DNA of 64,000 nucleotides, taken from contig JALAHT010000004.1 in the NCBI GenBank assembly GCA_025384855.1, forward strand, positions 251,846 to 315,845. Direction: 5' to 3'. Position numbers and translations under genes: made by a program. The notes below the pieces were generated by a model that saw only the letters and a program-made list of their open reading frames with translations, was not told the origin of the DNA and did no database searches. The number at the start of each line of letters is the position of its first letter. The stretch's first letter is position 1. Source of the DNA: Luteirhabdus salina. Its GTDB lineage: Bacteria; Bacteroidota; Bacteroidia; Flavobacteriales; Flavobacteriaceae. Positions 1 to 64,000 of the stretch are shown piece after piece.

Positions 1-631
1 TCATCATGGCGGAGATAGCATAGTCCCACTCCGAGTTGAAGAAGGAAAATTGAACCAATACATAGTAAGACATATAGGCAGTAAGAAATAAGGTATAGAG
101 GATAAGCAACACGGCTGCCCAACGATGTCGAATTTTAGCAACTTCGGTAGCAATTTGCCTGTTAAAAAACCAGATTCTTCCACATAGAAAAAGGTAGATT
201 CCCATATGGATGGCAATCAGCCAATGATGCTGAATTTGTGGAAACCAAGGGTTTGGATTGGAAGCTCCATTAAGAATTGAAATTGAAAAGCTTACCCATG
301 CAAGGCCGGCCAAACCAGTGGGAATAAAATGCCAGAGAAAATGGCCCAAGAACCTTTTCTTATAAAGCCTTAAAACATAAAGGTATAGTAACGGGCCAGT
401 AGCATAGTAGGCTACAGCTGGAAAATAGATAAGATATGGAAACACTCGTTGATATCCCGTCCAGTACAGTACATATTGCAATAATATAAGACTAAAGCTA
501 AGGATGAAAAAAGCAATGGGAGCTATCTTTCTACTTCGAATGGAAAGTAAAATGATAAAGAGAAAAAAACCCATAACTACGGCGACTCCAAATCCTGCCG
601 TCCATGTATCGAATGTTGGGGCTGGCTGCAT
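1..631 (-). CDS. Membrane-anchored AraC-type regulator, N-terminal part (truncated by window edge)
   Basis: A frame stays open from an ATG at 631 to the window edge, giving 210 residues with no stop, so the C-terminal half lies outside. The visible part is very hydrophobic, with at least six likely membrane spans. A segment reading YYATGPLLYLYV lies near residue 75. This 'GPLLYLYV' pattern is typical of the membrane sensor half of Bacteroidetes regulators that end in an AraC helix-turn-helix. That domain is not in the window, so the family call is inference from the N-terminus. An in-frame stop precedes the ATG by about 15 codons. It is transcribed in the same direction as rpe, 85 bases downstream of it. 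Confidence 0.6.
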   Translation of the reverse strand, partial: MQPAPTFDTWTAGFGVAVVMGFFLFIILLSIRSRKIAPIAFFILSFSLILLQYVLYWTGYQRVFPYLIYFPAVAYYATGPLLYLYVLRLYKKRFLGHFLWHFIPTGLAGLAWVSFSISILNGASNPNPWFPQIQHHWLIAIHMGIYLFLCGRIWFFNRQIATEVAKIRHRWAAVLLILYTLFLTAYMSYYVLVQFSFFNSEWDYAISAMM

Positions 632-716
632 ATCCAAATATACAGTTTCCCAACCATCAGGGGTTAAAACCGAAGTCTCGAATTATAAAAATGGACTTAT
701 TCGTGAAGAAAAAACA

Positions 717-1364
717 TTATTTCAAGCTTTTGATCGCAGCTTTGGGATCGTCGGCCTTAAAAACAAAGCTTCCTGCCACCAAGACATCGGCACCTGCGTC
801 TACCAATTGGGCTGCATTTTTATTGGTTACGCCACCATCGATCTCGATTTGGGTACTAGCACCCTGTTCTTCGATCATTTTTTTTAGTTGCTTGACCTTC
901 GTGTAGGTGTTTTCTATAAAGCTTTGACCTCCAAAACCCGGATTTACGCTCATCATACACACAAGGTCTATATCCTGAAGGGTATCTTTTAATACTGAAA
1001 CATTGGTGTGTGGATTCAAGGCTACGCCAGCCTTCATCCCTTCCGCTTTAATAGCCTGAAGGGTCCGGTGTAGGTGAGTAGAGGCCTCATAGTGAACCGT
1101 TAAAACGTCGGCTCCCAGAAGTGCAAAATCCTTTACATAGCGTTCAGGTTGCGCAATCATTAAATGAACATCCAATGGTTTTTTGGCATGTCTCGAAATC
1201 GCTTCAATTACAGGCATTCCAAAAGATATATTAGGAACAAAAACACCGTCCATAACATCTAGGTGAAACCAATCGGCATCACTTTCGTTAACCATCTTGA
1301 TATCTTTCTCAAGATTTGCAAAATCGGCGGCTAGAATAGAAGGTGCAATTATGGGATGACTCAT
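717..1364 (-). CDS. rpe: Ribulose-phosphate 3-epimerase
   Basis: This cytoplasmic enzyme interconverts D-ribulose 5-phosphate and D-xylulose 5-phosphate in the pentose phosphate pathway. The 215-residue length is normal for the TIM-barrel family. Expected motifs appear in order: an N-terminal IIAPSILAADF strand, the metal and catalytic segment HLDVMDGVFVPN, DVHLMI, the phosphate loop NPGFGGQSF, and EIDGGV with the second catalytic aspartate. Its ATG overlaps the stop of the upstream BLUF gene (ATGA), so the two are probably translationally coupled. Identification is firm; a functional link to the light sensor is unknown. Confidence 0.96.
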   Translation of the reverse strand: MSHPIIAPSILAADFANLEKDIKMVNESDADWFHLDVMDGVFVPNISFGMPVIEAISRHAKKPLDVHLMIAQPERYVKDFALLGADVLTVHYEASTHLHRTLQAIKAEGMKAGVALNPHTNVSVLKDTLQDIDLVCMMSVNPGFGGQSFIENTYTKVKQLKKMIEEQGASTQIEIDGGVTNKNAAQLVDAGADVLVAGSFVFKADDPKAAIKSLK

Positions 1365-1768
1365 GCTGGTATCAAAAATGGGTTTAGAACCCGTTGTACT
1401 TTATCGGAAAAGGGAGATTCTTTTTTGTTGATATCTAAATACTTTCTGATTTTCTCCAACTCTTCCGATGTTTTTACAACATTGAATTTTGAACTATATC
1501 CACTGAAAATATCTCTTGGCAATCGGTGGTTTATCAACACTTCAATGTTTCGGTGTCGTTGGTCTTTTTGTATGGCTTCAAATAAGGGCTGAATAGTTTT
1601 TTCTCTGCCTTCCAAAACCTGAAAAAAATGACCAAGGCCATGCAAAAGTATACCATTTATATTGTTCTGCTGATTGTTTTTCAAGGTAGTTTGAAATATA
1701 TCTTCTATTTCAATAGCTGAAATGCCATCATGAGCCTCGCTCACGTAGCAAATTGTGTGATTCATCAT
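1361..1768 (-). CDS. BLUF-domain blue-light sensor protein
   Basis: A 135-residue single-domain protein with the BLUF fold, which binds FAD and changes its hydrogen bonding in blue light. The pattern YVSEA, then NNINGILL, FFQVLEG, DQRHRNIEVL is diagnostic. Compared with AppA (Tyr21, Asn45, Gln63), the same spacing gives Tyr8, Asn32 and Gln50, so the flavin photochemistry residues are kept. The residues matching Trp104 and Met106 of AppA are Tyr91 and Ser93, which is unusual. About 35 residues follow the domain, with no output domain. It overlaps rpe by four bases. The rpoD terminator lies upstream, so a promoter is expected between 1769 and 1880; I do not see a clear one. Confidence 0.9.
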   Translation of the reverse strand: MMNHTICYVSEAHDGISAIEIEDIFQTTLKNNQQNNINGILLHGLGHFFQVLEGREKTIQPLFEAIQKDQRHRNIEVLINHRLPRDIFSGYSSKFNVVKTSEELEKIRKYLDINKKESPFSDKVQRVLNPFLIPA

Positions 1769-1880
1769 ATTACTTTATAGGCGACAATTGCTTGTCTATA
1801 GTTGTTGTTGTAAGAAATATACTGAAGTATTTGATAAATTGAAAAAACAGCTACTTATTTTAAGATTTTCATAAGAAAAA

Positions 1881-1903
1881 ACCTCCGGTAATCAGCCGGA
1901 GGT
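1881..1903 (-). terminator. Rho-independent terminator of rpoD
   Basis: An eight-base-pair perfect stem (ACCTCCGG with CCGGAGGT) and a seven-base loop lie 56 bases past the rpoD stop. On the minus strand the stem is followed by a run of five T, as expected for intrinsic termination of rpoD transcription. Confidence 0.85.
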
Positions 1904-1959
1904 CATTCATCAATCAAAAAACGAACAGTTATGATGAACTGTCGTTGCCATAATTTAGG

Positions 1960-2823
1960 TTATCCTAAATAAGTCTTCAAAATTTTACTGCGTGACGTAT
2001 GCTTCAATCGTCTAATCGCTTTTTCCTTTATCTGTCGTACGCGTTCCCTGGTTAAATCGAAGGTTTCCCCAATTTCTTCCAATGTCATCGGATTTTGATC
2101 GCATAATCCGAAATACAAGCGAATAACATCTGCTTCACGTGGCGTTAAAGTTTCAAGAGCACGTTCTATTTCTGTCTTAAGCGACTCATGTAATAACGTC
2201 CGATCTGGATTTGGCGACTCACCACTTCGCAACACATCATAGAGGTTGCTATCTTCACCTTCTACCAAGGGTGCATCCATAGAAACGTGACGCCCAGAAT
2301 TTTTAAGGGACTGTTTCACATCGCTGATGGTCATGTCCAATTCCTTGGCAATTTCTTCCGCACTAGGCGGACGTTCATGCGCTTGCTCAAGATACGCAAA
2401 CGTTTTATTTATTTTGTTAATACTTCCAATTTTATTGAGGGGAAGCCTTACAATTCGGCTTTGTTCCGCCAATGCCTGTAAAATAGACTGACGAATCCAC
2501 CAAACGGCATATGATATAAATTTGAATCCCCGTGTTTCATCGAAGCGCTGGGCAGCTTTTATGAGACCTAAATTTCCTTCATTGATTAAATCGGGAAGTG
2601 TCAACCCTTGATTTTGGTATTGCTTCGCAACCGAAACGACGAAACGTAGATTTGCCTTTGTCAATTTTTCCAGGGCACGTTGGTCGCCTGCTTTGATTTT
2701 CTGAGCGAGTTCAACCTCTTGTTCTGCGGTAATCAAATCGACTTTACCAATTTCCTGTAAATATTTATCTAAGGAAGCGGTTTCACGGTTGGTTACCTGC
2801 TTCGTAATTTTAAGCTGTCTCAT
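1960..2823 (-). CDS. rpoD: Primary sigma factor (housekeeping sigma-70), Bacteroidetes type
   Basis: Directs RNA polymerase to housekeeping promoters. At 287 residues it is the short form typical of Bacteroidetes, without region 1.1 or the large non-conserved insert. Visible parts: region 1.2 ([14 protein letters not shown]) near residue 20, region 2 core binding and -10 melting ([35 protein letters not shown]) at about 62-125, region 3, and region 4.2 with the -35 helix ([19 protein letters not shown]) near 245-265. The altered promoter consensus of this phylum, -33 TTTG and -7 TAnnTTTG, is read by this kind of sigma factor. It is flanked by terminators on both sides, so it is monocistronic. 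Confidence 0.96.
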
Positions 2824-2956
2824 AGGTTGATGGGATGTTAGTTATAAATCCGTTTTGTTACTATGAGTGTTACGTAAAAAGGTTTCGAAATGTTACAGAA
2901 AAGTTAAAAAAAATCACATCAGGTATTTTAAAATGGTATAATCATAAATAAAAAAC

Positions 2957-2970
2957 GGGCTGCTAAGCCC
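2957..2970 (-). terminator. Terminator after the lipoprotein gene
   Basis: A five-base-pair stem (GGGCT with AGCCC) with a four-base loop sits 33 bases past the stop at 3003. It is flanked by A5 on one side and T6 on the other, so it can work in either direction. The minus-strand reading fits the lipoprotein gene. Confidence 0.7.
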
Positions 2971-3002
2971 ATTTTTTATTATTTACAAGAATTGATTATC
3001 TG

Positions 3003-4058
3003 TTAGTCATTGCAGGTTATTACGGAAAGCGTCATCTCCGATTGAAAAAAGCTCGTGCCATTCTCGATATCCCTTATATTGAAATAAATAGTTTGTGGAT
3101 TTGAAATATTCATATATCCATCGGTTGGAAGAGGGTTGAGGTTTCCGTCAGCATCTTCTTGCGATTCAAAAAATGATATTTCATAATTAAATGGAATGGT
3201 GTTTCCTGAATATAGAGGAAAGCACAGCATATAGTCGTTAAAATTGAAGGTTGAAGTATTGCTCCCTTCAATATCCTCACAGCTTTCATAAGTGAAATTT
3301 CCAATGCAATCAATAGGGCATTCACGTTGCATAGTTAGTATCATAGTGTCATTTTCTAGTACGAAGTTGTCCACATTTGCGGTAACAACTTTCCAGTCCC
3401 TATTGAAATTTTCTTCAATTTCTGGTATTCCACTAAAGGACATATTTAGATGTAGCTCATCGCCTATATAAAGCGTATTCCAAGTACCCACAGATACGTT
3501 ATTTTCATTATACATTCCTATAACGCCAGAAGTTTCCGCAGTGAAATAATAGTCTGAAAAGTCTGAGGAACTATTTTCAAAAGATACGATTTCCCACCGG
3601 CAATCTTCGTCTTCACTATTACATAGGTAGGTTTCGCACTCCTCTTCTTCCTCCTCCTGCAAGCAATCTCTGACGGCTGTTGCCAATTCTTCATTAGAAT
3701 TTATTTCAACGAAAGTTCCGCTATTATCGGTGCCAGTTATAGGGTAACTCAAACTTATAGAATGATTGTCATTTATGGTTATCAGCAAATTATAAAATTC
3801 AAGGTCGCTATCAATACCATAGGCATCCATAAATTCTTGATTCTCATCAAAAACAAATATGGCTAACGGATAATTGAAATCGATGCAACCAATTCCATTT
3901 TCGCCATCGTCAGCTGATACTTCTTGAATAAAGCTAAACAGTTCTGAGTCTTTTTCAATATAATCTCTAGGGTAGTTAGTATCTCCGACTGGCTCGCTCT
4001 CGCAACCGAGAACAAAAAGCAGACATCCAAAAACAAGTAATAAGTAATAATTTTTCAT
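3003..4058 (-). CDS. Lipoprotein of unknown function with a T9SS-adhesin-like C-terminal module
   Basis: The 351-residue protein begins with a lipoprotein signal peptide ending in LGC at residues 17-19, so it should be lipid-anchored in the envelope. The centre is acidic, with a run of six glutamates near residue 130, and there are many cysteines. The last 70 residues contain a stretch reading SQEDADGNLNPL then NPQTIYF. This resembles the repeated module in the large type B T9SS protein at 58979-61066, present here as a single copy. I do not recognise the rest. It lies 42 bases downstream of proC on the same strand, has its own terminator, and may be cotranscribed with proC or separate. Confidence 0.7.
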   Translation of the reverse strand: MKNYYLLLVFGCLLFVLGCESEPVGDTNYPRDYIEKDSELFSFIQEVSADDGENGIGCIDFNYPLAIFVFDENQEFMDAYGIDSDLEFYNLLITINDNHSISLSYPITGTDNSGTFVEINSNEELATAVRDCLQEEEEEECETYLCNSEDEDCRWEIVSFENSSSDFSDYYFTAETSGVIGMYNENNVSVGTWNTLYIGDELHLNMSFSGIPEIEENFNRDWKVVTANVDNFVLENDTMILTMQRECPIDCIGNFTYESCEDIEGSNTSTFNFNDYMLCFPLYSGNTIPFNYEISFFESQEDADGNLNPLPTDGYMNISNPQTIYFNIRDIENGTSFFQSEMTLSVITCND

Positions 4059-4100
4059 AAAAGATGGTTTTATTTTTTTACCTCAAACATTAGGCCATAG

Positions 4101-4910
4101 TCAGGTATTGTCCTTACCTAACTCGGTGGCCCTATCGAAAGCGGCGTATGCAGCATCCTTTATCAATTCCTTCAAATTGTTGTCATCCATGGAATCCAAT
4201 GCGGCACGAGTAGTGCCACCTTTGCTCGCTACGCGGTCCATCCAGCTGTTTGGAGAGAGGTTCGATTGATTGAAAAGTGCTACAGCGCCCTCGAAGGTTT
4301 GCGTTACCAATACTTTGGAATCGTTTTCGGAAAAGCCCATCTTCAAGGCAGCTTCCATCATCGATTGCATAAAATAGAAAACATAGGCAGGGCCACTACC
4401 TGAAATACCTGTCGATGCATTTATAAACCGTTCATTTTCTACGTGAATCGCCTCGCCAGTAGTGTCTAAAAGATTACGAACCATCAACAGCTCTACGCGA
4501 CTTACCTCCTTGGCTTCGGTAAAGCTTGTCATCCCCTTACCCACCTTTGCGGGTAAATTCGGCATGGTTCGCACCACTTTTTTAATGCCCAATTGCTTTT
4601 GAATCGATTCAATAGTGATACCCGCCATTAGGGATATAACGATTTGGTCGTCGTTCACCATCGATTTGATGTTGCTGAAAAGGTCTTCACTATGATAAGG
4701 CTTTACAGCGATAAATAAGATATCTGCGATAGGAACGCAGTCTTCAATTTTTTCATATACTTCAAACTTAGGTTGCTCCCGCAGCAAATCGCGTTTTTCT
4801 TCTGAGATATCGTAAATCATTAATTTTCGACGGTTCAGGTACGTTGATGTTGCCATCCCTTCGGCATAGGTTAAACCCATATTTCCGGCACCTAATACTA
4901 GTACTTTCAT
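4101..4910 (-). CDS. proC: Pyrroline-5-carboxylate reductase
   Basis: Catalyses the last step of proline synthesis, NAD(P)H-dependent reduction of 1-pyrroline-5-carboxylate. The start at 4910 (MKVLVLGAGNMG) places the Rossmann glycine motif at the N-terminus as in all homologues and gives 269 residues, the normal length. An in-frame ATG 66 bases upstream would add an unrelated basic leader and is rejected. Other motifs: LFIAVKPYH, the proline-binding region STGISGSGPAYVFYF near residue 165, and the C-terminal SKGGTTRAALDSM. A TATCTTTT promoter-like box lies at 4942-4949. PruA at 40665 carries out the opposing catabolic step but is not linked. Confidence 0.94.
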   Translation of the reverse strand: MKVLVLGAGNMGLTYAEGMATSTYLNRRKLMIYDISEEKRDLLREQPKFEVYEKIEDCVPIADILFIAVKPYHSEDLFSNIKSMVNDDQIVISLMAGITIESIQKQLGIKKVVRTMPNLPAKVGKGMTSFTEAKEVSRVELLMVRNLLDTTGEAIHVENERFINASTGISGSGPAYVFYFMQSMMEAALKMGFSENDSKVLVTQTFEGAVALFNQSNLSPNSWMDRVASKGGTTRAALDSMDDNNLKELIKDAAYAAFDRATELGKDNT

Positions 4911-4981
4911 GCGTTGTTTTTTCGTGTTTTTTGAGTTTTCGAAAAGATACAATAATCCTATAGAAAACACCTCCAAAATGA

Positions 4982-5026
4982 AGAGGATTTCGCCTCAAAC
5001 AATGTGTCAAGAATAGTAAATCCTCT
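4982..5026 (-). other. Inverted repeat between the Mo-hydroxylase and proC
   Basis: Nine bases, AGAGGATTT at 4982-4990, are perfectly complementary to AAATCCTCT at 5018-5026, with a 27-base loop. The repeat begins eight bases past the stop of the molybdenum subunit gene. It may be a long-loop terminator or mRNA-stabilising stem; the T-rich tail on the minus strand is weak. Confidence 0.4.
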
Positions 5027-5033
5027 ACTTGAA

Positions 5034-7247
5034 TTAAGCCGAGGGACTTAAGCTTGATGTAACCTTATCTGGGGTAACGGGTAGTTTTCTAAATCGAACT
5101 CCGATAGCATTATAAATCGCATTGGTAATGGCGGGAGCGGACCCAATTAATCCTACTTCCCCCAAGCCTTTAGCGCCCATCGGATTGATATTCGGATCGG
5201 GTTTGTCTATAAAGGATACTTCAATTAGGGGAACATCGGCATTCACCGCGACGTGGTAACCAGCAAAATCGTTGCCAAGCAGTCGACCTGAATTCATATC
5301 CACTTCCTGTTTTTCGGTCAAGGCCATTCCGACACCGCCGACGCCTGCTCCGATAATTTGGTTGGCAGCTGCTTGTGGATTTACAATGGTTCCAGCATCC
5401 ACTACAATAACCATTCGATCCATCCTCACTTGTCCGGTTAGTGCATGCACCTTTACTTTATAAAAATGCGCTGCGGAAGAGCAAAAGCCATATTTTTCGC
5501 GTTCGTCCCCAGCAGAAGAATATTCTTCAACCATGATGGTGTCAAGATTATTTTTGGTGAAGAGTGAAGCATAGGTAACTTTCTGATTGGGATTACCTTG
5601 CATTGAAATGTCATTTTCACCCAAAACTATCGATGCTGCTTTCCACTGTTGATCATTGGTTGAAGCATAGGTCGCTAATTTTTCCTTCAATGCAGTACTC
5701 GCTGCAGCAATGGCACCACTTAAGGACGACAGTCCCCAACTTCCACCTTGTGTCACCGCCTTAGGATGGATAGAATCTCCCAACTCAATATTAATTTTCT
5801 CACGTGGAATGCCTAAAAACTCATGCGCCATATTCACAATAGCTTCTCCCGTACCAGTTCCAATATCGGTCATGGCAGTGCGGATAACCAGATTGCCCTT
5901 TTTATCCATCTCAATGGAAGCGCCGGCATGTCTACGCATCGCATTCCATAAACCGACGGCCATTCCATAGCCCGTATACCAATTTCCCTCTTTTAGTTGT
6001 AAAGGTTTGGTGGGTCTATTTTGCCAGCCGATTGTTTCAGCACCCCGCTGTAGGCATTCATCCAAAAAGTGGGAAGACCACGGATTGCCGGTTTGCATTT
6101 CATAGGGAGCGATATTTTTCATTCGAATATCAACAGGATCAACATCCATTTTATAGCATAGTTCGTCAATGGCAGATTCTACTCCGAAAGTTCCCGTAGA
6201 GTCGCCTGGGCCACGCATCCAAGTTGGAGATGATAGATGAAGTGGCACCGTTGCCGCATTGCGTTGAACGTTTTCGAAACCGTATACCTTATGTGCGATT
6301 GCGGTAATTCCTTCGGAAAAATGATGTTTCTGCGATTTGGTATGCTTCGACTGGTGAATCACCCCTAAAAGTTTACCATCAGTAGCGGCACCAATTTTAA
6401 CGCGTTGCCAAGATTCTGGCCGATAACCGACCATCGTAAACATCTGAGGCCGTGTTAAAACCACCTTCACTGGCCGATTGAGCTGTTTTGCGGCAAGACT
6501 GGCGGCTACGGTATTGAACCACATATTAAGTCCTGAACCGAAACCTCCGCCAACAAATTCGCTAGTCACTCGAATATTTTTCGGATCAAGATTAAAAAGG
6601 GCACCCAAGTTGTTTTGAACGGCATTTACCCCTTGCGATTTATCATACACGTGAAGGCTGTTCGCTGAATCCCATTGCGCGATAGTGGCGTGCATCTCCA
6701 TGGGGTTGTGAACCTCCATGGCAATCTCATACTCCTGGTCGACGATATGAGGGGCATTTTGCCAATTACTACTGCTGCCGCGATCATCCTTCATATCATT
6801 TAAATCGACCCTTTTTCGAACGTTGTCGAAATCGATATCCATGTCTTTGTTTTCCTCATACTGCGCTTTCACCAAAGAAGCGGCAAAGCTGGCATCCTCT
6901 AGGGTTTCAGCCACCACCAAAGCGATGGGCTGGTCGTTAAAATCGATTTCAGTGGTATGGAAAAAAGTGTGATGTACAGGAAAGTCTTTGCGCTTCTCAG
7001 CGTTTTCAAGGGCAGCGATACTCGGTTTGTTCCAATAGGAAAGAACATCGATGACACCTGGAATTTCCTTTGCGATGGAAGTGTCGATTCCTATTACTTT
7101 TCCATTGGTAATCGTGCTTCCTATCAACACCCCATGTGCTAATTTCGGGAGTTCGTACTCTGCAGAATATAACGCCTTGCCAGTAACCTTCGCTCTTCCT
7201 TCTACGCGGCCTTTACGATCTGATAGTATGTTGAAGGGTTTTACCAT
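5034..7247 (-). CDS. Molybdenum hydroxylase large (molybdopterin-binding) subunit, PaoC/XDH type
   Basis: The 737-residue catalytic subunit of a xanthine-oxidase-family enzyme. Members hydroxylate aldehydes or N-heterocycles at a molybdenum-MCD cofactor. The N-terminal VEGRAKVTGKALYSAEY segment, GGGFGSGLNMW near residue 235 and the C-terminal GAKGLGEVGLIGSAPAI are family signatures; the Glu in GLGEVG is the expected catalytic base. Size and three-gene layout match E. coli PaoABC rather than fused xanthine dehydrogenases. It has no signal of its own and would be carried out by the Tat signal on the iron-sulfur subunit. Its ATG overlaps the FAD gene by seven bases. The substrate cannot be read from the sequence. 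Confidence 0.9.
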   Translation of the reverse strand: MVKPFNILSDRKGRVEGRAKVTGKALYSAEYELPKLAHGVLIGSTITNGKVIGIDTSIAKEIPGVIDVLSYWNKPSIAALENAEKRKDFPVHHTFFHTTEIDFNDQPIALVVAETLEDASFAASLVKAQYEENKDMDIDFDNVRKRVDLNDMKDDRGSSSNWQNAPHIVDQEYEIAMEVHNPMEMHATIAQWDSANSLHVYDKSQGVNAVQNNLGALFNLDPKNIRVTSEFVGGGFGSGLNMWFNTVAASLAAKQLNRPVKVVLTRPQMFTMVGYRPESWQRVKIGAATDGKLLGVIHQSKHTKSQKHHFSEGITAIAHKVYGFENVQRNAATVPLHLSSPTWMRGPGDSTGTFGVESAIDELCYKMDVDPVDIRMKNIAPYEMQTGNPWSSHFLDECLQRGAETIGWQNRPTKPLQLKEGNWYTGYGMAVGLWNAMRRHAGASIEMDKKGNLVIRTAMTDIGTGTGEAIVNMAHEFLGIPREKINIELGDSIHPKAVTQGGSWGLSSLSGAIAAASTALKEKLATYASTNDQQWKAASIVLGENDISMQGNPNQKVTYASLFTKNNLDTIMVEEYSSAGDEREKYGFCSSAAHFYKVKVHALTGQVRMDRMVIVVDAGTIVNPQAAANQIIGAGVGGVGMALTEKQEVDMNSGRLLGNDFAGYHVAVNADVPLIEVSFIDKPDPNINPMGAKGLGEVGLIGSAPAITNAIYNAIGVRFRKLPVTPDKVTSSLSPSA

Positions 7248-8236
7248 TTGGTTTCGAGGGTGTTATCTGCCGCTTGCGATAAGGCAGTGATAATAGCTCC
7301 TTCCAAGAGCCCTATCTTAAATGAGTTATGTGCTAATGGCTCAGCTTCAGAAGAAGCTAGTTTGGCAGCAGCTTCAATATTTTTGCGAGTAGCTGACTTA
7401 TTCTTTAAATAGTTTTCTGCATTTTTCCAACGCCATGGTTTGTGGGCAACGCCTCCCGATGCCAATCGGGCCGCTTTAATAGTCCCATTTCTAATTTCTA
7501 ACGCAGCTGCTACCGAAATCAACGCAAAGGCGTAGGAGTCGCGCTCCCTTATTTTGACATATGCGATGTTGTTACCAAATGCGTTATTGGGAACAAAGAC
7601 AGATGTTATAAGTGCATTCTCGGGCAAATTCGTGTCTTTTTCCGGGTTTTCACCAGGAAGTCTATGAAAGTCTTCAAAGGTTGTCGTTTTCGAAGTACCG
7701 TCGGATTGGGTCGTTTCTACTTCAGCATCAAGCGCGACCAATGCCACACAAAAATCTGATGGATGCACGGCGACACATTTTGAAGAATAGCCAATAATTG
7801 CTGACATTCGTTGATTGCCTTTCAAAGCGCCACAACCGCTGCCTGGATTTCGTTTGTTGCAGGGTAGTGCGGTATCGTAAAAATAAGGACAGCGTGTGCG
7901 CTGCAACAGATTGCCTCCCGTAGTCGCCATATTTCGTATTTGGGGTGAAGCACCAGCTAAAATGGCTTTCGATAGTAAAGGATATTTCTGAAGGATTTCT
8001 GGATGATTGGCAACCTCGCTGTTTGTACTCCCTGCGCCAAGTCGTATCCCGTCGTTGGTAGTTTTGATGGTGTTGGTTGAAACGTTCTTCAAATTTATGA
8101 CGCTATCGGGTGTTGCGATATGTTTCTTCATCAAATCCACCTGATTTGTCCCGCCTGCTAGATATGCAGTTTTTGAAGTAGCCATCTCGAACGCTTCTTC
8201 TGTGGTCTTCGGTGTATGGAATTGAAACGGTCTCAT
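7241..8236 (-). CDS. Molybdenum hydroxylase FAD-binding subunit with extra cysteine cluster (PaoB/YagS type)
   Basis: The 331-residue middle subunit that carries FAD. The start at 8236 (MRPFQFHTPKT) fits the family and overlaps the preceding stop as ATGA; the longer frame from 8290 lies inside the upstream gene. FAD contacts are visible at LAGGTNQVDLMK (residues 26-37) and ATTGGNLLQRTRC (104-116). Cysteines at 116, 126, 135 and 154 lie in the segment that in PaoB binds an additional [4Fe-4S] cluster, so this enzyme is inferred to be the PaoABC subtype. It acts between the 2Fe-2S subunit and an outside electron acceptor. Confidence 0.9.
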   Translation of the reverse strand: MRPFQFHTPKTTEEAFEMATSKTAYLAGGTNQVDLMKKHIATPDSVINLKNVSTNTIKTTNDGIRLGAGSTNSEVANHPEILQKYPLLSKAILAGASPQIRNMATTGGNLLQRTRCPYFYDTALPCNKRNPGSGCGALKGNQRMSAIIGYSSKCVAVHPSDFCVALVALDAEVETTQSDGTSKTTTFEDFHRLPGENPEKDTNLPENALITSVFVPNNAFGNNIAYVKIRERDSYAFALISVAAALEIRNGTIKAARLASGGVAHKPWRWKNAENYLKNKSATRKNIEAAAKLASSEAEPLAHNSFKIGLLEGAIITALSQAADNTLETKW

Positions 8237-8835
8237 TTGGCAACACTTTGGATGGCGTTCGTAATTCCGTTGTAAGCACCGCAGCGACAAATATTACCGC
8301 TCATGAATTCCTTTATTTCTCCTACTGAAGTCGTGCGTCCTTCCTTCACACAGGCTACGGCCGACATAATTTGTCCAGGGGTACAATAGCCACATTGAAA
8401 GCCATCGTGTTCCAAAAAAGCTTCTTGCATGGGGTGCAGCTCATCGCCTTTTGCCAGGCCTTCAATGGTGGTGACTTCTGTTTCTGGTAACGTAGCGGCT
8501 AAGGTGAGACAGCTAAGCACGCGTTTCCCATTCACATGGACGGTACAAGCACCACATTGCCCATGGTCACAGCCTTTTTTTGTACCTGTAAGTTGAAGGA
8601 TTTCACGAAGTAGATCAAGCAAAGTACTTCGACTATCAACATCCAAGCTGTAGGGTTTTTCGTTTATTCGAAGCGATAGCGGAAGTATTTCCTTCTTCGG
8701 AACAAAGATTTCTTTGATGTGGTTATAAAAGGCCTTTACCGAATTTGGAATAACTGCCAAAGCCGCAAACGCTGAAGATGATTTGATAAAAAATCGACGG
8801 CTGAACGTTTTTGGTAAACTCGGCTGGTCTTTCAT
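8233..8835 (-). CDS. Molybdenum hydroxylase [2Fe-2S] subunit with Tat signal (PaoA/YagT type)
   Basis: The 200-residue subunit has a twin-arginine signal (SRRFFIK at residues 12-18, then a hydrophobic stretch), so the folded complex is likely exported to the periplasm. Two [2Fe-2S] sites follow: the plant-type CDHGQCGAC with a later Cys (VLSCLT), and the helical site CGYCTPG with CRCGAY near the C-terminus. It is the first gene of the three-gene operon. A TATCTTTA box at 8852-8859, seventeen bases before the ATG, may be its promoter. No XdhC-like cofactor-insertion gene is adjacent, although PaoABC-type enzymes normally need one. Confidence 0.93.
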   Translation of the reverse strand: MKDQPSLPKTFSRRFFIKSSSAFAALAVIPNSVKAFYNHIKEIFVPKKEILPLSLRINEKPYSLDVDSRSTLLDLLREILQLTGTKKGCDHGQCGACTVHVNGKRVLSCLTLAATLPETEVTTIEGLAKGDELHPMQEAFLEHDGFQCGYCTPGQIMSAVACVKEGRTTSVGEIKEFMSGNICRCGAYNGITNAIQSVAK

Positions 8836-8864
8836 GTGAAGCAGAATTATCTAAAGATAAAAAA

Positions 8865-8894
8865 AAATCGCCTTCCAAACTTGAAAGGCGATTT
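8865..8894 (-). terminator. Rho-independent terminator of pnp
   Basis: A ten-base-pair perfect stem (AAATCGCCTT with AAGGCGATTT) with a ten-base loop lies 24 bases past the pnp stop, followed on the minus strand by a T-rich run. It separates pnp from the molybdenum hydroxylase operon. Confidence 0.85.
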
Positions 8895-8917
8895 ATAATT
8901 ACTTCAAATGAAGCTAT

Positions 8918-11134
8918 TTAGTCACGATTTTTGTTACGATTATCGCGTCCGCGATTGTCGCGACCTTTGTTGTTGTCGCGTCTACCACCGCCACCGCTCT
9001 TACGGTCTTGGTAGCCTTCTGGTTTTGGAAGTAACGCTTTACGCGATACTTTTTCCTTACGAGTTCTAGAATCGATTCCGAAATACTTCACATCAATAAC
9101 ATCGCCCATGTTTACAACATCGGTTACATTATCGGTACGGTTCCAGTCCAATTCAGAAATATGCAGTAACACTTCATTTCCAGGAGCGTCAAGATATTCT
9201 ACCACAGCACCGAAATCAAGTATTTTGATAACCTTCACTTCGTATACGCTGCCAACTTCAGGCTTAAACGTAATCGCATCGATTTTCGCCAATACCTTAT
9301 CGATTCCCTCTTGGCTAATACCCAAGATTTCCACGATTCCAGTTTCGGTTTCTTCATCTTCGTTGATAACGATAGTTGTTTCCGTTTCTTTCTGAAGTTC
9401 TTGAATCACTTTTCCACCGGGTCCGATAAGCGCTCCAATATATTCACCTGGAATAGTAGTGGTAACGATTTTTGGTGCATGTGCCTTCACGTTTTCGCTT
9501 GGCGTCGCAATCGTATCGGTCAATTTCTTCAGGATATGAAGGCGACCTTCGCGTGCTTGTTTCAAGGCTTTCACCAAGATTTCGTAGCTCAGTCCCTTAA
9601 TCTTAATATCCATCTGGCAAGCGGTAATACCATCTTCAGTACCGGTTACCTTAAAGTCCATATCGCCTAAGTGATCTTCATCACCAAGGATGTCGCTCAA
9701 TACGGCATAATCCTTTCCGTCGGTAATCAATCCCATAGCAATTCCACTAACAGGTTTCTTCAACTGAATACCAGCATCCATCAAGGCCATGGTTCCGCTA
9801 CAAACGGTTGCCATAGATGAGGATCCGTTACTTTCCAATACTTCACTTACCACACGAACGGTATATGGACAGTCGTCAGGAATCATACCCTTTAACGCGC
9901 GTTGCGCCAAGTTTCCGTGTCCGATTTCACGACGGGAAGTTCCACGAATAGGTCGTGCTTCACCCGTAGAAAAAGGAGGGAAGTTATAGTGAAGGTAGAA
10001 TGTTTCTTCATCCTGAAGCGTCGGTAAATCGATTACGTTCGCTTCTCTTGAAGTACCTAAGGTTACAGTTGCCAATGCCTGTGTTTCACCACGGGTAAAT
10101 ACTGCTGAACCATGTGTGGAAGGTAGATAATTTACTTCACACCAAATATCACGTACTTCGTCGGTCTTACGACCGTCAAGACGAATACCATCTTTTAGTA
10201 CAACATCACGAACGGCTTCCTTATGAGCAGTTTTAAAATACTTGGAAATCAAATCGCCATTCTCGTCCAATTCCTCTTCAGAGAACATCGCTTTTACTTC
10301 GTCCTTTACCGCTGAAAATGCTTCGCTTCGTTCATGTTTGCCAGTTCCTTGCTTTGCAATATCGTAGCATTTTTGGTAAGCAGCTTCACGTACTTTTTGC
10401 TCTAGCGCTTCATCTTCACGCTCGCCTTCATACTCGCGGGTTTCCTTTTTGCCAACCGCTTCAGCCAAACGAATCTGTGCCTGACATTGCTTTTTGATGG
10501 CCTCATGTGCGAATTTGATAGCTTCTGCCATTTCCTCTTCGCTGATTTCCTTCATTTCACCTTCTACCATTGCAACGCTGTCTTCAGAAGCACCAACCAT
10601 CATATCGATATCGGCTTTTGCTAACTGCTCGCGGCTTGGGTTGATTACGAATTCACCATCCACACGCGCCACGCGTACTTCAGAAATTGGGTATTCGAAA
10701 GGAATATCACTTAATTGAATGGCTGCAGAAGCTGCCAATCCAGCAAGGGCATCGGGCATTACTTCTTCGTCGTGCGACATCAATTGAATCATCACCTGTG
10801 TTTCATTGTGATAATCTTTTGGGAATAGCGGACGCAATACACGGTCTACCAAACGCATGGTAAGGACTTCCTCTGTACTTGGACGCGCCTCACGTTTGAA
10901 GAATCCACCAGGATAACGTCCCGCGGCGGCAAATTTTTCACGATAGTCTACCGTAAGGGGTAGAAAATCTACAGGACTTGCATCCTTGTTCGATACAACG
11001 GTACAAAGCAACATGGCGTCGCCCATTTGTACCACGACAGAACCGTGGGCCTGTTTCGCTAATTTTCCGGTTTCGATAGAGATTTCCCTACCATCACCTA
11101 GGTCGATGACCTCTTTAAATGTTTTAGGTATCAT
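8918..11134 (-). CDS. pnp: Polyribonucleotide nucleotidyltransferase (PNPase)
   Basis: Phosphorolytic 3'-5' exoribonuclease of mRNA decay. The 738 residues hold two RNase PH domains (about 10-230 and 310-545), with the active-site signature [17 protein letters not shown] near 400, a KH domain carrying [16 protein letters not shown] near 570, and an S1 domain ([18 protein letters not shown]) near 640. The last 30 residues are a low-complexity tail of Gly, Arg, Asn and Asp with repeated RDNRG, beyond the usual S1 end. It follows rpsO as in many bacteria, but a strong terminator stands between them, so it probably also has its own promoter. Leader hairpins lie at 11155-11171 and 11260-11273. Confidence 0.96.
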
Positions 11135-11154
11135 AAATTATGGTTTTTCAATTC

Positions 11155-11171
11155 AATGCCAAGTAGGCATT
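11155..11171 (-). promoter_or_regulatory. Hairpin in the pnp leader
   Basis: AATGCC and GGCATT form a perfect six-base-pair stem around a five-base loop, ending 21 bases before the pnp start codon. On the plus strand it would look like a terminator (stem then T6), but no plus-strand gene ends here. PNPase commonly controls its own leader RNA in other bacteria; that role here is a guess. Confidence 0.4.
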
Positions 11172-11281
11172 TTTTAAAGGTCGTTGCTCGGGTTTCGAAC
11201 AAAAGTTGTGTTGTTGTGGTTGACCAATGAAAAACCTATGGGACAGCTTTTTCCGATAGTGTGCTGTTGCACAAAAACTAA

Positions 11282-11306
11282 AAAAGGAGCCATAGTAGCT
11301 CCTTTT
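11282..11306 (-). terminator. Rho-independent terminator of rpsO
   Basis: A nine-base-pair stem (AAAAGGAGC with GCTCCTTTT) and a seven-base loop begin five bases after the rpsO stop, with a T-rich stretch following on the minus strand. Confidence 0.85.
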
Positions 11307-11310
11307 AGTA

Positions 11311-11580
11311 TTACTTACGTAAGTTCAATTCTTTTACAATTGCACGGTATCTCATGATATCCTTCTTCATAAGATAATCTAGCAAAGAACGACGTTTACC
11401 TACCAAACGTACCAATGAACGCTCTGTGTTAAAATCGCCAGGGTGTTGCTTTAGGTGTTTAGAAAGGTGCTCGATACGGTGCGTAAATAACGCAACTTGT
11501 CCTTCTGTAGATCCGGTGTCTGTTTCAGACTTCCCGTGCTTCTTGAAAATTTCTTTTTTCTTCTCTGTAGTTAAATACAT
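11311..11580 (-). CDS. rpsO: 30S ribosomal protein S15
   Basis: A primary rRNA-binding protein that nucleates assembly of the small-subunit platform. The start at 11580 (MYLTTEKKKEIFKKHG) gives 89 residues, the standard length. A longer frame to 11640 would begin inside the leader hairpin and promoter and is rejected. Signatures include TDTGSTEGQVALFTHRIEHLSKHLKQH and the C-terminal GKRRSLLDYLMKKD. It has a perfect -7 promoter box at 11638-11645 and a stem-loop at the start of the mRNA leader, a suitable place for S15 autoregulation. Confidence 0.97.
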   Translation of the reverse strand: MYLTTEKKKEIFKKHGKSETDTGSTEGQVALFTHRIEHLSKHLKQHPGDFNTERSLVRLVGKRRSLLDYLMKKDIMRYRAIVKELNLRK

Positions 11581-11612
11581 GCCAATATTAGTATAATGAT
11601 TTTTATGTACAC

Positions 11613-11631
11613 GATTGCCATTCTGACAATC
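11613..11631 (-). promoter_or_regulatory. Stem-loop at the 5' end of the rpsO leader
   Basis: On the minus strand GATTGTC and GGCAATC form a seven-pair stem with one G-U, around the loop AGAAT, about 33 bases upstream of the rpsO ATG. With the promoter at 11638-11645 the stem would begin close to the first base of the mRNA. S15 is known to repress its own mRNA through varied leader structures in other bacteria; that is inference here. Confidence 0.45.
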
Positions 11632-11637
11632 AAGCTG

Positions 11638-11645
11638 CAAAAGTA
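11638..11645 (-). promoter_or_regulatory. -7 promoter box of rpsO (TACTTTTG)
   Basis: A perfect match to the Bacteroidetes -7 consensus TAnnTTTG, 58 bases upstream of the start codon. No good -33 TTTG at the usual spacing. Confidence 0.6.
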
Positions 11646-11672
11646 CAGTTTTTTATTCAAAATACACTTTAA

Positions 11673-11691
11673 TTATTCTGAAAAAGAATAA
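11673..11691. other. Inverted repeat between divergent rpsO and lipoprotein genes
   Basis: TTATTCT and AGAATAA form a perfect seven-base inverted repeat around five bases. It lies about 28 bases upstream of the rpsO -7 box and 70 bases upstream of the plus-strand lipoprotein gene. It could be an operator or chance in AT-rich DNA. Confidence 0.35.
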
Positions 11692-11761
11692 ACGAATGCA
11701 ATAGGATTAAACCCTTTAGCCTTTTGGATATCAAAGAACCCTAATCACAACAGTAAAACCT

Positions 11762-12574
11762 ATGAAAACAATAATCAAATTTGTAACCGCTTTGTTACTT
11801 ACAACTTCTGTATTGATAAGTTGTAGTGAAGATGAATCGAACGACCCCATACCTGCAGAATTCTCTGTTGAGAACAATACTCGGGCCGCACAAACCGATA
11901 ATGTAGTAGAAGGAACATTGAATATTATGGAGACAGCATATGTTGAAAGTGAAGAAGGCCGAAGTGTTTCTTTCTTTCCGGAATGTGCTACTATCGTATT
12001 TTCCCCAAATGGAAATGGCGGTACCATTGAAATCACTTTTGAAAATAATTGTGAGTTAAATAATGGTGCAATCGTAAATGGAACTATTTTTATGGAGTAC
12101 GGTCCTATTGTTGAAGGTACCCGAACCATCGATTATACGTTTGAAGATTATTTTTATAATGGAAATGGTGTAACCGGCGGTGGTGAAATTTTCCGTGAAA
12201 TTGAAAATGATAACGGGAATCCACAATCTACCGTAAATGAAACAATCATGGTATCTTTCCCAAATTCGACAGTAACGGCCACGCGCGACGGACTTCGAAT
12301 TGCGGAATGGGTGGAAGGCGTTGGCTCTGGTACGTGGACCGACAACGTTTTCAGTATTACTGGAAACTGGGAAACTACCTTAAGCAATGGATTTTTCCGA
12401 AATGGTGAAGTTACCCAGCCTCTTATGCGAAAATTAAATTGCCCATATCTAGTGGAGGGCTCGCTTCAAATAGAGCAGCAATTCGGTACTGGAGTTATTG
12501 ATTTCGGAGAAGGTGAGTGCGATAATAATGCTAGCATTACCATTAATGGACAGGAGTTTCCGATTCTTTTGTAA
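11762..12574 (+). CDS. Hypothetical lipoprotein
   Basis: A 270-residue protein with a lipoprotein signal peptide whose lipobox ends LISC at residues 18-21, followed by an acidic Ser/Asp/Glu linker, as usual for exported flavobacterial lipoproteins. The rest is beta-rich, with repeated glycine-asparagine turns and four widely spaced cysteines after the lipobox that could form disulfides. It resembles many uncharacterised flavobacterial envelope proteins, but I recognise no named domain. It stands alone between divergent rpsO and convergent accD, sharing a bidirectional terminator with accD. Confidence 0.75.
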   Translation: MKTIIKFVTALLLTTSVLISCSEDESNDPIPAEFSVENNTRAAQTDNVVEGTLNIMETAYVESEEGRSVSFFPECATIVFSPNGNGGTIEITFENNCELNNGAIVNGTIFMEYGPIVEGTRTIDYTFEDYFYNGNGVTGGGEIFREIENDNGNPQSTVNETIMVSFPNSTVTATRDGLRIAEWVEGVGSGTWTDNVFSITGNWETTLSNGFFRNGEVTQPLMRKLNCPYLVEGSLQIEQQFGTGVIDFGEGECDNNASITINGQEFPILL

Positions 12575-12592
12575 AAGCCAATTAATAAAAAC

Positions 12593-12620
12593 AAAAAAGC
12601 TGCCGACTGGCAGCTTTTTT
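12593..12620. terminator. Bidirectional terminator between the lipoprotein gene and accD
   Basis: A perfect twelve-base-pair stem (AAAAAAGCTGCC with GGCAGCTTTTTT) and four-base loop. Runs of T occur on either strand, so it can stop both converging transcripts. Its right end touches the accD stop codon. Confidence 0.9.
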
Positions 12621-13486
12621 TATGCTTCTACTGTTCGTAACGGTCTGTTCAGGATAAGATCCAGATAAAGATTTACCTTCTTTTTAAGATCTCTGCGGTG
12701 CGTGATAAAATCCAAGAAACCGTGCTCCTTGAGGAACTCTGCCGTTTGGAAGCCTTCGGGTAATTCTTTTCCGGTGGTATCGCGAACCACACGAGGTCCC
12801 GCAAAACCGATTAGCGCACCAGGTTCGCTGATATTGATATCGCCCAGCATGGCAAATGAGGCAGTTGTTCCGCCGGTAGTTGGATCGGTACACAGTGAAA
12901 TATAGGGTAATCCGGCATCGGCCAACTTCGCCAATTTTGCACTGGTTTTTGCAAGCTGCATCAAGGACAGGGCCGCCTCCATCATTCGTGCACCTCCACT
13001 TTTTGAGATAATCATAAAAGGTAGTTTCTTTTCGAGGGCGTATTCGGCAGCACGCGCAATTTTTTCACCCACAACACTTCCCATAGAGCCACCGATAAAG
13101 CTAAAGTCCATACAGGCTATAACGATATCTTTTCCCATCGATTTACCGACAGCAGTGCGAACGGCATCCTTTAAGCCCGTTTTCTTTTGGGCATCCTTTA
13201 AGCGATCCGGATATTTTTTCTTGTCTTCGAACTTTAATGGATCTTTTGATTCTAGCCCTTTGTCCAATTCCTTATACTTATTGTTGTCGAATAGTATTTC
13301 GAAGTATTCATTGCTTCCAATTCGCACGTGGTAGCCATCTTCAGGACTTACGTAAAAATTGTTTTCAAGCTCTTCGGAATCGACGATTTTTCCGGTAGGT
13401 GATTTGTACCATAACCCTTTTGGAACGTCTTTCTTCTCTTCCGTTGGGGTTTGAATTCCTTTTTTTGTTCGTTTAAACCAAGACAT
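12620..13486 (-). CDS. accD: Acetyl-CoA carboxylase carboxyltransferase beta subunit, zinc-ribbon cysteines absent
   Basis: Beta subunit of the carboxyltransferase that makes malonyl-CoA for fatty acid synthesis. The 288 residues carry the family core: [13 protein letters not shown], the oxyanion segment [18 protein letters not shown] near residue 170, and [14 protein letters not shown]. The four N-terminal cysteines that bind zinc in E. coli AccD are replaced: after LWYK the aligned positions read Ser29, Gly32, Ser47 and Asp50. From memory, related flavobacteria also read like this, so it is probably a lineage trait rather than damage. It follows fbaA after 16 bases on the same strand. Confidence 0.94.
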
Positions 13487-13502
13487 ATATCGGGAAGTTT
13501 AA

Positions 13503-14570
13503 TTAAAGTGTATTGACGTTATTGAGATCTTCAAACGCTTTTTCCAAACGTTTCTTGAAGGTTAATTCCCCTTCGCGTAGCCACTTTCTAGGATCGTAAT
13601 ATTTTTTGTTCGGTACCGAATCGCCCTCAGGATTTCCGATCTGGGTTTTCAAGTACTCGATGTTGCTTGTCATATAATCGCGGATACCTTCATTAAAGGC
13701 AAATTGCAGGTCGGTATCGATATTCATTTTGATAACACCATATCCAATGGCTTCCTTGATTTCTTCAACCGTTGAACCGCTTCCGCCATGAAAGACGAAA
13801 TCGATTGGATTGGCATCGGTATCAAACTTCTTTTGAACGTATTCCTGCGAGTTTTTAAGAATTTCAGGCCGTAGTTGCACGTTTCCGGGTTTGTAAACGC
13901 CATGGACATTTCCGAAGGCTGCTGCTACCGTAAATTGGTCGCTTACTTTCATCAATTCTTCATAGGCGTAGGCGACTTCCTCTGGTTGGGTGTACAAACG
14001 CGAAGCATCGACATCGGTATTATCGACACCATCTTCCTCACCACCAGTAATCCCCAATTCAATCTCTAAGGTCATTCCCATTTTGCTCATTCGCTCCAGG
14101 TATCGCTTGGAGATTTCAATGTTTTCTTCAATGGGCTCTTCAGAAAGGTCTAGCATATGCGAACTGTACAAAGGCTTTCCAGTTTTTTTGAAATGTTCTT
14201 CACCAGCATCCAACATTCCATCTACCCATGGTAATAATTTCTTTGCACAGTGATCGGTATGTAGAATAACGGTTGCGCCATAAAGTTTCGCCAATTCGTG
14301 AATGTGCTTGGCACCTGCTACTGCACCTGCTACTGCCGCTTTTTGACCATCGTTGTTTAACCCTTTTCCCGCATTGAAATGCGCACCTCCGTTGGAGAAT
14401 TGGATAATTACGGGAGAATTCAAGGAAGACGCTGTTTCCAGTACGGCGTTGATGCTATTGGAGCCTACAACATTAACCGCAGGCATTGCGAAGCCGTTCT
14501 TTTTTGCGTATTCATGAATTTTTTGGACTTCTCGCCCGGTAGCTACCCCGGGATGTATAGAATGGTTCAT
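13503..14570 (-). CDS. fbaA: Class II fructose-bisphosphate aldolase
   Basis: Zinc-dependent aldolase of glycolysis and gluconeogenesis, splitting fructose 1,6-bisphosphate into dihydroxyacetone phosphate and glyceraldehyde 3-phosphate. The 355-residue length fits the class IIA (E. coli FbaA) type. Visible residues: VILHTDHCAKK with the catalytic Asp and a zinc His near residue 105, the second metal ligands ELGITGGEEDGVDN near 175 and FGNVHGVYKPGN near 225, and the phosphate-binding VFHGGSGS near 270. It is cotranscribed with accD downstream. A -7 box lies at 14591-14598. Confidence 0.96.
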   Translation of the reverse strand: MNHSIHPGVATGREVQKIHEYAKKNGFAMPAVNVVGSNSINAVLETASSLNSPVIIQFSNGGAHFNAGKGLNNDGQKAAVAGAVAGAKHIHELAKLYGATVILHTDHCAKKLLPWVDGMLDAGEEHFKKTGKPLYSSHMLDLSEEPIEENIEISKRYLERMSKMGMTLEIELGITGGEEDGVDNTDVDASRLYTQPEEVAYAYEELMKVSDQFTVAAAFGNVHGVYKPGNVQLRPEILKNSQEYVQKKFDTDANPIDFVFHGGSGSTVEEIKEAIGYGVIKMNIDTDLQFAFNEGIRDYMTSNIEYLKTQIGNPEGDSVPNKKYYDPRKWLREGELTFKKRLEKAFEDLNNVNTL

Positions 14571-14590
14571 AACGTGGTCTGTTTTACTAG

Positions 14591-14598
14591 CAAAAATA
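14591..14598 (-). promoter_or_regulatory. -7 promoter box of fbaA (TATTTTTG)
   Basis: A perfect TAnnTTTG match 20 bases upstream of the fbaA start codon, giving a short leader. No -33 TTTG is visible at standard spacing. Confidence 0.5.
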
Positions 14599-14612
14599 AG
14601 AATTTTATATGG

Positions 14613-17171
14613 TTAAAAGGGGTAGTTAATCCCAATGTTATACACCGCATCGGTGAAATTGAAATCCCGGAACCATCTATCGCCTTCCCTTCGGGCTGGA
14701 TTATGCGTTTTAAAACCAACATCCAATCGGAACACAAAAAATCCAAAGTCGTATCGCAATCCGAAGCCGGTAGCGACCGCTAGTTCCTTTAAGTCCTGAA
14801 AGCCATCAAAACGAAGGGCCGGATCTTCCACATCGTCTAAGGCATTCCATATATTTCCCACATCGGTAAACAAGGCACCTTTAAAAGCTCCTAAAATGGT
14901 AAAACGATATTCTGCGTTGAAGGCGAGTTTTAAGTTGGCTTCATTAAAGTCCAATAACCCACCACTACTTCCAGGTCCGAGATCATAGGCCCGCCAACCA
15001 CGATTATCATTGGTGCCACCGGCAAAGTAACTACGGGTGAAGGGGATGCTCGTGCTATTTCCGTAGGGAACCGTCAGGCCTGCAAAGGCTCGAATAGCAA
15101 AAACATTATTGTCATTCAGCGCCCAATGTTTAATGTATTCGGTTTCACCTTTGATGTATTGCGAATAGGCCACACCTAAAATTTCATCCTTCCCGTTACT
15201 GTTTTGGGTATAATCGGCTACGCCCGATAGCGCCGACAACAAATTTCCGGCACTTTCCAATTTCCAACGCCAGCGATAGAATTCCAAATCGTAAATACCT
15301 TCACGGGTGTCGCGCGTCCAAGTGAAGTTCGATGCCAAGATGAGGTTGTTTTCGGTCAACCTGAACTTTCGCTCCGCAATGCTCAATACTTCATCATATT
15401 CTTCTGAATCTGTCGGAATACCATCTACATTGCCATTTAGGGTTTGCGCGATAAAAGCATCGGCTTCGTCAGGAATTCCCAAACCTGGATTTTCGGCCAA
15501 CGGATCCTCGAAGTCGTAGCCCGATTGTCTGGCAATCTCGTTTAAGCGAGTGTACGTGTTTCTATAAACGTTGAAGTAATTTTCGGTATTTAGGTTACGT
15601 ACGAACTGTACATTTATCAAGTTGAAATCGTGGGTAACCTTTTTTGAAGGTTGCCAGTTGTAGTTGAAGATGCCGTTAATATTCTGCCGGTCTAACCCGA
15701 TATTGTTCTGTGCACTGAAACCGACGCTCAATTCGGTGTTAGGCGACATATACTTCGGTATAATTTTTTCAGTGTTCACCGGAAATAGAATCCTTGGGAA
15801 AGAGAGTGCTACATTTCCACCTACATCGGATGTATTGAAAAAGCCGCCTTCCTTATCAGCCGAGGACCCCACACTTCCAGTTCCTGAAATGGACAAGATT
15901 TCTGCACCCCTGAAAATATTTCGAATGGTAAACGTACTGCTAAATCCAACTCCAAACTGTTGAATGGTAGAAGTATAGGCGTCGAAATCAACGCCCAAGG
16001 TATATTTTTTACGCGGCGTTAGTAAAATGGTCGCTATAAGATCGGTACCCGAGCTATCAGCCGGATCAGGCTGGTAACTGATGTTAGGATATTTGAATAT
16101 CTTCAGGTTATTAATTTGGTTATAGGTCAATGTTCTGTCAATATCCCTAAAGATTTCATTTGGCGTAATCGAAATGGCGTCGGTTATGGCTTTGGGCCTA
16201 AATTTCATCGGGTCATAGCTAAAGAGGGAATAACCTTCATAACGCGTGGAATCGCTTAGCGACTTATTACGATTCTCATAGGTATAGTCTGTTACGATCC
16301 GCACTTCACTTACATCGTGAATTTGAAACGGTACGGTATAAGTGCTATCACCTTCGGTAACCTCTCGATTGGGAATCATATAGGTGATATTTGCCTTATG
16401 ATTGGTCTTGACCGTATCGGCCTCAAATCCAACATAGTCTTGGTCGAAGTGATACAAACCTGAATTTCGAAATTGAATAGTAAGCCGGTCTCGTTCTGCC
16501 ACAAAATCGTTGGCATCGTATTGTTTGCCCTTTTCAATAAAACTATTTTTCTTCGTTCGTTGAAAAAGGGAATCAACAATTGGCGACGCAATCTGTTCTT
16601 TTATGGAATCGACCACATAGGGTTGAAAGCGTTTTACGTTATAGGTGACAGAAGCTCTTTTTTCTTTCTTTTCTGAAGGGCTTACTTCATAATCGGCTTT
16701 GGTGTTGAAATAGCCATAACTGGCATAATAGCGTTTTAGCCGATCGACCGATTTGTTCATTTTTCCTTCATCTACGATTACGGGAGCATCGCCCGACCGT
16801 TGTAGGAACTTGTTGAAGTTGTAATAAGCACTGTCCAGCGCAACTACTTGTTTCCGTGAAAGGAATTTTACCAAATTTTCTTCACGATTCGGCTTTTTGT
16901 GAAGCCACCGCTGAAAGGTAGAATCGGGCTGGGGATCGGCAAGGTTATAAATGTGAAGCCCAAGTGGAACACCGATTAATGGAATTTCAGGATTGGGTTT
17001 TTGATACATCTGGCTCAATACCCGACTGTCTGTTTCCGCTTCGCCATCGACCATTACGGTGTTCTCGGTTAGCAGGAATTTGCCTTCCGGAACATATTTA
17101 ACGGCATTACAAGAGACCAGGGCCAGAATGGCTGTGAGAATAAATAGTATTTTTGTCGACACGTGCCTCAA
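14613..17171 (-). CDS. tamL: TamL: lipoprotein Omp85-family outer membrane assembly factor
   Basis: An 852-residue Omp85-superfamily protein with a lipoprotein signal (lipobox LVSC at residues 18-21) in place of an ordinary signal peptide. That is the hallmark of TamL, the Bacteroidetes counterpart of TamA. POTRA-like segments fill the first half (for example RLKRYYASYGYFNTKADYEV near 128-147). The last 400 residues are a beta-barrel with the surface-antigen signature RSYFAGGTNDNRGWRAYDLGPGS near residue 710 and end in an aromatic (NYPF). TamL is thought to insert outer membrane proteins with TamB, whose gene is not adjacent here. The start lies 21 bases after a perfect -7 box and overlaps the divergent methyltransferase frame if that uses its upstream ATG. 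Confidence 0.88.
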   Translation of the reverse strand: MRHVSTKILFILTAILALVSCNAVKYVPEGKFLLTENTVMVDGEAETDSRVLSQMYQKPNPEIPLIGVPLGLHIYNLADPQPDSTFQRWLHKKPNREENLVKFLSRKQVVALDSAYYNFNKFLQRSGDAPVIVDEGKMNKSVDRLKRYYASYGYFNTKADYEVSPSEKKEKRASVTYNVKRFQPYVVDSIKEQIASPIVDSLFQRTKKNSFIEKGKQYDANDFVAERDRLTIQFRNSGLYHFDQDYVGFEADTVKTNHKANITYMIPNREVTEGDSTYTVPFQIHDVSEVRIVTDYTYENRNKSLSDSTRYEGYSLFSYDPMKFRPKAITDAISITPNEIFRDIDRTLTYNQINNLKIFKYPNISYQPDPADSSGTDLIATILLTPRKKYTLGVDFDAYTSTIQQFGVGFSSTFTIRNIFRGAEILSISGTGSVGSSADKEGGFFNTSDVGGNVALSFPRILFPVNTEKIIPKYMSPNTELSVGFSAQNNIGLDRQNINGIFNYNWQPSKKVTHDFNLINVQFVRNLNTENYFNVYRNTYTRLNEIARQSGYDFEDPLAENPGLGIPDEADAFIAQTLNGNVDGIPTDSEEYDEVLSIAERKFRLTENNLILASNFTWTRDTREGIYDLEFYRWRWKLESAGNLLSALSGVADYTQNSNGKDEILGVAYSQYIKGETEYIKHWALNDNNVFAIRAFAGLTVPYGNSTSIPFTRSYFAGGTNDNRGWRAYDLGPGSSGGLLDFNEANLKLAFNAEYRFTILGAFKGALFTDVGNIWNALDDVEDPALRFDGFQDLKELAVATGFGLRYDFGFFVFRLDVGFKTHNPARREGDRWFRDFNFTDAVYNIGINYPF

Positions 17172-17191
17172 CAGGTAGGGATTCTAACGTT

Positions 17192-17199
17192 CAAAAATA
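17192..17199 (-). promoter_or_regulatory. -7 promoter box of tamL (TATTTTTG)
   Basis: A perfect TAnnTTTG match 21 bases upstream of the tamL ATG, which supports that start. It lies inside the 5' region of the divergent methyltransferase reading frame. Confidence 0.5.
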
Positions 17200-17206
17200 C
17201 TATAAT

Positions 17207-17932
17207 TTGATCAGCAAAAATCAAATAAAACGAATATCCGCCTTAGGGCGAAAAAAGAACCGCGATGCAGAGGGATTGTTTGTTGCAGAAACGCCCAAAG
17301 TAATTCGTGAATTCCTAAAACAGGGCTGGAAACCTACTGCTTTGTACACAACCCAGCCCGAATTTTGGTCTTCTGAGGAAAGAGAGGAAATTTCGGAACG
17401 CGACCTTCAAAAAATTAGCTTTTTAAAAAACGCACATGAGGCGTTGGCAGTATTTTCGATTCCTGAACATACCATCATCAGCTATGAGGGGCTAACGTTG
17501 GTACTGGATGCCGTGCGCGATCCAGGGAATCTTGGTACGATTATTCGGTTATGCGATTGGTTTGGAGTGAAGAACATCTTAGCGTCTCCCGATACGGCCG
17601 ATTGCTATAATCCTAAAGTAGTACAAGCAAGTATGGGAAGTTTGGCGCGTGTTTCAGTGAAGTATGAAAATCTCGAAGAAGTCCTTCAATACACTGAATT
17701 ACCTGTCTACGGCGCTATGATGGATGGCGAATCGGTATATCGTACGAATTTGTCGGAACATGCATTTTTGGTCATGGGAAATGAAGGTGTTGGCATTTCT
17801 TCACACATCGAAAAACTGTTAACAGAACGTATTTCCATTCCACAATTTGGAGAAGCGAATACCGAAAGCCTGAATGTGGCTACCGCTACGGCGATACTAC
17901 TAAGCGAGTTTCGTCGGACTACTGAAACGTAA
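17207..17932 (+). CDS. TrmH/SpoU-family rRNA or tRNA 2'-O-methyltransferase
   Basis: A SPOUT methyltransferase acting on rRNA or tRNA ribose. The catalytic domain carries motif 1 (LDAVRDPGNLGTIIRLCDWFG near residue 105), motif 2 (LVMGNEGVGIS) and motif 3 (IPQFGEANTESLNVATATAILL) forming the knot. An N-terminal substrate-binding domain (KRISALGRKKNRDAEGLFVAE) precedes it. I place the start at the TTG at 17207, because homologues begin with (M)xSKNQIK at this point; the ATG at 17153 would add 18 unrelated residues and overlap tamL by 19 bases. Exact target unknown (RlmB-like is possible). The 3' end overlaps porT by 14 bases, tail to tail. Confidence 0.85.
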   Translation: MISKNQIKRISALGRKKNRDAEGLFVAETPKVIREFLKQGWKPTALYTTQPEFWSSEEREEISERDLQKISFLKNAHEALAVFSIPEHTIISYEGLTLVLDAVRDPGNLGTIIRLCDWFGVKNILASPDTADCYNPKVVQASMGSLARVSVKYENLEEVLQYTELPVYGAMMDGESVYRTNLSEHAFLVMGNEGVGISSHIEKLLTERISIPQFGEANTESLNVATATAILLSEFRRTTET

Positions 17933-18635
17933 AGTTGATAAAAATGCCGCGCGTTTGCATTTCCGCAATGTTACCCGTCCATGCGCTATTAGGATTATCA
18001 TCGGGTACTAACTCGTCGGTTGTTGCAAACACACCTCGAATGGAGGGCGTAAACTTGAAATAGAAAAGATAAAAGTCGATTCCAAATCCTAATTCAAAGT
18101 AACTCGCGCGTTTCATCATTCGAAATTCACCGTCTTCATTATCCTGTGGATTGTCCTGATTGCTCGACAAGTTGAAAGAGCTGGACACACCGGCCACGAT
18201 AAAGGGTTTAATATTGTTCAGTCGCTTGGTTGAAAACTTCACCAATAGCGGAACGTGTATGTAGGTCGATTTCACTTCACGAAGGAAGTCACTTTCATCT
18301 TCAAACCCGGGAAACGTCAAGTTTCGCTGCGTGTAATACAATCCTGGTTCCAACCGAAGGTTGATGTATTTATTCACCCGCATATCACCCACCAAGCCAA
18401 CATTAAAACCTACATCGGAATTCACTAATACATCGGCATTCTGCTCCTCTAATTCTTCATTATATTTAAACTTGAAGTCGTAACTATTAAATCCTAGGAA
18501 GTAGCCCCAAGACAAAAACCGGTTGTCGAAAGTCTCAAGATTAGCCAAACGCTCTTTGGTAAATAGTTGAGCGCTAGCGGATGGCATTAAAAAGAATACT
18601 GTAATTCCTAAAAAAAATAGTTTCTTCATAGTCAT
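17919..18635 (-). CDS. porT: Type IX secretion protein PorT (SprT)
   Basis: A 238-residue outer membrane beta-barrel protein with a cleavable signal (MKKLFFLGITVFFLMPSASAQ). The WGYFLGFNSYDFKFKY segment, alternating hydrophobic strands and the C-terminal aromatic (FINFTFQ) fit the PorT family, which is needed for T9SS secretion and for gliding motility in Flavobacterium. Its ATG overlaps the ubiE stop (ATGA), and this ubiE-porT order is, as I recall, common in flavobacteria. An internal ATG two codons later is an equally possible start. Confidence 0.82.
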   Translation of the reverse strand: MTMKKLFFLGITVFFLMPSASAQLFTKERLANLETFDNRFLSWGYFLGFNSYDFKFKYNEELEEQNADVLVNSDVGFNVGLVGDMRVNKYINLRLEPGLYYTQRNLTFPGFEDESDFLREVKSTYIHVPLLVKFSTKRLNNIKPFIVAGVSSSFNLSSNQDNPQDNEDGEFRMMKRASYFELGFGIDFYLFYFKFTPSIRGVFATTDELVPDDNPNSAWTGNIAEMQTRGIFINFTFQ

Positions 18636-19363
18636 TTCGTCGCGGTATAAATGGTCGCTACACCAAAAGTTTGCGGTTTGTCGTTCACTTCTATAAACCC
18701 GGTTTTGCGCAAAATATTGTTGAGGGCTTCGCCATAAGGGAAAACCGAGGCGCTTTCGCTAAGATAGGAGTACGCTACCTTATCTTTAGAGAAGATTTTT
18801 CCGATAATTGGAAGAATTCCTTTGGCATAAATGGAATATCCTTGTTTAAAAGGAAACTTGGTGGGAACAGACGTCTCCAATATTACAAAGAGGCCACCTT
18901 TCTTCAGTACACGCAGAATTTCTGCCAGCCCTTTTTCAAGATTTTCAAAATTCCGAATGCCAAAGGAAACTGTTACGGCATCGAAACTATTATCATCGAA
19001 TGGCAAGGCTTCACTATCGCCTTTTACAAATTCAATCTTGGTATCGATATCGGTGTCCTTTACTTTTTTCCGCGCTACGGATAACATGCCTTCCGAAAGG
19101 TCGAGTCCAACAATTTTTTCTGCTTGAACTTTTTCTGCGAATTGAATGGCCAAATCGCCGGTACCCGTAGCAATATCCAACACATGATGTGGTTTTTGCT
19201 CGGCTACTAATTGCACTACTTTTTTTCGCCAGGATACATCGCTGCCAAGTGAAATAATCCGGTTCAGGCCATCGTAATTGTCCGAGATAGTATCGAACAT
19301 TTCCTCTACCTGTTCCTTTTTGTTCTTGTTGGAATCCTTATATGGCCGTACGTTTTTGCTCAT
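18632..19363 (-). CDS. ubiE: Demethylmenaquinone methyltransferase
   Basis: A SAM-dependent C-methyltransferase making menaquinone from demethylmenaquinone, the likely quinone for the Nqr complex encoded at 46-52 kb. The 243 residues show the family signatures: FDTISDNYDGLNRIISLGSDVSWRKK near the N-terminus, SAM motif I (VLDIATGTGDLAI) near 60, SFGIRNF near 130, and RVLKKGGLFVILETS. Also known as MenG. It has its own -7 box and is followed directly by porT. Confidence 0.95.
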   Translation of the reverse strand: MSKNVRPYKDSNKNKKEQVEEMFDTISDNYDGLNRIISLGSDVSWRKKVVQLVAEQKPHHVLDIATGTGDLAIQFAEKVQAEKIVGLDLSEGMLSVARKKVKDTDIDTKIEFVKGDSEALPFDDNSFDAVTVSFGIRNFENLEKGLAEILRVLKKGGLFVILETSVPTKFPFKQGYSIYAKGILPIIGKIFSKDKVAYSYLSESASVFPYGEALNNILRKTGFIEVNDKPQTFGVATIYTATK

Positions 19364-19376
19364 AGAATAATGCCGG

Positions 19377-19384
19377 CAAAACTA
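19377..19384 (-). promoter_or_regulatory. -7 promoter box of ubiE-porT (TAGTTTTG)
   Basis: A perfect TAnnTTTG match, 13 bases upstream of the ubiE start codon. Confidence 0.5.
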
Positions 19385-19443
19385 CGTATTTTTTAGTACT
19401 TTATCATCTCTCAAAGAGAATTAGATTATAGTATATCGTAGGG

Positions 19444-19471
19444 TTGGATTGTTAGAATTTGAATACCTTTG
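19444..19471 (+). promoter_or_regulatory. Promoter of trkA-trkH
   Basis: A perfect -7 box TACCTTTG at 19464-19471, with TTG at 19444-19446 seventeen bases before it in roughly the -33 position. The trkA ATG is 27 bases downstream of the box. Confidence 0.6.
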
Positions 19472-19497
19472 CACCGTATATTCCGTAGAACAGTTTT

Positions 19498-20847
19498 ATG
19501 AAGATTATTATTGCAGGAGCAGGAGAAGTTGGCTTTCACTTGTCGAAACTTCTATCGTTCGAATCGCAAGATATTACTTTGATCGATACCAACAGGGAAA
19601 GCCTCATCAATGCGGAAACCCATCTCGATATACGTGTAATTAAAGGAGATGCCACTTCCATTTCTATCTTAAAGGATGCCAATGTCGCTGATACCGACTT
19701 GGTAATAGGCGTTACTTCTAGTGAAACCACCAATATTACAGTTTGTGTTTTAGCAAAACAATTGGGTGCCAAACGGACGATTGCCCGTATTTCGAATACA
19801 GAATTTATCGAGAATAAGGATGAAGTCGGTTTTACACGCTTCGGAATAGATGAATTGATATCGCCTGAATCGCTTGCCGCAAATGAAATCGAACTACTCT
19901 TGAATCAGAGTGCCTTCAACGATACTTACCAATTTGAGGAAGGAGCCTTGATGATGATTGGTCTCAGCCTTTCACGAACGGCTTCGTTTGTAGGAAAAAC
20001 GGTGAAAGAGGTCGGCGACATGTATCCAAACTTGGAATATGTTCCGTTAGCCATTCAACGGTACGGAACGCAATATACTTTGATCCCACGTGGGGATACC
20101 CAATTCAAGGAAGGCGATCAGGTCTATTTCACCACTACTAAAAAAGGAGTGGATGAGATTTACAAGTTGACGGGAAAAGTTCGCGAGGAAATCAGAAATG
20201 TTATGATTTTGGGCGGAAGTAAGATTGGCTATAAAACAGCCAACGACCTCTGTAAAAATAGTTTTCATGTTAAACTTATTGAAAACAATAAGGAAAAAGC
20301 ATTTGAAATTGCCGATGAAATACCCAGTTGCTTGGTTATTAGTGGTGATGGACGAAATGTCGATTTGCTAAATGAAGAATCCATTCAAGATATGGATGCC
20401 TTTATTGCCGTTACCGGAAATAGCGAAACGAACATTATGTCGTGCTTGGTAGCGAAGTCGAAAGGCGTCCGAAAAGCAATTGCACTGGTTGAAAACATGG
20501 ATTACTTTCAACTGTCGCATTCTATCGGTATCGATACGCTTATCAATAAAAAGCTGTTGGCGGCCAATAATATCTTTCGGTACGTCCGAAAAGGTGAGGT
20601 TGTAGCAATGACCAAATTGAATAATATGAATGCTGAGATTTTGGAGTTTGTGGTTACGACTTCTTCCGAAGTGAAAGATCAGCGCATTAAAAATATCGAT
20701 TTTCCCCGCTCTGCTGTTATTGGTGGCGTAGTTCGCGATGGCGAAGGAATCATCGCCTTGGGCGATTTTAAGATTCAGATAGGGGATCGTATAGTGGTAT
20801 GTTGCCTGCCACAGTCCATCAAAAAGGTTGAAAAACTGTTCGTATAA
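19498..20847 (+). CDS. trkA: Trk potassium uptake system peripheral protein TrkA
   Basis: The cytoplasmic nucleotide-binding gating subunit of the Trk K+ channel. At 449 residues it has two Rossmann-RCK_C pairs: MKIIIAGAGEVGFHLSKLL at residue 1, with a dinucleotide site ending IDTNRESL, and a second NVMILGGSKIGYKTANDL near residue 232. The RCK_C parts include LIPRGDTQFKEGDQVYF and the C-terminal IQIGDRIVVCCLP. Its stop overlaps the trkH ATG by one base (TAATG), so the two genes form one translationally coupled operon. Confidence 0.95.
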   Translation: MKIIIAGAGEVGFHLSKLLSFESQDITLIDTNRESLINAETHLDIRVIKGDATSISILKDANVADTDLVIGVTSSETTNITVCVLAKQLGAKRTIARISNTEFIENKDEVGFTRFGIDELISPESLAANEIELLLNQSAFNDTYQFEEGALMMIGLSLSRTASFVGKTVKEVGDMYPNLEYVPLAIQRYGTQYTLIPRGDTQFKEGDQVYFTTTKKGVDEIYKLTGKVREEIRNVMILGGSKIGYKTANDLCKNSFHVKLIENNKEKAFEIADEIPSCLVISGDGRNVDLLNEESIQDMDAFIAVTGNSETNIMSCLVAKSKGVRKAIALVENMDYFQLSHSIGIDTLINKKLLAANNIFRYVRKGEVVAMTKLNNMNAEILEFVVTTSSEVKDQRIKNIDFPRSAVIGGVVRDGEGIIALGDFKIQIGDRIVVCCLPQSIKKVEKLFV

Positions 20848-22352
20848 TGCCCACCATTAGCTCCCTAAATTTTAAAATTATCTTTCACCTAATGGGGCTG
20901 CTTTTTGCAGTGAATGGAGGCTTCATGTTGATGGCCACCGGAGTAAGTTACTTTTATGGAGACGCCGTAGCATTCGAAATGTTATTAGCGGCAATCGTAA
21001 CGTTGGGAATTGGTGGAATGACCTTGTTGATTACCAAAAACCACCGAAAGGAAATTCAAAAAAGAGAAGGGTATATCATCGTTACCTTTGGTTGGATCTG
21101 TATGTCGCTGGCGGGCACGCTACCGTATCTCTTCACGAATGCCATACCCAACTTCACAGATGCCTTTTTTGAAACCATGAGCGGGTACACCACTACCGGT
21201 GCTACTATCATGACCGATATTGAAATTATGCCGAGAGGCGTATTATTCTGGCGAAGCATCACACACTGGATCGGTGGAATGGGAATTATCGTATTGGCGA
21301 TTGCTATTTTACCATTGTTAGGAATTGGGGGCATGCAGTTGTTTGCTGCGGAAGCACCGGGACCTGGAGGTGATAAACTACACCCGCGAATTACCGACAC
21401 TGCGAAGCGATTATGGGTTATTTATGTAGCCTACACTATTATTGAAACCATTTTATTGAAATTGGCTGGCATGAGTTTTTTCGATGCCGTCAATCATTCG
21501 CTAAGTACCCTGAGTACAGGAGGATTTTCAACTAAAAATGCGAGTATCGCCTATTGGAACGGCAGTCCTTTGATTCAGTATATCATCATGCTATTTATGT
21601 TTTTAGCGGGTACCAACTTCGTACTGAGCTATTTCGCTTTTAAAACCAAATTTTCCAGTGTGTTGAAAGATGATGAGTTTAAGTGGTATCTCGGACTAAT
21701 CGTATCGTTAGGCTTAATTGCGGCACTCATAATTTATTTTGAAGCCGATGTCTCGCTATCTTCGGTAGAGCATCCCATGATTTGGGGTGAATTTGAAAGC
21801 GCCATTCGGCACGGATTGTTTCAGGTGTTGGCAATCGTAACCACAACAGGCTTTGCTACGGCCGATTATACCATGTGGACACCTTTTCTTACGATTTTCT
21901 TCTTCGGATTGATGTTTTTGGGAGGTTCGGCTGGTTCTACGGCAGGAGGTGTCAAGATTATGCGCCATTTGTTGATGATCAAGAACGGTGTTTTGGAGTT
22001 CCGAAGAACGCTTCACCCACATGCTATTCTGCCAGTACGCTACAATCGCAAAGCAGTACAGCAACCGATTGTGTATAATATACTAGGGTTCTTTATCCTT
22101 TATATGCTATCCTTTATTATGGGTGTGTTGGTATTCTCGTGGTTGGGTTTAGATTATAAAACCTCTTTGGGAGGCGCTGCCAGTACCTTGGGGAATGTCG
22201 GTCCTGCGTTGGGTGATTTAGGACCTGTCAATAATTATAGCACATTGCCAAGTGCCGCAAAGTGGTGGGCGTGTTTCTTGATGCTGATCGGTCGATTGGA
22301 ACTGTTTACAGTACTAATTCTGCTTACACCTTTCTTCTGGAGAAATAGATAA
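20847..22352 (+). CDS. trkH: Trk potassium uptake system membrane protein TrkH
   Basis: The 501-residue K+-conducting inner membrane subunit. The four imperfect selectivity-filter repeats of the SKT family can be seen: TMSGYTTTGATI, LSTLSTGGFST, IVTTTGFATADY and ASTLGNVGPALG. Many hydrophobic spans separate them. Coupled to trkA by a one-base overlap. It ends five bases before the convergent purT gene, with no obvious terminator between. Confidence 0.95.
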   Translation: MPTISSLNFKIIFHLMGLLFAVNGGFMLMATGVSYFYGDAVAFEMLLAAIVTLGIGGMTLLITKNHRKEIQKREGYIIVTFGWICMSLAGTLPYLFTNAIPNFTDAFFETMSGYTTTGATIMTDIEIMPRGVLFWRSITHWIGGMGIIVLAIAILPLLGIGGMQLFAAEAPGPGGDKLHPRITDTAKRLWVIYVAYTIIETILLKLAGMSFFDAVNHSLSTLSTGGFSTKNASIAYWNGSPLIQYIIMLFMFLAGTNFVLSYFAFKTKFSSVLKDDEFKWYLGLIVSLGLIAALIIYFEADVSLSSVEHPMIWGEFESAIRHGLFQVLAIVTTTGFATADYTMWTPFLTIFFFGLMFLGGSAGSTAGGVKIMRHLLMIKNGVLEFRRTLHPHAILPVRYNRKAVQQPIVYNILGFFILYMLSFIMGVLVFSWLGLDYKTSLGGAASTLGNVGPALGDLGPVNNYSTLPSAAKWWACFLMLIGRLELFTVLILLTPFFWRNR

Positions 22353-22357
22353 CTAGC

Positions 22358-23521
22358 TTATAGCTTTACCGTCAATTTTGAAGCAAGTTCCTTTGCTCGT
22401 TGTGTGATGTTTTCAACATCACTTTCCAGTGAATCATACGCTAAGGCAACTGCCATTCTTCTGTACGGTCGAGAAGTAGGTTTTCCGAATATCCTGACAT
22501 CACTTTTTTGTTCTGAAGAAATCGTTTCCAATCCTTCAATAATAGGATTTTCTGAATGGTCGCTCGCTAGTATAACGGCTGAAGCACCTTTTCGCTCTAG
22601 CGTAATTTGCTGAAGTGGTAATCCTAAGATGGCCCGTACATGCAGTTCAAATTCGTTGAAGTTTTGCGTATTGGCTAAGGTAACCATGCCCGTATCGTGT
22701 GGACGAGGCGATAATTCTGAAAAGTACACGCCATCATCGGCTACAAAGAACTCAACACCCCAAATTCCAGCACCACCGAGTGTTTCCGTAACTTTCTTTG
22801 CCATTTCTTGAGCTTCCCTTAAGTCGTTATCCTGCATCTTTGCAGGCTGCCAACTTTCTTGATAGTCACCGCGCTCTTGTCGGTGACCGATTGGCGGGCA
22901 AAAAAGAGTCTTCCCATTACGCTGGGTTAGCGTAAGCAACGTGATTTCATAATTAAAATTTACAAAGGCCTCCACGATTACTTCGGCAACATCACCTCTA
23001 GAACCTTCTTGAGAATATTGCCAAGCTTTTTCAATATCGGCTTCATTTTTAATGGTGCTTTGACCTTTTCCGCTGGAAGACATCAATGGCTTCACCACAC
23101 AGGGCATTCCTATTTCTTCAACCGCCTGATGTAAGGTTTCGGCTGAGGTAGCATACCGATAATCGGCCGTCTTCAACCCTAATTCCTTGGCAGCTAAATC
23201 GCGAATCGCCTTTCGGTTCATGGTATAGTTAGCAGCTTTTGCAGAAGGAACGACCGTGTAGCCTTGTTTTTCATATTCGTAAAAGCGTTCGGTACGAATG
23301 GCTTCAATCTCAGGAACGATGTAATCGGGCTTATGCTTTTCAACCAATGCATCCAACGCTTCACCATCTAGCATATTAATCACTTCAAAACCATCAGCGA
23401 CTTGCATGGCGGGAGCATTTTCATAACTATCTACCGCGATAATGGTTTGTCCCAAGCGTTGCGCAGCGATGGTAACTTCCTTTCCAAGTTCCCCGCTTCC
23501 GAGTAATAAAATGGTAGCCAT
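22358..23521 (-). CDS. purT: Formate-dependent phosphoribosylglycinamide formyltransferase
   Basis: An ATP-grasp enzyme that adds formate to GAR in purine synthesis without folate. Its 387 residues begin [16 protein letters not shown], then the PurK/PurT-like [11 protein letters not shown], the ATP-grasp stretch [17 protein letters not shown] near residue 145, [11 protein letters not shown] and [15 protein letters not shown] near 270. It is the last of three closely spaced minus-strand genes (desaturase, aspC, purT), ten bases after aspC. Confidence 0.95.
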
Positions 23522-23531
23522 GATGTTGTTT

Positions 23532-24719
23532 TTAGGAGAGTGCCTGTTTAATGCGCTTCATCGCTTCCACGATATCTTTTTCCGAAGCAGCATAGGAAAT
23601 TCGAATACACTCCGGATTGCCAAAGGCTTCACCAGTTACCGTTGCGACATTTGCAGCTTCTAATAGATATAAGGAAAAATCGGAAGCTGTTTGGATGGTT
23701 TTACCACCAAATTCCTTTCCAAAGAAAGCAGATACATTTGGAAAAACATAAAAGGCACCTTCTGGTTCGTTAGTTTGCATCCCGGGAATTTCAGAAAGCA
23801 AATCCAATATCAATTTGCGTCGTTCCTTAAAGGCTTGAACCATATATTCAATTCGCTGTGGCGATTCTTCCAAGGCGGTAATCGTAGCCCGTTGTGCAAT
23901 ACAATTGGCGCCGCTCGTATTCTGTCCCTGCATTTTATTACAGGCTCTGGCAATGTATTCGGGTCCTCCGATATAGCCAATCCGCCATCCAGTCATTGCA
24001 TACGCTTTGGAAACACCGTTCACGGTCACCGTGCGATCGTACATATCTTCAAATTGCGCCATAGAGGCATGATCGCCCGTAAAGTTGATGTGCTCGTAAA
24101 TCTCGTCACTCACGACGATGATATCCGGATACTTCACCAAAACATCAGCTAAGGCACGCAGTTCTTTTTCACTATACACCGAGCCACTCGGATTACAGGG
24201 CGAACTGTAAATCATCATTTTTGTCTTCGGTGTAATAGCAGCTTCTAGATCTTCGGGCGTTACCTTAAAATCGTTTTCAATAGTCGTCTTGATTTCCACA
24301 GGAACACCACCCGCCACTTTACTGATATCGCTATAGCTTACCCAATAAGGGGCTGGAAGCAATACTTCATCGCCTTCATTCAACAATACCATGGCCAAGT
24401 TTGCCAAGGATTGTTTCGCACCTGTCGAAACCACGATTTGATTTGGGGTGTAGATAAGATTGTTGTCGCGCTTAAATTTTTTGATAATCGCTTGTTTCAA
24501 ATCGCCATATCCATCCACAGGCGTATATGCATGATAGTCGTCTTTTACAGCTTGGATAGCAGCCTCCTTTACGAATTCCGGGACCGTAAAATCGGGTTCC
24601 CCGAGGCTAAGACCGATAATATCCTTGCCGCTTTCACGAAGTTCACGAGCTTTGGCTGCCATGGCTAATGTAGCCGAAGTGGCCATATTATTGACGCGAT
24701 CTGAAAGTTTTGGATTCAT
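23532..24719 (-). CDS. aspC: Pyridoxal-phosphate aspartate aminotransferase (class I, subgroup Ib)
   Basis: A fold-type I transaminase exchanging amino groups between aspartate and 2-oxoglutarate. The 395 residues match the Ib (Thermus-like) subgroup. Motifs: [13 protein letters not shown] near 40, GAKQSLANL near 100, [12 protein letters not shown] near 170, SDEIYEHI, and the PLP lysine Lys238 in [14 protein letters not shown]. The start codon lies four bases after the stop of the desaturase gene, so they are cotranscribed. Substrate preference cannot be told from sequence alone, and related enzymes also use prephenate or other amino acids. Confidence 0.9.
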
Positions 24720-24723
24720 AGTA

Positions 24724-25821
24724 TTATGCTACTGCGGGCTTCATGCCCATTTGTTTTAAGAATTTGAAGTGCGCCGCAATGGCCTTTCTTGTCGAAGTAT
24801 ATTCGTTGTAGGGGAGGTTATATTCCAACGCCGTTTCCTTAACGATTTTGGCTATTTCGGTATAGTGAATATGACTGATATTTGGGAAAATATGGTGCTC
24901 CACCTGATGATTTAAGCCACCTGTAAACCAATTTACGATTCTATTTTTTCGTGAAAAATTAACCGTGGTGAACAATTGGTGAATGGCCCAGGTATTTTTC
25001 ATGCTACCCGACTCATCTGGTAATGGCATTTCAGTATCTTCCACCACGTGCGCCAATTGAAACACAATGCTTAAAATAAGACCAGCGGTATAGTGCATGA
25101 TGAAGAAGCCTAATAAAATCTTCCACCAAGCGATATCCAAGACCAGTAACGGAATAACCACCCAAACGGAAAAATAGATTGCTTTTGTAATGAACAATAC
25201 GCTCCATTGCTTAATTGGTTTTGGCATTTTCCCATAGGAAAGTTTTTTCTTAAGGTAGCGTTGCGTTTGTTTGAAATCGGCTGTAAGCATCCAGTTAAAA
25301 GTTAGCAAACCGTACAGTATAACGCTATAATAATGTTGAAATCTGTGGAACCAACGCCATTTGGCATGTTGTGAAAAGCGAATTACACGACCGGCATCTA
25401 AATCCTCATCATGACCGTGAATGTTGGTATAGGTATGGTGAAGAACATTATGCTGTACCTGCCAGTTATAAACGTTTCCGGCAAGGATGTAAATACTTCC
25501 ACCCAAAATTTTATTCACCCATTTTTTAGAGGAATACGAGCCATGGTTAGCATCGTGCATCACATTCATTCCAACACCGGCCATTCCAACGCCCATGACA
25601 ATGGTGAGCAGGATTTGGCTCCACCCCGGTAAATCGAGGGTAAGCAAAAGGAAATAAGGCGTTAAATACAACGAAAACATAATAAATGCTTTCAGGTGCA
25701 ATTTCCAATTGGCATTTCTGGAAATTTTATGTTCTTTAAAGTAACCATTGACCCTCTTGTTCAGGGTTCTAAAGAATTTGGCGGAATCGACACGGGAAAA
25801 ACGGACTTGGGAAGTGCTCAC
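24724..25821 (-). CDS. Membrane fatty acid desaturase (acyl-CoA/acyl-lipid)
   Basis: A 365-residue integral membrane di-iron desaturase. The three histidine boxes are clear: HDANHGS near residue 88, HNVLHH near 125, and QVEHH near 307. The QVEHH form of box three is typical of front-end and linoleoyl-CoA-type desaturases. There is no fused cytochrome b5 domain. At least four hydrophobic spans lie between the boxes. It heads a three-gene unit with aspC and purT. It probably adjusts membrane fluidity; position and substrate of desaturation are unknown. Confidence 0.9.
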   Translation of the reverse strand: MSTSQVRFSRVDSAKFFRTLNKRVNGYFKEHKISRNANWKLHLKAFIMFSLYLTPYFLLLTLDLPGWSQILLTIVMGVGMAGVGMNVMHDANHGSYSSKKWVNKILGGSIYILAGNVYNWQVQHNVLHHTYTNIHGHDEDLDAGRVIRFSQHAKWRWFHRFQHYYSVILYGLLTFNWMLTADFKQTQRYLKKKLSYGKMPKPIKQWSVLFITKAIYFSVWVVIPLLVLDIAWWKILLGFFIMHYTAGLILSIVFQLAHVVEDTEMPLPDESGSMKNTWAIHQLFTTVNFSRKNRIVNWFTGGLNHQVEHHIFPNISHIHYTEIAKIVKETALEYNLPYNEYTSTRKAIAAHFKFLKQMGMKPAVA

Positions 25822-25858
25822 AGACTATTGACTTATAATTTAAAGGGCTAAAAATACA

Positions 25859-25866
25859 TATCTTTG
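25859..25866 (+). promoter_or_regulatory. -7 promoter box of rsmG (TATCTTTG)
   Basis: A perfect TAnnTTTG match 68 bases upstream of the rsmG ATG, in the gap between the divergent desaturase and rsmG genes. Confidence 0.5.
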
Positions 25867-25934
25867 CTCGAATTAAAGAGCAGGAGCGCACCTAAATTCG
25901 TGAAAGTTATCCCAATTTATCTACAAAATCTGAT

Positions 25935-26564
25935 ATGAAGCTTATCGAAACCTATTTTCCAGACCTTACAGCGGCCCAAAGAAATGATTTTCAAAAACTT
26001 GAAGGACTCTATCACGATTGGAATGAAAAGATAAATGTGGTGTCCCGAAAGGATATCGATGAACTCTATTTGCGACACGTATTACATTCACTCGGTATCG
26101 CAAAATTGCAGCGCTTCAATCCAGATTCGAAAATATTGGATGTGGGTACAGGAGGTGGATTTCCAGGTATTCCGTTGGCGATTCTCCATCCTGAAACGGA
26201 ATTTCATTTGGTGGATAGTATCGGAAAAAAGATAAAGGTGGTGGAAGAAGTTGTTGATGGGTTGGGATTGACAAATGTTACCGCCATCAACGACCGGGTT
26301 GAAAATGTGGACGGTCAATACGATTTTATCGTGAGTCGTGCGGTGGCACAAATGGAAACGTTTGTGCGTTGGGTGAAAGGTCGCATTAAGAAGAAAAGTG
26401 AACACGAACTTCGAAATGGGATTTTATATTTGAAGGGCGGCGATCTTACCGAAGAATTGGCAAAATATAAAGCTGCAAAGGTCTATCCGTTGACCGATTT
26501 TTTTGACGAGCCGTTTTTTGAAACCAAGAGCGTGGTGCATCTCCCCATGAAGTATAAAGGATAA
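25935..26564 (+). CDS. rsmG: 16S rRNA (guanine-527-N7)-methyltransferase
   Basis: Methylates G527 of 16S rRNA using SAM. The 209-residue protein has the family signatures: NVVSRKD near residue 35, HVLHSLGIAKL, SAM motif I (ILDVGTGGGFPGIPLAI) near 65, HLVDSIGKKI, and the later FIVSRAVAQM with RNA-site residues. Its stop overlaps the start of the DUF1853 gene by one base (TAATG), so the two are coupled. Confidence 0.95.
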   Translation: MKLIETYFPDLTAAQRNDFQKLEGLYHDWNEKINVVSRKDIDELYLRHVLHSLGIAKLQRFNPDSKILDVGTGGGFPGIPLAILHPETEFHLVDSIGKKIKVVEEVVDGLGLTNVTAINDRVENVDGQYDFIVSRAVAQMETFVRWVKGRIKKKSEHELRNGILYLKGGDLTEELAKYKAAKVYPLTDFFDEPFFETKSVVHLPMKYKG

Positions 26565-27385
26565 TGGAGAAGGGGGAAAGCACTTCTGAAGGCGATTGGA
26601 GGTATTTTCAACAAGGACCCGAATTGATGGTAGTCGATCTCGGTTTTTCCTTTGAAACGTTTTCCGTTCAGCAGTTGAAGGTCTCTGAACAATCGTTTCA
26701 GTTTCCATCACAATTGATGTTGGGCAAACAAGCGGAATACTGTTTCGAATATATGGTGAAACATTCGGAGCAATATGAAGTGTTGGCTGCTAATATTCAG
26801 ATTCAGGGGGAAGAACAGACGTTGGGTGAATTGGATTATCTATTGTTTGATACCAAAACCGATAAGAACCTTCATGTCGAATTGGCCTGCAAATTTTATT
26901 TGTATGATGAATCCTTGGGAGACGCCCCGGTTGAAAAATGGATTGGTCCGAACCGAAAGGACCGTTTGGTCGAAAAACTTCAAAAACTGAAGAACCATCA
27001 GTTCCCGTTACTGTATTCCGAAGCAACGGAATCCTTGCTTGAATCGTTGCAACTTCAACCTTCAACAATTGAACAGCAGTTATGCTTGAAGAGTTTTCTC
27101 TTTCTCCCAAAGGGAATGGAGAAAAGCGATTTACCTGAAGCGTTTTCGGATTGCATTATTGGTCGTCATATCAAGATAGACGATTTCACTCCAAAAAATT
27201 ATCTAGGTGCTTTTTATCTTCCCCAGAAAAAAGAATGGTTGTTATCTCCGGATAGTCACACGACTTGGATTTCTTTCGAGGAAGTCAAGCGGCAATTGGA
27301 TGAAAAACGATCACAAAAGCGTTCTGCCTTGGTATACCATAAAACCAACAAAGGGATTGAGTTGTTTTTCGTTCGGTGGTGGTAG
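26564..27385 (+). CDS. DUF1853-family protein (possible PD-(D/E)XK nuclease fold)
   Basis: A 273-residue cytoplasmic protein matching the DUF1853 pattern: FPSQLMLGKQAEYCFEYM, then LGELDYLLFD near residue 87, HVELACKFYL near 102, KWIGPNRKDRLVEKL and HQFPLL. The ELD plus E-x3-K arrangement suggests a PD-(D/E)XK-like core; this is inference and no activity is established. The start overlaps the rsmG stop by one base. The final codons (TGG TGG TAG) are already in phase with the seven-base repeat that fills the downstream gap. Confidence 0.8.
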   Translation: MEKGESTSEGDWRYFQQGPELMVVDLGFSFETFSVQQLKVSEQSFQFPSQLMLGKQAEYCFEYMVKHSEQYEVLAANIQIQGEEQTLGELDYLLFDTKTDKNLHVELACKFYLYDESLGDAPVEKWIGPNRKDRLVEKLQKLKNHQFPLLYSEATESLLESLQLQPSTIEQQLCLKSFLFLPKGMEKSDLPEAFSDCIIGRHIKIDDFTPKNYLGAFYLPQKKEWLLSPDSHTTWISFEEVKRQLDEKRSQKRSALVYHKTNKGIELFFVRWW

Positions 27386-27719
27386 GTGGTAGGGTGTAGG
27401 GTGTTGGGTGTTGGAAGTGGGGTGTTGAATCCTTTAGTCGATACTTCTGAAATCTAAAATCTAAAATCTCATATCTAATATCTTGGCTCTTGGTTCTAGT
27501 CTCTTGTCTTTGGTCTCTAGTCTTTTTCTTTTCTCGATATTCTTTGTTTCCTTGTGGTTTTGAAACTAGTCGCTCTGCTTCTTTTGCATCCCTGTTCCTT
27601 AAAACTCAAGACTCAAGACTCAAGACTCAAAACTCATCATTCTTCATTCCTAATTCTACATTCTAAATTCTACATTCTACATTCTAAATTCTGAATTCTA
27701 AATTCTGAATTCTGCATTT
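27378..27719. repeat. Degenerate heptanucleotide-phased repeat tract filling an intergenic gap
   Basis: The only gene-free stretch over 300 bases contains no plausible gene but a strong seven-base period. Block 1 (27378-27426) runs GGTGGTA twice, GGGTGTA, GGGTGTT twice, a degenerate unit, GGGTGTT. Block 2 (27443-27526) is twelve units with TCT (three times TTT) at positions 4-6, drifting from AAATCTA to GTCTCTA. A looser segment follows. Block 3 (27601-27719) is exactly seventeen units, AAGACTC-like then TACATTC/TAAATTC/TGAATTC-like. Block 1 starts inside the DUF1853 stop region and block 3 ends at the base before the peptidase stop codon. Boundaries and phase were counted by eye. Confidence 0.85.
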
Positions 27720-29153
27720 CTAATCCTTCACCTCCCCAACCTCACTCGTCGTGCCATAGGTGTCCATTAAATACACCAAACTGGCCATGGTGGCCGCGCC
27801 GAGTTCGAGCTCGCGTTTGTTTACCGCATCGAAGGTGTCGCTAGCGGCATGGTGGTGATCGAAATAGCGTTGGGAGTCGGGCCGCAGGCCAGCCAATACG
27901 ATTTTATCGTCCTTCAACGGACCAATATCGGCGCCACTTCCACCGCGTTCGAAATAGTGAATTAAATAAGGTTCAAACAAAGGCTTCCAACTTTCAACTT
28001 GTTCAAAATTTTCAGCATCGGTATCGAAGGAAAAGCCTCTTGGCGTAAATCCTCCGGCATCGCTTTCTAAGGCGAAAACATGTTGTTCGTTCTTCAGCTT
28101 GGCTTCGGCAGCATATTTTCTGCCGCCACGCAAACCATTCTCCTCATTCATAAATAACACCACTCGAATGCTATGCTTAGGTTTATAATTCATCTCCTTA
28201 AAGATTCGTAACACTTCCATACTTTGAACACAGCCAGCACCATCATCGTGCGAGCCATCGCCCAAGTCCCAAGAATCCAAATGTCCCCCTACAATCATAT
28301 AACGATTAGGATAGGTAGAACCGGTAATTTCACCAATTACGTTATACGACTGAACATCGTCATAGGTTTTACAACGTTGCTTAAAATAGAATTTCAAATC
28401 GGGTTTTAAGCTTAACGCACTGCTTAGATAGTCGGCATCCTTAGTGCTAATGGCACAGGCTGGAATCCGTTGGTCGGGAGGCGTTTCGCCATAACTCATG
28501 GAACCCGTATGTGGAAGGTCGTCATTGCTTAAGGTCATGGACCGAACTACAATTCCTACTGCACCATATTTTGCCGCTTCCATAGCACCTGCGTAGCGCT
28601 GATCTACACAGCCGCCATAGGCCTCGAAGGTATTAATGAGGTCGGCCTGCATCGGACGGTTATAAAAAACGATCTTTCCTTCAATTTGGTCTTTGCCGTA
28701 TCGTGCGAGATCATCCAGTCCTTGTACTTCAATAACTTCGGCTTTTAGTCCGAGTGCTGGCGTTGGAACGGAACCTCCCAAGGCACAGATATTCGCCTGG
28801 GTGGTGATGCCTGGAGAGGTTTCAATGTAAGCCTGTTCCTGCGGTCCGCGTGTCCATTTTGGCACCATCACAGGCTGAAGCCAAACCTTATCCAAGCCGA
28901 GTTTCTTCAATTCTGCTTCGGTATATTCTACGGCACGTTGGGCATTGAGCGAACCTGACAATCGGCCCCCGATTTCGTTGGAAAGATAATCGAGCCAATC
29001 ATAGGCTTTACCATTCAACAGCGCCATATCGTACATATTGCGAAGCATGGTAGAGTCTTTCTCCCTAGTTTGCGAAATGGCAGTATTTCCAACTAATAGA
29101 AGTGTAAGAAAGGTGAGTAAAAAAGGTTGGGGGATTCGAGCAGTATTTTTCAT
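27720..29153 (-). CDS. M28-family zinc peptidase with PA domain (exported)
   Basis: An exported di-zinc aminopeptidase or carboxypeptidase of the M28 family. I start it at 29153 (MKNTARIPQPFLLTF), which gives 477 residues and a signal peptide ending NTAISQ; the upstream ATG at 29189 overlaps the PPK2 gene and adds 12 non-signal residues. A protease-associated insert spans about 120-250. Zinc ligands are in order: GGHLDSWD near 308, DDGAGC, NEENGLRGG, LESDAGGF and HHHAASDTFD near 444. The last base of the coding strand abuts the heptad repeat. It lies 28 bases downstream of PPK2. Confidence 0.9.
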   Translation of the reverse strand: MKNTARIPQPFLLTFLTLLLVGNTAISQTREKDSTMLRNMYDMALLNGKAYDWLDYLSNEIGGRLSGSLNAQRAVEYTEAELKKLGLDKVWLQPVMVPKWTRGPQEQAYIETSPGITTQANICALGGSVPTPALGLKAEVIEVQGLDDLARYGKDQIEGKIVFYNRPMQADLINTFEAYGGCVDQRYAGAMEAAKYGAVGIVVRSMTLSNDDLPHTGSMSYGETPPDQRIPACAISTKDADYLSSALSLKPDLKFYFKQRCKTYDDVQSYNVIGEITGSTYPNRYMIVGGHLDSWDLGDGSHDDGAGCVQSMEVLRIFKEMNYKPKHSIRVVLFMNEENGLRGGRKYAAEAKLKNEQHVFALESDAGGFTPRGFSFDTDAENFEQVESWKPLFEPYLIHYFERGGSGADIGPLKDDKIVLAGLRPDSQRYFDHHHAASDTFDAVNKRELELGAATMASLVYLMDTYGTTSEVGEVKD

Positions 29154-29181
29154 GCAAAATTTTATGTAAAGACGATTAAAA

Positions 29182-30060
29182 TTATTCATTGTTTAAGCGA
29201 TCCTTATAATCGTCGATTTGTGCTTTTATTTCAGGATCCAGTTCTGGCGTTTTGATATCGTCATATTGCTGAAGGGTTTCTAACAAAATCTTTGCCACAA
29301 GATACCGAGCGGTTGCTTTATCGTCGGCAGGGATGTTGAACCAGGGTGCGTGTGGTTTTGAAGTGCGGGTAATGGCATCTTCATAGCAATCCATATAGTC
29401 GTCCCACAGATCACGTTCATCCAAATCGGCCGGCGAGAACTTCCAGTGTTTGTTGGGCTTGTTCAACCTGCGTAGCAATCGGTATTTCTGTCGTTCTTTC
29501 GAAATATTCAAAAAGAATTTGAAAATGATGGTGCCATTCTGGGAAATGATACGTTCAAAATCGTTGATCTGTTCAAAGCGCTGGTCCCAAAACGTTTCAT
29601 TTATATCGTCTAAGCTGTTCACTTTTGGAATATTTTCACCCAAAATATACTCGGGATGAACGCGGGTAATCAAGACATTTTCATAATGTGTTCGGTTAAA
29701 GACCCCAAACTTTCCGCGTTCTGGAAGCTTGCAGTAGTGGCGCCATAAATAGTCGTGACGCTTTTCCAAGGCGGTAGGTGTTTTAAAACTGTGGACGACC
29801 ACACCTCGGGCATTGAAATCTTTAAACACTTCACGGATTAGGCTATCCTTTCCAGCAGTGTCCATACCCTGTAGACAGACCAAAACGCCGTATTTTCCAT
29901 GGGCATAAAGGACATCCTGAAGTTCGCCAAGCTCCTCGCGGGTTTTCTCCAATTCTTTTTCAATTTTCTTTTCCGAGGCATCCAAATCGAAGGAGGAAGG
30001 TAAATCCTCTCGACGGTGATGGGCCGAAACTTTAAAATCGTTGGGATCTATTTTCTTCAT
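29182..30060 (-). CDS. PPK2-family polyphosphate kinase
   Basis: A cytoplasmic enzyme moving phosphate between polyphosphate and nucleotides. The single-domain 292-residue protein has Walker A (LQGMDTAGKDS near residue 63), a lid region (HYCKLPERGKFGVFNRTHYENVLI near 108-131) containing the Walker B-like FNRTHYE, and the family segment FFLNISKERQ. Which direction it favours and whether it uses ADP, AMP or GDP cannot be decided by eye. It is cotranscribed with the M28 peptidase. A TATCTTTA box stands only five bases before the ATG, so either the mRNA is leaderless or the box has another role. Confidence 0.88.
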   Translation of the reverse strand: MKKIDPNDFKVSAHHRREDLPSSFDLDASEKKIEKELEKTREELGELQDVLYAHGKYGVLVCLQGMDTAGKDSLIREVFKDFNARGVVVHSFKTPTALEKRHDYLWRHYCKLPERGKFGVFNRTHYENVLITRVHPEYILGENIPKVNSLDDINETFWDQRFEQINDFERIISQNGTIIFKFFLNISKERQKYRLLRRLNKPNKHWKFSPADLDERDLWDDYMDCYEDAITRTSKPHAPWFNIPADDKATARYLVAKILLETLQQYDDIKTPELDPEIKAQIDDYKDRLNNE

Positions 30061-30176
30061 ACCGCTAAAGATACCGGTTTTTTCGAAGTTTGAAAGGCTG
30101 GCCGAATTCAGGATTTTAATAAAGCCTTAAGTCCTTTTCACCATTGCGTTTTGTACTTTTTATCAAAATTCAAAGT

Positions 30177-31217
30177 ATGAAACGCCTACCATTTTTGATA
30201 ACGGTTTGCTTGCTAATATTGCTAGCTTGCAACGATTCCCAGAAAGAAGGAAAAAATCAATCCACTCCTGAACCACAGGAAAAATCAAACGATTCGGATA
30301 CCGCTTCAGAAGTAATGAAACTGTATGTGAACGACCGTTGGCATTTTCAACTTTCGTATCCCCAAGAATTTAGTCCATTGGAAAGCGAATTGGCTGGTAA
30401 TGTTCCCGTCATCAATCTCTATAAAACAGATACCGGTGGAAATCCGCCCTTTGCTTTTCATGAAGATCCAGAACACTTCTATTTTAGTATTATGCCAAAA
30501 GGGTTTGGAACCGAGTATCCAAATGGAAAGCAACTTTCATTGGAAGAATGGGAGGATCCCTTGCCGTTAAATGTTCCCGCTTCAAAACAACAATCAAAAG
30601 TGTTTTTATTGGAGAATGATCAGCCTTGGGCTGTGATGCTCAATTTCGATAACCCGCCAAAAGGTTGGGGCGATTACGGTGGGATTTTCATTCATTTACC
30701 AATATCCAATTTTGAAGCGAAATGTTTTACCGTTTCGGGTGAAGAAAAGCCGATGACGCAGTGCGATCCGATGGGCGACGATTCGGTGAAGCTAAAGGGT
30801 TCCGTTTCTGAAGAAGATTGGAATACGATGTTGAGGATGCTCGAAACACTTGAATTTTATGAAGGCGAACGCGAAGAGCGACCTATTTCAGAACTGGTTC
30901 AGATTACGAAACCCTTGCCCAATACTGAAGTTACCTCTCCTTTAACCATTGAAGGAAAAGCGAGGGGTTTTTGGTATTTTGAAGGTGATTTTCCGTTGCG
31001 GTTGGTCGATAAAGATGATGCTATACTATTATATGAAGGACCAGTTTCCGCCAATGGAAAGTGGATGACAGAAGACTTTGTGCCGTTTTCGACAACCATC
31101 ACTTTTGAAGCACCTGATGACGAACGTGGTTATTTGGTGTTTGAGCGTGATAATCCATCAGGCATCCCTGAAAACAATCGTAGTTACAGATTGCCAATAT
31201 TATTTCCGCCGAAGTAG
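30177..31217 (+). CDS. Lipoprotein with C-terminal Gmad2 immunoglobulin-like domain
   Basis: The start at 30177 (MKRLPFLITVCLL) gives 346 residues with a lipobox LLAC at 15-18; the ATG at 30144 would put eleven extra residues before the signal. A Ser/Asp/Glu linker follows, then an unassigned domain with two spaced cysteines. The C-terminal 100 residues read ITKPLPNTEVTSPLTIEGKA, later GYLVFERDNPSG, a pattern of the Gmad2 domain found in bacterial surface and sporulation-related proteins. The role is unknown. Its stop directly abuts the stop of the convergent response regulator with no base between. Confidence 0.75.
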   Translation: MKRLPFLITVCLLILLACNDSQKEGKNQSTPEPQEKSNDSDTASEVMKLYVNDRWHFQLSYPQEFSPLESELAGNVPVINLYKTDTGGNPPFAFHEDPEHFYFSIMPKGFGTEYPNGKQLSLEEWEDPLPLNVPASKQQSKVFLLENDQPWAVMLNFDNPPKGWGDYGGIFIHLPISNFEAKCFTVSGEEKPMTQCDPMGDDSVKLKGSVSEEDWNTMLRMLETLEFYEGEREERPISELVQITKPLPNTEVTSPLTIEGKARGFWYFEGDFPLRLVDKDDAILLYEGPVSANGKWMTEDFVPFSTTITFEAPDDERGYLVFERDNPSGIPENNRSYRLPILFPPK

Positions 31218-32381
31218 CTATTTGCTAGCAAATGCCTTTACGTCCTTTTCGCTTACTTCACTACCGCCTAAAATAATAAGGCGTTCTACTACATTTCTAA
31301 GTTCGCGAATATTCCCTGTCCAATCGTATTCCTGAAGTAATTTTATCGCTTTGTCGGAAAATTCTTTTTGGGCAGTTCCATGTTCCTCTGCAATTTTTTT
31401 GGTGAAATGTTCTACCAAGACAGGAATATCCTCTCTTCGGTCATTTAGTGAAGGAACCTTTATCAGTATCACGGCCAGACGGTGGTATAAATCCTCTCGG
31501 AAGTTCCCTTCCTCAATTTCCTTTTTTAGGTCTTTGTTGGTCGCTGTTACGACACGGACATCTACTTTAATATCCTTATCGCTACCCACACGCTGCACTT
31601 TATTCTCTTGAAGCGCTCGTAGTACTTTCGCTTGGGCAGAAAGGCTCATATCGCCAACTTCATCCAAGAAAATCGTTCCCCCATTAGCGGCTTCAAATTT
31701 TCCTGCACGGTCTTTATTTGCGGAGGTAAAAGCACCTTTTACATGACCGAACAATTCACTTTCAATCAATTCACTCGGAATGGCAGCGCAATTTACTTCA
31801 ATCATGGGGCCTTTGGAACGATCGCTTTTCTGGTGAACCCAATGGGCTACCAATTCCTTTCCGGTTCCGTTGGGTCCGGTAATTAGGACGCGAGCTTCGG
31901 TAGGCGCTACTTTTTCGATCATATCCTTAATCTGGACAATGGCATCGCTATCGCCGACCATTTCATATTGCTTGCTGACCTTTTTCTTGAGTCGGGTGTT
32001 TTCCTGTACCAATTCCTTCCGATCCAAGGCATTTCGAACAGTGTTGAGCAAGCGATTTAAATCTGGCGGTTTTGAAATATAATCGAAGGCTCCTAGGCGC
32101 ATGGTGTTCACGGCGGTATCGAGGTCGCCGTGACCCGAAATCATTACGATTGGAATTTCAGGTTTTATTTTTTTGGCGGCTTCCAATACTTCAACCCCGT
32201 CCATTTTGGGCATTTTGATATCGCACAGCACCAGGTCGAAGTCCTCTTTTTTGATAAGTTCCATTCCTGCTAGTCCATCCTCGGCTTCAATCACCTCGTA
32301 GGAGTCGCTTTCCTCAGTAAGTATTTTGATCAGTACGCGGCGGATGGCCGCTTCGTCTTCAATCAATAATATTCTTGGCAT
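31218..32381 (-). CDS. Sigma-54-type response regulator without DNA-binding domain
   Basis: A 387-residue NtrC-like protein: receiver domain (acidic E8-D9, phosphorylated Asp54, Lys in YISKPPD) at 1-125, then an AAA+ domain with Walker A GPNGTGKE near 170, Walker B GGTIFLDEVGD near 235, and an arginine-finger segment REDLYHRLAVI. The sigma-54 contact loop reads GAFTSA, not GAFTGA (31719-31736). The protein ends about 15 residues after the AAA+ lid (NIRELRNVVERLI), with no Fis-type helix-turn-helix. It is the last gene of a five-gene operon, two bases after the barrel gene; no partner histidine kinase is nearby. It may act without specific DNA binding, or may no longer be a classical activator. 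Confidence 0.88.
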   Translation of the reverse strand: MPRILLIEDEAAIRRVLIKILTEESDSYEVIEAEDGLAGMELIKKEDFDLVLCDIKMPKMDGVEVLEAAKKIKPEIPIVMISGHGDLDTAVNTMRLGAFDYISKPPDLNRLLNTVRNALDRKELVQENTRLKKKVSKQYEMVGDSDAIVQIKDMIEKVAPTEARVLITGPNGTGKELVAHWVHQKSDRSKGPMIEVNCAAIPSELIESELFGHVKGAFTSANKDRAGKFEAANGGTIFLDEVGDMSLSAQAKVLRALQENKVQRVGSDKDIKVDVRVVTATNKDLKKEIEEGNFREDLYHRLAVILIKVPSLNDRREDIPVLVEHFTKKIAEEHGTAQKEFSDKAIKLLQEYDWTGNIRELRNVVERLIILGGSEVSEKDVKAFASK

Positions 32382-32383
32382 CC

Positions 32384-33313
32384 TTAGAATTTAAATTTTA
32401 CGCCTCCCCGAAAATAGAAGGTGTTTTCCTCGTTTATGATGTACGCAGTTTCACGGTCGTTATCTCGTAATCGAAATTCGTTATAAACGCTGTGCGCTGC
32501 GTAGGTGTAAAATAACAAATGTTTGGTAAAAAAGTGTTCATATCCAATTCCAAATAACACATTTGTCATCGAAACGTTTTCCGCTACCACATTTGAACCA
32601 GCGGGAGTAAAGTTGTTTTGGATATTTCCGAAGAAATTGTCAAGCGTACCAAATGCTTGTAGCGCATCCTTATGGTCATGGTTCAAATACCTTCTGATAT
32701 TCGATTTCGGAACACCTACCGTATAGGTCCAATCCGGGTGAAACGCTCGAAAGTAATTTACCATGGGTAGGGGGTAATTCCGACCGGGCGTGGTAGAATA
32801 CGTAAGTCCCATAATAAGTCGATAAGGCTTGTCGATATCAGCCTTTCGCCTATCGTTAATGGCATATACGGCACCTTCATAAATAACATCGTCGCTGCCA
32901 ACTTTTTCATTTAGGGTTGAATTGATTCGCGCACCACCTCGAATTCCAAGTCGCCAGCTGTCATTAAGCTTAAAAACGTATCCCAAATATCCTTCTATTC
33001 GTTGTACCGATTGAAGTTGTTCAATTTGTGTGGGGGTGAAGAGCTCGTCTCTATCTTCAATTCCTAAATCGACATATCTGTATTGAAGTCCGATAACAAA
33101 ATATTCCTCTTTTTCTTTCCCAACGGGAATCGGTATTTGGACTAACGCCCGATACCTCGCAATATCGTTATCCGATTTTGAAAATGGAATATACATGTAC
33201 TCTAACCGTGCGATATCGGTGGTTTGCGCCTGAAGTGTAAAGGCACTGATGAGCAGTAACAACGCTGAAAAAACATAGTTTTTCTGTGTTGTGGTCAGGT
33301 GTTTGTTTAGCAT
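32384..33313 (-). CDS. Outer membrane beta-barrel protein (DUF6268-like)
   Basis: The 309-residue protein has a signal peptide ending FTLQAQ near residue 30, and a body of alternating aromatic strands ending FRGGVKFKF, typical of an outer membrane barrel. The pattern (LEYMYIPFSKSD, RYRALVQIPIPV, GLTYSTTPGRN) resembles DUF6268 proteins of Bacteroidetes. Function unknown. It sits between mscS and the response regulator, with gaps of six and two bases. Confidence 0.75.
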   Translation of the reverse strand: MLNKHLTTTQKNYVFSALLLLISAFTLQAQTTDIARLEYMYIPFSKSDNDIARYRALVQIPIPVGKEKEEYFVIGLQYRYVDLGIEDRDELFTPTQIEQLQSVQRIEGYLGYVFKLNDSWRLGIRGGARINSTLNEKVGSDDVIYEGAVYAINDRRKADIDKPYRLIMGLTYSTTPGRNYPLPMVNYFRAFHPDWTYTVGVPKSNIRRYLNHDHKDALQAFGTLDNFFGNIQNNFTPAGSNVVAENVSMTNVLFGIGYEHFFTKHLLFYTYAAHSVYNEFRLRDNDRETAYIINEENTFYFRGGVKFKF

Positions 33314-33319
33314 AAAAGA

Positions 33320-34228
33320 TTAAGATTCTTTAGTATTCGTTTGGTACAGGTGGACATCTCGCTGTGGGAATGGAATCGTAATACCATTTGCCCTAAACAG
33401 GTCATCGATCCGGAACCGTATCTCACTTTTAATACGGGGGTCCACAAAACTGTCGTTTATAAAAAAGTGAATACTAAAGATAAGTGCGGAATCTCCAAAA
33501 TCCTCAAATAATACGAAAGGTTTAGGATTTTTTAACACACCTTTTTGTTTTGCTACGCTCTCTAGCAAGAGCGACTCTACCTTTTTGGTGTTGCTTCCAT
33601 AGGCAACTCCAACACGAACCAATTCGCGCGTGGTACGGCGATTTTGGGTGTAGTTATAGATAGTATCGGTTATAAATTTATGGTTGGGAATGATAATAAT
33701 CTTATCATCCCTTGTAATAGCCCGTGTGGTCCGTAATTTAATGTCGATAACACGGCCCACCTTGCCTTCGGTTTCAATAATGTCGCCTACTAGCAAAGAT
33801 TTGTCTATAATTATGAAAATGCCTCCAATAATATCTTTAAAGAGGTCTTGAAGTGCGAGTCCTAAACCAACTAGTAGCGCTGCAGAAGCTGCTAAAAAAG
33901 GAGTTACATTTATTCCCGCAAGACTTAATACGGCAAAAACGACTACGATATAGGTAACGTATTTGATGAATTTGAAGACGCTGATAAACTTTTGTTTATC
34001 TACTTCATTCATCTTTCGAGTGTAGAGTACCCGAATCCATTTCAACAAAAAACTGGCAATTAGAAAGGAGAAAATGACCAACAGCAGCAAGCCGATATTG
34101 ATTTCAATTTGCTTTTCGCCTTCAAAAAAGGTGAAGCCAAGGTCTAAAAATTCCTTGATACTTCCCCAAATGTCATCTTTGACGACTTTTTCTATTTTCT
34201 CGCCAACCTTTTCTTTCTGTTGAAACAT
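33320..34228 (-). CDS. Small-conductance mechanosensitive channel (MscS family)
   Basis: A 302-residue inner membrane channel that opens under membrane tension. Two to three hydrophobic spans occupy residues 45-130. The pore helix region (PFLAASAALLVGLGLALQDLFKDIIGGIFI) and the beta domain (LVGDIIETEGKVGRVIDIKLRTT, IIIPNHKFITDTIYNYT) are characteristic of MscS. An amphipathic 30-residue N-terminus precedes the first span. It lies one base after the ABC permease gene in the five-gene operon, which suggests a shared envelope or osmotic role. Confidence 0.92.
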   Translation of the reverse strand: MFQQKEKVGEKIEKVVKDDIWGSIKEFLDLGFTFFEGEKQIEINIGLLLLVIFSFLIASFLLKWIRVLYTRKMNEVDKQKFISVFKFIKYVTYIVVVFAVLSLAGINVTPFLAASAALLVGLGLALQDLFKDIIGGIFIIIDKSLLVGDIIETEGKVGRVIDIKLRTTRAITRDDKIIIIPNHKFITDTIYNYTQNRRTTRELVRVGVAYGSNTKKVESLLLESVAKQKGVLKNPKPFVLFEDFGDSALIFSIHFFINDSFVDPRIKSEIRFRIDDLFRANGITIPFPQRDVHLYQTNTKES

Positions 34229-34229
34229 A

Positions 34230-35537
34230 CTAGTATTTCAGCCACTTGGCTATTTCTTTGTAACTCGCTTTTTTACCGTACATCAAGATTCCCACGCGAT
34301 AGATTTTCGCTGCGAACCATACGATGCCTATAAAAGTAGCAAATAAAATAACGACTGAAAGAACCTGCTGCCACATTGGAACTCCAAACGGAATACGCAT
34401 TAACATGACGACAGGCGACGTAAATGGAATAAAGGAGAAAACTTGTGAAACCGTACCATGCGGATTGTCGATTACCGTGAAGAATCCAACGTAAACGGCC
34501 AAAATTAGTGGCATTAAGATTGGCATCATAAATTGTTGGGTATCGGTTTCGCTATCAACGGCAGCACCGATGGCCGCATAAAGGGAAGCATATAGTAAAT
34601 ATCCACCCATAAAGAATAGGATAAACATGATAACCAAATTCAACAGTGGCATATTGGCAATTTCGTAGATTATTTCCTGAACCATTCCATCGGCTCCTCC
34701 AGCACTTGCTTCCAATGCTTGCTGCTGTGGCGTTTGGACAGCACTAGGGTCAATACCGAATACGGAAGTAAGGATTGCGCCAAAAACAAATAACAAGATC
34801 ACCCAAGCCATAAACTGCGTGATGCCAGCCAAGGTAGTTCCGAAGATTTTTCCCAATAACAATTTGATTGGTTTTACAGAGGAAATGATGACTTCAATGA
34901 TTCTACTGGTCTTCTCCTCGATAACACTTCGCATAATCATATTTCCGTAGATAATGATGAACATAAAGAGGATGTATCCTGCCGCACCACCGAAAATCAG
35001 TTTGATACCCGAACCAAGTTTAGACGTTTCCTGTCCTTGGAAGGTTTCAATCTTTGCATCTACGCGAACCCTAAGGTCACGAATTTTTTGGGCATCGATG
35101 CCGGCTTCAGCCAAACGAAGCGAATTCGCCTTATCTGAAATAGCATCTTCAATATCGTCTATGAGGGTTAAGGACGGCGAATCTTCAGAATAAAACACAA
35201 TCGACTTCGAAAGTTCGTCAAGTTTGCTAGTTGCCGGAATATATAGCAACCCATAATCCTCTGAACTACGCACGGTTTCCTTGGCTTCAGCTAAGGAAGT
35301 ATTGGAAAGCATTTTATAGGTAATATTGTCTCCGCTTTCAAATTCTGAAGAAAACAATCCGCTTTCATCAAGAATAGAGATTACCCTTTCGTTTTCGCTA
35401 TTCACTTGTGAAAGGTAAGCGACAAGTCCGAACAGACCGACCATGATCAACGGACTTAGGAATGTCATGATGATGAAGGATTTCTTCCGGACCTTGTTGA
35501 GGTATTCCCGTTTTAGGATGAGCGATAGATGGTTCAT
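34230..35537 (-). CDS. ABC-2 type transporter permease (NatB-like)
   Basis: A 435-residue membrane protein of the ABC-2 family. One span near residue 20-42 is followed by a large periplasmic domain (about 45-185), then five or six spans. MIMRSVIEEKTSRIIEVIISSVKPIKLLLGKI near residue 205-235 is the family signature. NatAB exporters of this kind expel sodium or other solutes; the substrate here is unknown. It is three bases downstream of its ATPase gene. Confidence 0.9.
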   Translation of the reverse strand: MNHLSLILKREYLNKVRKKSFIIMTFLSPLIMVGLFGLVAYLSQVNSENERVISILDESGLFSSEFESGDNITYKMLSNTSLAEAKETVRSSEDYGLLYIPATSKLDELSKSIVFYSEDSPSLTLIDDIEDAISDKANSLRLAEAGIDAQKIRDLRVRVDAKIETFQGQETSKLGSGIKLIFGGAAGYILFMFIIIYGNMIMRSVIEEKTSRIIEVIISSVKPIKLLLGKIFGTTLAGITQFMAWVILLFVFGAILTSVFGIDPSAVQTPQQQALEASAGGADGMVQEIIYEIANMPLLNLVIMFILFFMGGYLLYASLYAAIGAAVDSETDTQQFMMPILMPLILAVYVGFFTVIDNPHGTVSQVFSFIPFTSPVVMLMRIPFGVPMWQQVLSVVILFATFIGIVWFAAKIYRVGILMYGKKASYKEIAKWLKY

Positions 35538-35540
35538 AGC

Positions 35541-36470
35541 TTATTGGTTTTTGTTAACGGCCTCGATGAAGATATCGTTGGCAGAAGGAATTACTTCTAC
35601 GAAGTGAGTAATCTGTCCTTTGCTAGTTAGGTAATTGATGAAGTCGTTCGCGGTGGATGTTTCTGGAATCTTCACGCGATACTGAAGTTCATCGTTAATG
35701 CTTTTAAACTTGGTGGGTGTAATTTTATATTTTTCCTGCAATGCTGCTGTCACTGCAGCCTCATTATCGGTCTGAAGTCCGACGTCGAAGGTGTTGGCTT
35801 GATACTCCCGTTTAATGTCGATTAGCTTTCCGTCCAAGATTTTATTCGATTTATTGATAAGCGCGATATGGTCGCACATTTCCTCTACCGATTCCATTCG
35901 GTGCGTACTGAAAATAACTGTAGCGCCGTCGTCGCGGAGTTTCAGGATTTCATCCTTTATCAAATTTGCATTAATTGGGTCGAAACCGCTAAAGGGCTCA
36001 TCGAATATTAACAATTTAGGTTGGTGAAGGACGGTTACCACAAACTGAATCTTTTGTGCCATTCCTTTGGAAAGTTCTTGTATTTTCTTGTTCCACCAGT
36101 CGCCGATATCAAGACGATCGAACCAATACTTCAACCGTTCCTTGGCTTCACTATGGCTAAGGCCTTTCAATTGGGCAAGGTATAGTGCTTGTTCGCCAAC
36201 CTTCATGCTTTTATACAAGCCGCGCTCTTCCGGTAAGTAGCCAATATGTTGAATATGTTCCGGTTTCAACTTTTCACCATCCAAGAATACTTCACCCGAA
36301 TCGGGCATGGTAATTTGGTTGATGATGCGAATAAGTGTTGTCTTTCCCGCACCATTCGGACCCAAGAGTCCAAAAACACTTCCTTTGGGTACCGAAATCG
36401 AAACATCATTTAGGGCTTTGTGAGGACCAAACGATTTTGAAACGGAGTTAACGGCCAATAGATTTTCCAT
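35541..36470 (-). CDS. ABC transporter ATP-binding protein (NatA-like)
   Basis: The 309-residue ATPase partner of the following permease. Walker A (LLGPNGAGKTTLIR) near residue 35, Q-loop region GYLPEERGLY, signature ELSKGMAQKIQ (LSKGM in place of LSGGQ) near 135, Walker B LLIFDEPFSGFDP near 155, and H-loop FSTHRMESVEEM. About 90 residues follow the nucleotide-binding domain, as in exporters of drugs or sodium. It is the first gene of the five-gene operon; a TATCTTTA box lies 20 bases before the ATG (36490-36497). Confidence 0.93.
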   Translation of the reverse strand: MENLLAVNSVSKSFGPHKALNDVSISVPKGSVFGLLGPNGAGKTTLIRIINQITMPDSGEVFLDGEKLKPEHIQHIGYLPEERGLYKSMKVGEQALYLAQLKGLSHSEAKERLKYWFDRLDIGDWWNKKIQELSKGMAQKIQFVVTVLHQPKLLIFDEPFSGFDPINANLIKDEILKLRDDGATVIFSTHRMESVEEMCDHIALINKSNKILDGKLIDIKREYQANTFDVGLQTDNEAAVTAALQEKYKITPTKFKSINDELQYRVKIPETSTANDFINYLTSKGQITHFVEVIPSANDIFIEAVNKNQ

Positions 36471-36579
36471 AGTTGATTTTTACAGCGTGTAAAGATAAAA
36501 ATTGCTTGCTACAAAGCAGCGATTCGTTTGTCTTTTCCAATAGGTAGGGAAGCTGTGTGAAATGTTACGGAATTCGTGA

Positions 36580-37143
36580 TTATTTCTTCTTTTGCAACAG
36601 CCACTGAAGACCGATGATACTTTTCGCATCGATAATCGTTGAAGGAATGCCGCCAGCGATATCCGCTATGGGAAGTTTTACCAATTCGATATCCTCGTTC
36701 TCATCTTCCTGTCCGCCGCCATCCGATTTTTGGTCGCTTTCAGAGACTTCGGCATAATAAAGGTGAAGCCGTTCGCTGCTGGCACCTGGAGAGGTGTAGA
36801 AATCCATGATTTTTTCTGCTGCACTGATATGGTAACCTGTTTCTTCCTCGACTTCACGAATGATACACTGTTCTGGCGCTTCGTTTTCTTCCAATGAGCC
36901 TGCTGGGATTTCTAGAATCCAACCTTCCTCATGAAGGGTAGTAGGGTATCGAAACTGCTTGGTAAGGAGTACGCTTTTCGTTTCTCTTTCAACCAAAACA
37001 ATCGCGACAGAATCGCCACGATGAAACGCCAGTCGCTCGGTTTCAATGGTATTGCCATCGAAAGTATCGTAATTGACGGAAGCCTTCAGCATTTTATAAT
37101 GATCGTGAAAAACGGTTCGTTGGTTTTGAATGGTATACTTCAT
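36580..37143 (-). CDS. NUDIX hydrolase (ADP-ribose pyrophosphatase-like)
   Basis: A 187-residue pyrophosphohydrolase. The Nudix box is intact: GSLEENEAPEQCIIREVEEETGYHI near residues 83-107, with the REVEEE metal-binding core. The surrounding pattern (VALV-type strand FRYPTTLHEEGWILEIPAG, FYTSPGASSERLHLYYAEV) matches the ADP-sugar pyrophosphatase group, which recycles ADP-ribose. Single gene between the ABC operon and a terminator. Substrate is inferred from the subfamily only. Confidence 0.88.
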   Translation of the reverse strand: MKYTIQNQRTVFHDHYKMLKASVNYDTFDGNTIETERLAFHRGDSVAIVLVERETKSVLLTKQFRYPTTLHEEGWILEIPAGSLEENEAPEQCIIREVEEETGYHISAAEKIMDFYTSPGASSERLHLYYAEVSESDQKSDGGGQEDENEDIELVKLPIADIAGGIPSTIIDAKSIIGLQWLLQKKK

Positions 37144-37153
37144 AACAAATAAA

Positions 37154-37179
37154 AAAGCACCTACAATGGCAGGTGCTTT
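37154..37179 (-). terminator. Rho-independent terminator of the DUF6029 gene
   Basis: A nine-base-pair perfect stem (AAAGCACCT with AGGTGCTTT), an eight-base loop, and a T run on the minus strand. It lies 23 bases past the stop at 37202 and eleven bases before the NUDIX start. Confidence 0.85.
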
Positions 37180-37201
37180 AAAAATACGGTATTTGCTTCG
37201 A

Positions 37202-38878
37202 TTAGAAGGTAACGACCAAGTTCATGTTTAGGCCATTGCTTTCCGGTACGAATCGACATACGCCACCTACGCAAATAAGTCCGCCACGTTGGCGACCATA
37301 ATTCATGGAGAAACGCGTACGCCCTTTGGAATAGCTTCCACCTATATTATAGTAGTGAAGTGGATCCTCGAACTGACTATCGGTCTCGAAATCGCCATCG
37401 ATACTTTGGTAGTTGAAGTTGTCGGCGATAAAGAAATTCAATCGGGAATTCGGACTGTATTCGATGACACCAGCGGCCCAATTTCCACGGTCCTGTTGGC
37501 TCCAAAGGTGTTGTAGTGCGAAGCGAAAGGATTGTCCTTTTCCGAAACGATAGGTTGCTTCCCCCACACCGGTAATAGCTTTAATGTCGCCTTGCACACC
37601 AAGTGGTCCACCGAGTGAAACCCCTTTGTCTATAATTACACTTTGAAATGTTGCCACGGTACTCCAAGCACTGCTCCAGCGGTTCTTCACTTCAAAATTT
37701 ATATCGCGGAAATAGCGGTCACCATCCCCGATAAATTTCACATCATACGAAAGGTCTTCGTTGAATTCAGTCTCTAAACCACCCCAATAGGAGAAATTAC
37801 CGGCAATCTTGGTATTCACTTTCCCGAGTGGACTCTCTTTTGGGAAGGAATAATAGACATCTACCTGTGCTCCAACTTCACCAGCACGTTGCTCGAACCC
37901 TTCGGTTAGCAAGCGCGGTTGTGCATTATATACATAGATGTTGGTAAGCATGTAATCCTGTTGTTTGGTAAGGGCTGGAGTGTAGTTAATAAGTTGTTGG
38001 TTGAATTGGTTTCCTTCGACGGTACGATCGGAATAAAAACTAAAGTTTTCCAACCTTCTAAACGTAGCGTTTATTCCTAGTCCACGTTGTGCATACCCCA
38101 TATTCACCTGAAGTGCTGTTCCGTCATATAAACGATCTGAGTCAAACAAGCCTTCATTGGCAATAACATCTTCTTCCTTATAACCCACTTCAACACCTCC
38201 ATAAAACTTATCGATAACAAAATCGGCTCTAGCACTATAGGCATTTACGGTAGATGGAATCGTGTCGTTAGCATTGGTGTCTTGGTAACGGCCTACATAG
38301 CTTACGCCAGCGCGAAGATCTACCTCACCCGTTTTCAATGCTGAACCTAGGTCGAATGCTGCATCTACACCCTGAATAACGCCTTCAGAAAGTTCGAAGC
38401 CTACACGTTGCTGGCCATATACGCCTGTAAGGTCGATAAAATCGGTCGGTGAAAATTTCACCCGAAGTCCGTGCAACGCACTATTGATACCTAACTGACG
38501 GTCTTCCCACGTTCTTAATAAGAGACCATTTCCAAATTGTTCATAAAAGTAACCACCCGTTACATCAAGACTTTTGTCTCGATAATTCAGAAAATAAGTG
38601 GCAATGCCGTTGCCGCCATCGTAGTCGGGGGCATATCCTAACAATGCGTTTGGTAAGTAGGATTCGTACTGAACGCCTGCGGAAAAATCGCCGTAGGCAT
38701 AATTCAATTGAAAATAGTTATTGGATCGGAAGGCCTCGTCGGGAGCGATGAATGGGAGTCCGTCATCGTCTAGAAGCCATTGGGAATTCGATTCTAGGCC
38801 ACCATAGAAATAGCCTTTGTCTTGTGCGAAAAGCAATGAGCTTCCCAGAAGGGCAATGCCCACTAAGAATTTTTTCAT
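37202..38878 (-). CDS. Outer membrane barrel protein of the DUF6029 type
   Basis: A 558-residue exported protein with signal MKKFLVGIALLGSSLLFAQ. The rest is made of many amphipathic strands with aromatic girdles and ends in NLVVTF, as in large outer membrane barrels. The N-terminal GYFYGGLESNSQWLLDDD and repeated FSAGVQYESY-like strands match what I know as DUF6029, a Bacteroidetes family without known function. It follows the TlpA-like gene after 35 bases and precedes a strong terminator, so the two form a unit that runs divergently from the Omp28-like gene. Confidence 0.78.
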   Translation of the reverse strand: MKKFLVGIALLGSSLLFAQDKGYFYGGLESNSQWLLDDDGLPFIAPDEAFRSNNYFQLNYAYGDFSAGVQYESYLPNALLGYAPDYDGGNGIATYFLNYRDKSLDVTGGYFYEQFGNGLLLRTWEDRQLGINSALHGLRVKFSPTDFIDLTGVYGQQRVGFELSEGVIQGVDAAFDLGSALKTGEVDLRAGVSYVGRYQDTNANDTIPSTVNAYSARADFVIDKFYGGVEVGYKEEDVIANEGLFDSDRLYDGTALQVNMGYAQRGLGINATFRRLENFSFYSDRTVEGNQFNQQLINYTPALTKQQDYMLTNIYVYNAQPRLLTEGFEQRAGEVGAQVDVYYSFPKESPLGKVNTKIAGNFSYWGGLETEFNEDLSYDVKFIGDGDRYFRDINFEVKNRWSSAWSTVATFQSVIIDKGVSLGGPLGVQGDIKAITGVGEATYRFGKGQSFRFALQHLWSQQDRGNWAAGVIEYSPNSRLNFFIADNFNYQSIDGDFETDSQFEDPLHYYNIGGSYSKGRTRFSMNYGRQRGGLICVGGVCRFVPESNGLNMNLVVTF

Positions 38879-38913
38879 GAGGTAGGTTAGTTAGATTGTA
38901 TTAAAAAAGGAGT

Positions 38914-39396
38914 TTACTTAGAGTGTTCTTGCACTTTTTCGTATAGTTCGTATTCGGCACCCGGATTATATCCCGAATGGCGGTATACAATTTTACCGTC
39001 CTTTACCAATAACGTGAGCGGAACGGTAGCAGCACCCAATGCTCTTTTAAGATCGTTGTTAGTATCCAGCAAAATGGTATAATCCCAAGCCTTCCCATTA
39101 ATTAGTGGCTTTACGCGCTTTACGGTTCTACTATCGTCTACCGAAACAGCGATTAACTCGACATTAGTCTCGTCTTGCCAATCTTCATATACTTCATTGA
39201 TGGCATCCAATTCTTTCAAACAGGGAACGCACCATGTGGCCCAAAGCGACACAATTTTAACATTGCCATCGCTTGCCAATTCATTAAGCGTTGTAGTGGC
39301 GCCATCAAGAGTTTCTAAGCGAACATTCGGTAATTCGTCTTGTGCATATGTGAACGTAGCCATGCACAATGTGAGAAGGATAAGTATTTGTTTCAT
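38914..39396 (-). CDS. TlpA-like thiol-disulfide oxidoreductase, periplasmic
   Basis: The start at 39396 (MKQILILLTLCMATFTYAQ) yields a 160-residue protein with a signal peptide; the ATG at 39426 is upstream of the signal and rejected. The thioredoxin fold shows the redox site WATWCVPCLKE near residue 61 and the cis-proline region AATVPLTLLVKDGKI near 130. Such proteins reduce or transfer disulfides in the envelope. Its neighbours are an outer membrane barrel and, divergently, an Omp28-like protein that also has a CxxC site, so a local redox module is plausible. Confidence 0.9.
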   Translation of the reverse strand: MKQILILLTLCMATFTYAQDELPNVRLETLDGATTTLNELASDGNVKIVSLWATWCVPCLKELDAINEVYEDWQDETNVELIAVSVDDSRTVKRVKPLINGKAWDYTILLDTNNDLKRALGAATVPLTLLVKDGKIVYRHSGYNPGAEYELYEKVQEHSK

Positions 39397-39493
39397 GGAA
39401 AAATTGTTTGATTGCGAAAGTATCAATAATTAATTAAAAGTCATATTATTTTACAATAATCACTTTACTTTTCTGTTCCTTTGTAAGTGAAAC

Positions 39494-39524
39494 GTAAAAA
39501 TCGTTCCAAAATTGATATTTTTAC
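39494..39524. promoter_or_regulatory. Inverted repeat in the tlpA-like/omp28 divergent region
   Basis: GTAAAAAT at 39494-39501 and ATTTTTAC at 39517-39524 form an eight-base inverted repeat with a 15-base spacer, ending 26 bases before the omp28 ATG. Possible operator; AT-rich background makes chance plausible. Confidence 0.3.
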
Positions 39525-39550
39525 AATTCTATTGAAAATTTTTAAACCTT

Positions 39551-40591
39551 ATGAAAATCACAAAGCTTATTCCCCTTTTACTATTGGCATTTTTGGCGGT
39601 TGTCGCATGTAGTAAGGATGAGGATTTTTCAGGCAATGACGAGGCTGTTACAATCGTAGACGAGAATGCCGGCCTTGTTGTTCGTAGTAGCTCACTTCGT
39701 AATCAAGAAATACCATTTCGTGTTTTTAATTCGAGTGAAGAGGAAGTAACAGATGTTGCTACTTTTTATGTAGATGAAGCTGAAATAGAGGGCTCGATAT
39801 TTACTTCGGCCGATGAAGGCATATTCGAAGTATATGCGCAATACGAAGAAGATGGTGCTACAATTGAAACCGAACCCAGGCCATTTTCTGTTATTATACC
39901 AAAGCGAAAAATAATGATAGAAGATTATACAGGAACTTGGTGCGGCTATTGCCCCCGAGTTACGGCATCGATTGAAGAGGTTCACGAGGAGACAGAGCAC
40001 ATTAGTGTGGTTGCGATTCATAACGACGATGAAATGGCGCTTCCTTTTGAACAAGACTTACGCGCTGAGTTCGATGTTACGGGCTTCCCTGCAGGTCGAA
40101 TTAATAGAACCGTTAACTGGATTAACCCACATGATCCTGAAGATGTGCTTAGCATTGCTGGTCAACCAGCACCCATGGCTATCGGAATCGAGTCGCAACT
40201 GTCAGGAAATGATTTAGCGGTAAAGGTGACCGTTGCTTCTGAAAATGAACTTTCGAATGCCAAAATGGTGGTTTATTTGGTTGAAGACGGGCTGCTGTAT
40301 AATCAAGTGAACTATTACGACAATGACGAAAGTAGTCCTTATTTTGGACAAGGAAACCCAATTGTAGATTTTGAGCATAACGATGTGTTGCGTGCTAGTC
40401 TTAGTAATATTTTTGGTGATGCACTACCTGCCATTGCAGCGCTAGAGGAATATGCTAAAAATTATAGTATTTCACTTTCTAGCGAATACAATCCGGCGAA
40501 CCTGCGTTTGGTGGTTATGTTGGTAGATGAGAACAATACTGCCATGAACTCGCAGTATGCCGCCATCGACTCGGCAAAAGGATTTGAATAG
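39551..40591 (+). CDS. Omp28-related outer membrane lipoprotein with thioredoxin-like CxxC
   Basis: A 346-residue lipoprotein (lipobox VVAC at residues 17-20). After a beta-sandwich-like part (about 30-120) comes an Omp28 core beginning KIMIEDYTGTWCGYCPR near 122-138, a thioredoxin-like segment with a CGYC site, and a C-terminal domain rich in strands. Omp28 proteins of Bacteroidetes are outer membrane lipoproteins of unclear function. It is divergent from the tlpA-like gene and ends in a bidirectional terminator shared with pruA. Confidence 0.82.
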   Translation: MKITKLIPLLLLAFLAVVACSKDEDFSGNDEAVTIVDENAGLVVRSSSLRNQEIPFRVFNSSEEEVTDVATFYVDEAEIEGSIFTSADEGIFEVYAQYEEDGATIETEPRPFSVIIPKRKIMIEDYTGTWCGYCPRVTASIEEVHEETEHISVVAIHNDDEMALPFEQDLRAEFDVTGFPAGRINRTVNWINPHDPEDVLSIAGQPAPMAIGIESQLSGNDLAVKVTVASENELSNAKMVVYLVEDGLLYNQVNYYDNDESSPYFGQGNPIVDFEHNDVLRASLSNIFGDALPAIAALEEYAKNYSISLSSEYNPANLRLVVMLVDENNTAMNSQYAAIDSAKGFE

Positions 40592-40620
40592 TCCATAGCA
40601 TCAAGATTTCATAGAATAAA

Positions 40621-40647
40621 AAAGCCCAGCTATTTCAGCTGGGCTTT
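40621..40647. terminator. Bidirectional terminator between omp28 and pruA
   Basis: An eleven-base-pair perfect stem (AAAGCCCAGCT with AGCTGGGCTTT) and five-base loop. The plus strand continues with TT and the minus strand with a T run, so it can serve both converging genes. Confidence 0.88.
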
Positions 40648-40664
40648 TTATATGGATTAATGTC

Positions 40665-42290
40665 CTATCCTAGGAATGGGTATCGATAATCGGTTGGCGA
40701 AACAAAGGTTTCTTTCACCATACGTGGCGATATCCATCGGTAGAGGTTCAACTTGCTACCTGCCTTATCGTTGGTTCCACTTGCTCGTGCACCACCGAAT
40801 GGCTGCTGACCAACAACTGCGCCCGTGGGCTTATCGTTGATATAGAAGTTTCCGGCTGCGTTTTCCAAAATCTTTACGGCTACATCTAACGCATATCGAT
40901 CTTCACTAAAGACAGCACCAGTTAAGGCGTACTCGCCGGTTTCGTCTACCAAGTGCAAAGTTTCTTCCCAAGCATCATCTTCATATACATAAATAGTGAC
41001 TACCGGGCCGAAAAGCTCGGTGCACATGGTAGTGTACTTTGGATTGGAAGTAACGATAACCGTTGGATCAACAAAATACCCTTTCGATTTATCGTAATTT
41101 CCACCCGCAATTATTTCGGCATCCTTGTCCTTTTTCGCTTGGTCGATATACTTCGCAAGCTTGTCGAAGGAACCTTCGTGAATAACTGCGGTAATGAAGT
41201 TCTCCATATCCTCGGGCGAGCCCATTTTAAAGGAATTGATGTCGCCAACCAAATAGTCTTTTACGTCGCTCCAAATGCTTTTAGGGATATAGCAACGGCT
41301 CGCAGCACTACATTTCTGGCCTTGGAATTCAAAAGCACCTCGTGAAATAGCTGTCGCTACCTGAAGTGGATTAGACGATTTGTGCGCGACGATAAAGTCC
41401 TTTCCGCCTGTTTCGCCTACAATTCTTGGGTAGGTTTTGTAGTTATGAATATTATTTCCAATCTGTTGCCATAAATTGCGGAATACCGTAGTGGAGCCAG
41501 TGAAGTGAAGGCCACTAAAATCAGGACTGTTTAAAAGCGTTTCACTAATCATCACCGGATCGCCCATGACCATATTGATAACACCAGGAGGTACACCTGC
41601 TTCTTTGAAGACATCTAAAACCACCTTAGCAGAATACACTTGACTATCGCTTGGTTTCCATATTACGACGTTCCCCATTAAAGCAGCACTGGCAGGAAGA
41701 TTTCCCGCAATAGCCGTAAAGTTGAAAGGTGTAATGGCGTATACAAATCCTTCTAACGGACGATACTCCAAACGGTTCCATGCGCCCGAAGTACTTTCAG
41801 GTTGTTCGCTATAGATTTCCGTCATAAACTGAACGTTGAATCGTAGAAAGTCAATCAACTCGCAAGCTGCATCAATTTCAGCTTGATAGATGTTTTTGGA
41901 TTGCCCCAGCATGGTAGCAGCGTTTATTTTTGCTCGATACGGACCCGCAATCAACTCAGCCGCACGTAAAAAGATAGCCGCACGATTTTCCCATGGCATG
42001 CTCGCCCATTTTTGTCGTGCTTCCAATGCAGTATCCATGGCTTGCTCAACATGTTTTTTCTTCGCCTTATGATAGGTTCCCAAACTATGCTGGTGATCGT
42101 GTGGGGGAGACATGGTTTCGGTATCGCCGGTTGCAATATCTTCGCCATTGATGTAAAGCGGCACATCTACTGTGCTATTGTACATTTCCTTATATGCTTT
42201 TAAGACCCGCTCGCGTTCTGGTGAACCCGGCGCATAGTCCATAACAGGTTCATTTACGGCAATCGGTACTTCAAAGAATCCTTTGTCCAT
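40665..42290 (-). CDS. pruA: L-glutamate gamma-semialdehyde (1-pyrroline-5-carboxylate) dehydrogenase
   Basis: Oxidises glutamate semialdehyde to glutamate with NAD in proline breakdown. The 541-residue ALDH4-type protein has the N-terminal FFEVPIAVNEPVMDYAPGSPER typical of the family, the NAD-site segment ITPFNFTAIAGNLP near 190, the catalytic Glu in VGETGGKDFI near 290, the catalytic Cys in FQGQKCSAASRCY near 325, and PFGGARASGTNDKAGS near 500. It stands alone, with its own promoter box and a shared terminator. There is no proline dehydrogenase gene in the window. Confidence 0.96.
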   Translation of the reverse strand: MDKGFFEVPIAVNEPVMDYAPGSPERERVLKAYKEMYNSTVDVPLYINGEDIATGDTETMSPPHDHQHSLGTYHKAKKKHVEQAMDTALEARQKWASMPWENRAAIFLRAAELIAGPYRAKINAATMLGQSKNIYQAEIDAACELIDFLRFNVQFMTEIYSEQPESTSGAWNRLEYRPLEGFVYAITPFNFTAIAGNLPASAALMGNVVIWKPSDSQVYSAKVVLDVFKEAGVPPGVINMVMGDPVMISETLLNSPDFSGLHFTGSTTVFRNLWQQIGNNIHNYKTYPRIVGETGGKDFIVAHKSSNPLQVATAISRGAFEFQGQKCSAASRCYIPKSIWSDVKDYLVGDINSFKMGSPEDMENFITAVIHEGSFDKLAKYIDQAKKDKDAEIIAGGNYDKSKGYFVDPTVIVTSNPKYTTMCTELFGPVVTIYVYEDDAWEETLHLVDETGEYALTGAVFSEDRYALDVAVKILENAAGNFYINDKPTGAVVGQQPFGGARASGTNDKAGSKLNLYRWISPRMVKETFVSPTDYRYPFLG

Positions 42291-42348
42291 ATGTTTATTT
42301 TTTTAGATTATCGATTAGAAACTCCTAAATCGAGAGGAATTCAGAGCG

Positions 42349-42356
42349 CAAAGGTA
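42349..42356 (-). promoter_or_regulatory. -7 promoter box of pruA (TACCTTTG)
   Basis: A perfect TAnnTTTG match 58 bases upstream of the pruA ATG. Confidence 0.5.
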
Positions 42357-42511
42357 CGTTTTTTAAGCGATTTGCCATGTAACTACAGTCACAGTCTGAA
42401 ACATCTATTGTATCGAATCTAGCTGAACAAGCTATCACTCCATTTACATTTCATTACTCCCTAAATAATGAGTATTTTTAAGGAACGTCAATTGTAAAAG
42501 TAGGCGAAACC

Positions 42512-43216
42512 ATGTGTACATTAACGTTTATACCGAAACCCAATGACGGTTTCATCTTGACCTCCAATCGAGATGAAGCACCGGAGCGCGATACCATTCC
42601 TCCACAGCTCTATAAAGAGGAGGGCGTTCAATTGCTGTATCCAAAAGATGCGGTTGCGGGAGGAACGTGGTTGGGCGTAAGTGCTAAACAACGGGTTGTG
42701 TGTTTGCTGAATGGTGGTTTCGAGCCTCATGAACGTAAAGACGACTACAGGATGAGCAGGGGAGTCATCGTAAAAGACGTGTTGGTCTCGTCAGATGCCA
42801 TGCAAACCTTAAAGGAATATAATTTTAAAGGGATCGAGCCTTTTACGCTGGTGTGGGCCGATTGGCAAGAACAGCTGCATTTGTATGAATGTGTATGGGA
42901 CGAAGTAAAGGCGCATTTTTCTGAAAAGCCTATCGCGCCACAGATTTGGTCTTCTTCTTTATTATATACACAAGAAATGAAACAAAAACGTGAAGATTGG
43001 TTTTCAAGTTTTTTGTTTGAAAACCTAAAGCCCACACCCCATGAATTGTGGGAGTTTCACCATACGGCAGGTGAGGGATCTTCTCACTTCGATTTGGTGA
43101 TGGACCGGAACTTTGTTACGACAAAAAGTATTACTCAAATTGTAAAAAAAGATGCAGTAAGAATGAAATATAAAGATCTTCATTCAGATGTTGATAAAAC
43201 AATCGAACTTCCCTAA
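42512..43216 (+). CDS. NRDE-family protein (TANGO2-like)
   Basis: A 234-residue cytoplasmic protein of the NRDE family, related to eukaryotic TANGO2. It begins MCTLTFIPKPNDGFILTSNRDEAPERDT with the name-giving Asn-Arg-Asp-Glu at residues 22-25. The second-position cysteine is placed as in Ntn hydrolases if the initiator Met is removed. GGTWLGVS near 55 is also conserved in the family. Its biochemical function is not settled. It overlaps the end of apaG by four bases, tail to tail. Confidence 0.88.
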   Translation: MCTLTFIPKPNDGFILTSNRDEAPERDTIPPQLYKEEGVQLLYPKDAVAGGTWLGVSAKQRVVCLLNGGFEPHERKDDYRMSRGVIVKDVLVSSDAMQTLKEYNFKGIEPFTLVWADWQEQLHLYECVWDEVKAHFSEKPIAPQIWSSSLLYTQEMKQKREDWFSSFLFENLKPTPHELWEFHHTAGEGSSHFDLVMDRNFVTTKSITQIVKKDAVRMKYKDLHSDVDKTIELP

Positions 43217-43599
43217 TTTACTGCGAATTCAGCATGAAGTTTGAACCGCGGAACCGCTACTCTAAACTCTTCTTCCGTTAAGGTATTTCGCATTACGTAA
43301 TGTCCTTTCATCGAGCCGTGTGGCGCTTGTAATAAACAGCCGCTGCTGTAGACATGGTGTGTGTCTGGCTTTAGCACGGGCTGTACGCCTACGACACCTT
43401 TACCTTCGACGGTTTCGGTTTTCTTTAGGGCATCCTTAATTTTCCAATAGCGTGAGATAAGTTGAACGGTGTCCTTTCCTTGGTTTTCAATGGTAATAGT
43501 ATACGAAAAGGCATAGCCCACTTGAGCGTTCGTACGAACCGTTCCCTCAAAACGGGTCTGAACCGAAACCTTTATGCCATGCGTAACCTTTTGTACCAT
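43213..43599 (-). CDS. apaG: ApaG-domain protein
   Basis: The start at 43599 (MVQKVTHGIKVSVQTRFEG) gives 128 residues, the usual ApaG length. The longer frame to 43644 lies inside the upstream gene. The fibronectin-III-like fold is indicated by FSYTITIENQGKDTVQLISRYW and the signature GVVGVQPVLKPDTHHVYSSGC then GSMKGHY. ApaG is linked to Co2+/Mg2+ tolerance in enterobacteria, but the molecular role is unclear. One base separates it from the DUF3667 gene. Confidence 0.92.
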   Translation of the reverse strand: MVQKVTHGIKVSVQTRFEGTVRTNAQVGYAFSYTITIENQGKDTVQLISRYWKIKDALKKTETVEGKGVVGVQPVLKPDTHHVYSSGCLLQAPHGSMKGHYVMRNTLTEEEFRVAVPRFKLHAEFAVN

Positions 43600-43600
43600 A

Positions 43601-44809
43601 CTAATAGAATGCTGCCGAAGCAGAAAAGAAAATAAGGGCCGCAATCGTAGCGCTTACCCAAAATACAATGTTTAAAAATACAAATTTTAATATTGTAACA
43701 ATTCTGGACTGTTTGTAGAAATTGCGTAAGGCCTTGTAAAAGTAAAAAGGGCCAATGATAATGAAGAGGATGCTTGCAAAAATATCATTTCCTATAAGCA
43801 GGTCTGGTAGGGTAGAAATTAGCATTCCCAAAAAGACAAAACTGAAAATATGAAACAGGAAAATGATATGTTCAATATAGGTGAACTTTTTCTTGGAATA
43901 CAATAACCAAAAAGCGATCGCAAAGAAGGGCGTAAAGAAGAACACAAAGAATGGAGTTTTGTTCATCAGATAGTTGATGAAGCCTGTGGGATTTTCCTCT
44001 ACACGTTCAATCGATTCATTTTTTTTGTACAGCCAACGATTGTAAAAAGTATCTTCGTGTTGAAGACTATCCAATGCTATATGCGAATCCTTAATCTCAT
44101 GCGATTTATAGAAATCGCGATATGTTTCAAATCGTTTTGCGTTTCGTTTAAGGAAGCTCATGCGTTGCAAGGAATCTTCACTAAAGTAAACGATTTCCTC
44201 CTCCTCCGTATCTTCAGAAATAGTATCCCTTACTTCCTCATTTTGTTTATCAACTACAGTATCGCTAACAATTGCTGTTTCTTTTTCAGGTGAATCAGTG
44301 CTTGCTTGTGCCAAAGCGATAGAATCTCCGAATGCACCAGTCATTTCTTCGTTTTCACCTTCATCCAAAAAATGGCGATCGTCACCATACGAATAACTGA
44401 CTCCTGTCTCATCCTTGGTTTCGGTTTTGAAGAAATTGTTCTCTTCAGGCAGAAATGTATTGATAAGTCCTTGTAAAATGAAATAGATGATTGAAACACT
44501 CAAAAAGAACCGAAACGGATTGGCATAGCGCATTCGTTGCCCCCGCACATAGTTTCGCGTTATCGTTCCGGGTTTGAAGAGAAGGTCCTTTACCGTGTGC
44601 CGCAGCCGCGAGTCGTAACTAACGATACTATTAATGAATTCGCCAAAAAAGTCGAAAGCCGAAAGCTGTTTCGTGCTATTAAGCTGCGAGCAGTAAGGGC
44701 AATAACGATCGCTGAGGTCCAATGGATGGCCACAGTTCAAACATTCGGTGCCTCGATATTTTTGCGCTAGGCGCTTGCTGCTAGCAACAATTTTGTTTTT
44801 TCGTCCCAT
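43601..44809 (-). CDS. DUF3667 membrane protein with N-terminal zinc ribbon
   Basis: A 402-residue inner membrane protein. The N-terminus carries a zinc-ribbon-like C-x2-C, C-x2-C (ECLNCGHPLDLSDRYCPYCSQLN) near residues 22-43, then the DUF3667 signature SFVSYDSRLRHTVKDLLFKPG-like segment and NYVRGQRMRYANPFRFFL leading into a span near 105. A long acidic, presumably non-membrane loop (about 125-260) precedes four more hydrophobic spans at the C-terminus. Function unknown. It lies between the T9SS plug gene and apaG on the same strand, with short gaps. Confidence 0.82.
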   Translation of the reverse strand: MGRKNKIVASSKRLAQKYRGTECLNCGHPLDLSDRYCPYCSQLNSTKQLSAFDFFGEFINSIVSYDSRLRHTVKDLLFKPGTITRNYVRGQRMRYANPFRFFLSVSIIYFILQGLINTFLPEENNFFKTETKDETGVSYSYGDDRHFLDEGENEEMTGAFGDSIALAQASTDSPEKETAIVSDTVVDKQNEEVRDTISEDTEEEEIVYFSEDSLQRMSFLKRNAKRFETYRDFYKSHEIKDSHIALDSLQHEDTFYNRWLYKKNESIERVEENPTGFINYLMNKTPFFVFFFTPFFAIAFWLLYSKKKFTYIEHIIFLFHIFSFVFLGMLISTLPDLLIGNDIFASILFIIIGPFYFYKALRNFYKQSRIVTILKFVFLNIVFWVSATIAALIFFSASAAFY

Positions 44810-44827
44810 GCAACTGGGATTTTCAGG

Positions 44828-46084
44828 TTAGTTGTTAGTAATGGTGGTCGAGTTTGCTTTTCCCATACCTATAAGCCGATCGAAACGAGCTCCTAAATTT
44901 CGGTAATATACGAGTACTGTATACGCATTTTCAGTTTGCCAAAAATTACCACTGATAGCGCCTTCGTCTATAGAGCCATCTCGATTTACCAATACATATT
45001 TATAATCGTAATATCCCTGCTTAAAAAGTCGGCTGTTTCGGTACGTATCACTTTGGGGGTCGTACCTCATATATGTCGAGCCATCGATGGTGAAATTGTT
45101 GAAGGCTCCATAAATATGAATTTCCTTTTCACCTATATCCTCAAAATACTGAAGGTTGAAATGCATGCGAACATAATCGGCTTCAATCGAATTGCTGTTT
45201 TGGGCATCGATGTTGCGAACGACGAAATTTCCATTTACGTCCGGATTATAGGTGTACACCCGATCGGCTCTTGAAATATCCGTAAAAATATAGTTCTCGT
45301 ATAAATCGGTTAAATCCACGCCGCGAATTCGGTTGGTGGCGGCTCGAATATCCTTATTGTCGAAACTAAGGTATTCATTTCCACCCCAGAAGGAAGCTTC
45401 CGTATCGTACCGATAGATCAATTCATTTCCAATGGTATACTGAGGCTTCAGGTCTTTGATACCTGTTTTGAGGTTGTTATTTTGAATTACAAGTGTGTTT
45501 ACCGTTTGCTTTGGATTCACCAAAAGAAGGGATGGCGAATTAATACTGAATTGAACCACCTGTTTCTCCTGAATATATTTTATATCGCGCATTCGCTTCA
45601 CTTCAACCCTAACATTCGCTATTTGTTCCATAACCATAAACTTGCGGGAAAATATTGGGCGTCTATTTTTGTCATAAATAGTAATAAGATAATTACCGCT
45701 TTTGGTTACAGCCCTGGTTTCCCGATTGGGAATCGTAAGGTAATAATGTGAAAAAATCTGAAGCGTGTTTAAGGAATTGTCATAGGTTTCAATCCGAACA
45801 TCATCGAAGCCATCCAAATATTCACCTTTTGATAGGTCGCTTTCAGTCCAATCAAAATTATGATGGGTAATTTCATAGTAGTAATCGTCTTCCTGTCCGT
45901 TTAGCGCATCGAACGACATCTCGAAGCTTTCGCCCAATCGCATAATGGGCAATTGTCCTTCTACAGAACTTCCCCTGAATTTAATAGTTCGGATGTAATC
46001 TGGCGCAGGGAGTTCTTGAATCTGTGCCAGCGCAACGGTGGTAAATAAAAGCCCTAGGCTAAGCAGGAGAGCGAAATATTTCAT
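44828..46084 (-). CDS. Type IX secretion system plug protein (DUF5103)
   Basis: A 418-residue periplasmic protein with signal MKYFALLLSLGLLFTTVALAQ. The body is beta-rich: YYYEITHHNFDWTESDLSKGEYLDGFDD near residue 62-90 and HIYGAFNNFTIDGSTYMRYDPQSDTYRN near 322 are conserved stretches of what was DUF5103. In Flavobacterium johnsoniae the plug protein closes the periplasmic side of the SprA translocon. The family match is from memory of these motifs. A TATCTTTA box lies 20 bases before the ATG. It heads a unit with DUF3667 and apaG, divergent from nqrA. Confidence 0.83.
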   Translation of the reverse strand: MKYFALLLSLGLLFTTVALAQIQELPAPDYIRTIKFRGSSVEGQLPIMRLGESFEMSFDALNGQEDDYYYEITHHNFDWTESDLSKGEYLDGFDDVRIETYDNSLNTLQIFSHYYLTIPNRETRAVTKSGNYLITIYDKNRRPIFSRKFMVMEQIANVRVEVKRMRDIKYIQEKQVVQFSINSPSLLLVNPKQTVNTLVIQNNNLKTGIKDLKPQYTIGNELIYRYDTEASFWGGNEYLSFDNKDIRAATNRIRGVDLTDLYENYIFTDISRADRVYTYNPDVNGNFVVRNIDAQNSNSIEADYVRMHFNLQYFEDIGEKEIHIYGAFNNFTIDGSTYMRYDPQSDTYRNSRLFKQGYYDYKYVLVNRDGSIDEGAISGNFWQTENAYTVLVYYRNLGARFDRLIGMGKANSTTITNN

Positions 46085-46162
46085 AGGAATATCGTTTATG
46101 GGCTAAAGATAATCAAATTTTGTGCCTCGCATTTTTTAGGAGAACGGATAGTTCATAGCTGC

Positions 46163-46207
46163 ATAAATTTATAGGTTTTTTATTGTGTGGTGGTGGTATA
46201 AATTTAT
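46163..46207 (+). promoter_or_regulatory. Paired ATAAATTTAT palindromes upstream of nqrA
   Basis: The ten-base palindrome ATAAATTTAT occurs at 46163-46172 and again at 46198-46207, 35 bases centre to centre. The second copy touches the -7 box of the nqr promoter. Such an arrangement suits an operator pair, although the sequence is AT-rich and no regulator is known. Confidence 0.4.
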
Positions 46208-46214
46208 AAATTTG
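46207..46214 (+). promoter_or_regulatory. -7 promoter box of the nqr operon (TAAATTTG)
   Basis: A perfect TAnnTTTG match 63 bases upstream of the nqrA ATG. TTG near 46183 is at an approximate -33 position. Confidence 0.6.
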
Positions 46215-46247
46215 CACACCCGAAAAATACCTCTAAAGAGGTGTGTG
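46215..46247 (+). promoter_or_regulatory. Leader hairpin of the nqr operon
   Basis: ACCTCT and AGAGGT (46229-46234, 46237-46242) form an inner stem. CACAC at 46215-46219 and GTGTG at 46243-46247 can extend it across a nine-base bulge. The structure begins right after the -7 box, so it would form the 5' end of the mRNA. Possibly a stability or control element. Confidence 0.4.
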
Positions 46248-46277
46248 GGAAAACCATAATCGTAACATAACTATCCT

Positions 46278-47630
46278 ATGTCAAAAGACATTAAGATTAA
46301 AAAAGGTCTTGACATCCGTTTAAAAGGAGTGGCGGAAAAAACACTTTCCAATGCGCCGCGTTCGCGAACCTTTGCGATAAGACCTTCGGACTTCCACCTA
46401 GTAAAACCTAAAATGGTTGTAAAGGAAGGTGGAAAACTTAAAGCAGGAGATACCGTATTTTATTCCAAAGAGCACGAAGCTATTAAGTTTGTTTCACCCG
46501 TTAGCGGAACATTAACCAAAATTGAGCGTGGAGCAAAACGTGTCATTTTGCGCATCGTCATAGAAGCCGATACGCAGGATGAATACGCCGACTTCGGGAC
46601 GTTAGATGCTGGTACTGCAGATGCTGAGGCAATCAAAAATAGATTGTTGGAAGCGGGTTGCTGGCCGTTTATTCAACAACGACCCTATGCTGTTATCGCA
46701 GATCCGGAGACCGCTCCAAGAGATATCTTTATTTCCGCGCATGCTACAGCGCCGTTAGCAGCCGATTACGATTTCACTTTACAAGGAAAAGAAAAGGAAC
46801 TACAGGCAGCGGTCACGGCACTGTCAAAATTAACGGAAGGAAAAATCCATGTCGGGGTTGGCAAGAACGGTAAATCTCCATTGGAAGGTCTTAATGGCGT
46901 GGAACTTCACAAGGTTTCGGGTCCGCATCCATCTGGTAATGTTGGAACTCTTATCGGAAAGATTGCTCCAGTGAACCGAGGTGAAACCGTTTGGACGATC
47001 ACTCCGCAGGATTTGGTGATTATGGGTGAATTGTTCTTAACCGGAAAATTCAATGCAGAACGTATTATTGCATTGGCGGGTTCTTCGGTAAAGGCGCCAA
47101 AATATTACAAAACTAAAATCGGTTCGGAGGTTTCAACATTTATTTACGACTCCGGTCTGAATGAAGAAAATGTACGCGTTATCAGTGGAAATGTTCTTTC
47201 TGGCACCGAGATTTCTCCGAAAGGGTATTTAGGCTATTACGACGATGTAGTAACGGTAATTCCTGAAGGCGATGACTATGAATTCTTCGGTTGGAACAAA
47301 CCGATTTTCAATAAGGTTTCTGCATCGCGAGCGCTTACCTTCTCTTGGATGCAGCCGAACAAAAAATACGAACTCGATACAAACACGAATGGCGAGCACC
47401 GTGCATTTGTAGTAACTGGAAACTACGAAGAAGTATTTCCACTCGACATCTATCCTTTACAGACCTTAAAGGCTTGTATGGTTCAGGATTTGGACCAAAT
47501 GGAAGCTTTGGGAATGTACGAGGTGGCACCAGAGGATTTTGCACTAACGGAATTCATCTGTGTTTCAAAACAACCACACCAACAAATCATTCGTAACGGA
47601 TTGGATATAATGTACAAAGAAATAGGATAA
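46278..47630 (+). CDS. nqrA: Na+-translocating NADH:quinone reductase subunit A
   Basis: The peripheral cytoplasmic subunit of Nqr, with proposed quinone-related function. The 450-residue length is normal. Signatures: IKKGLDIRLKGVAE at the start, FAIRPSDFHLVKPKMVVKEG near 30-50, the barrel-sandwich part VSPVSGTLTKIERGAKR, and SGPHPSGNVGTLIG near 215. It is the first gene of nqrABCDEF, with its own promoter and leader. Confidence 0.96.
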   Translation: MSKDIKIKKGLDIRLKGVAEKTLSNAPRSRTFAIRPSDFHLVKPKMVVKEGGKLKAGDTVFYSKEHEAIKFVSPVSGTLTKIERGAKRVILRIVIEADTQDEYADFGTLDAGTADAEAIKNRLLEAGCWPFIQQRPYAVIADPETAPRDIFISAHATAPLAADYDFTLQGKEKELQAAVTALSKLTEGKIHVGVGKNGKSPLEGLNGVELHKVSGPHPSGNVGTLIGKIAPVNRGETVWTITPQDLVIMGELFLTGKFNAERIIALAGSSVKAPKYYKTKIGSEVSTFIYDSGLNEENVRVISGNVLSGTEISPKGYLGYYDDVVTVIPEGDDYEFFGWNKPIFNKVSASRALTFSWMQPNKKYELDTNTNGEHRAFVVTGNYEEVFPLDIYPLQTLKACMVQDLDQMEALGMYEVAPEDFALTEFICVSKQPHQQIIRNGLDIMYKEIG

Positions 47631-47634
47631 CGCT

Positions 47635-48852
47635 ATGGGATTGAAACAAAAATTACATACGCTTAAGGAGAAATATAAGGGCAAGAAGATGGCTCCGGCC
47701 TTTAACGCCTTGCATACCTTCTTGTATCTGCCCAATGAAACCACCCATGGTGGAACACATATTAAAGCAGCAGACGACTTGAAGCGTACTATGAATACCG
47801 TAATCTTAGCATTGGTACCTTGCTTGATCTTCGGAATCTTTAACGCTGGGTATCAACATTACGCTGCACTCGACAATACGTTGCGAGCAGCACCATTGGC
47901 AAACTTTTTCACGTGGGATAACTTCTGGTTGGGATGTATGACCGTCCTTCCATTAGTAATCGTTTCGTACGTGGTTGGATTGGCAGTGGAGTTTTTATTT
48001 GCTGTCATCAAAGGTCACGAGGTGGAAGAAGGATATTTGGTAACAGGAATGTTAGTGCCGCTTATTGTACCGGTCGATATTCCGTTGTGGATGTTGGCAG
48101 TAGCTGTCATCTTCGGAGTCGTAATCGGGAAGGAAGTGTTTGGTGGTACTGGAATGAATATCCTAAATCCAGCCCTTACCATTCGGGCATTCTTGTTTTT
48201 CGCTTATCCAACTTGGATGAGTGGCGATAAGGTATGGGTACATGGTGCCGCAGAGCGAGCACAAGAAATTGCAAATGGAGCAAACGTCGACGCTATTTCA
48301 GGAGAAACAATCTTGGGTAGTTATGCGCAAAACCAAGAAGTAGTGTACAGTCTTTCCGATATGTTCTGGGGCTTTATTCCAGGATCGGTGGGAGAGACCT
48401 CTAAAATATTGATTATTCTTGGAGCCGCCATCTTGATCTTTACCAAAATCGGAAGCTGGCGTATTATTTTCAGTACGCTGATCGGTGCCTTAACCATGGG
48501 ATTGATCTTCAACGGTGTGGTGAATATGGGATGGATTGGCGAATCTTCTAATTTCTATGGGTTGATGAGCGTTCCGTTCTGGCAACATTTAATTATCGGA
48601 AGTATCCTTTTCGGTGCTGTATATATGGCGACCGATCCAGTAACGGCTTCACAAACCAATAAAGGGAAATGGATTTACGGATTCTTGATCGGATTGATTT
48701 CTATCTTGATTCGCGTATTTAACCCTGCCTATCCGGAAGGAGTATTCCTAGCAATTTTGTTGATGAACGTGTTTGCACCAACCATCGACCACTATGTGTT
48801 GCAAGGGAATATCAAGAAAAGAATGAAACGTCTAAAAGTTAAAACTGCGTAA
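47635..48852 (+). CDS. nqrB: Na+-translocating NADH:quinone reductase subunit B
   Basis: A 405-residue membrane subunit with about ten spans, carrying riboflavin and a covalent FMN. The family segment NILNPALTIRAFLFFAYP near 180 and ATDPVTASQTNKGKW near 340 are clear. The flavinylation site, usually D-x-x-S-G-A-T, reads DAISGET with Thr225 at the attachment position: alanine is replaced by glutamate (48289-48309). ApbE at 57973 would do the attachment. Four bases separate nqrA and nqrB. Confidence 0.96.
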   Translation: MGLKQKLHTLKEKYKGKKMAPAFNALHTFLYLPNETTHGGTHIKAADDLKRTMNTVILALVPCLIFGIFNAGYQHYAALDNTLRAAPLANFFTWDNFWLGCMTVLPLVIVSYVVGLAVEFLFAVIKGHEVEEGYLVTGMLVPLIVPVDIPLWMLAVAVIFGVVIGKEVFGGTGMNILNPALTIRAFLFFAYPTWMSGDKVWVHGAAERAQEIANGANVDAISGETILGSYAQNQEVVYSLSDMFWGFIPGSVGETSKILIILGAAILIFTKIGSWRIIFSTLIGALTMGLIFNGVVNMGWIGESSNFYGLMSVPFWQHLIIGSILFGAVYMATDPVTASQTNKGKWIYGFLIGLISILIRVFNPAYPEGVFLAILLMNVFAPTIDHYVLQGNIKKRMKRLKVKTA

Positions 48853-48854
48853 GC

Positions 48855-49604
48855 ATGGCGATTAACACAGATAAAAACAGCTATACCGTCATTTTTGCCA
48901 TTATCATGGTAATCGTGGTGGGCTCGATTTTAGCCGGTTTTGCAAATGGGTTGAAACCCACTATCAAGGCTAACGAGCGATACGAAAAGCAACAGAACAT
49001 CCTATATGCGATGGGAGTGAACGAAAATGAAGGCGCTAACGATGTGGCCTTTATTCCAACCGATCGCGTGGAGGACACGTTTAAGGAATACATCACGCGT
49101 CAGTTGGTTATCCAAGGCGGTGAAGTTACCGAAGATGATGAAGCCTATCTAATCGATATCGATAAGGAAAAAACCAAAGCAAAGAAAGACGATAGCTACG
49201 AGCGTCGTTTGCCATTGTTCATCGGTGAAATGGAAGGAAAAGAAGTATACGTTATCCCTGTTCGAGGAAAAGGACTTTGGGATGCTATCTGGGGCTATGT
49301 AGCCGTAGATAAGGGCATGACCGTTCAAGGCGTATATTTCGACCACAAAGGGGAAACACCTGGACTTGGGGCTGAAATCAAGCAACGCTATTTTATGGAT
49401 GACTTTACCGGTGAAAGCTTTCTAGATGGTGAAGCCTTTGAAGGAATCGATGTTGCCAAAGGAAACAACGATCCGAAGAATACCGATACGAGTGACAATG
49501 AAGTAGATGCACTTGCGGGTGCTACCATCACCGGCGACGGAGTTTCAGCGATGTTGCGACAAGACATTAGAATGTACGTGCCGTATTTTAAATCATTAAA
49601 CTAA
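48855..49604 (+). CDS. nqrC: Na+-translocating NADH:quinone reductase subunit C
   Basis: A 249-residue subunit with one N-terminal span (about 11-31) and a periplasmic FMN domain. The flavinylation motif is DALAGAT, with Thr224 as the FMN attachment residue; this one keeps the canonical G-A-T. GKGLWDAIWGYVAVD and GETPGLGAEI near 140-170 are typical of FMN-binding domains. Two bases after nqrB. Confidence 0.95.
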   Translation: MAINTDKNSYTVIFAIIMVIVVGSILAGFANGLKPTIKANERYEKQQNILYAMGVNENEGANDVAFIPTDRVEDTFKEYITRQLVIQGGEVTEDDEAYLIDIDKEKTKAKKDDSYERRLPLFIGEMEGKEVYVIPVRGKGLWDAIWGYVAVDKGMTVQGVYFDHKGETPGLGAEIKQRYFMDDFTGESFLDGEAFEGIDVAKGNNDPKNTDTSDNEVDALAGATITGDGVSAMLRQDIRMYVPYFKSLN

Positions 49605-49609
49605 AAAGT

Positions 49610-50257
49610 ATGGGCCTTTTATCTAAAAAAGACAGCAAACTTATCATGGATCCCTTGGCGGATAATAACCCGATTACCATTCAGGTATTGGGAATCTGTT
49701 CTGCCTTGGCGATTACCGCACAATTGAAGCCCTCTATTGTAATGGCCATCTCGGTGATGTTCGTTATGGGGGTTGGAAATATTGTGATTTCCTTGATGCG
49801 GAATATCATTCCATCGAAAATACGAATCATCGTTCAGCTAATCGTAGTGGCAACACTCGTGATTATTGTCGACCAGGTTTTGAAGGCTTTTGCCTACGAA
49901 CTGAGTAAGGAACTCTCGGTTTTTATCGGTCTTATTATTACGAACTGTATCATCATGGGACGTTTTGAGGCCTTCGCACTTGGAAATGGCGTGTGGCGTT
50001 CGTTCCTGGATGGAATTGGTAACGCAGCGGGGTATGGAGTCATCTTGATTATCGTAGGATTCTTTCGGGAATTGCTTGGATCTGGAACTTTATTCGGTTT
50101 TCCAGTGCTCGGAAGCCCTGTAGATAAGACTGGACTCTATGCTATCGGATACGAAAACAACGGATTTATGGTATTGCCTCCTATGGCCTTGATTGTAGTA
50201 GGAATCATTATCTGGGTACAGCGTAGTCGTAATAAAGACCTTATAGAAGAAAATTAA
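49610..50257 (+). CDS. nqrD: Na+-translocating NADH:quinone reductase subunit D
   Basis: A 215-residue six-span membrane subunit. Cys30 (in VLGICSALAIT) and the cysteine in ITNCIIMGRFEAFA near 112 correspond to the NqrD cysteines that, with NqrE, hold an iron-sulfur centre in the membrane. GAGFFRELLGSG-like VGFFRELLGSGTLFG near 150 is also characteristic. Five bases after nqrC; a short heptad repeat fills the gap to nqrE. Confidence 0.95.
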   Translation: MGLLSKKDSKLIMDPLADNNPITIQVLGICSALAITAQLKPSIVMAISVMFVMGVGNIVISLMRNIIPSKIRIIVQLIVVATLVIIVDQVLKAFAYELSKELSVFIGLIITNCIIMGRFEAFALGNGVWRSFLDGIGNAAGYGVILIIVGFFRELLGSGTLFGFPVLGSPVDKTGLYAIGYENNGFMVLPPMALIVVGIIIWVQRSRNKDLIEEN

Positions 50258-50292
50258 TAAATTCTGAATTCTGATTGCTGAATTCATAATTA
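50258..50292 (+). repeat. Short heptad repeat between nqrD and nqrE
   Basis: Directly after the nqrD stop come TAAATTC, TGAATTC, TGATTGC, TGAATTC and ATAATTA in strict seven-base phase. Two of the unit types are identical to units of the large tract at 27601-27719. The other nqr gaps are only one to five bases, so this 42-base gap looks like an insertion of repeat units. Confidence 0.7.
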
Positions 50293-50299
50293 ACAACAT

Positions 50300-51028
50300 A
50301 TGGAACATTTAGAGTTATTTTTTAAATCGGTTTTTGTGGACAATATGGTGTTCGCATATTTCCTTGGTATGTGTTCGTACCTTGCGGTTTCCAAAAAGGT
50401 GAGTACCGCTGTAGGATTGGGAGCTGCCGTAATCTTCGTATTAACGGTTACCGTTCCGCTAAACTGGTTATTAGACCAATATATCTTGCAAGAAGGAGCA
50501 TTGGCTTGGTTAGGCCCAGAATATGCCGACTACGACCTTAGCTTCCTTTCTTTTATTCTTTTCATCGCAACAATTGCTACCATGGTACAGTTAGTAGAGA
50601 TTGTGGTTGAAAAGTTTTCGCCTTCCCTATATAACTCATTAGGTATTTTCCTTCCATTGATAGCCGTGAACTGTGCGATTTTAGGAGGATCCCTTTTTAT
50701 GCAGTCGCGGGATATCGCAAGTTTCGACCTTGCGCTGAACTACGGATTTAGCTCTGGAATCGGTTGGTTCTTGGCTATCTTGGCTATTGCTGCCATCCGT
50801 GAAAAAATTCGTTACTCGAATGTGCCTGCTCCATTGAGAGGACTGGGAATCACGTTTATCATCACAGGCCTGATGGCCATCGGATTTATGAGTTTCGGAG
50901 GAATGTTGACCGGTGGTGGTGAAGAAACTACTTCACTGGAAGGAAGTGGAAATAATGTCGGAATGCAAGTAGAAAGCAATAACGAATCAACAGAAACTGT
51001 AGAGGTTTCAACACTAATATCAGAATAG
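50300..51028 (+). CDS. nqrE: Na+-translocating NADH:quinone reductase subunit E, with C-terminal tail
   Basis: A six-span membrane subunit homologous to NqrD in inverted topology. Cys25 ([13 protein letters not shown]) and the cysteine in [16 protein letters not shown] near 117 are the expected metal ligands. The core ends at [13 protein letters not shown] near 205, where NqrE proteins normally stop (about 200 residues). Here about 35 further residues rich in Ser, Thr, Glu, Gly and Asn follow, giving 242. Separated from nqrF by one base. Confidence 0.94.
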
Positions 51029-51029
51029 T

Positions 51030-52337
51030 ATGTTTTTAGCAAGTACATTGGGGGTTATCGTCGCTACGGTAGTAGCTTTCTTGGTGCTCATCTTATTGTT
51101 GGTGGCCCTTTTGCTGTTTACCAAGCAGAAACTTTCCCCATCTGGTCCAGTGACCATTACTATTAATGATGAAAAGAAAATCGAAGTACCTTCGGGTGGT
51201 ACCTTACTTTCAACCCTTGGTGGTGAAAAGGTATTCCTGCCTTCAGCTTGTGGAGGTGGTGGTACCTGTATTCAGTGTGAATGCCACGTTTTGGAAGGTG
51301 GAGGTGAAGCACTTCCAACCGAAACGCCTCACTTCACTCGTAAAGAGTTGAAAGATGGTGCTCGTTTGGCTTGCCAGGTGAAGGTGAAACAGGATATGAA
51401 CATTCATATTCCTGAAGAAGTCTTCGGTATTAAGAAATGGGAAGCAACCGTTGTACGAAACTACAACGTAGCCTCTTTTATCAAGGAATTCGTAGTTGAA
51501 ATCCCTGAAGATATGAATTATAAGGCGGGTGGATATATTCAGATTGAGATTCCACCTTGTGAAGTGAAATTCGAGGATATCGATATCACGGCACACCCTG
51601 AGGAACACGAAACACCTGATAAGTTTCAGGATGAGTGGGACAAATTTAACCTATGGCCATTGGTGATGAAAAACACCGAGTTGGTCGAACGCGCCTATTC
51701 CATGGCTTCATACCCAGCAGAAGGCCGTGAGATTATGCTAAATGTTCGTGTCGCTACGCCGCCATGGGATCGCGATAAGAACCAATGGATGAATGTGAAC
51801 CCAGGTATTGCGTCTTCTTATATCTTCAACTGTAAGAAAGGAGATAAGGTAACAATTTCTGGTCCGTTTGGTGAATTCTTCATCAACCATAGCGAAGCGG
51901 AAATGCTTTATGTAGGGGGAGGTGCTGGAATGGCACCGATGCGTTCGCACTTATATCACTTGTTCAAAACGCTGAAAACAGGTAGAAAAGTGACGTATTG
52001 GTACGGAGGGCGTTCAAAACGTGAATTGTTCTATATTGAACACTTCCGTGAATTGGAACGCGAATTCCCGAACTTCAAGTTCTATATGGCGCTTTCAGAA
52101 CCGATGGAAGAAGACAATTGGAAAGTGAAGAAGGATATCAATGATGAAGCAGGTGATGGTTTTGTTGGATTTATCCACCAAGTGGTAATCGACAATTATC
52201 TAAATCATCATGAAGAACCAGAAGAAATTGAATTGTACTTCTGCGGTCCTCCATTGATGAACAAAGCTGTTCAGAAGATGGGTGAAGACTTTGGAATCCC
52301 AGATGAAAATATCCGATTTGATGATTTCGGAGGATAA
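51030..52337 (+). CDS. nqrF: Na+-translocating NADH:quinone reductase subunit F
   Basis: The NADH-oxidising subunit, 435 residues. One N-terminal span (about 5-30), a [2Fe-2S] ferredoxin domain with Cys74, Cys80, Cys83 and a later Cys in RLACQ, an FAD domain with RAYSMASYP near 215, and an NADH domain with [16 protein letters not shown] near 292 and the C-terminal [11 protein letters not shown]. It ends the operon, followed by a strong terminator. Confidence 0.96.
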
Positions 52338-52360
52338 GCATCTATTCAGAATACAATATG

Positions 52361-52393
52361 AAAAAGCCGATTTGAGTATAAAATCGGCTTTTT
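52361..52393 (+). terminator. Rho-independent terminator of the nqr operon
   Basis: A perfect thirteen-base-pair stem (AAAAAGCCGATTT with AAATCGGCTTTTT) and seven-base loop, followed by further T, 23 bases past the nqrF stop. Confidence 0.9.
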
Positions 52394-52449
52394 TTACGCG
52401 CTAGCTTAAATATTTGTATACATTTTTATGATAGTTTTAACAGAATAGG

Positions 52450-52457
52450 TAGCTTTG
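52450..52457 (+). promoter_or_regulatory. -7 promoter box of the M43 protease gene (TAGCTTTG)
   Basis: A perfect TAnnTTTG match 33 bases upstream of the ATG at 52491. Confidence 0.5.
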
Positions 52458-52490
52458 GGACAACCAAATAAATAATTTAAAACTATTCTG

Positions 52491-55400
52491 ATGAAGAGCG
52501 CGAAACTATTGCTATTCATAGCAATGCTTGGCCTAAGTATTTCTGCTGTGGCCCAAACCGAAATCCGAAAATTAAAGCAGACCCCTCAAAAGCGGACGCA
52601 AGTGGTACCACAACGTACAGCAAGTGTTCAAGCTGATGTGGGAAATAGACAATTAACACCAGAGAATCAAGCCTTTTATGCTGAGAATGGTATTGTTCGA
52701 TGTGCAACAGTAGAATATAATGAATGGCTTCGAGAACAATATCCTAATCGTTCTACCGAGCAGGAATTCGAAGATTGGTTAGCACCTTTAGTAGAAGAAT
52801 ATAAAACGAACCAAGCGAATAGGTCAAGCATGCCACCGGTTTATTATATTCCGGTAATTTTTCACGTTATAACAAGTGGCTCTGGAGCAACTAACCTTTC
52901 AGAGTTTCTTATTAATGAGCAGATCGATCAGCTAAATATCGATTTAGCGAATATGGCCGGAAGTTCCTATGGAGTCGCCGCCGATGCTGAAATTATCTTT
53001 GTTCCAGCCGTAATAGATCCATTAGGAAATCCTCTTCCAGAACCGGGCATTAATCGTATCACTACGTATGGGGCAGGGCCACATTCGGACACCTACTTCG
53101 ATAGTACCATCAAGCCAAATACTATTTGGGACCGAACGCAATATGCGAATGTTTGGACAGGTAATTTATCTGGTTTGTTAGGGTACGCGCAATTTCCAGA
53201 TAATTCAACGTTACCGGGTATGCCTACCGATGGCGGACCGTCTTCAACCGATGGAGTTGTTATCCTACATACTTCAGTAGGCTCGGTTGCGAATCCAAAT
53301 CCTGCAGGTGGCGTATATGCTGAAGGTAGAACGTTAACACATGAAATAGGACACTGGATCGGACTACGTCATATTTGGGGTGATGGCGGCTGTAGCGTAG
53401 ACGATTATTGTAACGATACGCCAGTTGCTGGAAATGCGACCTCTGGATGCCCGGGGTCTAAGGACTCCTGTTCTGGTGGAGGTCCTGATATGATTGAAAA
53501 TTATATGGACTATTCCTACGACTCCTGTATGGATACGTTTACAGCTGATCAGGTAGCGCGAATGCGAACTGTAATGGAAAACTCTCCGGGGCGTTTAGAA
53601 TTACCGAATTCGCCGGCACTCGGAAATCAAGGACCAGAAATAGCCTTTACCATCACGGATGGTACTGTTCTGGAGGGTACGGCTTGCGGAACGATTAATG
53701 TGAATGTTCCACTTTCTATCTCTGCGGCTCCCTCTGCCGATGCAACGGTAACTTTTACCGCTACAGACGGCACGGCGACATCAGCCGATTATGGCATTGT
53801 AACTAGTAGTATAGTATTTCCAGCGGGGAGCACCGCCGATCAGAATTTTACTTTCTCTTTAGAGCCTGACGGTTGGATAGAAAGCGATGAAACTTTTTCT
53901 ATAAATTTTACGGTTTCAACAGCTGGAGATGCAGAAGCTTCCTTAACAGCTAATACTCTTAATGTTACTATTGAAAATGACGATAGTGTACCCTTTGCAG
54001 GAGGAACAGGAACGCTCCTTTTCGAGGATTTCGAGGCGCCTTCTGGATGGTCGATTATCGACAATGATGGCGACGGAAATAATTGGACCATTCTCGGCGA
54101 TCAGGGTTGGACACCACATCAGTATAGTGGTAATTGGGCAGCGAGCTTTTCTTGGGATAGTGTTCCGCTATCTCCAGATAACTTTATCATCAGTCCTGCA
54201 TTTACAATCCCTCCATCAAGTTCAGCAGCCAGCGTAAGTTACATTATTGGTTCTGGAGATGATGGAACATACTTTAAAGAACATTATTCGGTTTATTTCA
54301 CTACCGATGCTTCCTCTGTAGCGGCTATAACGGCTGGTGTGGTACTCGAAAACGACCGGGAAGTTCCGGCCAATGGTACCGAGCTTCGCTCACATGATTT
54401 GACAGCTTATGCCGGGCAAACTGGCTATTTCGTAGTACGCCACCACAACGTGACAGATGAATTCATTCTAGGATTGGATAATGTGGAGGTCACCTACACT
54501 GCATCTGTAACTGTCCAAACAACAGATAATTCTGCAGATCCTTATGCCGTCGATATTTTCGAAGCGGGAACTGTCCATCCTGAGGATCCTAATTCGGGCG
54601 ATGATATGGCAACTTTAGTGAATGCTACAAGTTTCGATTACGGGTGTACTGCAGTAGCGGTTACACGTGAAGGAAGTAGTGCGCAAGGCTATAATGGAAG
54701 TACGGGTAACAACCGTGTTACCGATAAACGTTATAGCATTACTACGACCAATACTACCGCTACTGGTAATACCGATATTAGCTTTTTCTTTACCGAAGCA
54801 GAAATTGCGGGTTGGGAAACAACTACCGGCAATGACAGAGCCAATCTCTATATGGCTCGTGAAGTAGGGGGAGCGATTGTAGAACTTGTTCCGGCTACAA
54901 TTGGATCTATTGGTACGGAAGTTTCATTAAACGGTAGCTTTTCAGCTTTTGAAGGCGATTATTATTTCGGATTATCAACTGCTTTTGGTAGCTGTATAGG
55001 AACGACTACCTATAGTGGGGGAAGCTGGGATAATGGCGCTCCAGATGCTACTATGACAGCCATAATTGAAGGGAACTACAGTACAGCCAGTAGTAACTTG
55101 AAAGCTTGCGAATTATTCGTGAATAGTGGCTCGCTTACTATTCCGGCCGCTACTTACGCTCAAGTTCAAAATAATATAACAGTTGCCTCCGGTGCTACTG
55201 TTACAATTGAGCATGAGGGAAGTTTGGTGCAAATTGATGACGCCGCAACGGTTATTAATAATGGAACCATTTCAGTATTAAAGAATACCCCTATGATCGG
55301 AAATCGTGGTTTTATGATTGTTAGTAGTCCAATGACTGCTGAAACTCGTAATGGTGTTCATAATACCGCTATTCAGGTACGAAACCATATTACCGCTAAT

Positions 55401-56657
55401 TTCACTCCGAATTCAGGAGTTGCCTCCGCATTTCCAGCGGCTGAAAATTTTGCCGATGACAATGGCGATAATTGGCAACAATTTTCTGGAACACTCTCTG
55501 CCGGGGAAGGATTTTTGGTAATGCCACAAGCAACACCTACTATTGGAGCTCCTTCGGCTTATACTTTCAATTATTCGCAAGGTACGCTAAACAATGGAGT
55601 GGTGAACTTCAATGTAGCGTATAACGGAACCCAAAACGCCAGTCCTAATATTTTAGGAAATCCTTATGCTTCTGCTATCGATGCAGACGTTTTTCTAGCC
55701 CAGAATAGTATGATCGATGTGCTTTATTTTTGGGAACATCTTTCAGAGCCTACGTCTTCTTACCCAGGGTATAATGCTCATAATTATAGTATGGGTGATA
55801 TCTCCATGTATAATGGAATTGGCGGGGTAGCAGCAGCAAACGGCGGATCAGCGCCCACACAATACGTAGCATCGGGACAAGGCTTCGCAACAAAGGTAAC
55901 TACAAGCGGAACCGCTGTTTTCAACAATAGTATGCGTGTCACAGGAAATAATGATCAATATCGAATACCTGATAATATTCTAGAACGCCTATGGCTAGAA
56001 GTTGATAATACAACCTATAACCTGAGAGGCAATACGCTAATTGGTTTTACCGATGCTGCAACGGATGGTTTTGATTCTTCTTTCGACGCGAATAGATTAC
56101 CTACTCCAATATCGCTGTATAGCTATTTGGAGACAGGCGAGGAGCTTGGAATCCAAGGTCGAGGAGTTTTTGAAGCTGAAGATGAAGTGATGCTCGGCTT
56201 TTCTACACAAATTGAAGAGGATGCCGTATATCGAATTCGTTTGGGTGCTGTTGAAGGCATACACTTGGAAACAGCTTCGATTTATCTTATCGACCATTTG
56301 CAGCAAACAGTTACACCACTAACTTCAACAGACTATGAATTTGTGGCAAAGGAAGGCGATTATAAAGGACGCTTTACGCTTGTCTTTAAAGCGCCTGAAT
56401 TAAATATTGAAAACAATGCTCTAAATGCTATTGCCGTATTCCCTAATCCATTCAATTCTTCCTTTACCATTGCTTCACCTACTGCAGCAATAGAAGAAGT
56501 TGAAGTACGGGACGTACAAGGGCGATTGGTATTTCAAACACAGATTGAAATGGAGCAAAACGTTCAGTTGACTATCGCGGATATAACATCGGGTGTTTAT
56601 TTTATTCATATCAAAACGATACACGGAAATATAGTCAAGCGTCTGGTTCGACAATAG
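52491..56657 (+). CDS. Secreted M43-family (pappalysin-like) zinc metalloprotease with T9SS type A sorting domain
   Basis: A 1388-residue exported multidomain protein. Signal peptide ends SAVAQ near residue 22. A propeptide leads to the metzincin domain with the zinc site HEIGHWIGLRH at 284-294 and Met-turn NYMDYS near 343; surrounding cysteines fit M43B. Next come a Calx-beta-like domain (about 385-500, TATSADYGIVTSS), a jelly-roll 'choice-of-anchor J' region (about 505-675, LLFEDFEAPSGWS), strand-rich segments, and a C-terminal type A sorting domain (VFPNPFNSSFTI, ending VKRLVRQ) that directs T9SS export. It sits between nqrF and apbE, both ends closed by terminators. Likely degrades outside proteins; substrate unknown. 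Confidence 0.9.
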   Translation: MKSAKLLLFIAMLGLSISAVAQTEIRKLKQTPQKRTQVVPQRTASVQADVGNRQLTPENQAFYAENGIVRCATVEYNEWLREQYPNRSTEQEFEDWLAPLVEEYKTNQANRSSMPPVYYIPVIFHVITSGSGATNLSEFLINEQIDQLNIDLANMAGSSYGVAADAEIIFVPAVIDPLGNPLPEPGINRITTYGAGPHSDTYFDSTIKPNTIWDRTQYANVWTGNLSGLLGYAQFPDNSTLPGMPTDGGPSSTDGVVILHTSVGSVANPNPAGGVYAEGRTLTHEIGHWIGLRHIWGDGGCSVDDYCNDTPVAGNATSGCPGSKDSCSGGGPDMIENYMDYSYDSCMDTFTADQVARMRTVMENSPGRLELPNSPALGNQGPEIAFTITDGTVLEGTACGTINVNVPLSISAAPSADATVTFTATDGTATSADYGIVTSSIVFPAGSTADQNFTFSLEPDGWIESDETFSINFTVSTAGDAEASLTANTLNVTIENDDSVPFAGGTGTLLFEDFEAPSGWSIIDNDGDGNNWTILGDQGWTPHQYSGNWAASFSWDSVPLSPDNFIISPAFTIPPSSSAASVSYIIGSGDDGTYFKEHYSVYFTTDASSVAAITAGVVLENDREVPANGTELRSHDLTAYAGQTGYFVVRHHNVTDEFILGLDNVEVTYTASVTVQTTDNSADPYAVDIFEAGTVHPEDPNSGDDMATLVNATSFDYGCTAVAVTREGSSAQGYNGSTGNNRVTDKRYSITTTNTTATGNTDISFFFTEAEIAGWETTTGNDRANLYMAREVGGAIVELVPATIGSIGTEVSLNGSFSAFEGDYYFGLSTAFGSCIGTTTYSGGSWDNGAPDATMTAIIEGNYSTASSNLKACELFVNSGSLTIPAATYAQVQNNITVASGATVTIEHEGSLVQIDDAATVINNGTISVLKNTPMIGNRGFMIVSSPMTAETRNGVHNTAIQVRNHITANFTPNSGVASAFPAAENFADDNGDNWQQFSGTLSAGEGFLVMPQATPTIGAPSAYTFNYSQGTLNNGVVNFNVAYNGTQNASPNILGNPYASAIDADVFLAQNSMIDVLYFWEHLSEPTSSYPGYNAHNYSMGDISMYNGIGGVAAANGGSAPTQYVASGQGFATKVTTSGTAVFNNSMRVTGNNDQYRIPDNILERLWLEVDNTTYNLRGNTLIGFTDAATDGFDSSFDANRLPTPISLYSYLETGEELGIQGRGVFEAEDEVMLGFSTQIEEDAVYRIRLGAVEGIHLETASIYLIDHLQQTVTPLTSTDYEFVAKEGDYKGRFTLVFKAPELNIENNALNAIAVFPNPFNSSFTIASPTAAIEEVEVRDVQGRLVFQTQIEMEQNVQLTIADITSGVYFIHIKTIHGNIVKRLVRQ

Positions 56658-56678
56658 CCCCATAAAACCTATACGCCA

Positions 56679-56708
56679 AAAAAGCCACCTACAAAAAGGT
56701 GGCTTTTT
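56679..56708 (+). terminator. Rho-independent terminator of the M43 protease gene
   Basis: A perfect twelve-base-pair stem (AAAAAGCCACCT with AGGTGGCTTTTT) and six-base loop, 21 bases past the stop. Confidence 0.88.
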
Positions 56709-56747
56709 CTATGAAATAATTTAGATAGAAGGACAGTTAATAATAGT

Positions 56748-57617
56748 ATGAAAAAAATAGTATTGGCATTGGTTTTAGTGCTGCTCATCGCATATCTATT
56801 TTTCCCACAGCAAACTAAGACGTTTCAAAATGTTGCAAAAAGCTATATTCTACCTTCCAGTAATCTTTCGGAAGAAGGCCGTACAGTTCGTAGCCGGGTT
56901 ACGCTCCCTGAGGGATGGACGCGCTTTCAATTTGAAGAGGGAAGTTTTCAGGCATATCTTCAGAAGTTTCCTTTAAAAGAATTCGATTCAAAAATTATTA
57001 ATTATGATGGTAGGGTTTATCCGTATCAGAAAGGGCATGTCGGGGTTTTGGAGGTGTCTGTTCCGGATAACGGACTTCAACAGTGTGCAGATGCCTTAAT
57101 ACGATTACGAGCAGAATATCTATGGGAAAGGGGAAGACAGCACGAAATTGCATTCAATTTTACTTCGGGTCATCGCTGTTCTTGGAAGGCATATGCGAAA
57201 GGTTTTCGTCCTAAAGTGAAAGGAAATAGTGTTTCCTTTCATAAAACAGCCGCTCCGGATGCTTCCAAAGAAAATTTTTATCGCTATCTCAACCTAGTGT
57301 ATACCTATGCGGGAACACAATCTTTATACGATGAATTGAAAAAAGTAAAAAATGTCTCAGATCTTACTGTTGGCGATATGCTCGTATATCCTGGTTTTCC
57401 CGGGCATATTATTATGATTGTGGATATGGCGTATTCGGCAACGGGTAAAAAAATGGTTATTTTTGCACAAGGAAATACACCCGCACAGAGTGTGCACATA
57501 CTTAGGAATATGAACGATTCCGATAGCAGTCCTTGGTATGAAGCACAAGTGCAAGGGGCGTTACGAACCCCAGCATATTTATTTGAAGAAACAACAGCAA
57601 TACGCTTTAACCCATGA
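56748..57617 (+). CDS. DUF4846-family exported protein
   Basis: A 289-residue protein with an N-terminal signal or anchor (MKKIVLALVLVLLIAYLFF). Family landmarks of DUF4846: GVLEVSVPDNGLQQCADALIRLRAEYLW near 99-126, YLNLVYTYAGTQSLYDELK near 186, PGFPGHIIMIVDMA near 222, AQGNTPAQSVHILRN near 246, and SPWYE near 263. The function is unknown; conserved Cys-Ala-Asp and Gly-His residues suggest an enzyme. It overlaps the next gene by four bases (ATGA) and heads the operon with the small protein and apbE. Confidence 0.85.
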   Translation: MKKIVLALVLVLLIAYLFFPQQTKTFQNVAKSYILPSSNLSEEGRTVRSRVTLPEGWTRFQFEEGSFQAYLQKFPLKEFDSKIINYDGRVYPYQKGHVGVLEVSVPDNGLQQCADALIRLRAEYLWERGRQHEIAFNFTSGHRCSWKAYAKGFRPKVKGNSVSFHKTAAPDASKENFYRYLNLVYTYAGTQSLYDELKKVKNVSDLTVGDMLVYPGFPGHIIMIVDMAYSATGKKMVIFAQGNTPAQSVHILRNMNDSDSSPWYEAQVQGALRTPAYLFEETTAIRFNP

Positions 57618-57976
57618 GTCTACCCTTAACAGAACAAGAATTACACAACCTAGCCATGAATATCGTAGGAAAGGAACTAGAGGAGGCTGGTTTTGAGTTC
57701 TTAGGAGTAAATTCAAAACTGAAAAGAGATCCACAATTCGTCGCTTTGAAGAACAAGGAGCTCCATTTTGTTATTGTACGTGCTATTTCCTATCCAGATG
57801 AAGCCGATATCTACGACCCTGTTTTTATGCAAACAATAAAACAGCATGCCGATAAGTTTGAGGCGAAAACATACTATGCTGGAGTAGGGTTGGGACACGG
57901 TAGCGATTATGCGCAACCGGTTGTCAAAAATGAATCCTATACCTTAGTTTTTAACGGACTACAAGAAATTACATGA
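57614..57976 (+). CDS. Small conserved-looking protein of unknown function beside apbE
   Basis: A 120-residue soluble protein, coupled to both neighbours by four-base overlaps. I do not recognise a named family. I recall short proteins at this position in related genomes being labelled as an NqrF subunit, but there is no cysteine and no flavin or NADH motif here, so that label would be wrong. The layout EELEEAGFEFLGVN, then PQFVALKNKELHFVIVR, resembles the YraN/PD-(D/E)XK fold, where GEIDLIA and VFVEVK occur. The matching catalytic positions are Gln41, Ile54 and Arg56, so any nuclease activity would be lost. This is a visual comparison only. Confidence 0.75.
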   Translation: MSLPLTEQELHNLAMNIVGKELEEAGFEFLGVNSKLKRDPQFVALKNKELHFVIVRAISYPDEADIYDPVFMQTIKQHADKFEAKTYYAGVGLGHGSDYAQPVVKNESYTLVFNGLQEIT

Positions 57977-58974
57977 AATACTTCGGATTTTTTATCGTAA
58001 CCCTGCTATTACTTTCCTGTAATCAGCAACACGATTCGCTACATATTATTCAAGGTGAAGCCTTCGGAACCGTTTATTCCATCAAATATTACGATGAAGG
58101 GAAGTCTGATATAAAAGCGGGTGTAGATGCTATCGTAACAAAAGTGAATGAATCGGTAAGTACGTACCTTCCGGATAGCGATATTTCAAAAATTAATCGT
58201 GGCGACAGCACTATCGTTATCGACAGTATTTTTAGGGAAGTATATCTGCTTTCGGAGGAAGTATATCGCAAGTCGGATGGATATTTTGACCCTACCATCG
58301 GGGTGCTTCGGAATGCATACGGATTTGGCGATGAAAAGGCCTTGAAAAAAATCGATAGCACTACATTGGATTCGCTCATGCAATTTGTAGGGTTCGATAA
58401 GGTGAAACTAAAGCAAGATGGTACGATACAAAAAGCTTCCCCTGAAATCTATTTCGATTTTAATGCCATCGCGAAAGGATATGGAATCGATAGGATTGGG
58501 GCATATCTCGATGAGGAGGGTATTTCCAATTACTTGATTGAACTGGGAGGTGAGTTATTGGCAAAGGGAACCCATATAGAAAAAGAATCGCCATGGAAAG
58601 TGGGGATCGAAAAAGTAGATTCCGAATTGGGAAATCGTGCCTATTCGGTAGCAATCCCATTGCAGGATAAGGCTATGGCATCTTCTGGAAATTATCGAAA
58701 ATATAGAATTGATTCGGTAACTGGGCAGAAGTTCGTTCATACGATAGATCCCACGACTGGATCTGCACTACAGAGTGATGTGACGAGTGCTACGGTATTG
58801 GCAAAAACCTGTGCCGAAGCCGATGCCTATGCTACCACCTTTATGACATTGGGACTGGAGAGATCAAAGCAATTGCTCAGTACATTACCCCATATTGATG
58901 CCTACCTTACCTACAATGACGCTGAAGGAAAGCAGCAAGTATTTGTTTCCCCTGGGTTTCAGAAATTGCTTTAA
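57973..58974 (+). CDS. apbE: FAD:protein FMN transferase
   Basis: Transfers FMN from FAD to a threonine of target proteins, here most likely NqrB and NqrC. The 333-residue protein is a lipoprotein (lipobox LLSC at 13-16) facing the periplasm. Signatures: GEAFGTVYSIKYY near 30, YLPDSDISKIN near 60, FDFNAIAKGYGIDRIG near 162, NYLIELGGELLAKG near 183, and HTIDPTTGSALQSDVTSATVLAKTCAEADAYATTFM near 256-291 with the Mg2+ and FAD residues. It overlaps the preceding small gene by four bases and ends four bases before the convergent type B protein gene. Confidence 0.95.
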   Translation: MKYFGFFIVTLLLLSCNQQHDSLHIIQGEAFGTVYSIKYYDEGKSDIKAGVDAIVTKVNESVSTYLPDSDISKINRGDSTIVIDSIFREVYLLSEEVYRKSDGYFDPTIGVLRNAYGFGDEKALKKIDSTTLDSLMQFVGFDKVKLKQDGTIQKASPEIYFDFNAIAKGYGIDRIGAYLDEEGISNYLIELGGELLAKGTHIEKESPWKVGIEKVDSELGNRAYSVAIPLQDKAMASSGNYRKYRIDSVTGQKFVHTIDPTTGSALQSDVTSATVLAKTCAEADAYATTFMTLGLERSKQLLSTLPHIDAYLTYNDAEGKQQVFVSPGFQKLL

Positions 58975-58978
58975 ACGG

Positions 58979-61066
58979 CTAACGCTTTAAGGCGAAATGG
59001 CCTCTAATCGTCCTTCCATCTTCCAAAAACAACGTAAACCAATAATCGTCTGATGGCTGAAGGATATTGTCATAATTTCTGCCATCCCAACCTTCTGTAT
59101 TTGGAGGTAAATTCTTCAACACACGTCCATAGCGATTAAAAATTCTGATTTCCGTAGCTGGAAACAATTCGATGTTTCGGATATACCAGGTATCGTGTGC
59201 ACCATCATTGTTTGGAGTGAAGAAATTTGGATAATCCAACACGAGCACTTCTTCCGATACGACTCCACAACCATTTTTGTCGCGTACGTAGATTCTATGA
59301 ATACCAGTTTCTACGGGTTTAAAAGTAGGATCGTCCTGATAGTTGGTTTCATTGTCGAGCGCATATTCATAATCGCCTTCTCCTATTGCTGTAACGGTAA
59401 TCGAATTATCGTAGCGTGTAAAATCATTTACACTTACCTCTTCTATAGTTGCAATATTTGAAACTGAAACAGATGTACTTATGGTTTCCGAACATCCATA
59501 TTCGTTCGTTACGGTAACCGTATAGGTGCCGCCTTCTTCAACAAAAATGGCAGCTGCATTAGGACCTGAAGCCCCCGTATTCCATTCATAATTTGCAAAT
59601 CCGCCTCTAACTTTTATTTTGAGTGGCTCCATGTCGTTTAAGCAGTATTGATAGGTATCCTGTTCGAAATACGGTTCAGGTGTCGGGGTAACGAGAAGTT
59701 TAAAATCCGTATAATCGCGGCAGCCCGTTTCATTTTCAGTGAAGCTAACATAAATGGTTTGTGGCGACTGGGTGTTTTCAATACTAGTTGGTAACGGATT
59801 TTGCTCCAAAAACCGGTCTTCCTCCGTTGCGTAGTATCCGATAGTGAAATCTTCTGCGGCATTTTCACCTAAAATGATAGTAGTAAGGGGTGCAAGGGAA
59901 AATGTTTCAAAACCATCATTATTGGTGTCGCATGCAGTAAGGTCTTCAGGATTAACAGCTGAAATAATTCTGTTGATACGACCTTCAAATGAAGTGGTAT
60001 TGTAACAATCTGAATCCTCTTCCGAAGTAACCCTTACAAAGTAGGTCTGTGGTGTTTCAGTCAATGTTATCGATTCACCTAAGGGGTTGCTATTCAAATC
60101 AGCATCTTCCTGGGTAGCGTGAAAGGAAAAAATGTACCCTGTAGGATCTGCAATTACCTCATCGATGATGGAAGTTACGCTATATTCCAAGTTGAAACCG
60201 TAGGTACAAAGGATAACTTCTGAAGGTTCGAGCAAGGTAGGGCCTCCGGTACTTAGTTCGAAGCTCGTATAATTGGTACAGCCATTAGGTGAGGTAACCC
60301 TGGCATAAACTGTTTGCGGATTGCTGATAGTCATATATGGACTCGATAAGGAATTGATGCCGATATTGGCATCATTAAGGGAGGTGTGATAGGTTACCGT
60401 AACATCGGGTTGACCATCGGCTACTGTAGAAGTAAACGCTTCAAGATTAAATTCAGTAAGACCATCTTGGGTACCATCCGAATCGCATTTCGACTGATCT
60501 TCGACGCTTCCAGCTGTAACGCTATTGGGAAGTTGTGCAGTTCCCGTATAAAATAAACTGAATCCGCCCGAGCCAACCGCCCTATCTACCAAAAGGTAAT
60601 AGACATCACCAACGCTTGCGTCTATAAACTGTAAATATCCGTTTCCATCTTCTCCAGGACCTTCGGTAACATCGGTCTCTTCCATGTTTAGTCCAGTTTC
60701 TGGTGGAACGCCAGCGTTGTCCGGATTTGTACTAGAACAGCGAATGGCGGCACCGAGTTCCGTACAATCAGCAACAGGTCCGAAAATAGCAAAGTCGTAA
60801 TCGGCTCCATCGTCAGGAACGATGTCAAAAGTAAAACTACCGCTTCCAACTATGGTGAACTTAAACCAAATACTGTGTTGGTCGAAATTGTAACAACTAG
60901 GGATTTCATTTCCAGGTAAAGAGAATTCATCGAACCCAGTGCCACTAGGGTCTAAGCCAATACTTGAGTCGCCACAAATTACGAGGGCATTAATACAATC
61001 ATTTGGATTTTGGGCATAGCTATGAAGTATTCCTACGCTGAGGAAAAGAATGAAAAATAATCTCAT
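58979..61066 (-). CDS. Large T9SS-exported surface protein with type B (gliding-motility-type) C-terminal domain
   Basis: I start it at 61066 (MRLFFILFLSVGILHSYAQ), giving 695 residues with a clean signal peptide; the ATG at 61099 adds eleven residues before it. The first 190 residues look like a bacterial pre-peptidase-type jelly roll (HSIWFKFTIVGSGSFTFDI). Three repeats of about 95 residues follow, each with a pattern like (S/T)xxDAxxxxNPL then NPQTxYxRV, typical of flavobacterial adhesins. An Ig-like part (about 490-600) precedes the type B sorting domain: PNFFTPNNDGAHDTWYIRNIE to IRGHFALKR. Probably a cell-surface or secreted adhesin. Confidence 0.88.
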   Translation of the reverse strand: MRLFFILFLSVGILHSYAQNPNDCINALVICGDSSIGLDPSGTGFDEFSLPGNEIPSCYNFDQHSIWFKFTIVGSGSFTFDIVPDDGADYDFAIFGPVADCTELGAAIRCSSTNPDNAGVPPETGLNMEETDVTEGPGEDGNGYLQFIDASVGDVYYLLVDRAVGSGGFSLFYTGTAQLPNSVTAGSVEDQSKCDSDGTQDGLTEFNLEAFTSTVADGQPDVTVTYHTSLNDANIGINSLSSPYMTISNPQTVYARVTSPNGCTNYTSFELSTGGPTLLEPSEVILCTYGFNLEYSVTSIIDEVIADPTGYIFSFHATQEDADLNSNPLGESITLTETPQTYFVRVTSEEDSDCYNTTSFEGRINRIISAVNPEDLTACDTNNDGFETFSLAPLTTIILGENAAEDFTIGYYATEEDRFLEQNPLPTSIENTQSPQTIYVSFTENETGCRDYTDFKLLVTPTPEPYFEQDTYQYCLNDMEPLKIKVRGGFANYEWNTGASGPNAAAIFVEEGGTYTVTVTNEYGCSETISTSVSVSNIATIEEVSVNDFTRYDNSITVTAIGEGDYEYALDNETNYQDDPTFKPVETGIHRIYVRDKNGCGVVSEEVLVLDYPNFFTPNNDGAHDTWYIRNIELFPATEIRIFNRYGRVLKNLPPNTEGWDGRNYDNILQPSDDYWFTLFLEDGRTIRGHFALKR

Positions 61067-61108
61067 AGGTGAGGTTAGTCTAATAATATTGATGGACAAA
61101 GAAACAAT

Positions 61109-61873
61109 TTATTTTTTACAAACGGGGAGTAATTCACCTTTTGCCAATCGATATCGGTCCATTTCCCCCTTCGAAAACTGTGATGTATAATCTATTGCGT
61201 TCGTGGTAAAACCTACAGCTCTCAAGATATCGAAATAATCCTTTCCATATACGCGAACATGATCGTATTGCCCGAAAATTTTTGCCCGTTCCTTTGGGTC
61301 TGTAATCGTTGGGTCCTCAAAAGTCTTCTCACGGTCGTTCTCAAGAGGAACCTGTAAGATCGCAGTACCGCCAGGCTTCAAAATGCGGTACAGTTCACGC
61401 ATTGCTTTTCTATCATCCGGGATATGCTCTAACACATGATTGCAAATGATAAAGTCGTAGCTGTTCTCCTTAAATGGAAGGTTGCAGATATCGGCTTTTA
61501 CGTCAGCAATGGGGGAGTTAAGGTCGGTGGTGGTATAGTCTAAATTCTTCAGTTGTTGAAACCGTTTTAAAAAAGCTTGTTCCGGTGCAAAGTGCAACAC
61601 CTTCAACGGTGCGGTAAAGAAATCGGTTTCGTTCTTGAGATATAGCCAGCACAGTCGGTGCCTTTCAAGTGATAATGTTCCAGGAGCCAAAACATTTTCG
61701 CGGACACGCTCGTAACCATAGGGTAAGAATTTGCGATAAGACTTTCCGTCTATCGGATCGGTATAACGATTTCCTCTCAGAAAAAAGGCCACGAATGGAC
61801 GCGCCACGTAACTCAATCGAATGAGAATAGGTCTGGGAAATAGATTAAGAATGTTCCTGAAAAGTGCACTCAT
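61109..61873 (-). CDS. Class I SAM-dependent methyltransferase
   Basis: A 254-residue methyltransferase. SAM motif I is weak (VLHFAPEQAFLKRF near residue 92, without the GxG loop); post-I Asp is in YTTTDLN, then ICNLPFKENSYDFIICNHVLEHIPDD and ELYRILKPGGTAILQVPL near 165. The LHFAPE form is seen in a group of such enzymes near polysaccharide or cell-wall genes. Substrate unknown. It follows map after 66 bases on the same strand. Confidence 0.85.
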   Translation of the reverse strand: MSALFRNILNLFPRPILIRLSYVARPFVAFFLRGNRYTDPIDGKSYRKFLPYGYERVRENVLAPGTLSLERHRLCWLYLKNETDFFTAPLKVLHFAPEQAFLKRFQQLKNLDYTTTDLNSPIADVKADICNLPFKENSYDFIICNHVLEHIPDDRKAMRELYRILKPGGTAILQVPLENDREKTFEDPTITDPKERAKIFGQYDHVRVYGKDYFDILRAVGFTTNAIDYTSQFSKGEMDRYRLAKGELLPVCKK

Positions 61874-61939
61874 GCTTCAAAAATCGTATCGAAAGGCTTT
61901 CCTAGAACTCATGCGGTAATTGAAATAGCTGAAATTCTT

Positions 61940-62758
61940 TTAGGATGCCGTTACAGGCTTCCGAAATTCATCTTCTTCAGTGCTTTTTATGCCCAATGCT
62001 TCATAAATATAGTCGAAAGTTGAAAGCAACTGCGGCTTACCATCGACAATGGCAACATCATGTTCGAAATGTACACTCGGTTGTCGATCTCTCGTTAGGA
62101 TGGTCCAACCATCAGCTAATTGCTGAATGCGCTTTGTACCAAGATTGATCATCGGTTCGATGGCAACGGTCATGCCTTCCACGAATTTTTTTCCACGTCC
62201 GCGTTTACCGTAGTTCGGCATTTCAGGGTCTTCATGCATCGTTCGTCCAATTCCGTGTCCTACCAACTCACGTACCACGCCATAGCCATGTTTTTCGCAA
62301 TGTTGCTGAATAGCATATCCAACATCACCCACGCGATTATTCACCTTGAATTCACGAATTCCGAGGTATAATGCTTCTTTCGTAACTTTCAATAGTTTCT
62401 TCACTTCTGGAGCGACTTCACCTACCTCAAACGTATAGGCGTGGTCTCCATAAAAGCCATCTTTTACCGCCCCACAATCAATGGAGATGATATCGCCTTC
62501 TTCATAGGGTTTGTCGTTTGGAATACCGTGAACCACCTGTTCGTTGGGACTCATGCATAGGGAATTTGGAAAATCATACAGTCCTAAAAAGCCCGGTTCT
62601 GCACCGTGATCGCGAATGAATTCCTCCGCCATTTTATCTAATTTCAAAGAGGTTGCGCCGGGTTTCACTTCACTAGCAAGCATTCCCAGTGTCTTCGAGA
62701 CGATCTGTGCGGCATTGCGCATCAATTCTATTTCTTCAGCAGACTTTGGTATAATCAT
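61940..62758 (-). CDS. map: Type I methionine aminopeptidase
   Basis: Removes the N-terminal Met from new proteins. The 272 residues show the pita-bread fold with the five metal ligands in order: SIDCGAVKDGFYGDHAYTF (two Asp) near 92-110, VGHGIGRTMHEDPEMPNYG (His) near 170, VEGMTVAIEPMI (Glu) near 200, and VHFEHDVAIVDGKP (Glu) near 235. No zinc-finger N-terminal extension, so it is the bacterial type. Nine bases after the HAD phosphatase gene. Confidence 0.96.
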   Translation of the reverse strand: MIIPKSAEEIELMRNAAQIVSKTLGMLASEVKPGATSLKLDKMAEEFIRDHGAEPGFLGLYDFPNSLCMSPNEQVVHGIPNDKPYEEGDIISIDCGAVKDGFYGDHAYTFEVGEVAPEVKKLLKVTKEALYLGIREFKVNNRVGDVGYAIQQHCEKHGYGVVRELVGHGIGRTMHEDPEMPNYGKRGRGKKFVEGMTVAIEPMINLGTKRIQQLADGWTILTRDRQPSVHFEHDVAIVDGKPQLLSTFDYIYEALGIKSTEEDEFRKPVTAS

Positions 62759-62767
62759 AATATAATT

Positions 62768-63166
62768 TTAAAACGAGAGCCACCGCTTTTTCGATTTCTT
62801 CTGTGGTTGCTTTTTTTCTTCGCCAATTAAGAGATGATGAATTTCACCCCAACCCATCAAACCGCCAATATTACGGTCGTCTATAAATAGATCTGCCTGA
62901 ATTTTCCGGCTGTATTTTGGGTCAAATTCTTCTTCAGGGAAACTCTTGTTTACCGCATAAAACTTAATGCCTTGCTCTTCACAGAAAGCGACTGCTTCCT
63001 TCAAATGCCTACCACTGCGGTACGTCCATAGAATTAATCGATGTCCATTATCTCTCAATTTCTGTAGGGTTTCAACAGCAAAAAGTTTTGGTTTACCAAT
63101 ACTGGGATACTCATCCTCTACTATGGTTCCATCAAAATCGACCGCAATTGTGAGCAATTCTTTCAT
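62768..63166 (-). CDS. Small HAD-superfamily phosphatase-like protein (BT0820-like)
   Basis: A 132-residue HAD protein without a cap domain. Motif I is VDFDGTIVEDEYPSIG near residue 9, motif II is ILWTYRSGRH near 45, and the acidic motif IV region is ADLFIDDRNIGG near 92. This minimal form with the FIDDRNIGGLMGW ending resembles the Bacteroides BT0820 group. The C-terminus is a basic tail of Lys and Gln. Substrate unknown. It lies between the thioredoxin-like gene and map. Confidence 0.85.
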   Translation of the reverse strand: MKELLTIAVDFDGTIVEDEYPSIGKPKLFAVETLQKLRDNGHRLILWTYRSGRHLKEAVAFCEEQGIKFYAVNKSFPEEEFDPKYSRKIQADLFIDDRNIGGLMGWGEIHHLLIGEEKKQPQKKSKKRWLSF

Positions 63167-63217
63167 CCTATTCTTAAAAAATCAAAAGCAAGCGCAAAAG
63201 TACAAATATACAATGAG

Positions 63218-63835
63218 TTATTCCTCGTAGGGGTCTTTATATTCCGCTCCGTTAAGAATGGCATAAATGTCTTCTTCGAGAGTATTCTGTGCATACTCTA
63301 CAAAACGATCTATTTCTTCTCCATTCTTGCTAAAAATAATGGTAGGAACGTAAGCGATATTGTGTTCCTCTTCAATATTGGAGGGTGTCGTTTTCATATC
63401 ATCAACGGCATAGACCGTAAGTTTGTCGTAATCGAAATCGGCAGCATCCAAAATTTTGTATAGATGTGGGATTTCACGCTGACTGTCGCTACACCAGGTT
63501 CCCATAAATACGGTAATGGAAACATCCTGTAGCAAGGGCTCGATTTTGGTTACCATAGCGCTGTCTACGGGTTGAATATCGTAGGTGCTCGTGAACCATT
63601 CAGAAAACGGTTCTTGTTGTAATCCGTTTCGGTTGATGCGTCCCAACATAATCGTATCGTATTCTTCATTCGGAACGATTTCATTTAAAGGGTCGGCCAT
63701 AGCAGCTTTTGCGTCGCTGCCGCCCATGGCGTTGCTGCTATCGACTGCCGTTCCCTCCGAACCGTTGGTAGCTTTCTTTTGATTGTTACAGGCCCAAATA
63801 GAAAGGACTGCACATAAAATAATGGCGTATTTCAT
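63218..63835 (-). CDS. Thioredoxin-like lipoprotein with CxxS site
   Basis: A 205-residue lipoprotein (lipobox IWAC at residues 13-16) with a Ser/Gly/Ala linker. The C-terminal 110 residues are a thioredoxin fold: FMGTWCSDSQREIPHLYKIL near 110-129 and the cis-Pro region YVPTIIFSKNGEEI near 168. The second cysteine of the usual CxxC is serine, so it may be an isomerase-like or otherwise one-cysteine protein. It begins ten bases after the gpmI stop, so the two are cotranscribed. Confidence 0.85.
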   Translation of the reverse strand: MKYAIILCAVLSIWACNNQKKATNGSEGTAVDSSNAMGGSDAKAAMADPLNEIVPNEEYDTIMLGRINRNGLQQEPFSEWFTSTYDIQPVDSAMVTKIEPLLQDVSITVFMGTWCSDSQREIPHLYKILDAADFDYDKLTVYAVDDMKTTPSNIEEEHNIAYVPTIIFSKNGEEIDRFVEYAQNTLEEDIYAILNGAEYKDPYEE

Positions 63836-63845
63836 AAATATCGGG

Positions 63846-64000
63846 TTATATAAGTGAATGTTGTGTCATTTCTTCGGGTTGGTCGATTTCCATTAAATGA
63901 AGAATCGTAGGGGCAATATCGCCTAAAATACCTTTCTTGACCGATTTAATATTATTATCAACCACAATTAAAGGGACGGGATTCGTAGTATGCGCCGTAT
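63846..64000 (-). CDS. gpmI: 2,3-bisphosphoglycerate-independent phosphoglycerate mutase, C-terminal end (truncated by window edge)
   Basis: The last 50 codons of a gene whose rest lies beyond the window. The translation reads [16 protein letters not shown], then [16 protein letters not shown], and ends [11 protein letters not shown]. This is the highly conserved C-terminus of GpmI, where the His in TAHTTNPVP is part of the metal-binding alkaline-phosphatase-like core. It interconverts 3- and 2-phosphoglycerate in glycolysis. The usual final motif has EMTG; here it is EMTQ. Confidence 0.9.

Follow-up and report, generated by a model that had tools for sequence, protein, structure and literature searches.

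Degenerate heptanucleotide tract between convergent genes of Luteirhabdus salina as a likely copy of a dispersed intergenic repeat family

The gap between a DUF1853 gene and an M28 peptidase gene of Luteirhabdus salina is filled by a tract made mostly of drifting seven-base units. We consider it likely that this is a heptanucleotide satellite in degenerate form, generated by slippage or unequal exchange and belonging to a family of intergenic tracts dispersed in Luteirhabdus. It lies in a window of 64,000 nucleotides, the whole stretch of DNA analysed here (contig JALAHT010000004.1, positions 251,846 to 315,845), to which all coordinates given without a locus name refer.

Position and make-up of the tract

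The tract (27378-27719, 342 bases) occupies the space between two convergent genes. Upstream, an open reading frame of 273 amino acids on the plus strand (26564-27385) encodes a DUF1853 protein (PF08907, E 2.2e-46) with 87% identity to its counterpart in a genome of the same genus. Downstream, an open reading frame of 489 amino acids on the minus strand (27720-29189) encodes an M28 peptidase (PF04389, Peptidase_M28, E 1.8e-26) whose best relative, with 99% identity, is found in Luteirhabdus pelagi A3-108. The two Pfam matches bear out the flanking genes named in a preliminary description of this DNA. The stop codon of the DUF1853 gene (27383-27385) lies inside the first heptamer block, which overlaps the final codons of the gene.

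The autocorrelation proposed in that description confirms a period of seven. Lag-7 identity across the tract is 0.651, compared to a mean of 0.285 (sd 0.025) and a maximum of 0.361 in 500 dinucleotide shuffles; lags 14, 21 and 28 are raised too, and no further lag between 2 and 28 is. TRF reports period-7 sub-blocks with matches of 71-100%, for a whole-tract lag-7 identity of 0.65. By both TRF and the lag-7 scan, head-to-tail seven-base units are well above chance, as in a heptanucleotide tandem repeat.

On the plus strand, the units form three blocks joined by two linkers. Block 1 (27378-27419; units GGTGGTA, GGGTGTA and GGGTGTT; lag-7 identity 0.83, also found by TRF) is followed by linker 1 (27420-27445; 0.42). 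Block 2 (27446-27523; 0.76) consists of nnnTCTn units passing from AAATCTA to TTGGCTC to AGTCTCT, and is separated by linker 2 (27524-27600; 0.36, not heptameric in L. salina) from block 3 (27601-27719; 0.83), where AAGACTC-type units give way to nnnATTC-type units. Block 3 holds exactly 17 phased units in 119 bases, as had been described. The three heptamer blocks of the earlier account stand as well, but its wording that the tract is built almost entirely of sevens is too strong, because the two linkers, which make up 103 of the 342 bases, show no clear heptameric pattern. The unit TAACTGA is absent from the units listed for these blocks. Elsewhere in the window, a minor AATTCTG array of the block 3 unit family (50260-50285, plus strand; TRF period 7, 3.7 copies) lies in a region (50252-50328) with a lag-7 identity of 0.529.

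Dispersed tracts, shared linkers and an associated palindrome

Tracts of this kind are spread through the Luteirhabdus genomes. In 464 kb of L. salina, namely the window and 20 stretches of which six were picked with earlier hits in view so that counts are biased upward, we found 21 lag-7 segments with a score of at least 18, compared to none in shuffled sequence (one shuffle per source). Lag 8 gave 5 segments, and the remaining lags from 2 to 24, multiples of 7 and 8 apart, gave 0-1. At a score of 15 the lag-7 segments merge into 14 tracts. When the window and the six picked stretches are excluded, the density is 14.3 tracts per Mb (4 in the 280 kb of the 14 remaining stretches), and that of the sister species, L. 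pelagi A3-108 (genome G001), is 15.0 tracts per Mb (6 in 400 kb sampled). Ten other genera of the family gave 2.5 tracts per Mb (2 in 800 kb), none at score 18; this figure leaves out G100, G121, G143, G131 and G160 (18 stretches), which were sampled because of earlier hits and hold 2, 1, 1, 2 and 0 period-7 segments at score 15, respectively. In 79 other family loci around the M28 gene (about 712 kb), 2 period-7 segments were found at the same score, a number not above that of several other periods. These tracts, abundant in Luteirhabdus and scarce in ten other sampled genera of its family, lend themselves to studying why bacteria favour repeat units of seven bases.

The preliminary description had also called for a search for the tract heptamers in flavobacterial genomes. 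With three candidates scored per genome, at least 55 of 199 genomes of the family, including two from Luteirhabdus, contain matches to the window tract. A period-7 segment is present in 25 of the 28 such matching loci inspected, and a few of these are long drifting tracts. In G131, another flavobacterial genus, the ATAACTG (x6) and CTGATAA arrays of L320 (3394-3497 and 4166-4227) correspond to the TAACTGA unit of MacGregor 2015.

The arrays are mainly intergenic in both Luteirhabdus samples, as expected for heptanucleotide tandem repeats: with genes predicted by a simple custom script, 2814 of 2880 array bases in L. salina and 523 of 572 in the sister lie outside predicted genes. This fits the earlier statement that the tract is not a decayed gene. 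The sister array L224 (AATTCTG-type) lies entirely within a predicted gene.

Among the 14 L. salina tracts, 9 lie between co-directional genes (the L132 and L135 gaps included), 3 between convergent genes (the window tract, L137 and L140 14670) and 2 between divergent genes, which roughly follows the intergenic base shares (35038 co-directional, 4975 convergent, 8080 divergent). The L132 array (10968-11043) largely fills the space that separates the ATP synthase genes beta and epsilon, and the L135 array (5377-5447) is found between the gene for tRNA (guanine-1) methyltransferase and that for ribosomal protein L19. A bidirectional transcription terminator, Rho or intrinsic, would suit the window tract in so far as both flanking genes end there and its plus strand is mostly rich in T and C. 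However, the mostly non-convergent placing indicates that, as a class, these tracts do not act as terminators, and no terminator-like hairpin (GC hairpin and T run) was found inside the window tract, the only such site in 27300-27800 being outside it at 27783-27795. We therefore regard this function as very improbable.

Parts of the window tract recur at other loci. The 3' part of linker 1 (from 27433 on) with the start of block 2, TTTAGTCGATAnTTCTnAAATCTA, is found again in L. salina at L127 12615, and in the sister at L041, the orthologue of the window tract (5 mismatches), and at the overlapping loci L197 and L212. The block 2 stretch ATATCTAATATCTTGGCTCTTG also occurs at L127 (twice), L140 14771, L201 and L041 with 2-4 mismatches, and the linker 2 stretch CTTTTTTCTTTTCTCTATATTCTTTG has related copies at L127, L197, L201, L214 and L041 with up to 5 mismatches. 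With mismatches allowed, the L127 gap of L. salina combines TTTAGTCGATAnTTCTnAAATCTA, AAATCTAATATCTTGGCTCTTG and a CTTTTTTCTTTTCTCTATATTCTTTG-like stretch, the last two twice, AAATCTAATATCTTGGCTCTTG stands alone at L140 14771, and the sister holds this set, whole or partial, at L041, L197, L201 and L214. A search with the L127 copy returned 8 matches in L. salina, itself included, and 5 in the sister. The shared linker patterns are absent from shuffles of 41 of the sources; a further AAATCTAATATCTTGGCTCTTG match at L140 4181, inside a gene, looks like chance. Among 299 genomes of the family, 19 (two from Luteirhabdus) contain the pattern AATATCTTGNNTCTTG; no period-7 DNA at score 12 was found within 150 bases of any of its 18 matches outside the genus.

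Since its linkers are common to other loci, the window tract can be regarded as a copy of an element dispersed in Luteirhabdus. As far as these sequence comparisons go, it belongs to a dispersed element whose blocks appear to have grown and shrunk, and the shared linkers would have their source in copying between loci.

A GC-rich palindrome of about 53 bases, with the pattern GTNCGTTCGGGCGGG, is associated with the tracts and has 2 copies in L. salina and 10 in the sister. In the two Luteirhabdus genomes, no exact-pattern copy is farther than 91 bases from a scored period-7 segment (12 of 12), and for 8 copies the distance is at most 4 bases. Two looser copies are also placed within tracts (L220, L194), and a shorter copy in the sister lies outside any tract (L225). 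The element has the form CCCGCCCG...CGGGCGGG (L205-L216 in G000 and G001; L239-L262 in other genera). At L124/L204, the TGTTGGG array is uninterrupted in L. salina and is split in the sister by the palindrome and a second small hairpin, and thus the palindrome seems to have entered a pre-existing array. Small hairpins of the CCCTCCTTCGGCGGGCtAGG and CCTGCCTAGCCGGCAGGCAGG types also break heptamer arrays of the sister (L193, L202, L204, L212).

In other genera, where 24 of 33 further palindrome matches were inspected, 4 copies lie within 100 bases of a period-7 segment and 3 more within 200; 3 copies are in eight-base arrays, judged by eye, one of which is among those within 200 bases, and the rest are elsewhere. 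Eight-base arrays of ATCACCGC and TGTACCTG that contain the palindrome were seen by eye at L249, L253 and L261 of G160. This genome may use a step of eight; two 20-kb G160 stretches taken at set positions contain no eight-base arrays. A Y1 transposase was considered as the mobiliser of the palindrome and set aside: one Y1 gene (PF01797) per Luteirhabdus genome is above the cut-off (L237, L238), each with its own kind of flanking palindrome, and, the genes being at different places with other palindromes beside them, no link with the tract palindrome was seen. The association between palindrome and tract in Luteirhabdus is a testable lead on how small mobile palindromes choose their targets.

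Taken together, linkers and palindrome could also belong to a composite intergenic element, in which ordered heptamer and octamer blocks and conserved linkers are copied between gaps and form a preferred landing site for a palindromic mobile element. We put this forward tentatively and think it rather unlikely; if it is true, an active system in Luteirhabdus would be spreading and rebuilding DNA with a seven-base step in the gaps of its genome.

Change of the tracts between two species

A comparison of the locus between close strains had been suggested. The sister species has an orthologous tract (L041), where the flanking genes are the same and the order of blocks is kept while the units are changed. 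Repeats are prone to misassembly, but a separate Luteirhabdus genome with the same tract and different units leaves a practically negligible chance that the tract is an assembly artefact, one of the two outcomes that would have refuted the preliminary description. At the block 1 site, the sister has TAGnnnn units and is 28 bases longer. Part of its linker 2 is a period-8 array (GCTTCTTT), which indicates that the step is not strictly seven. Period-8 blocks (CAAAGnnn / AGnnnCAA), with about three bases free to vary and five constant, adjoin heptamer blocks at L041 5549-5601, L122 7406-7504, L135 5326-5379 and other places.

We compared 13 of the 14 L. salina tracts with the sister at a score threshold of 12, leaving out tract L122 14974-15164. 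Period-7 DNA is present at the matching site for 12 of the 13, and the period-7 scan found no array at the remaining site, L195. At L122/L198, the sister has two GTGAACA-type units and one GAATTGA-type unit fewer, and the junction units GTGATCC, GTGAACG-GAATCAA and GCAATA are conserved in both species; this is a whole-unit difference in copy number between relatives, as is typical of tandem repeats. Birth or large growth of an array is seen at L196, where the sister has 14 CTACTCA/CTGCTCA units and L. salina has CTACTCATTACTCA, and replacement is seen at L135/L202, with AGAATTC and TTGTCTC units in L. salina and CAGTGAC x5 in the sister. TAACTGC units are present at L194 of the sister. In the two congeners, orthologous arrays have reached different points in their growth and replacement.

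The earlier suggestion of copying in seven-base steps is supported by these comparisons: the sister differs by whole units with unchanged junctions, and some arrays are large in just one of the two species. Across 11 tracts aligned between the two species, 24 of the 81 gaps of at least 5 bases are multiples of 7. Part of this excess is to be expected, since gaps of 7 are favoured whenever two such periodic sequences are aligned, and it carries little weight by itself; gaps of 6 are as frequent as gaps of 7 (11 each), and the L122 alignment is poorly anchored at its left end.

As the cause of these changes we infer slippage or unequal exchange. When strands or copies misalign during replication or recombination, runs of one to several seven-base, and sometimes eight-base, units would be gained or lost; point mutations would then alter the units, and altered units could be re-amplified into a new block. 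Every duplication would inherit the period, so that it could last while the sequence drifts. Tracts would be tolerated and persist between genes, as changes of seven bases would break reading frames. The slippage model does not account for the copying of linkers between loci, and it leaves the recurrence of ATTCnnn, AAATCTA and ACTCAAG units in other genera unaccounted for.

A neutral simulation with unit duplication, deletion and point mutation only gave a mean lag-7 identity of 0.68, compared to the observed 0.65. In 6 of 48 simulated arrays, the first and last units have at least five differences; the model thus gives some drift, less than that between block 1 and block 3. As mutation alone would seldom drift as far as from GGGTGTT to nnnATTC, it fits better to regard these two blocks as separate, with linkers joining them.

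Unit changes are uneven over the seven columns (z 6.6 in L. salina and 8.2 in the sister; 6.9 and 11.6 for distinct units), where the sister set counts one block twice owing to the overlap of L213 and L214. Simulated column-concentration ratios average 1.16-1.23 (1.04-1.33 in single sets), while the real ratios are 1.25 in L. salina and 1.31 in the sister. Simulated blocks are longer than real ones (10.6-14.7 versus 7.5-7.6 units) and hold more distinct units, and the model can be said to match the real column pattern loosely. In our reading, columns may become concentrated under neutrality because related units share mutations.

The preliminary description had proposed, as an alternative, that the spacing itself is selected, for instance if a single-strand- or DNA-binding protein of the cold-shock or S1 type bound one per heptamer at a regulatory or architectural site. 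Column-concentrated changes around cores of about four bases that look constant would agree with this, as would the period-7 DNA kept at nearly all sister sites, and an excerpt of PMC4679880 raises CspB binding with one protein per heptamer. Such selection is not needed, given that the neutral duplication model nearly reproduces the column concentration and some blocks have a period of 8, yet the sister column z of 11.8 exceeds that of every simulated set (highest 11.0). The many unrelated cores, and unit families swapped at the same site between species, also speak against it, and counts conditioned on the core are no test. The column pattern is suggestive of selection on a core, and selected spacing as an explanation of the tracts appears doubtful.

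Templated synthesis, by a telomerase-like or other enzyme adding heptamers, would likewise produce drifting units in steps of seven bases. A single template is hard to reconcile with several unrelated unit families and with eight-base blocks, and we give this explanation hardly any credence.

Finally, we assessed whether the tract may be transcribed into a structured RNA with a heptamer-built hairpin, like that of the cyanobacterial tRNA-Leu intron P6b. Compared to its shuffles, the window tract does fold better (z -2.9 and -2.5, and -2.7/-2.4 when folded beside the other tracts), and a few other tracts fold well (L233, z -4.4/-3.3; L132, -3.5/-3.8). On the other hand, the sister orthologue has z values of +0.6 and +0.9, so that folding is not conserved, and 25 tract stretches (both strands) have a mean z of -0.74 versus -1.25 for 25 of 44 ordinary intergenic gaps (one strand). 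An Rfam search gave no match reaching the gathering score and three weak ones below it. A structured RNA is therefore extremely improbable, and long gaps of such make-up should not be taken for structured RNAs or decayed genes. A promoter scan of the window tract found 6 promoter-like sites versus 1.0 in shuffles; as 5 of the 6 fall on (nearly) successive TAGAAT units, on the minus strand, we take these sites to be a by-product of the repeat.

Relation to known heptamer repeats

In what follows, A. sublithincola stands for a species of Aequorivita. The slippage-derived satellite that we favour is of a kind already known, since intergenic heptamer repeats have been published, also from Flavobacteriaceae, and the earlier statement that no described element has this form is too strong in view of the excerpts considered here (PMC4679880, PMC4692102). 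In its excerpts, MacGregor 2015 (PMC4679880) describes direct repeats of the heptamer TAACTGA in intergenic DNA of Beggiatoaceae, cyanobacteria and five Bacteroidetes, and other heptamers sharing those gaps in two Flavobacteriaceae, Gramella forsetii and A. sublithincola. As described there, these repeats resemble the Luteirhabdus tracts in being intergenic, with a period of 7 and other heptamer repeats in the same gaps; we also count as a likeness that close relatives have shorter gaps without obvious repeats. The same excerpts deal with one unit, which in the Beggiatoaceae genome stands mostly just before start codons, whereas Luteirhabdus has many drifting unit families per tract and linkers common to loci.

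Excerpts of PMC4692102 describe heptamer repeats, likewise in intergenic DNA, from Xanthomonas (GGGAATC) and Nostoc (GGGGA(C/T)T), and discuss polymerase slippage. According to this source, the Xanthomonas and Nostoc units form G-quadruplexes, while those of Luteirhabdus belong to many families and for the most part are not rich in G. Long simple sequence repeats of 5-11 nt, in which heptamers are commonest in most genomes (Mrazek 2007, as cited in excerpts of PMC4679880 and PMC4692102), share with our tracts the preference for seven and a sporadic distribution among genomes, and their slippage has been proposed to follow a seven-base polymerase contact (Mrazek 2007, as cited in PMC4679880). 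In these citations, they are defined as runs longer than expected, as opposed to the Luteirhabdus tract, which is strongly degenerate overall. The repeats of the cyanobacterial tRNA-Leu intron P6b are degenerate sevens with copy-number differences as well (PMC3488679, in excerpt), but they pair into a hairpin in a transcribed intron, and no conserved folding was found in the Luteirhabdus tracts.

In the literature considered, we found no description of multi-family, linker-bearing heptamer tracts in Luteirhabdus. What is new compared to the known systems are the drifting multi-family blocks, the linkers common to several loci and the palindrome, all 12 exact copies of which in the two Luteirhabdus genomes lie beside such tracts.
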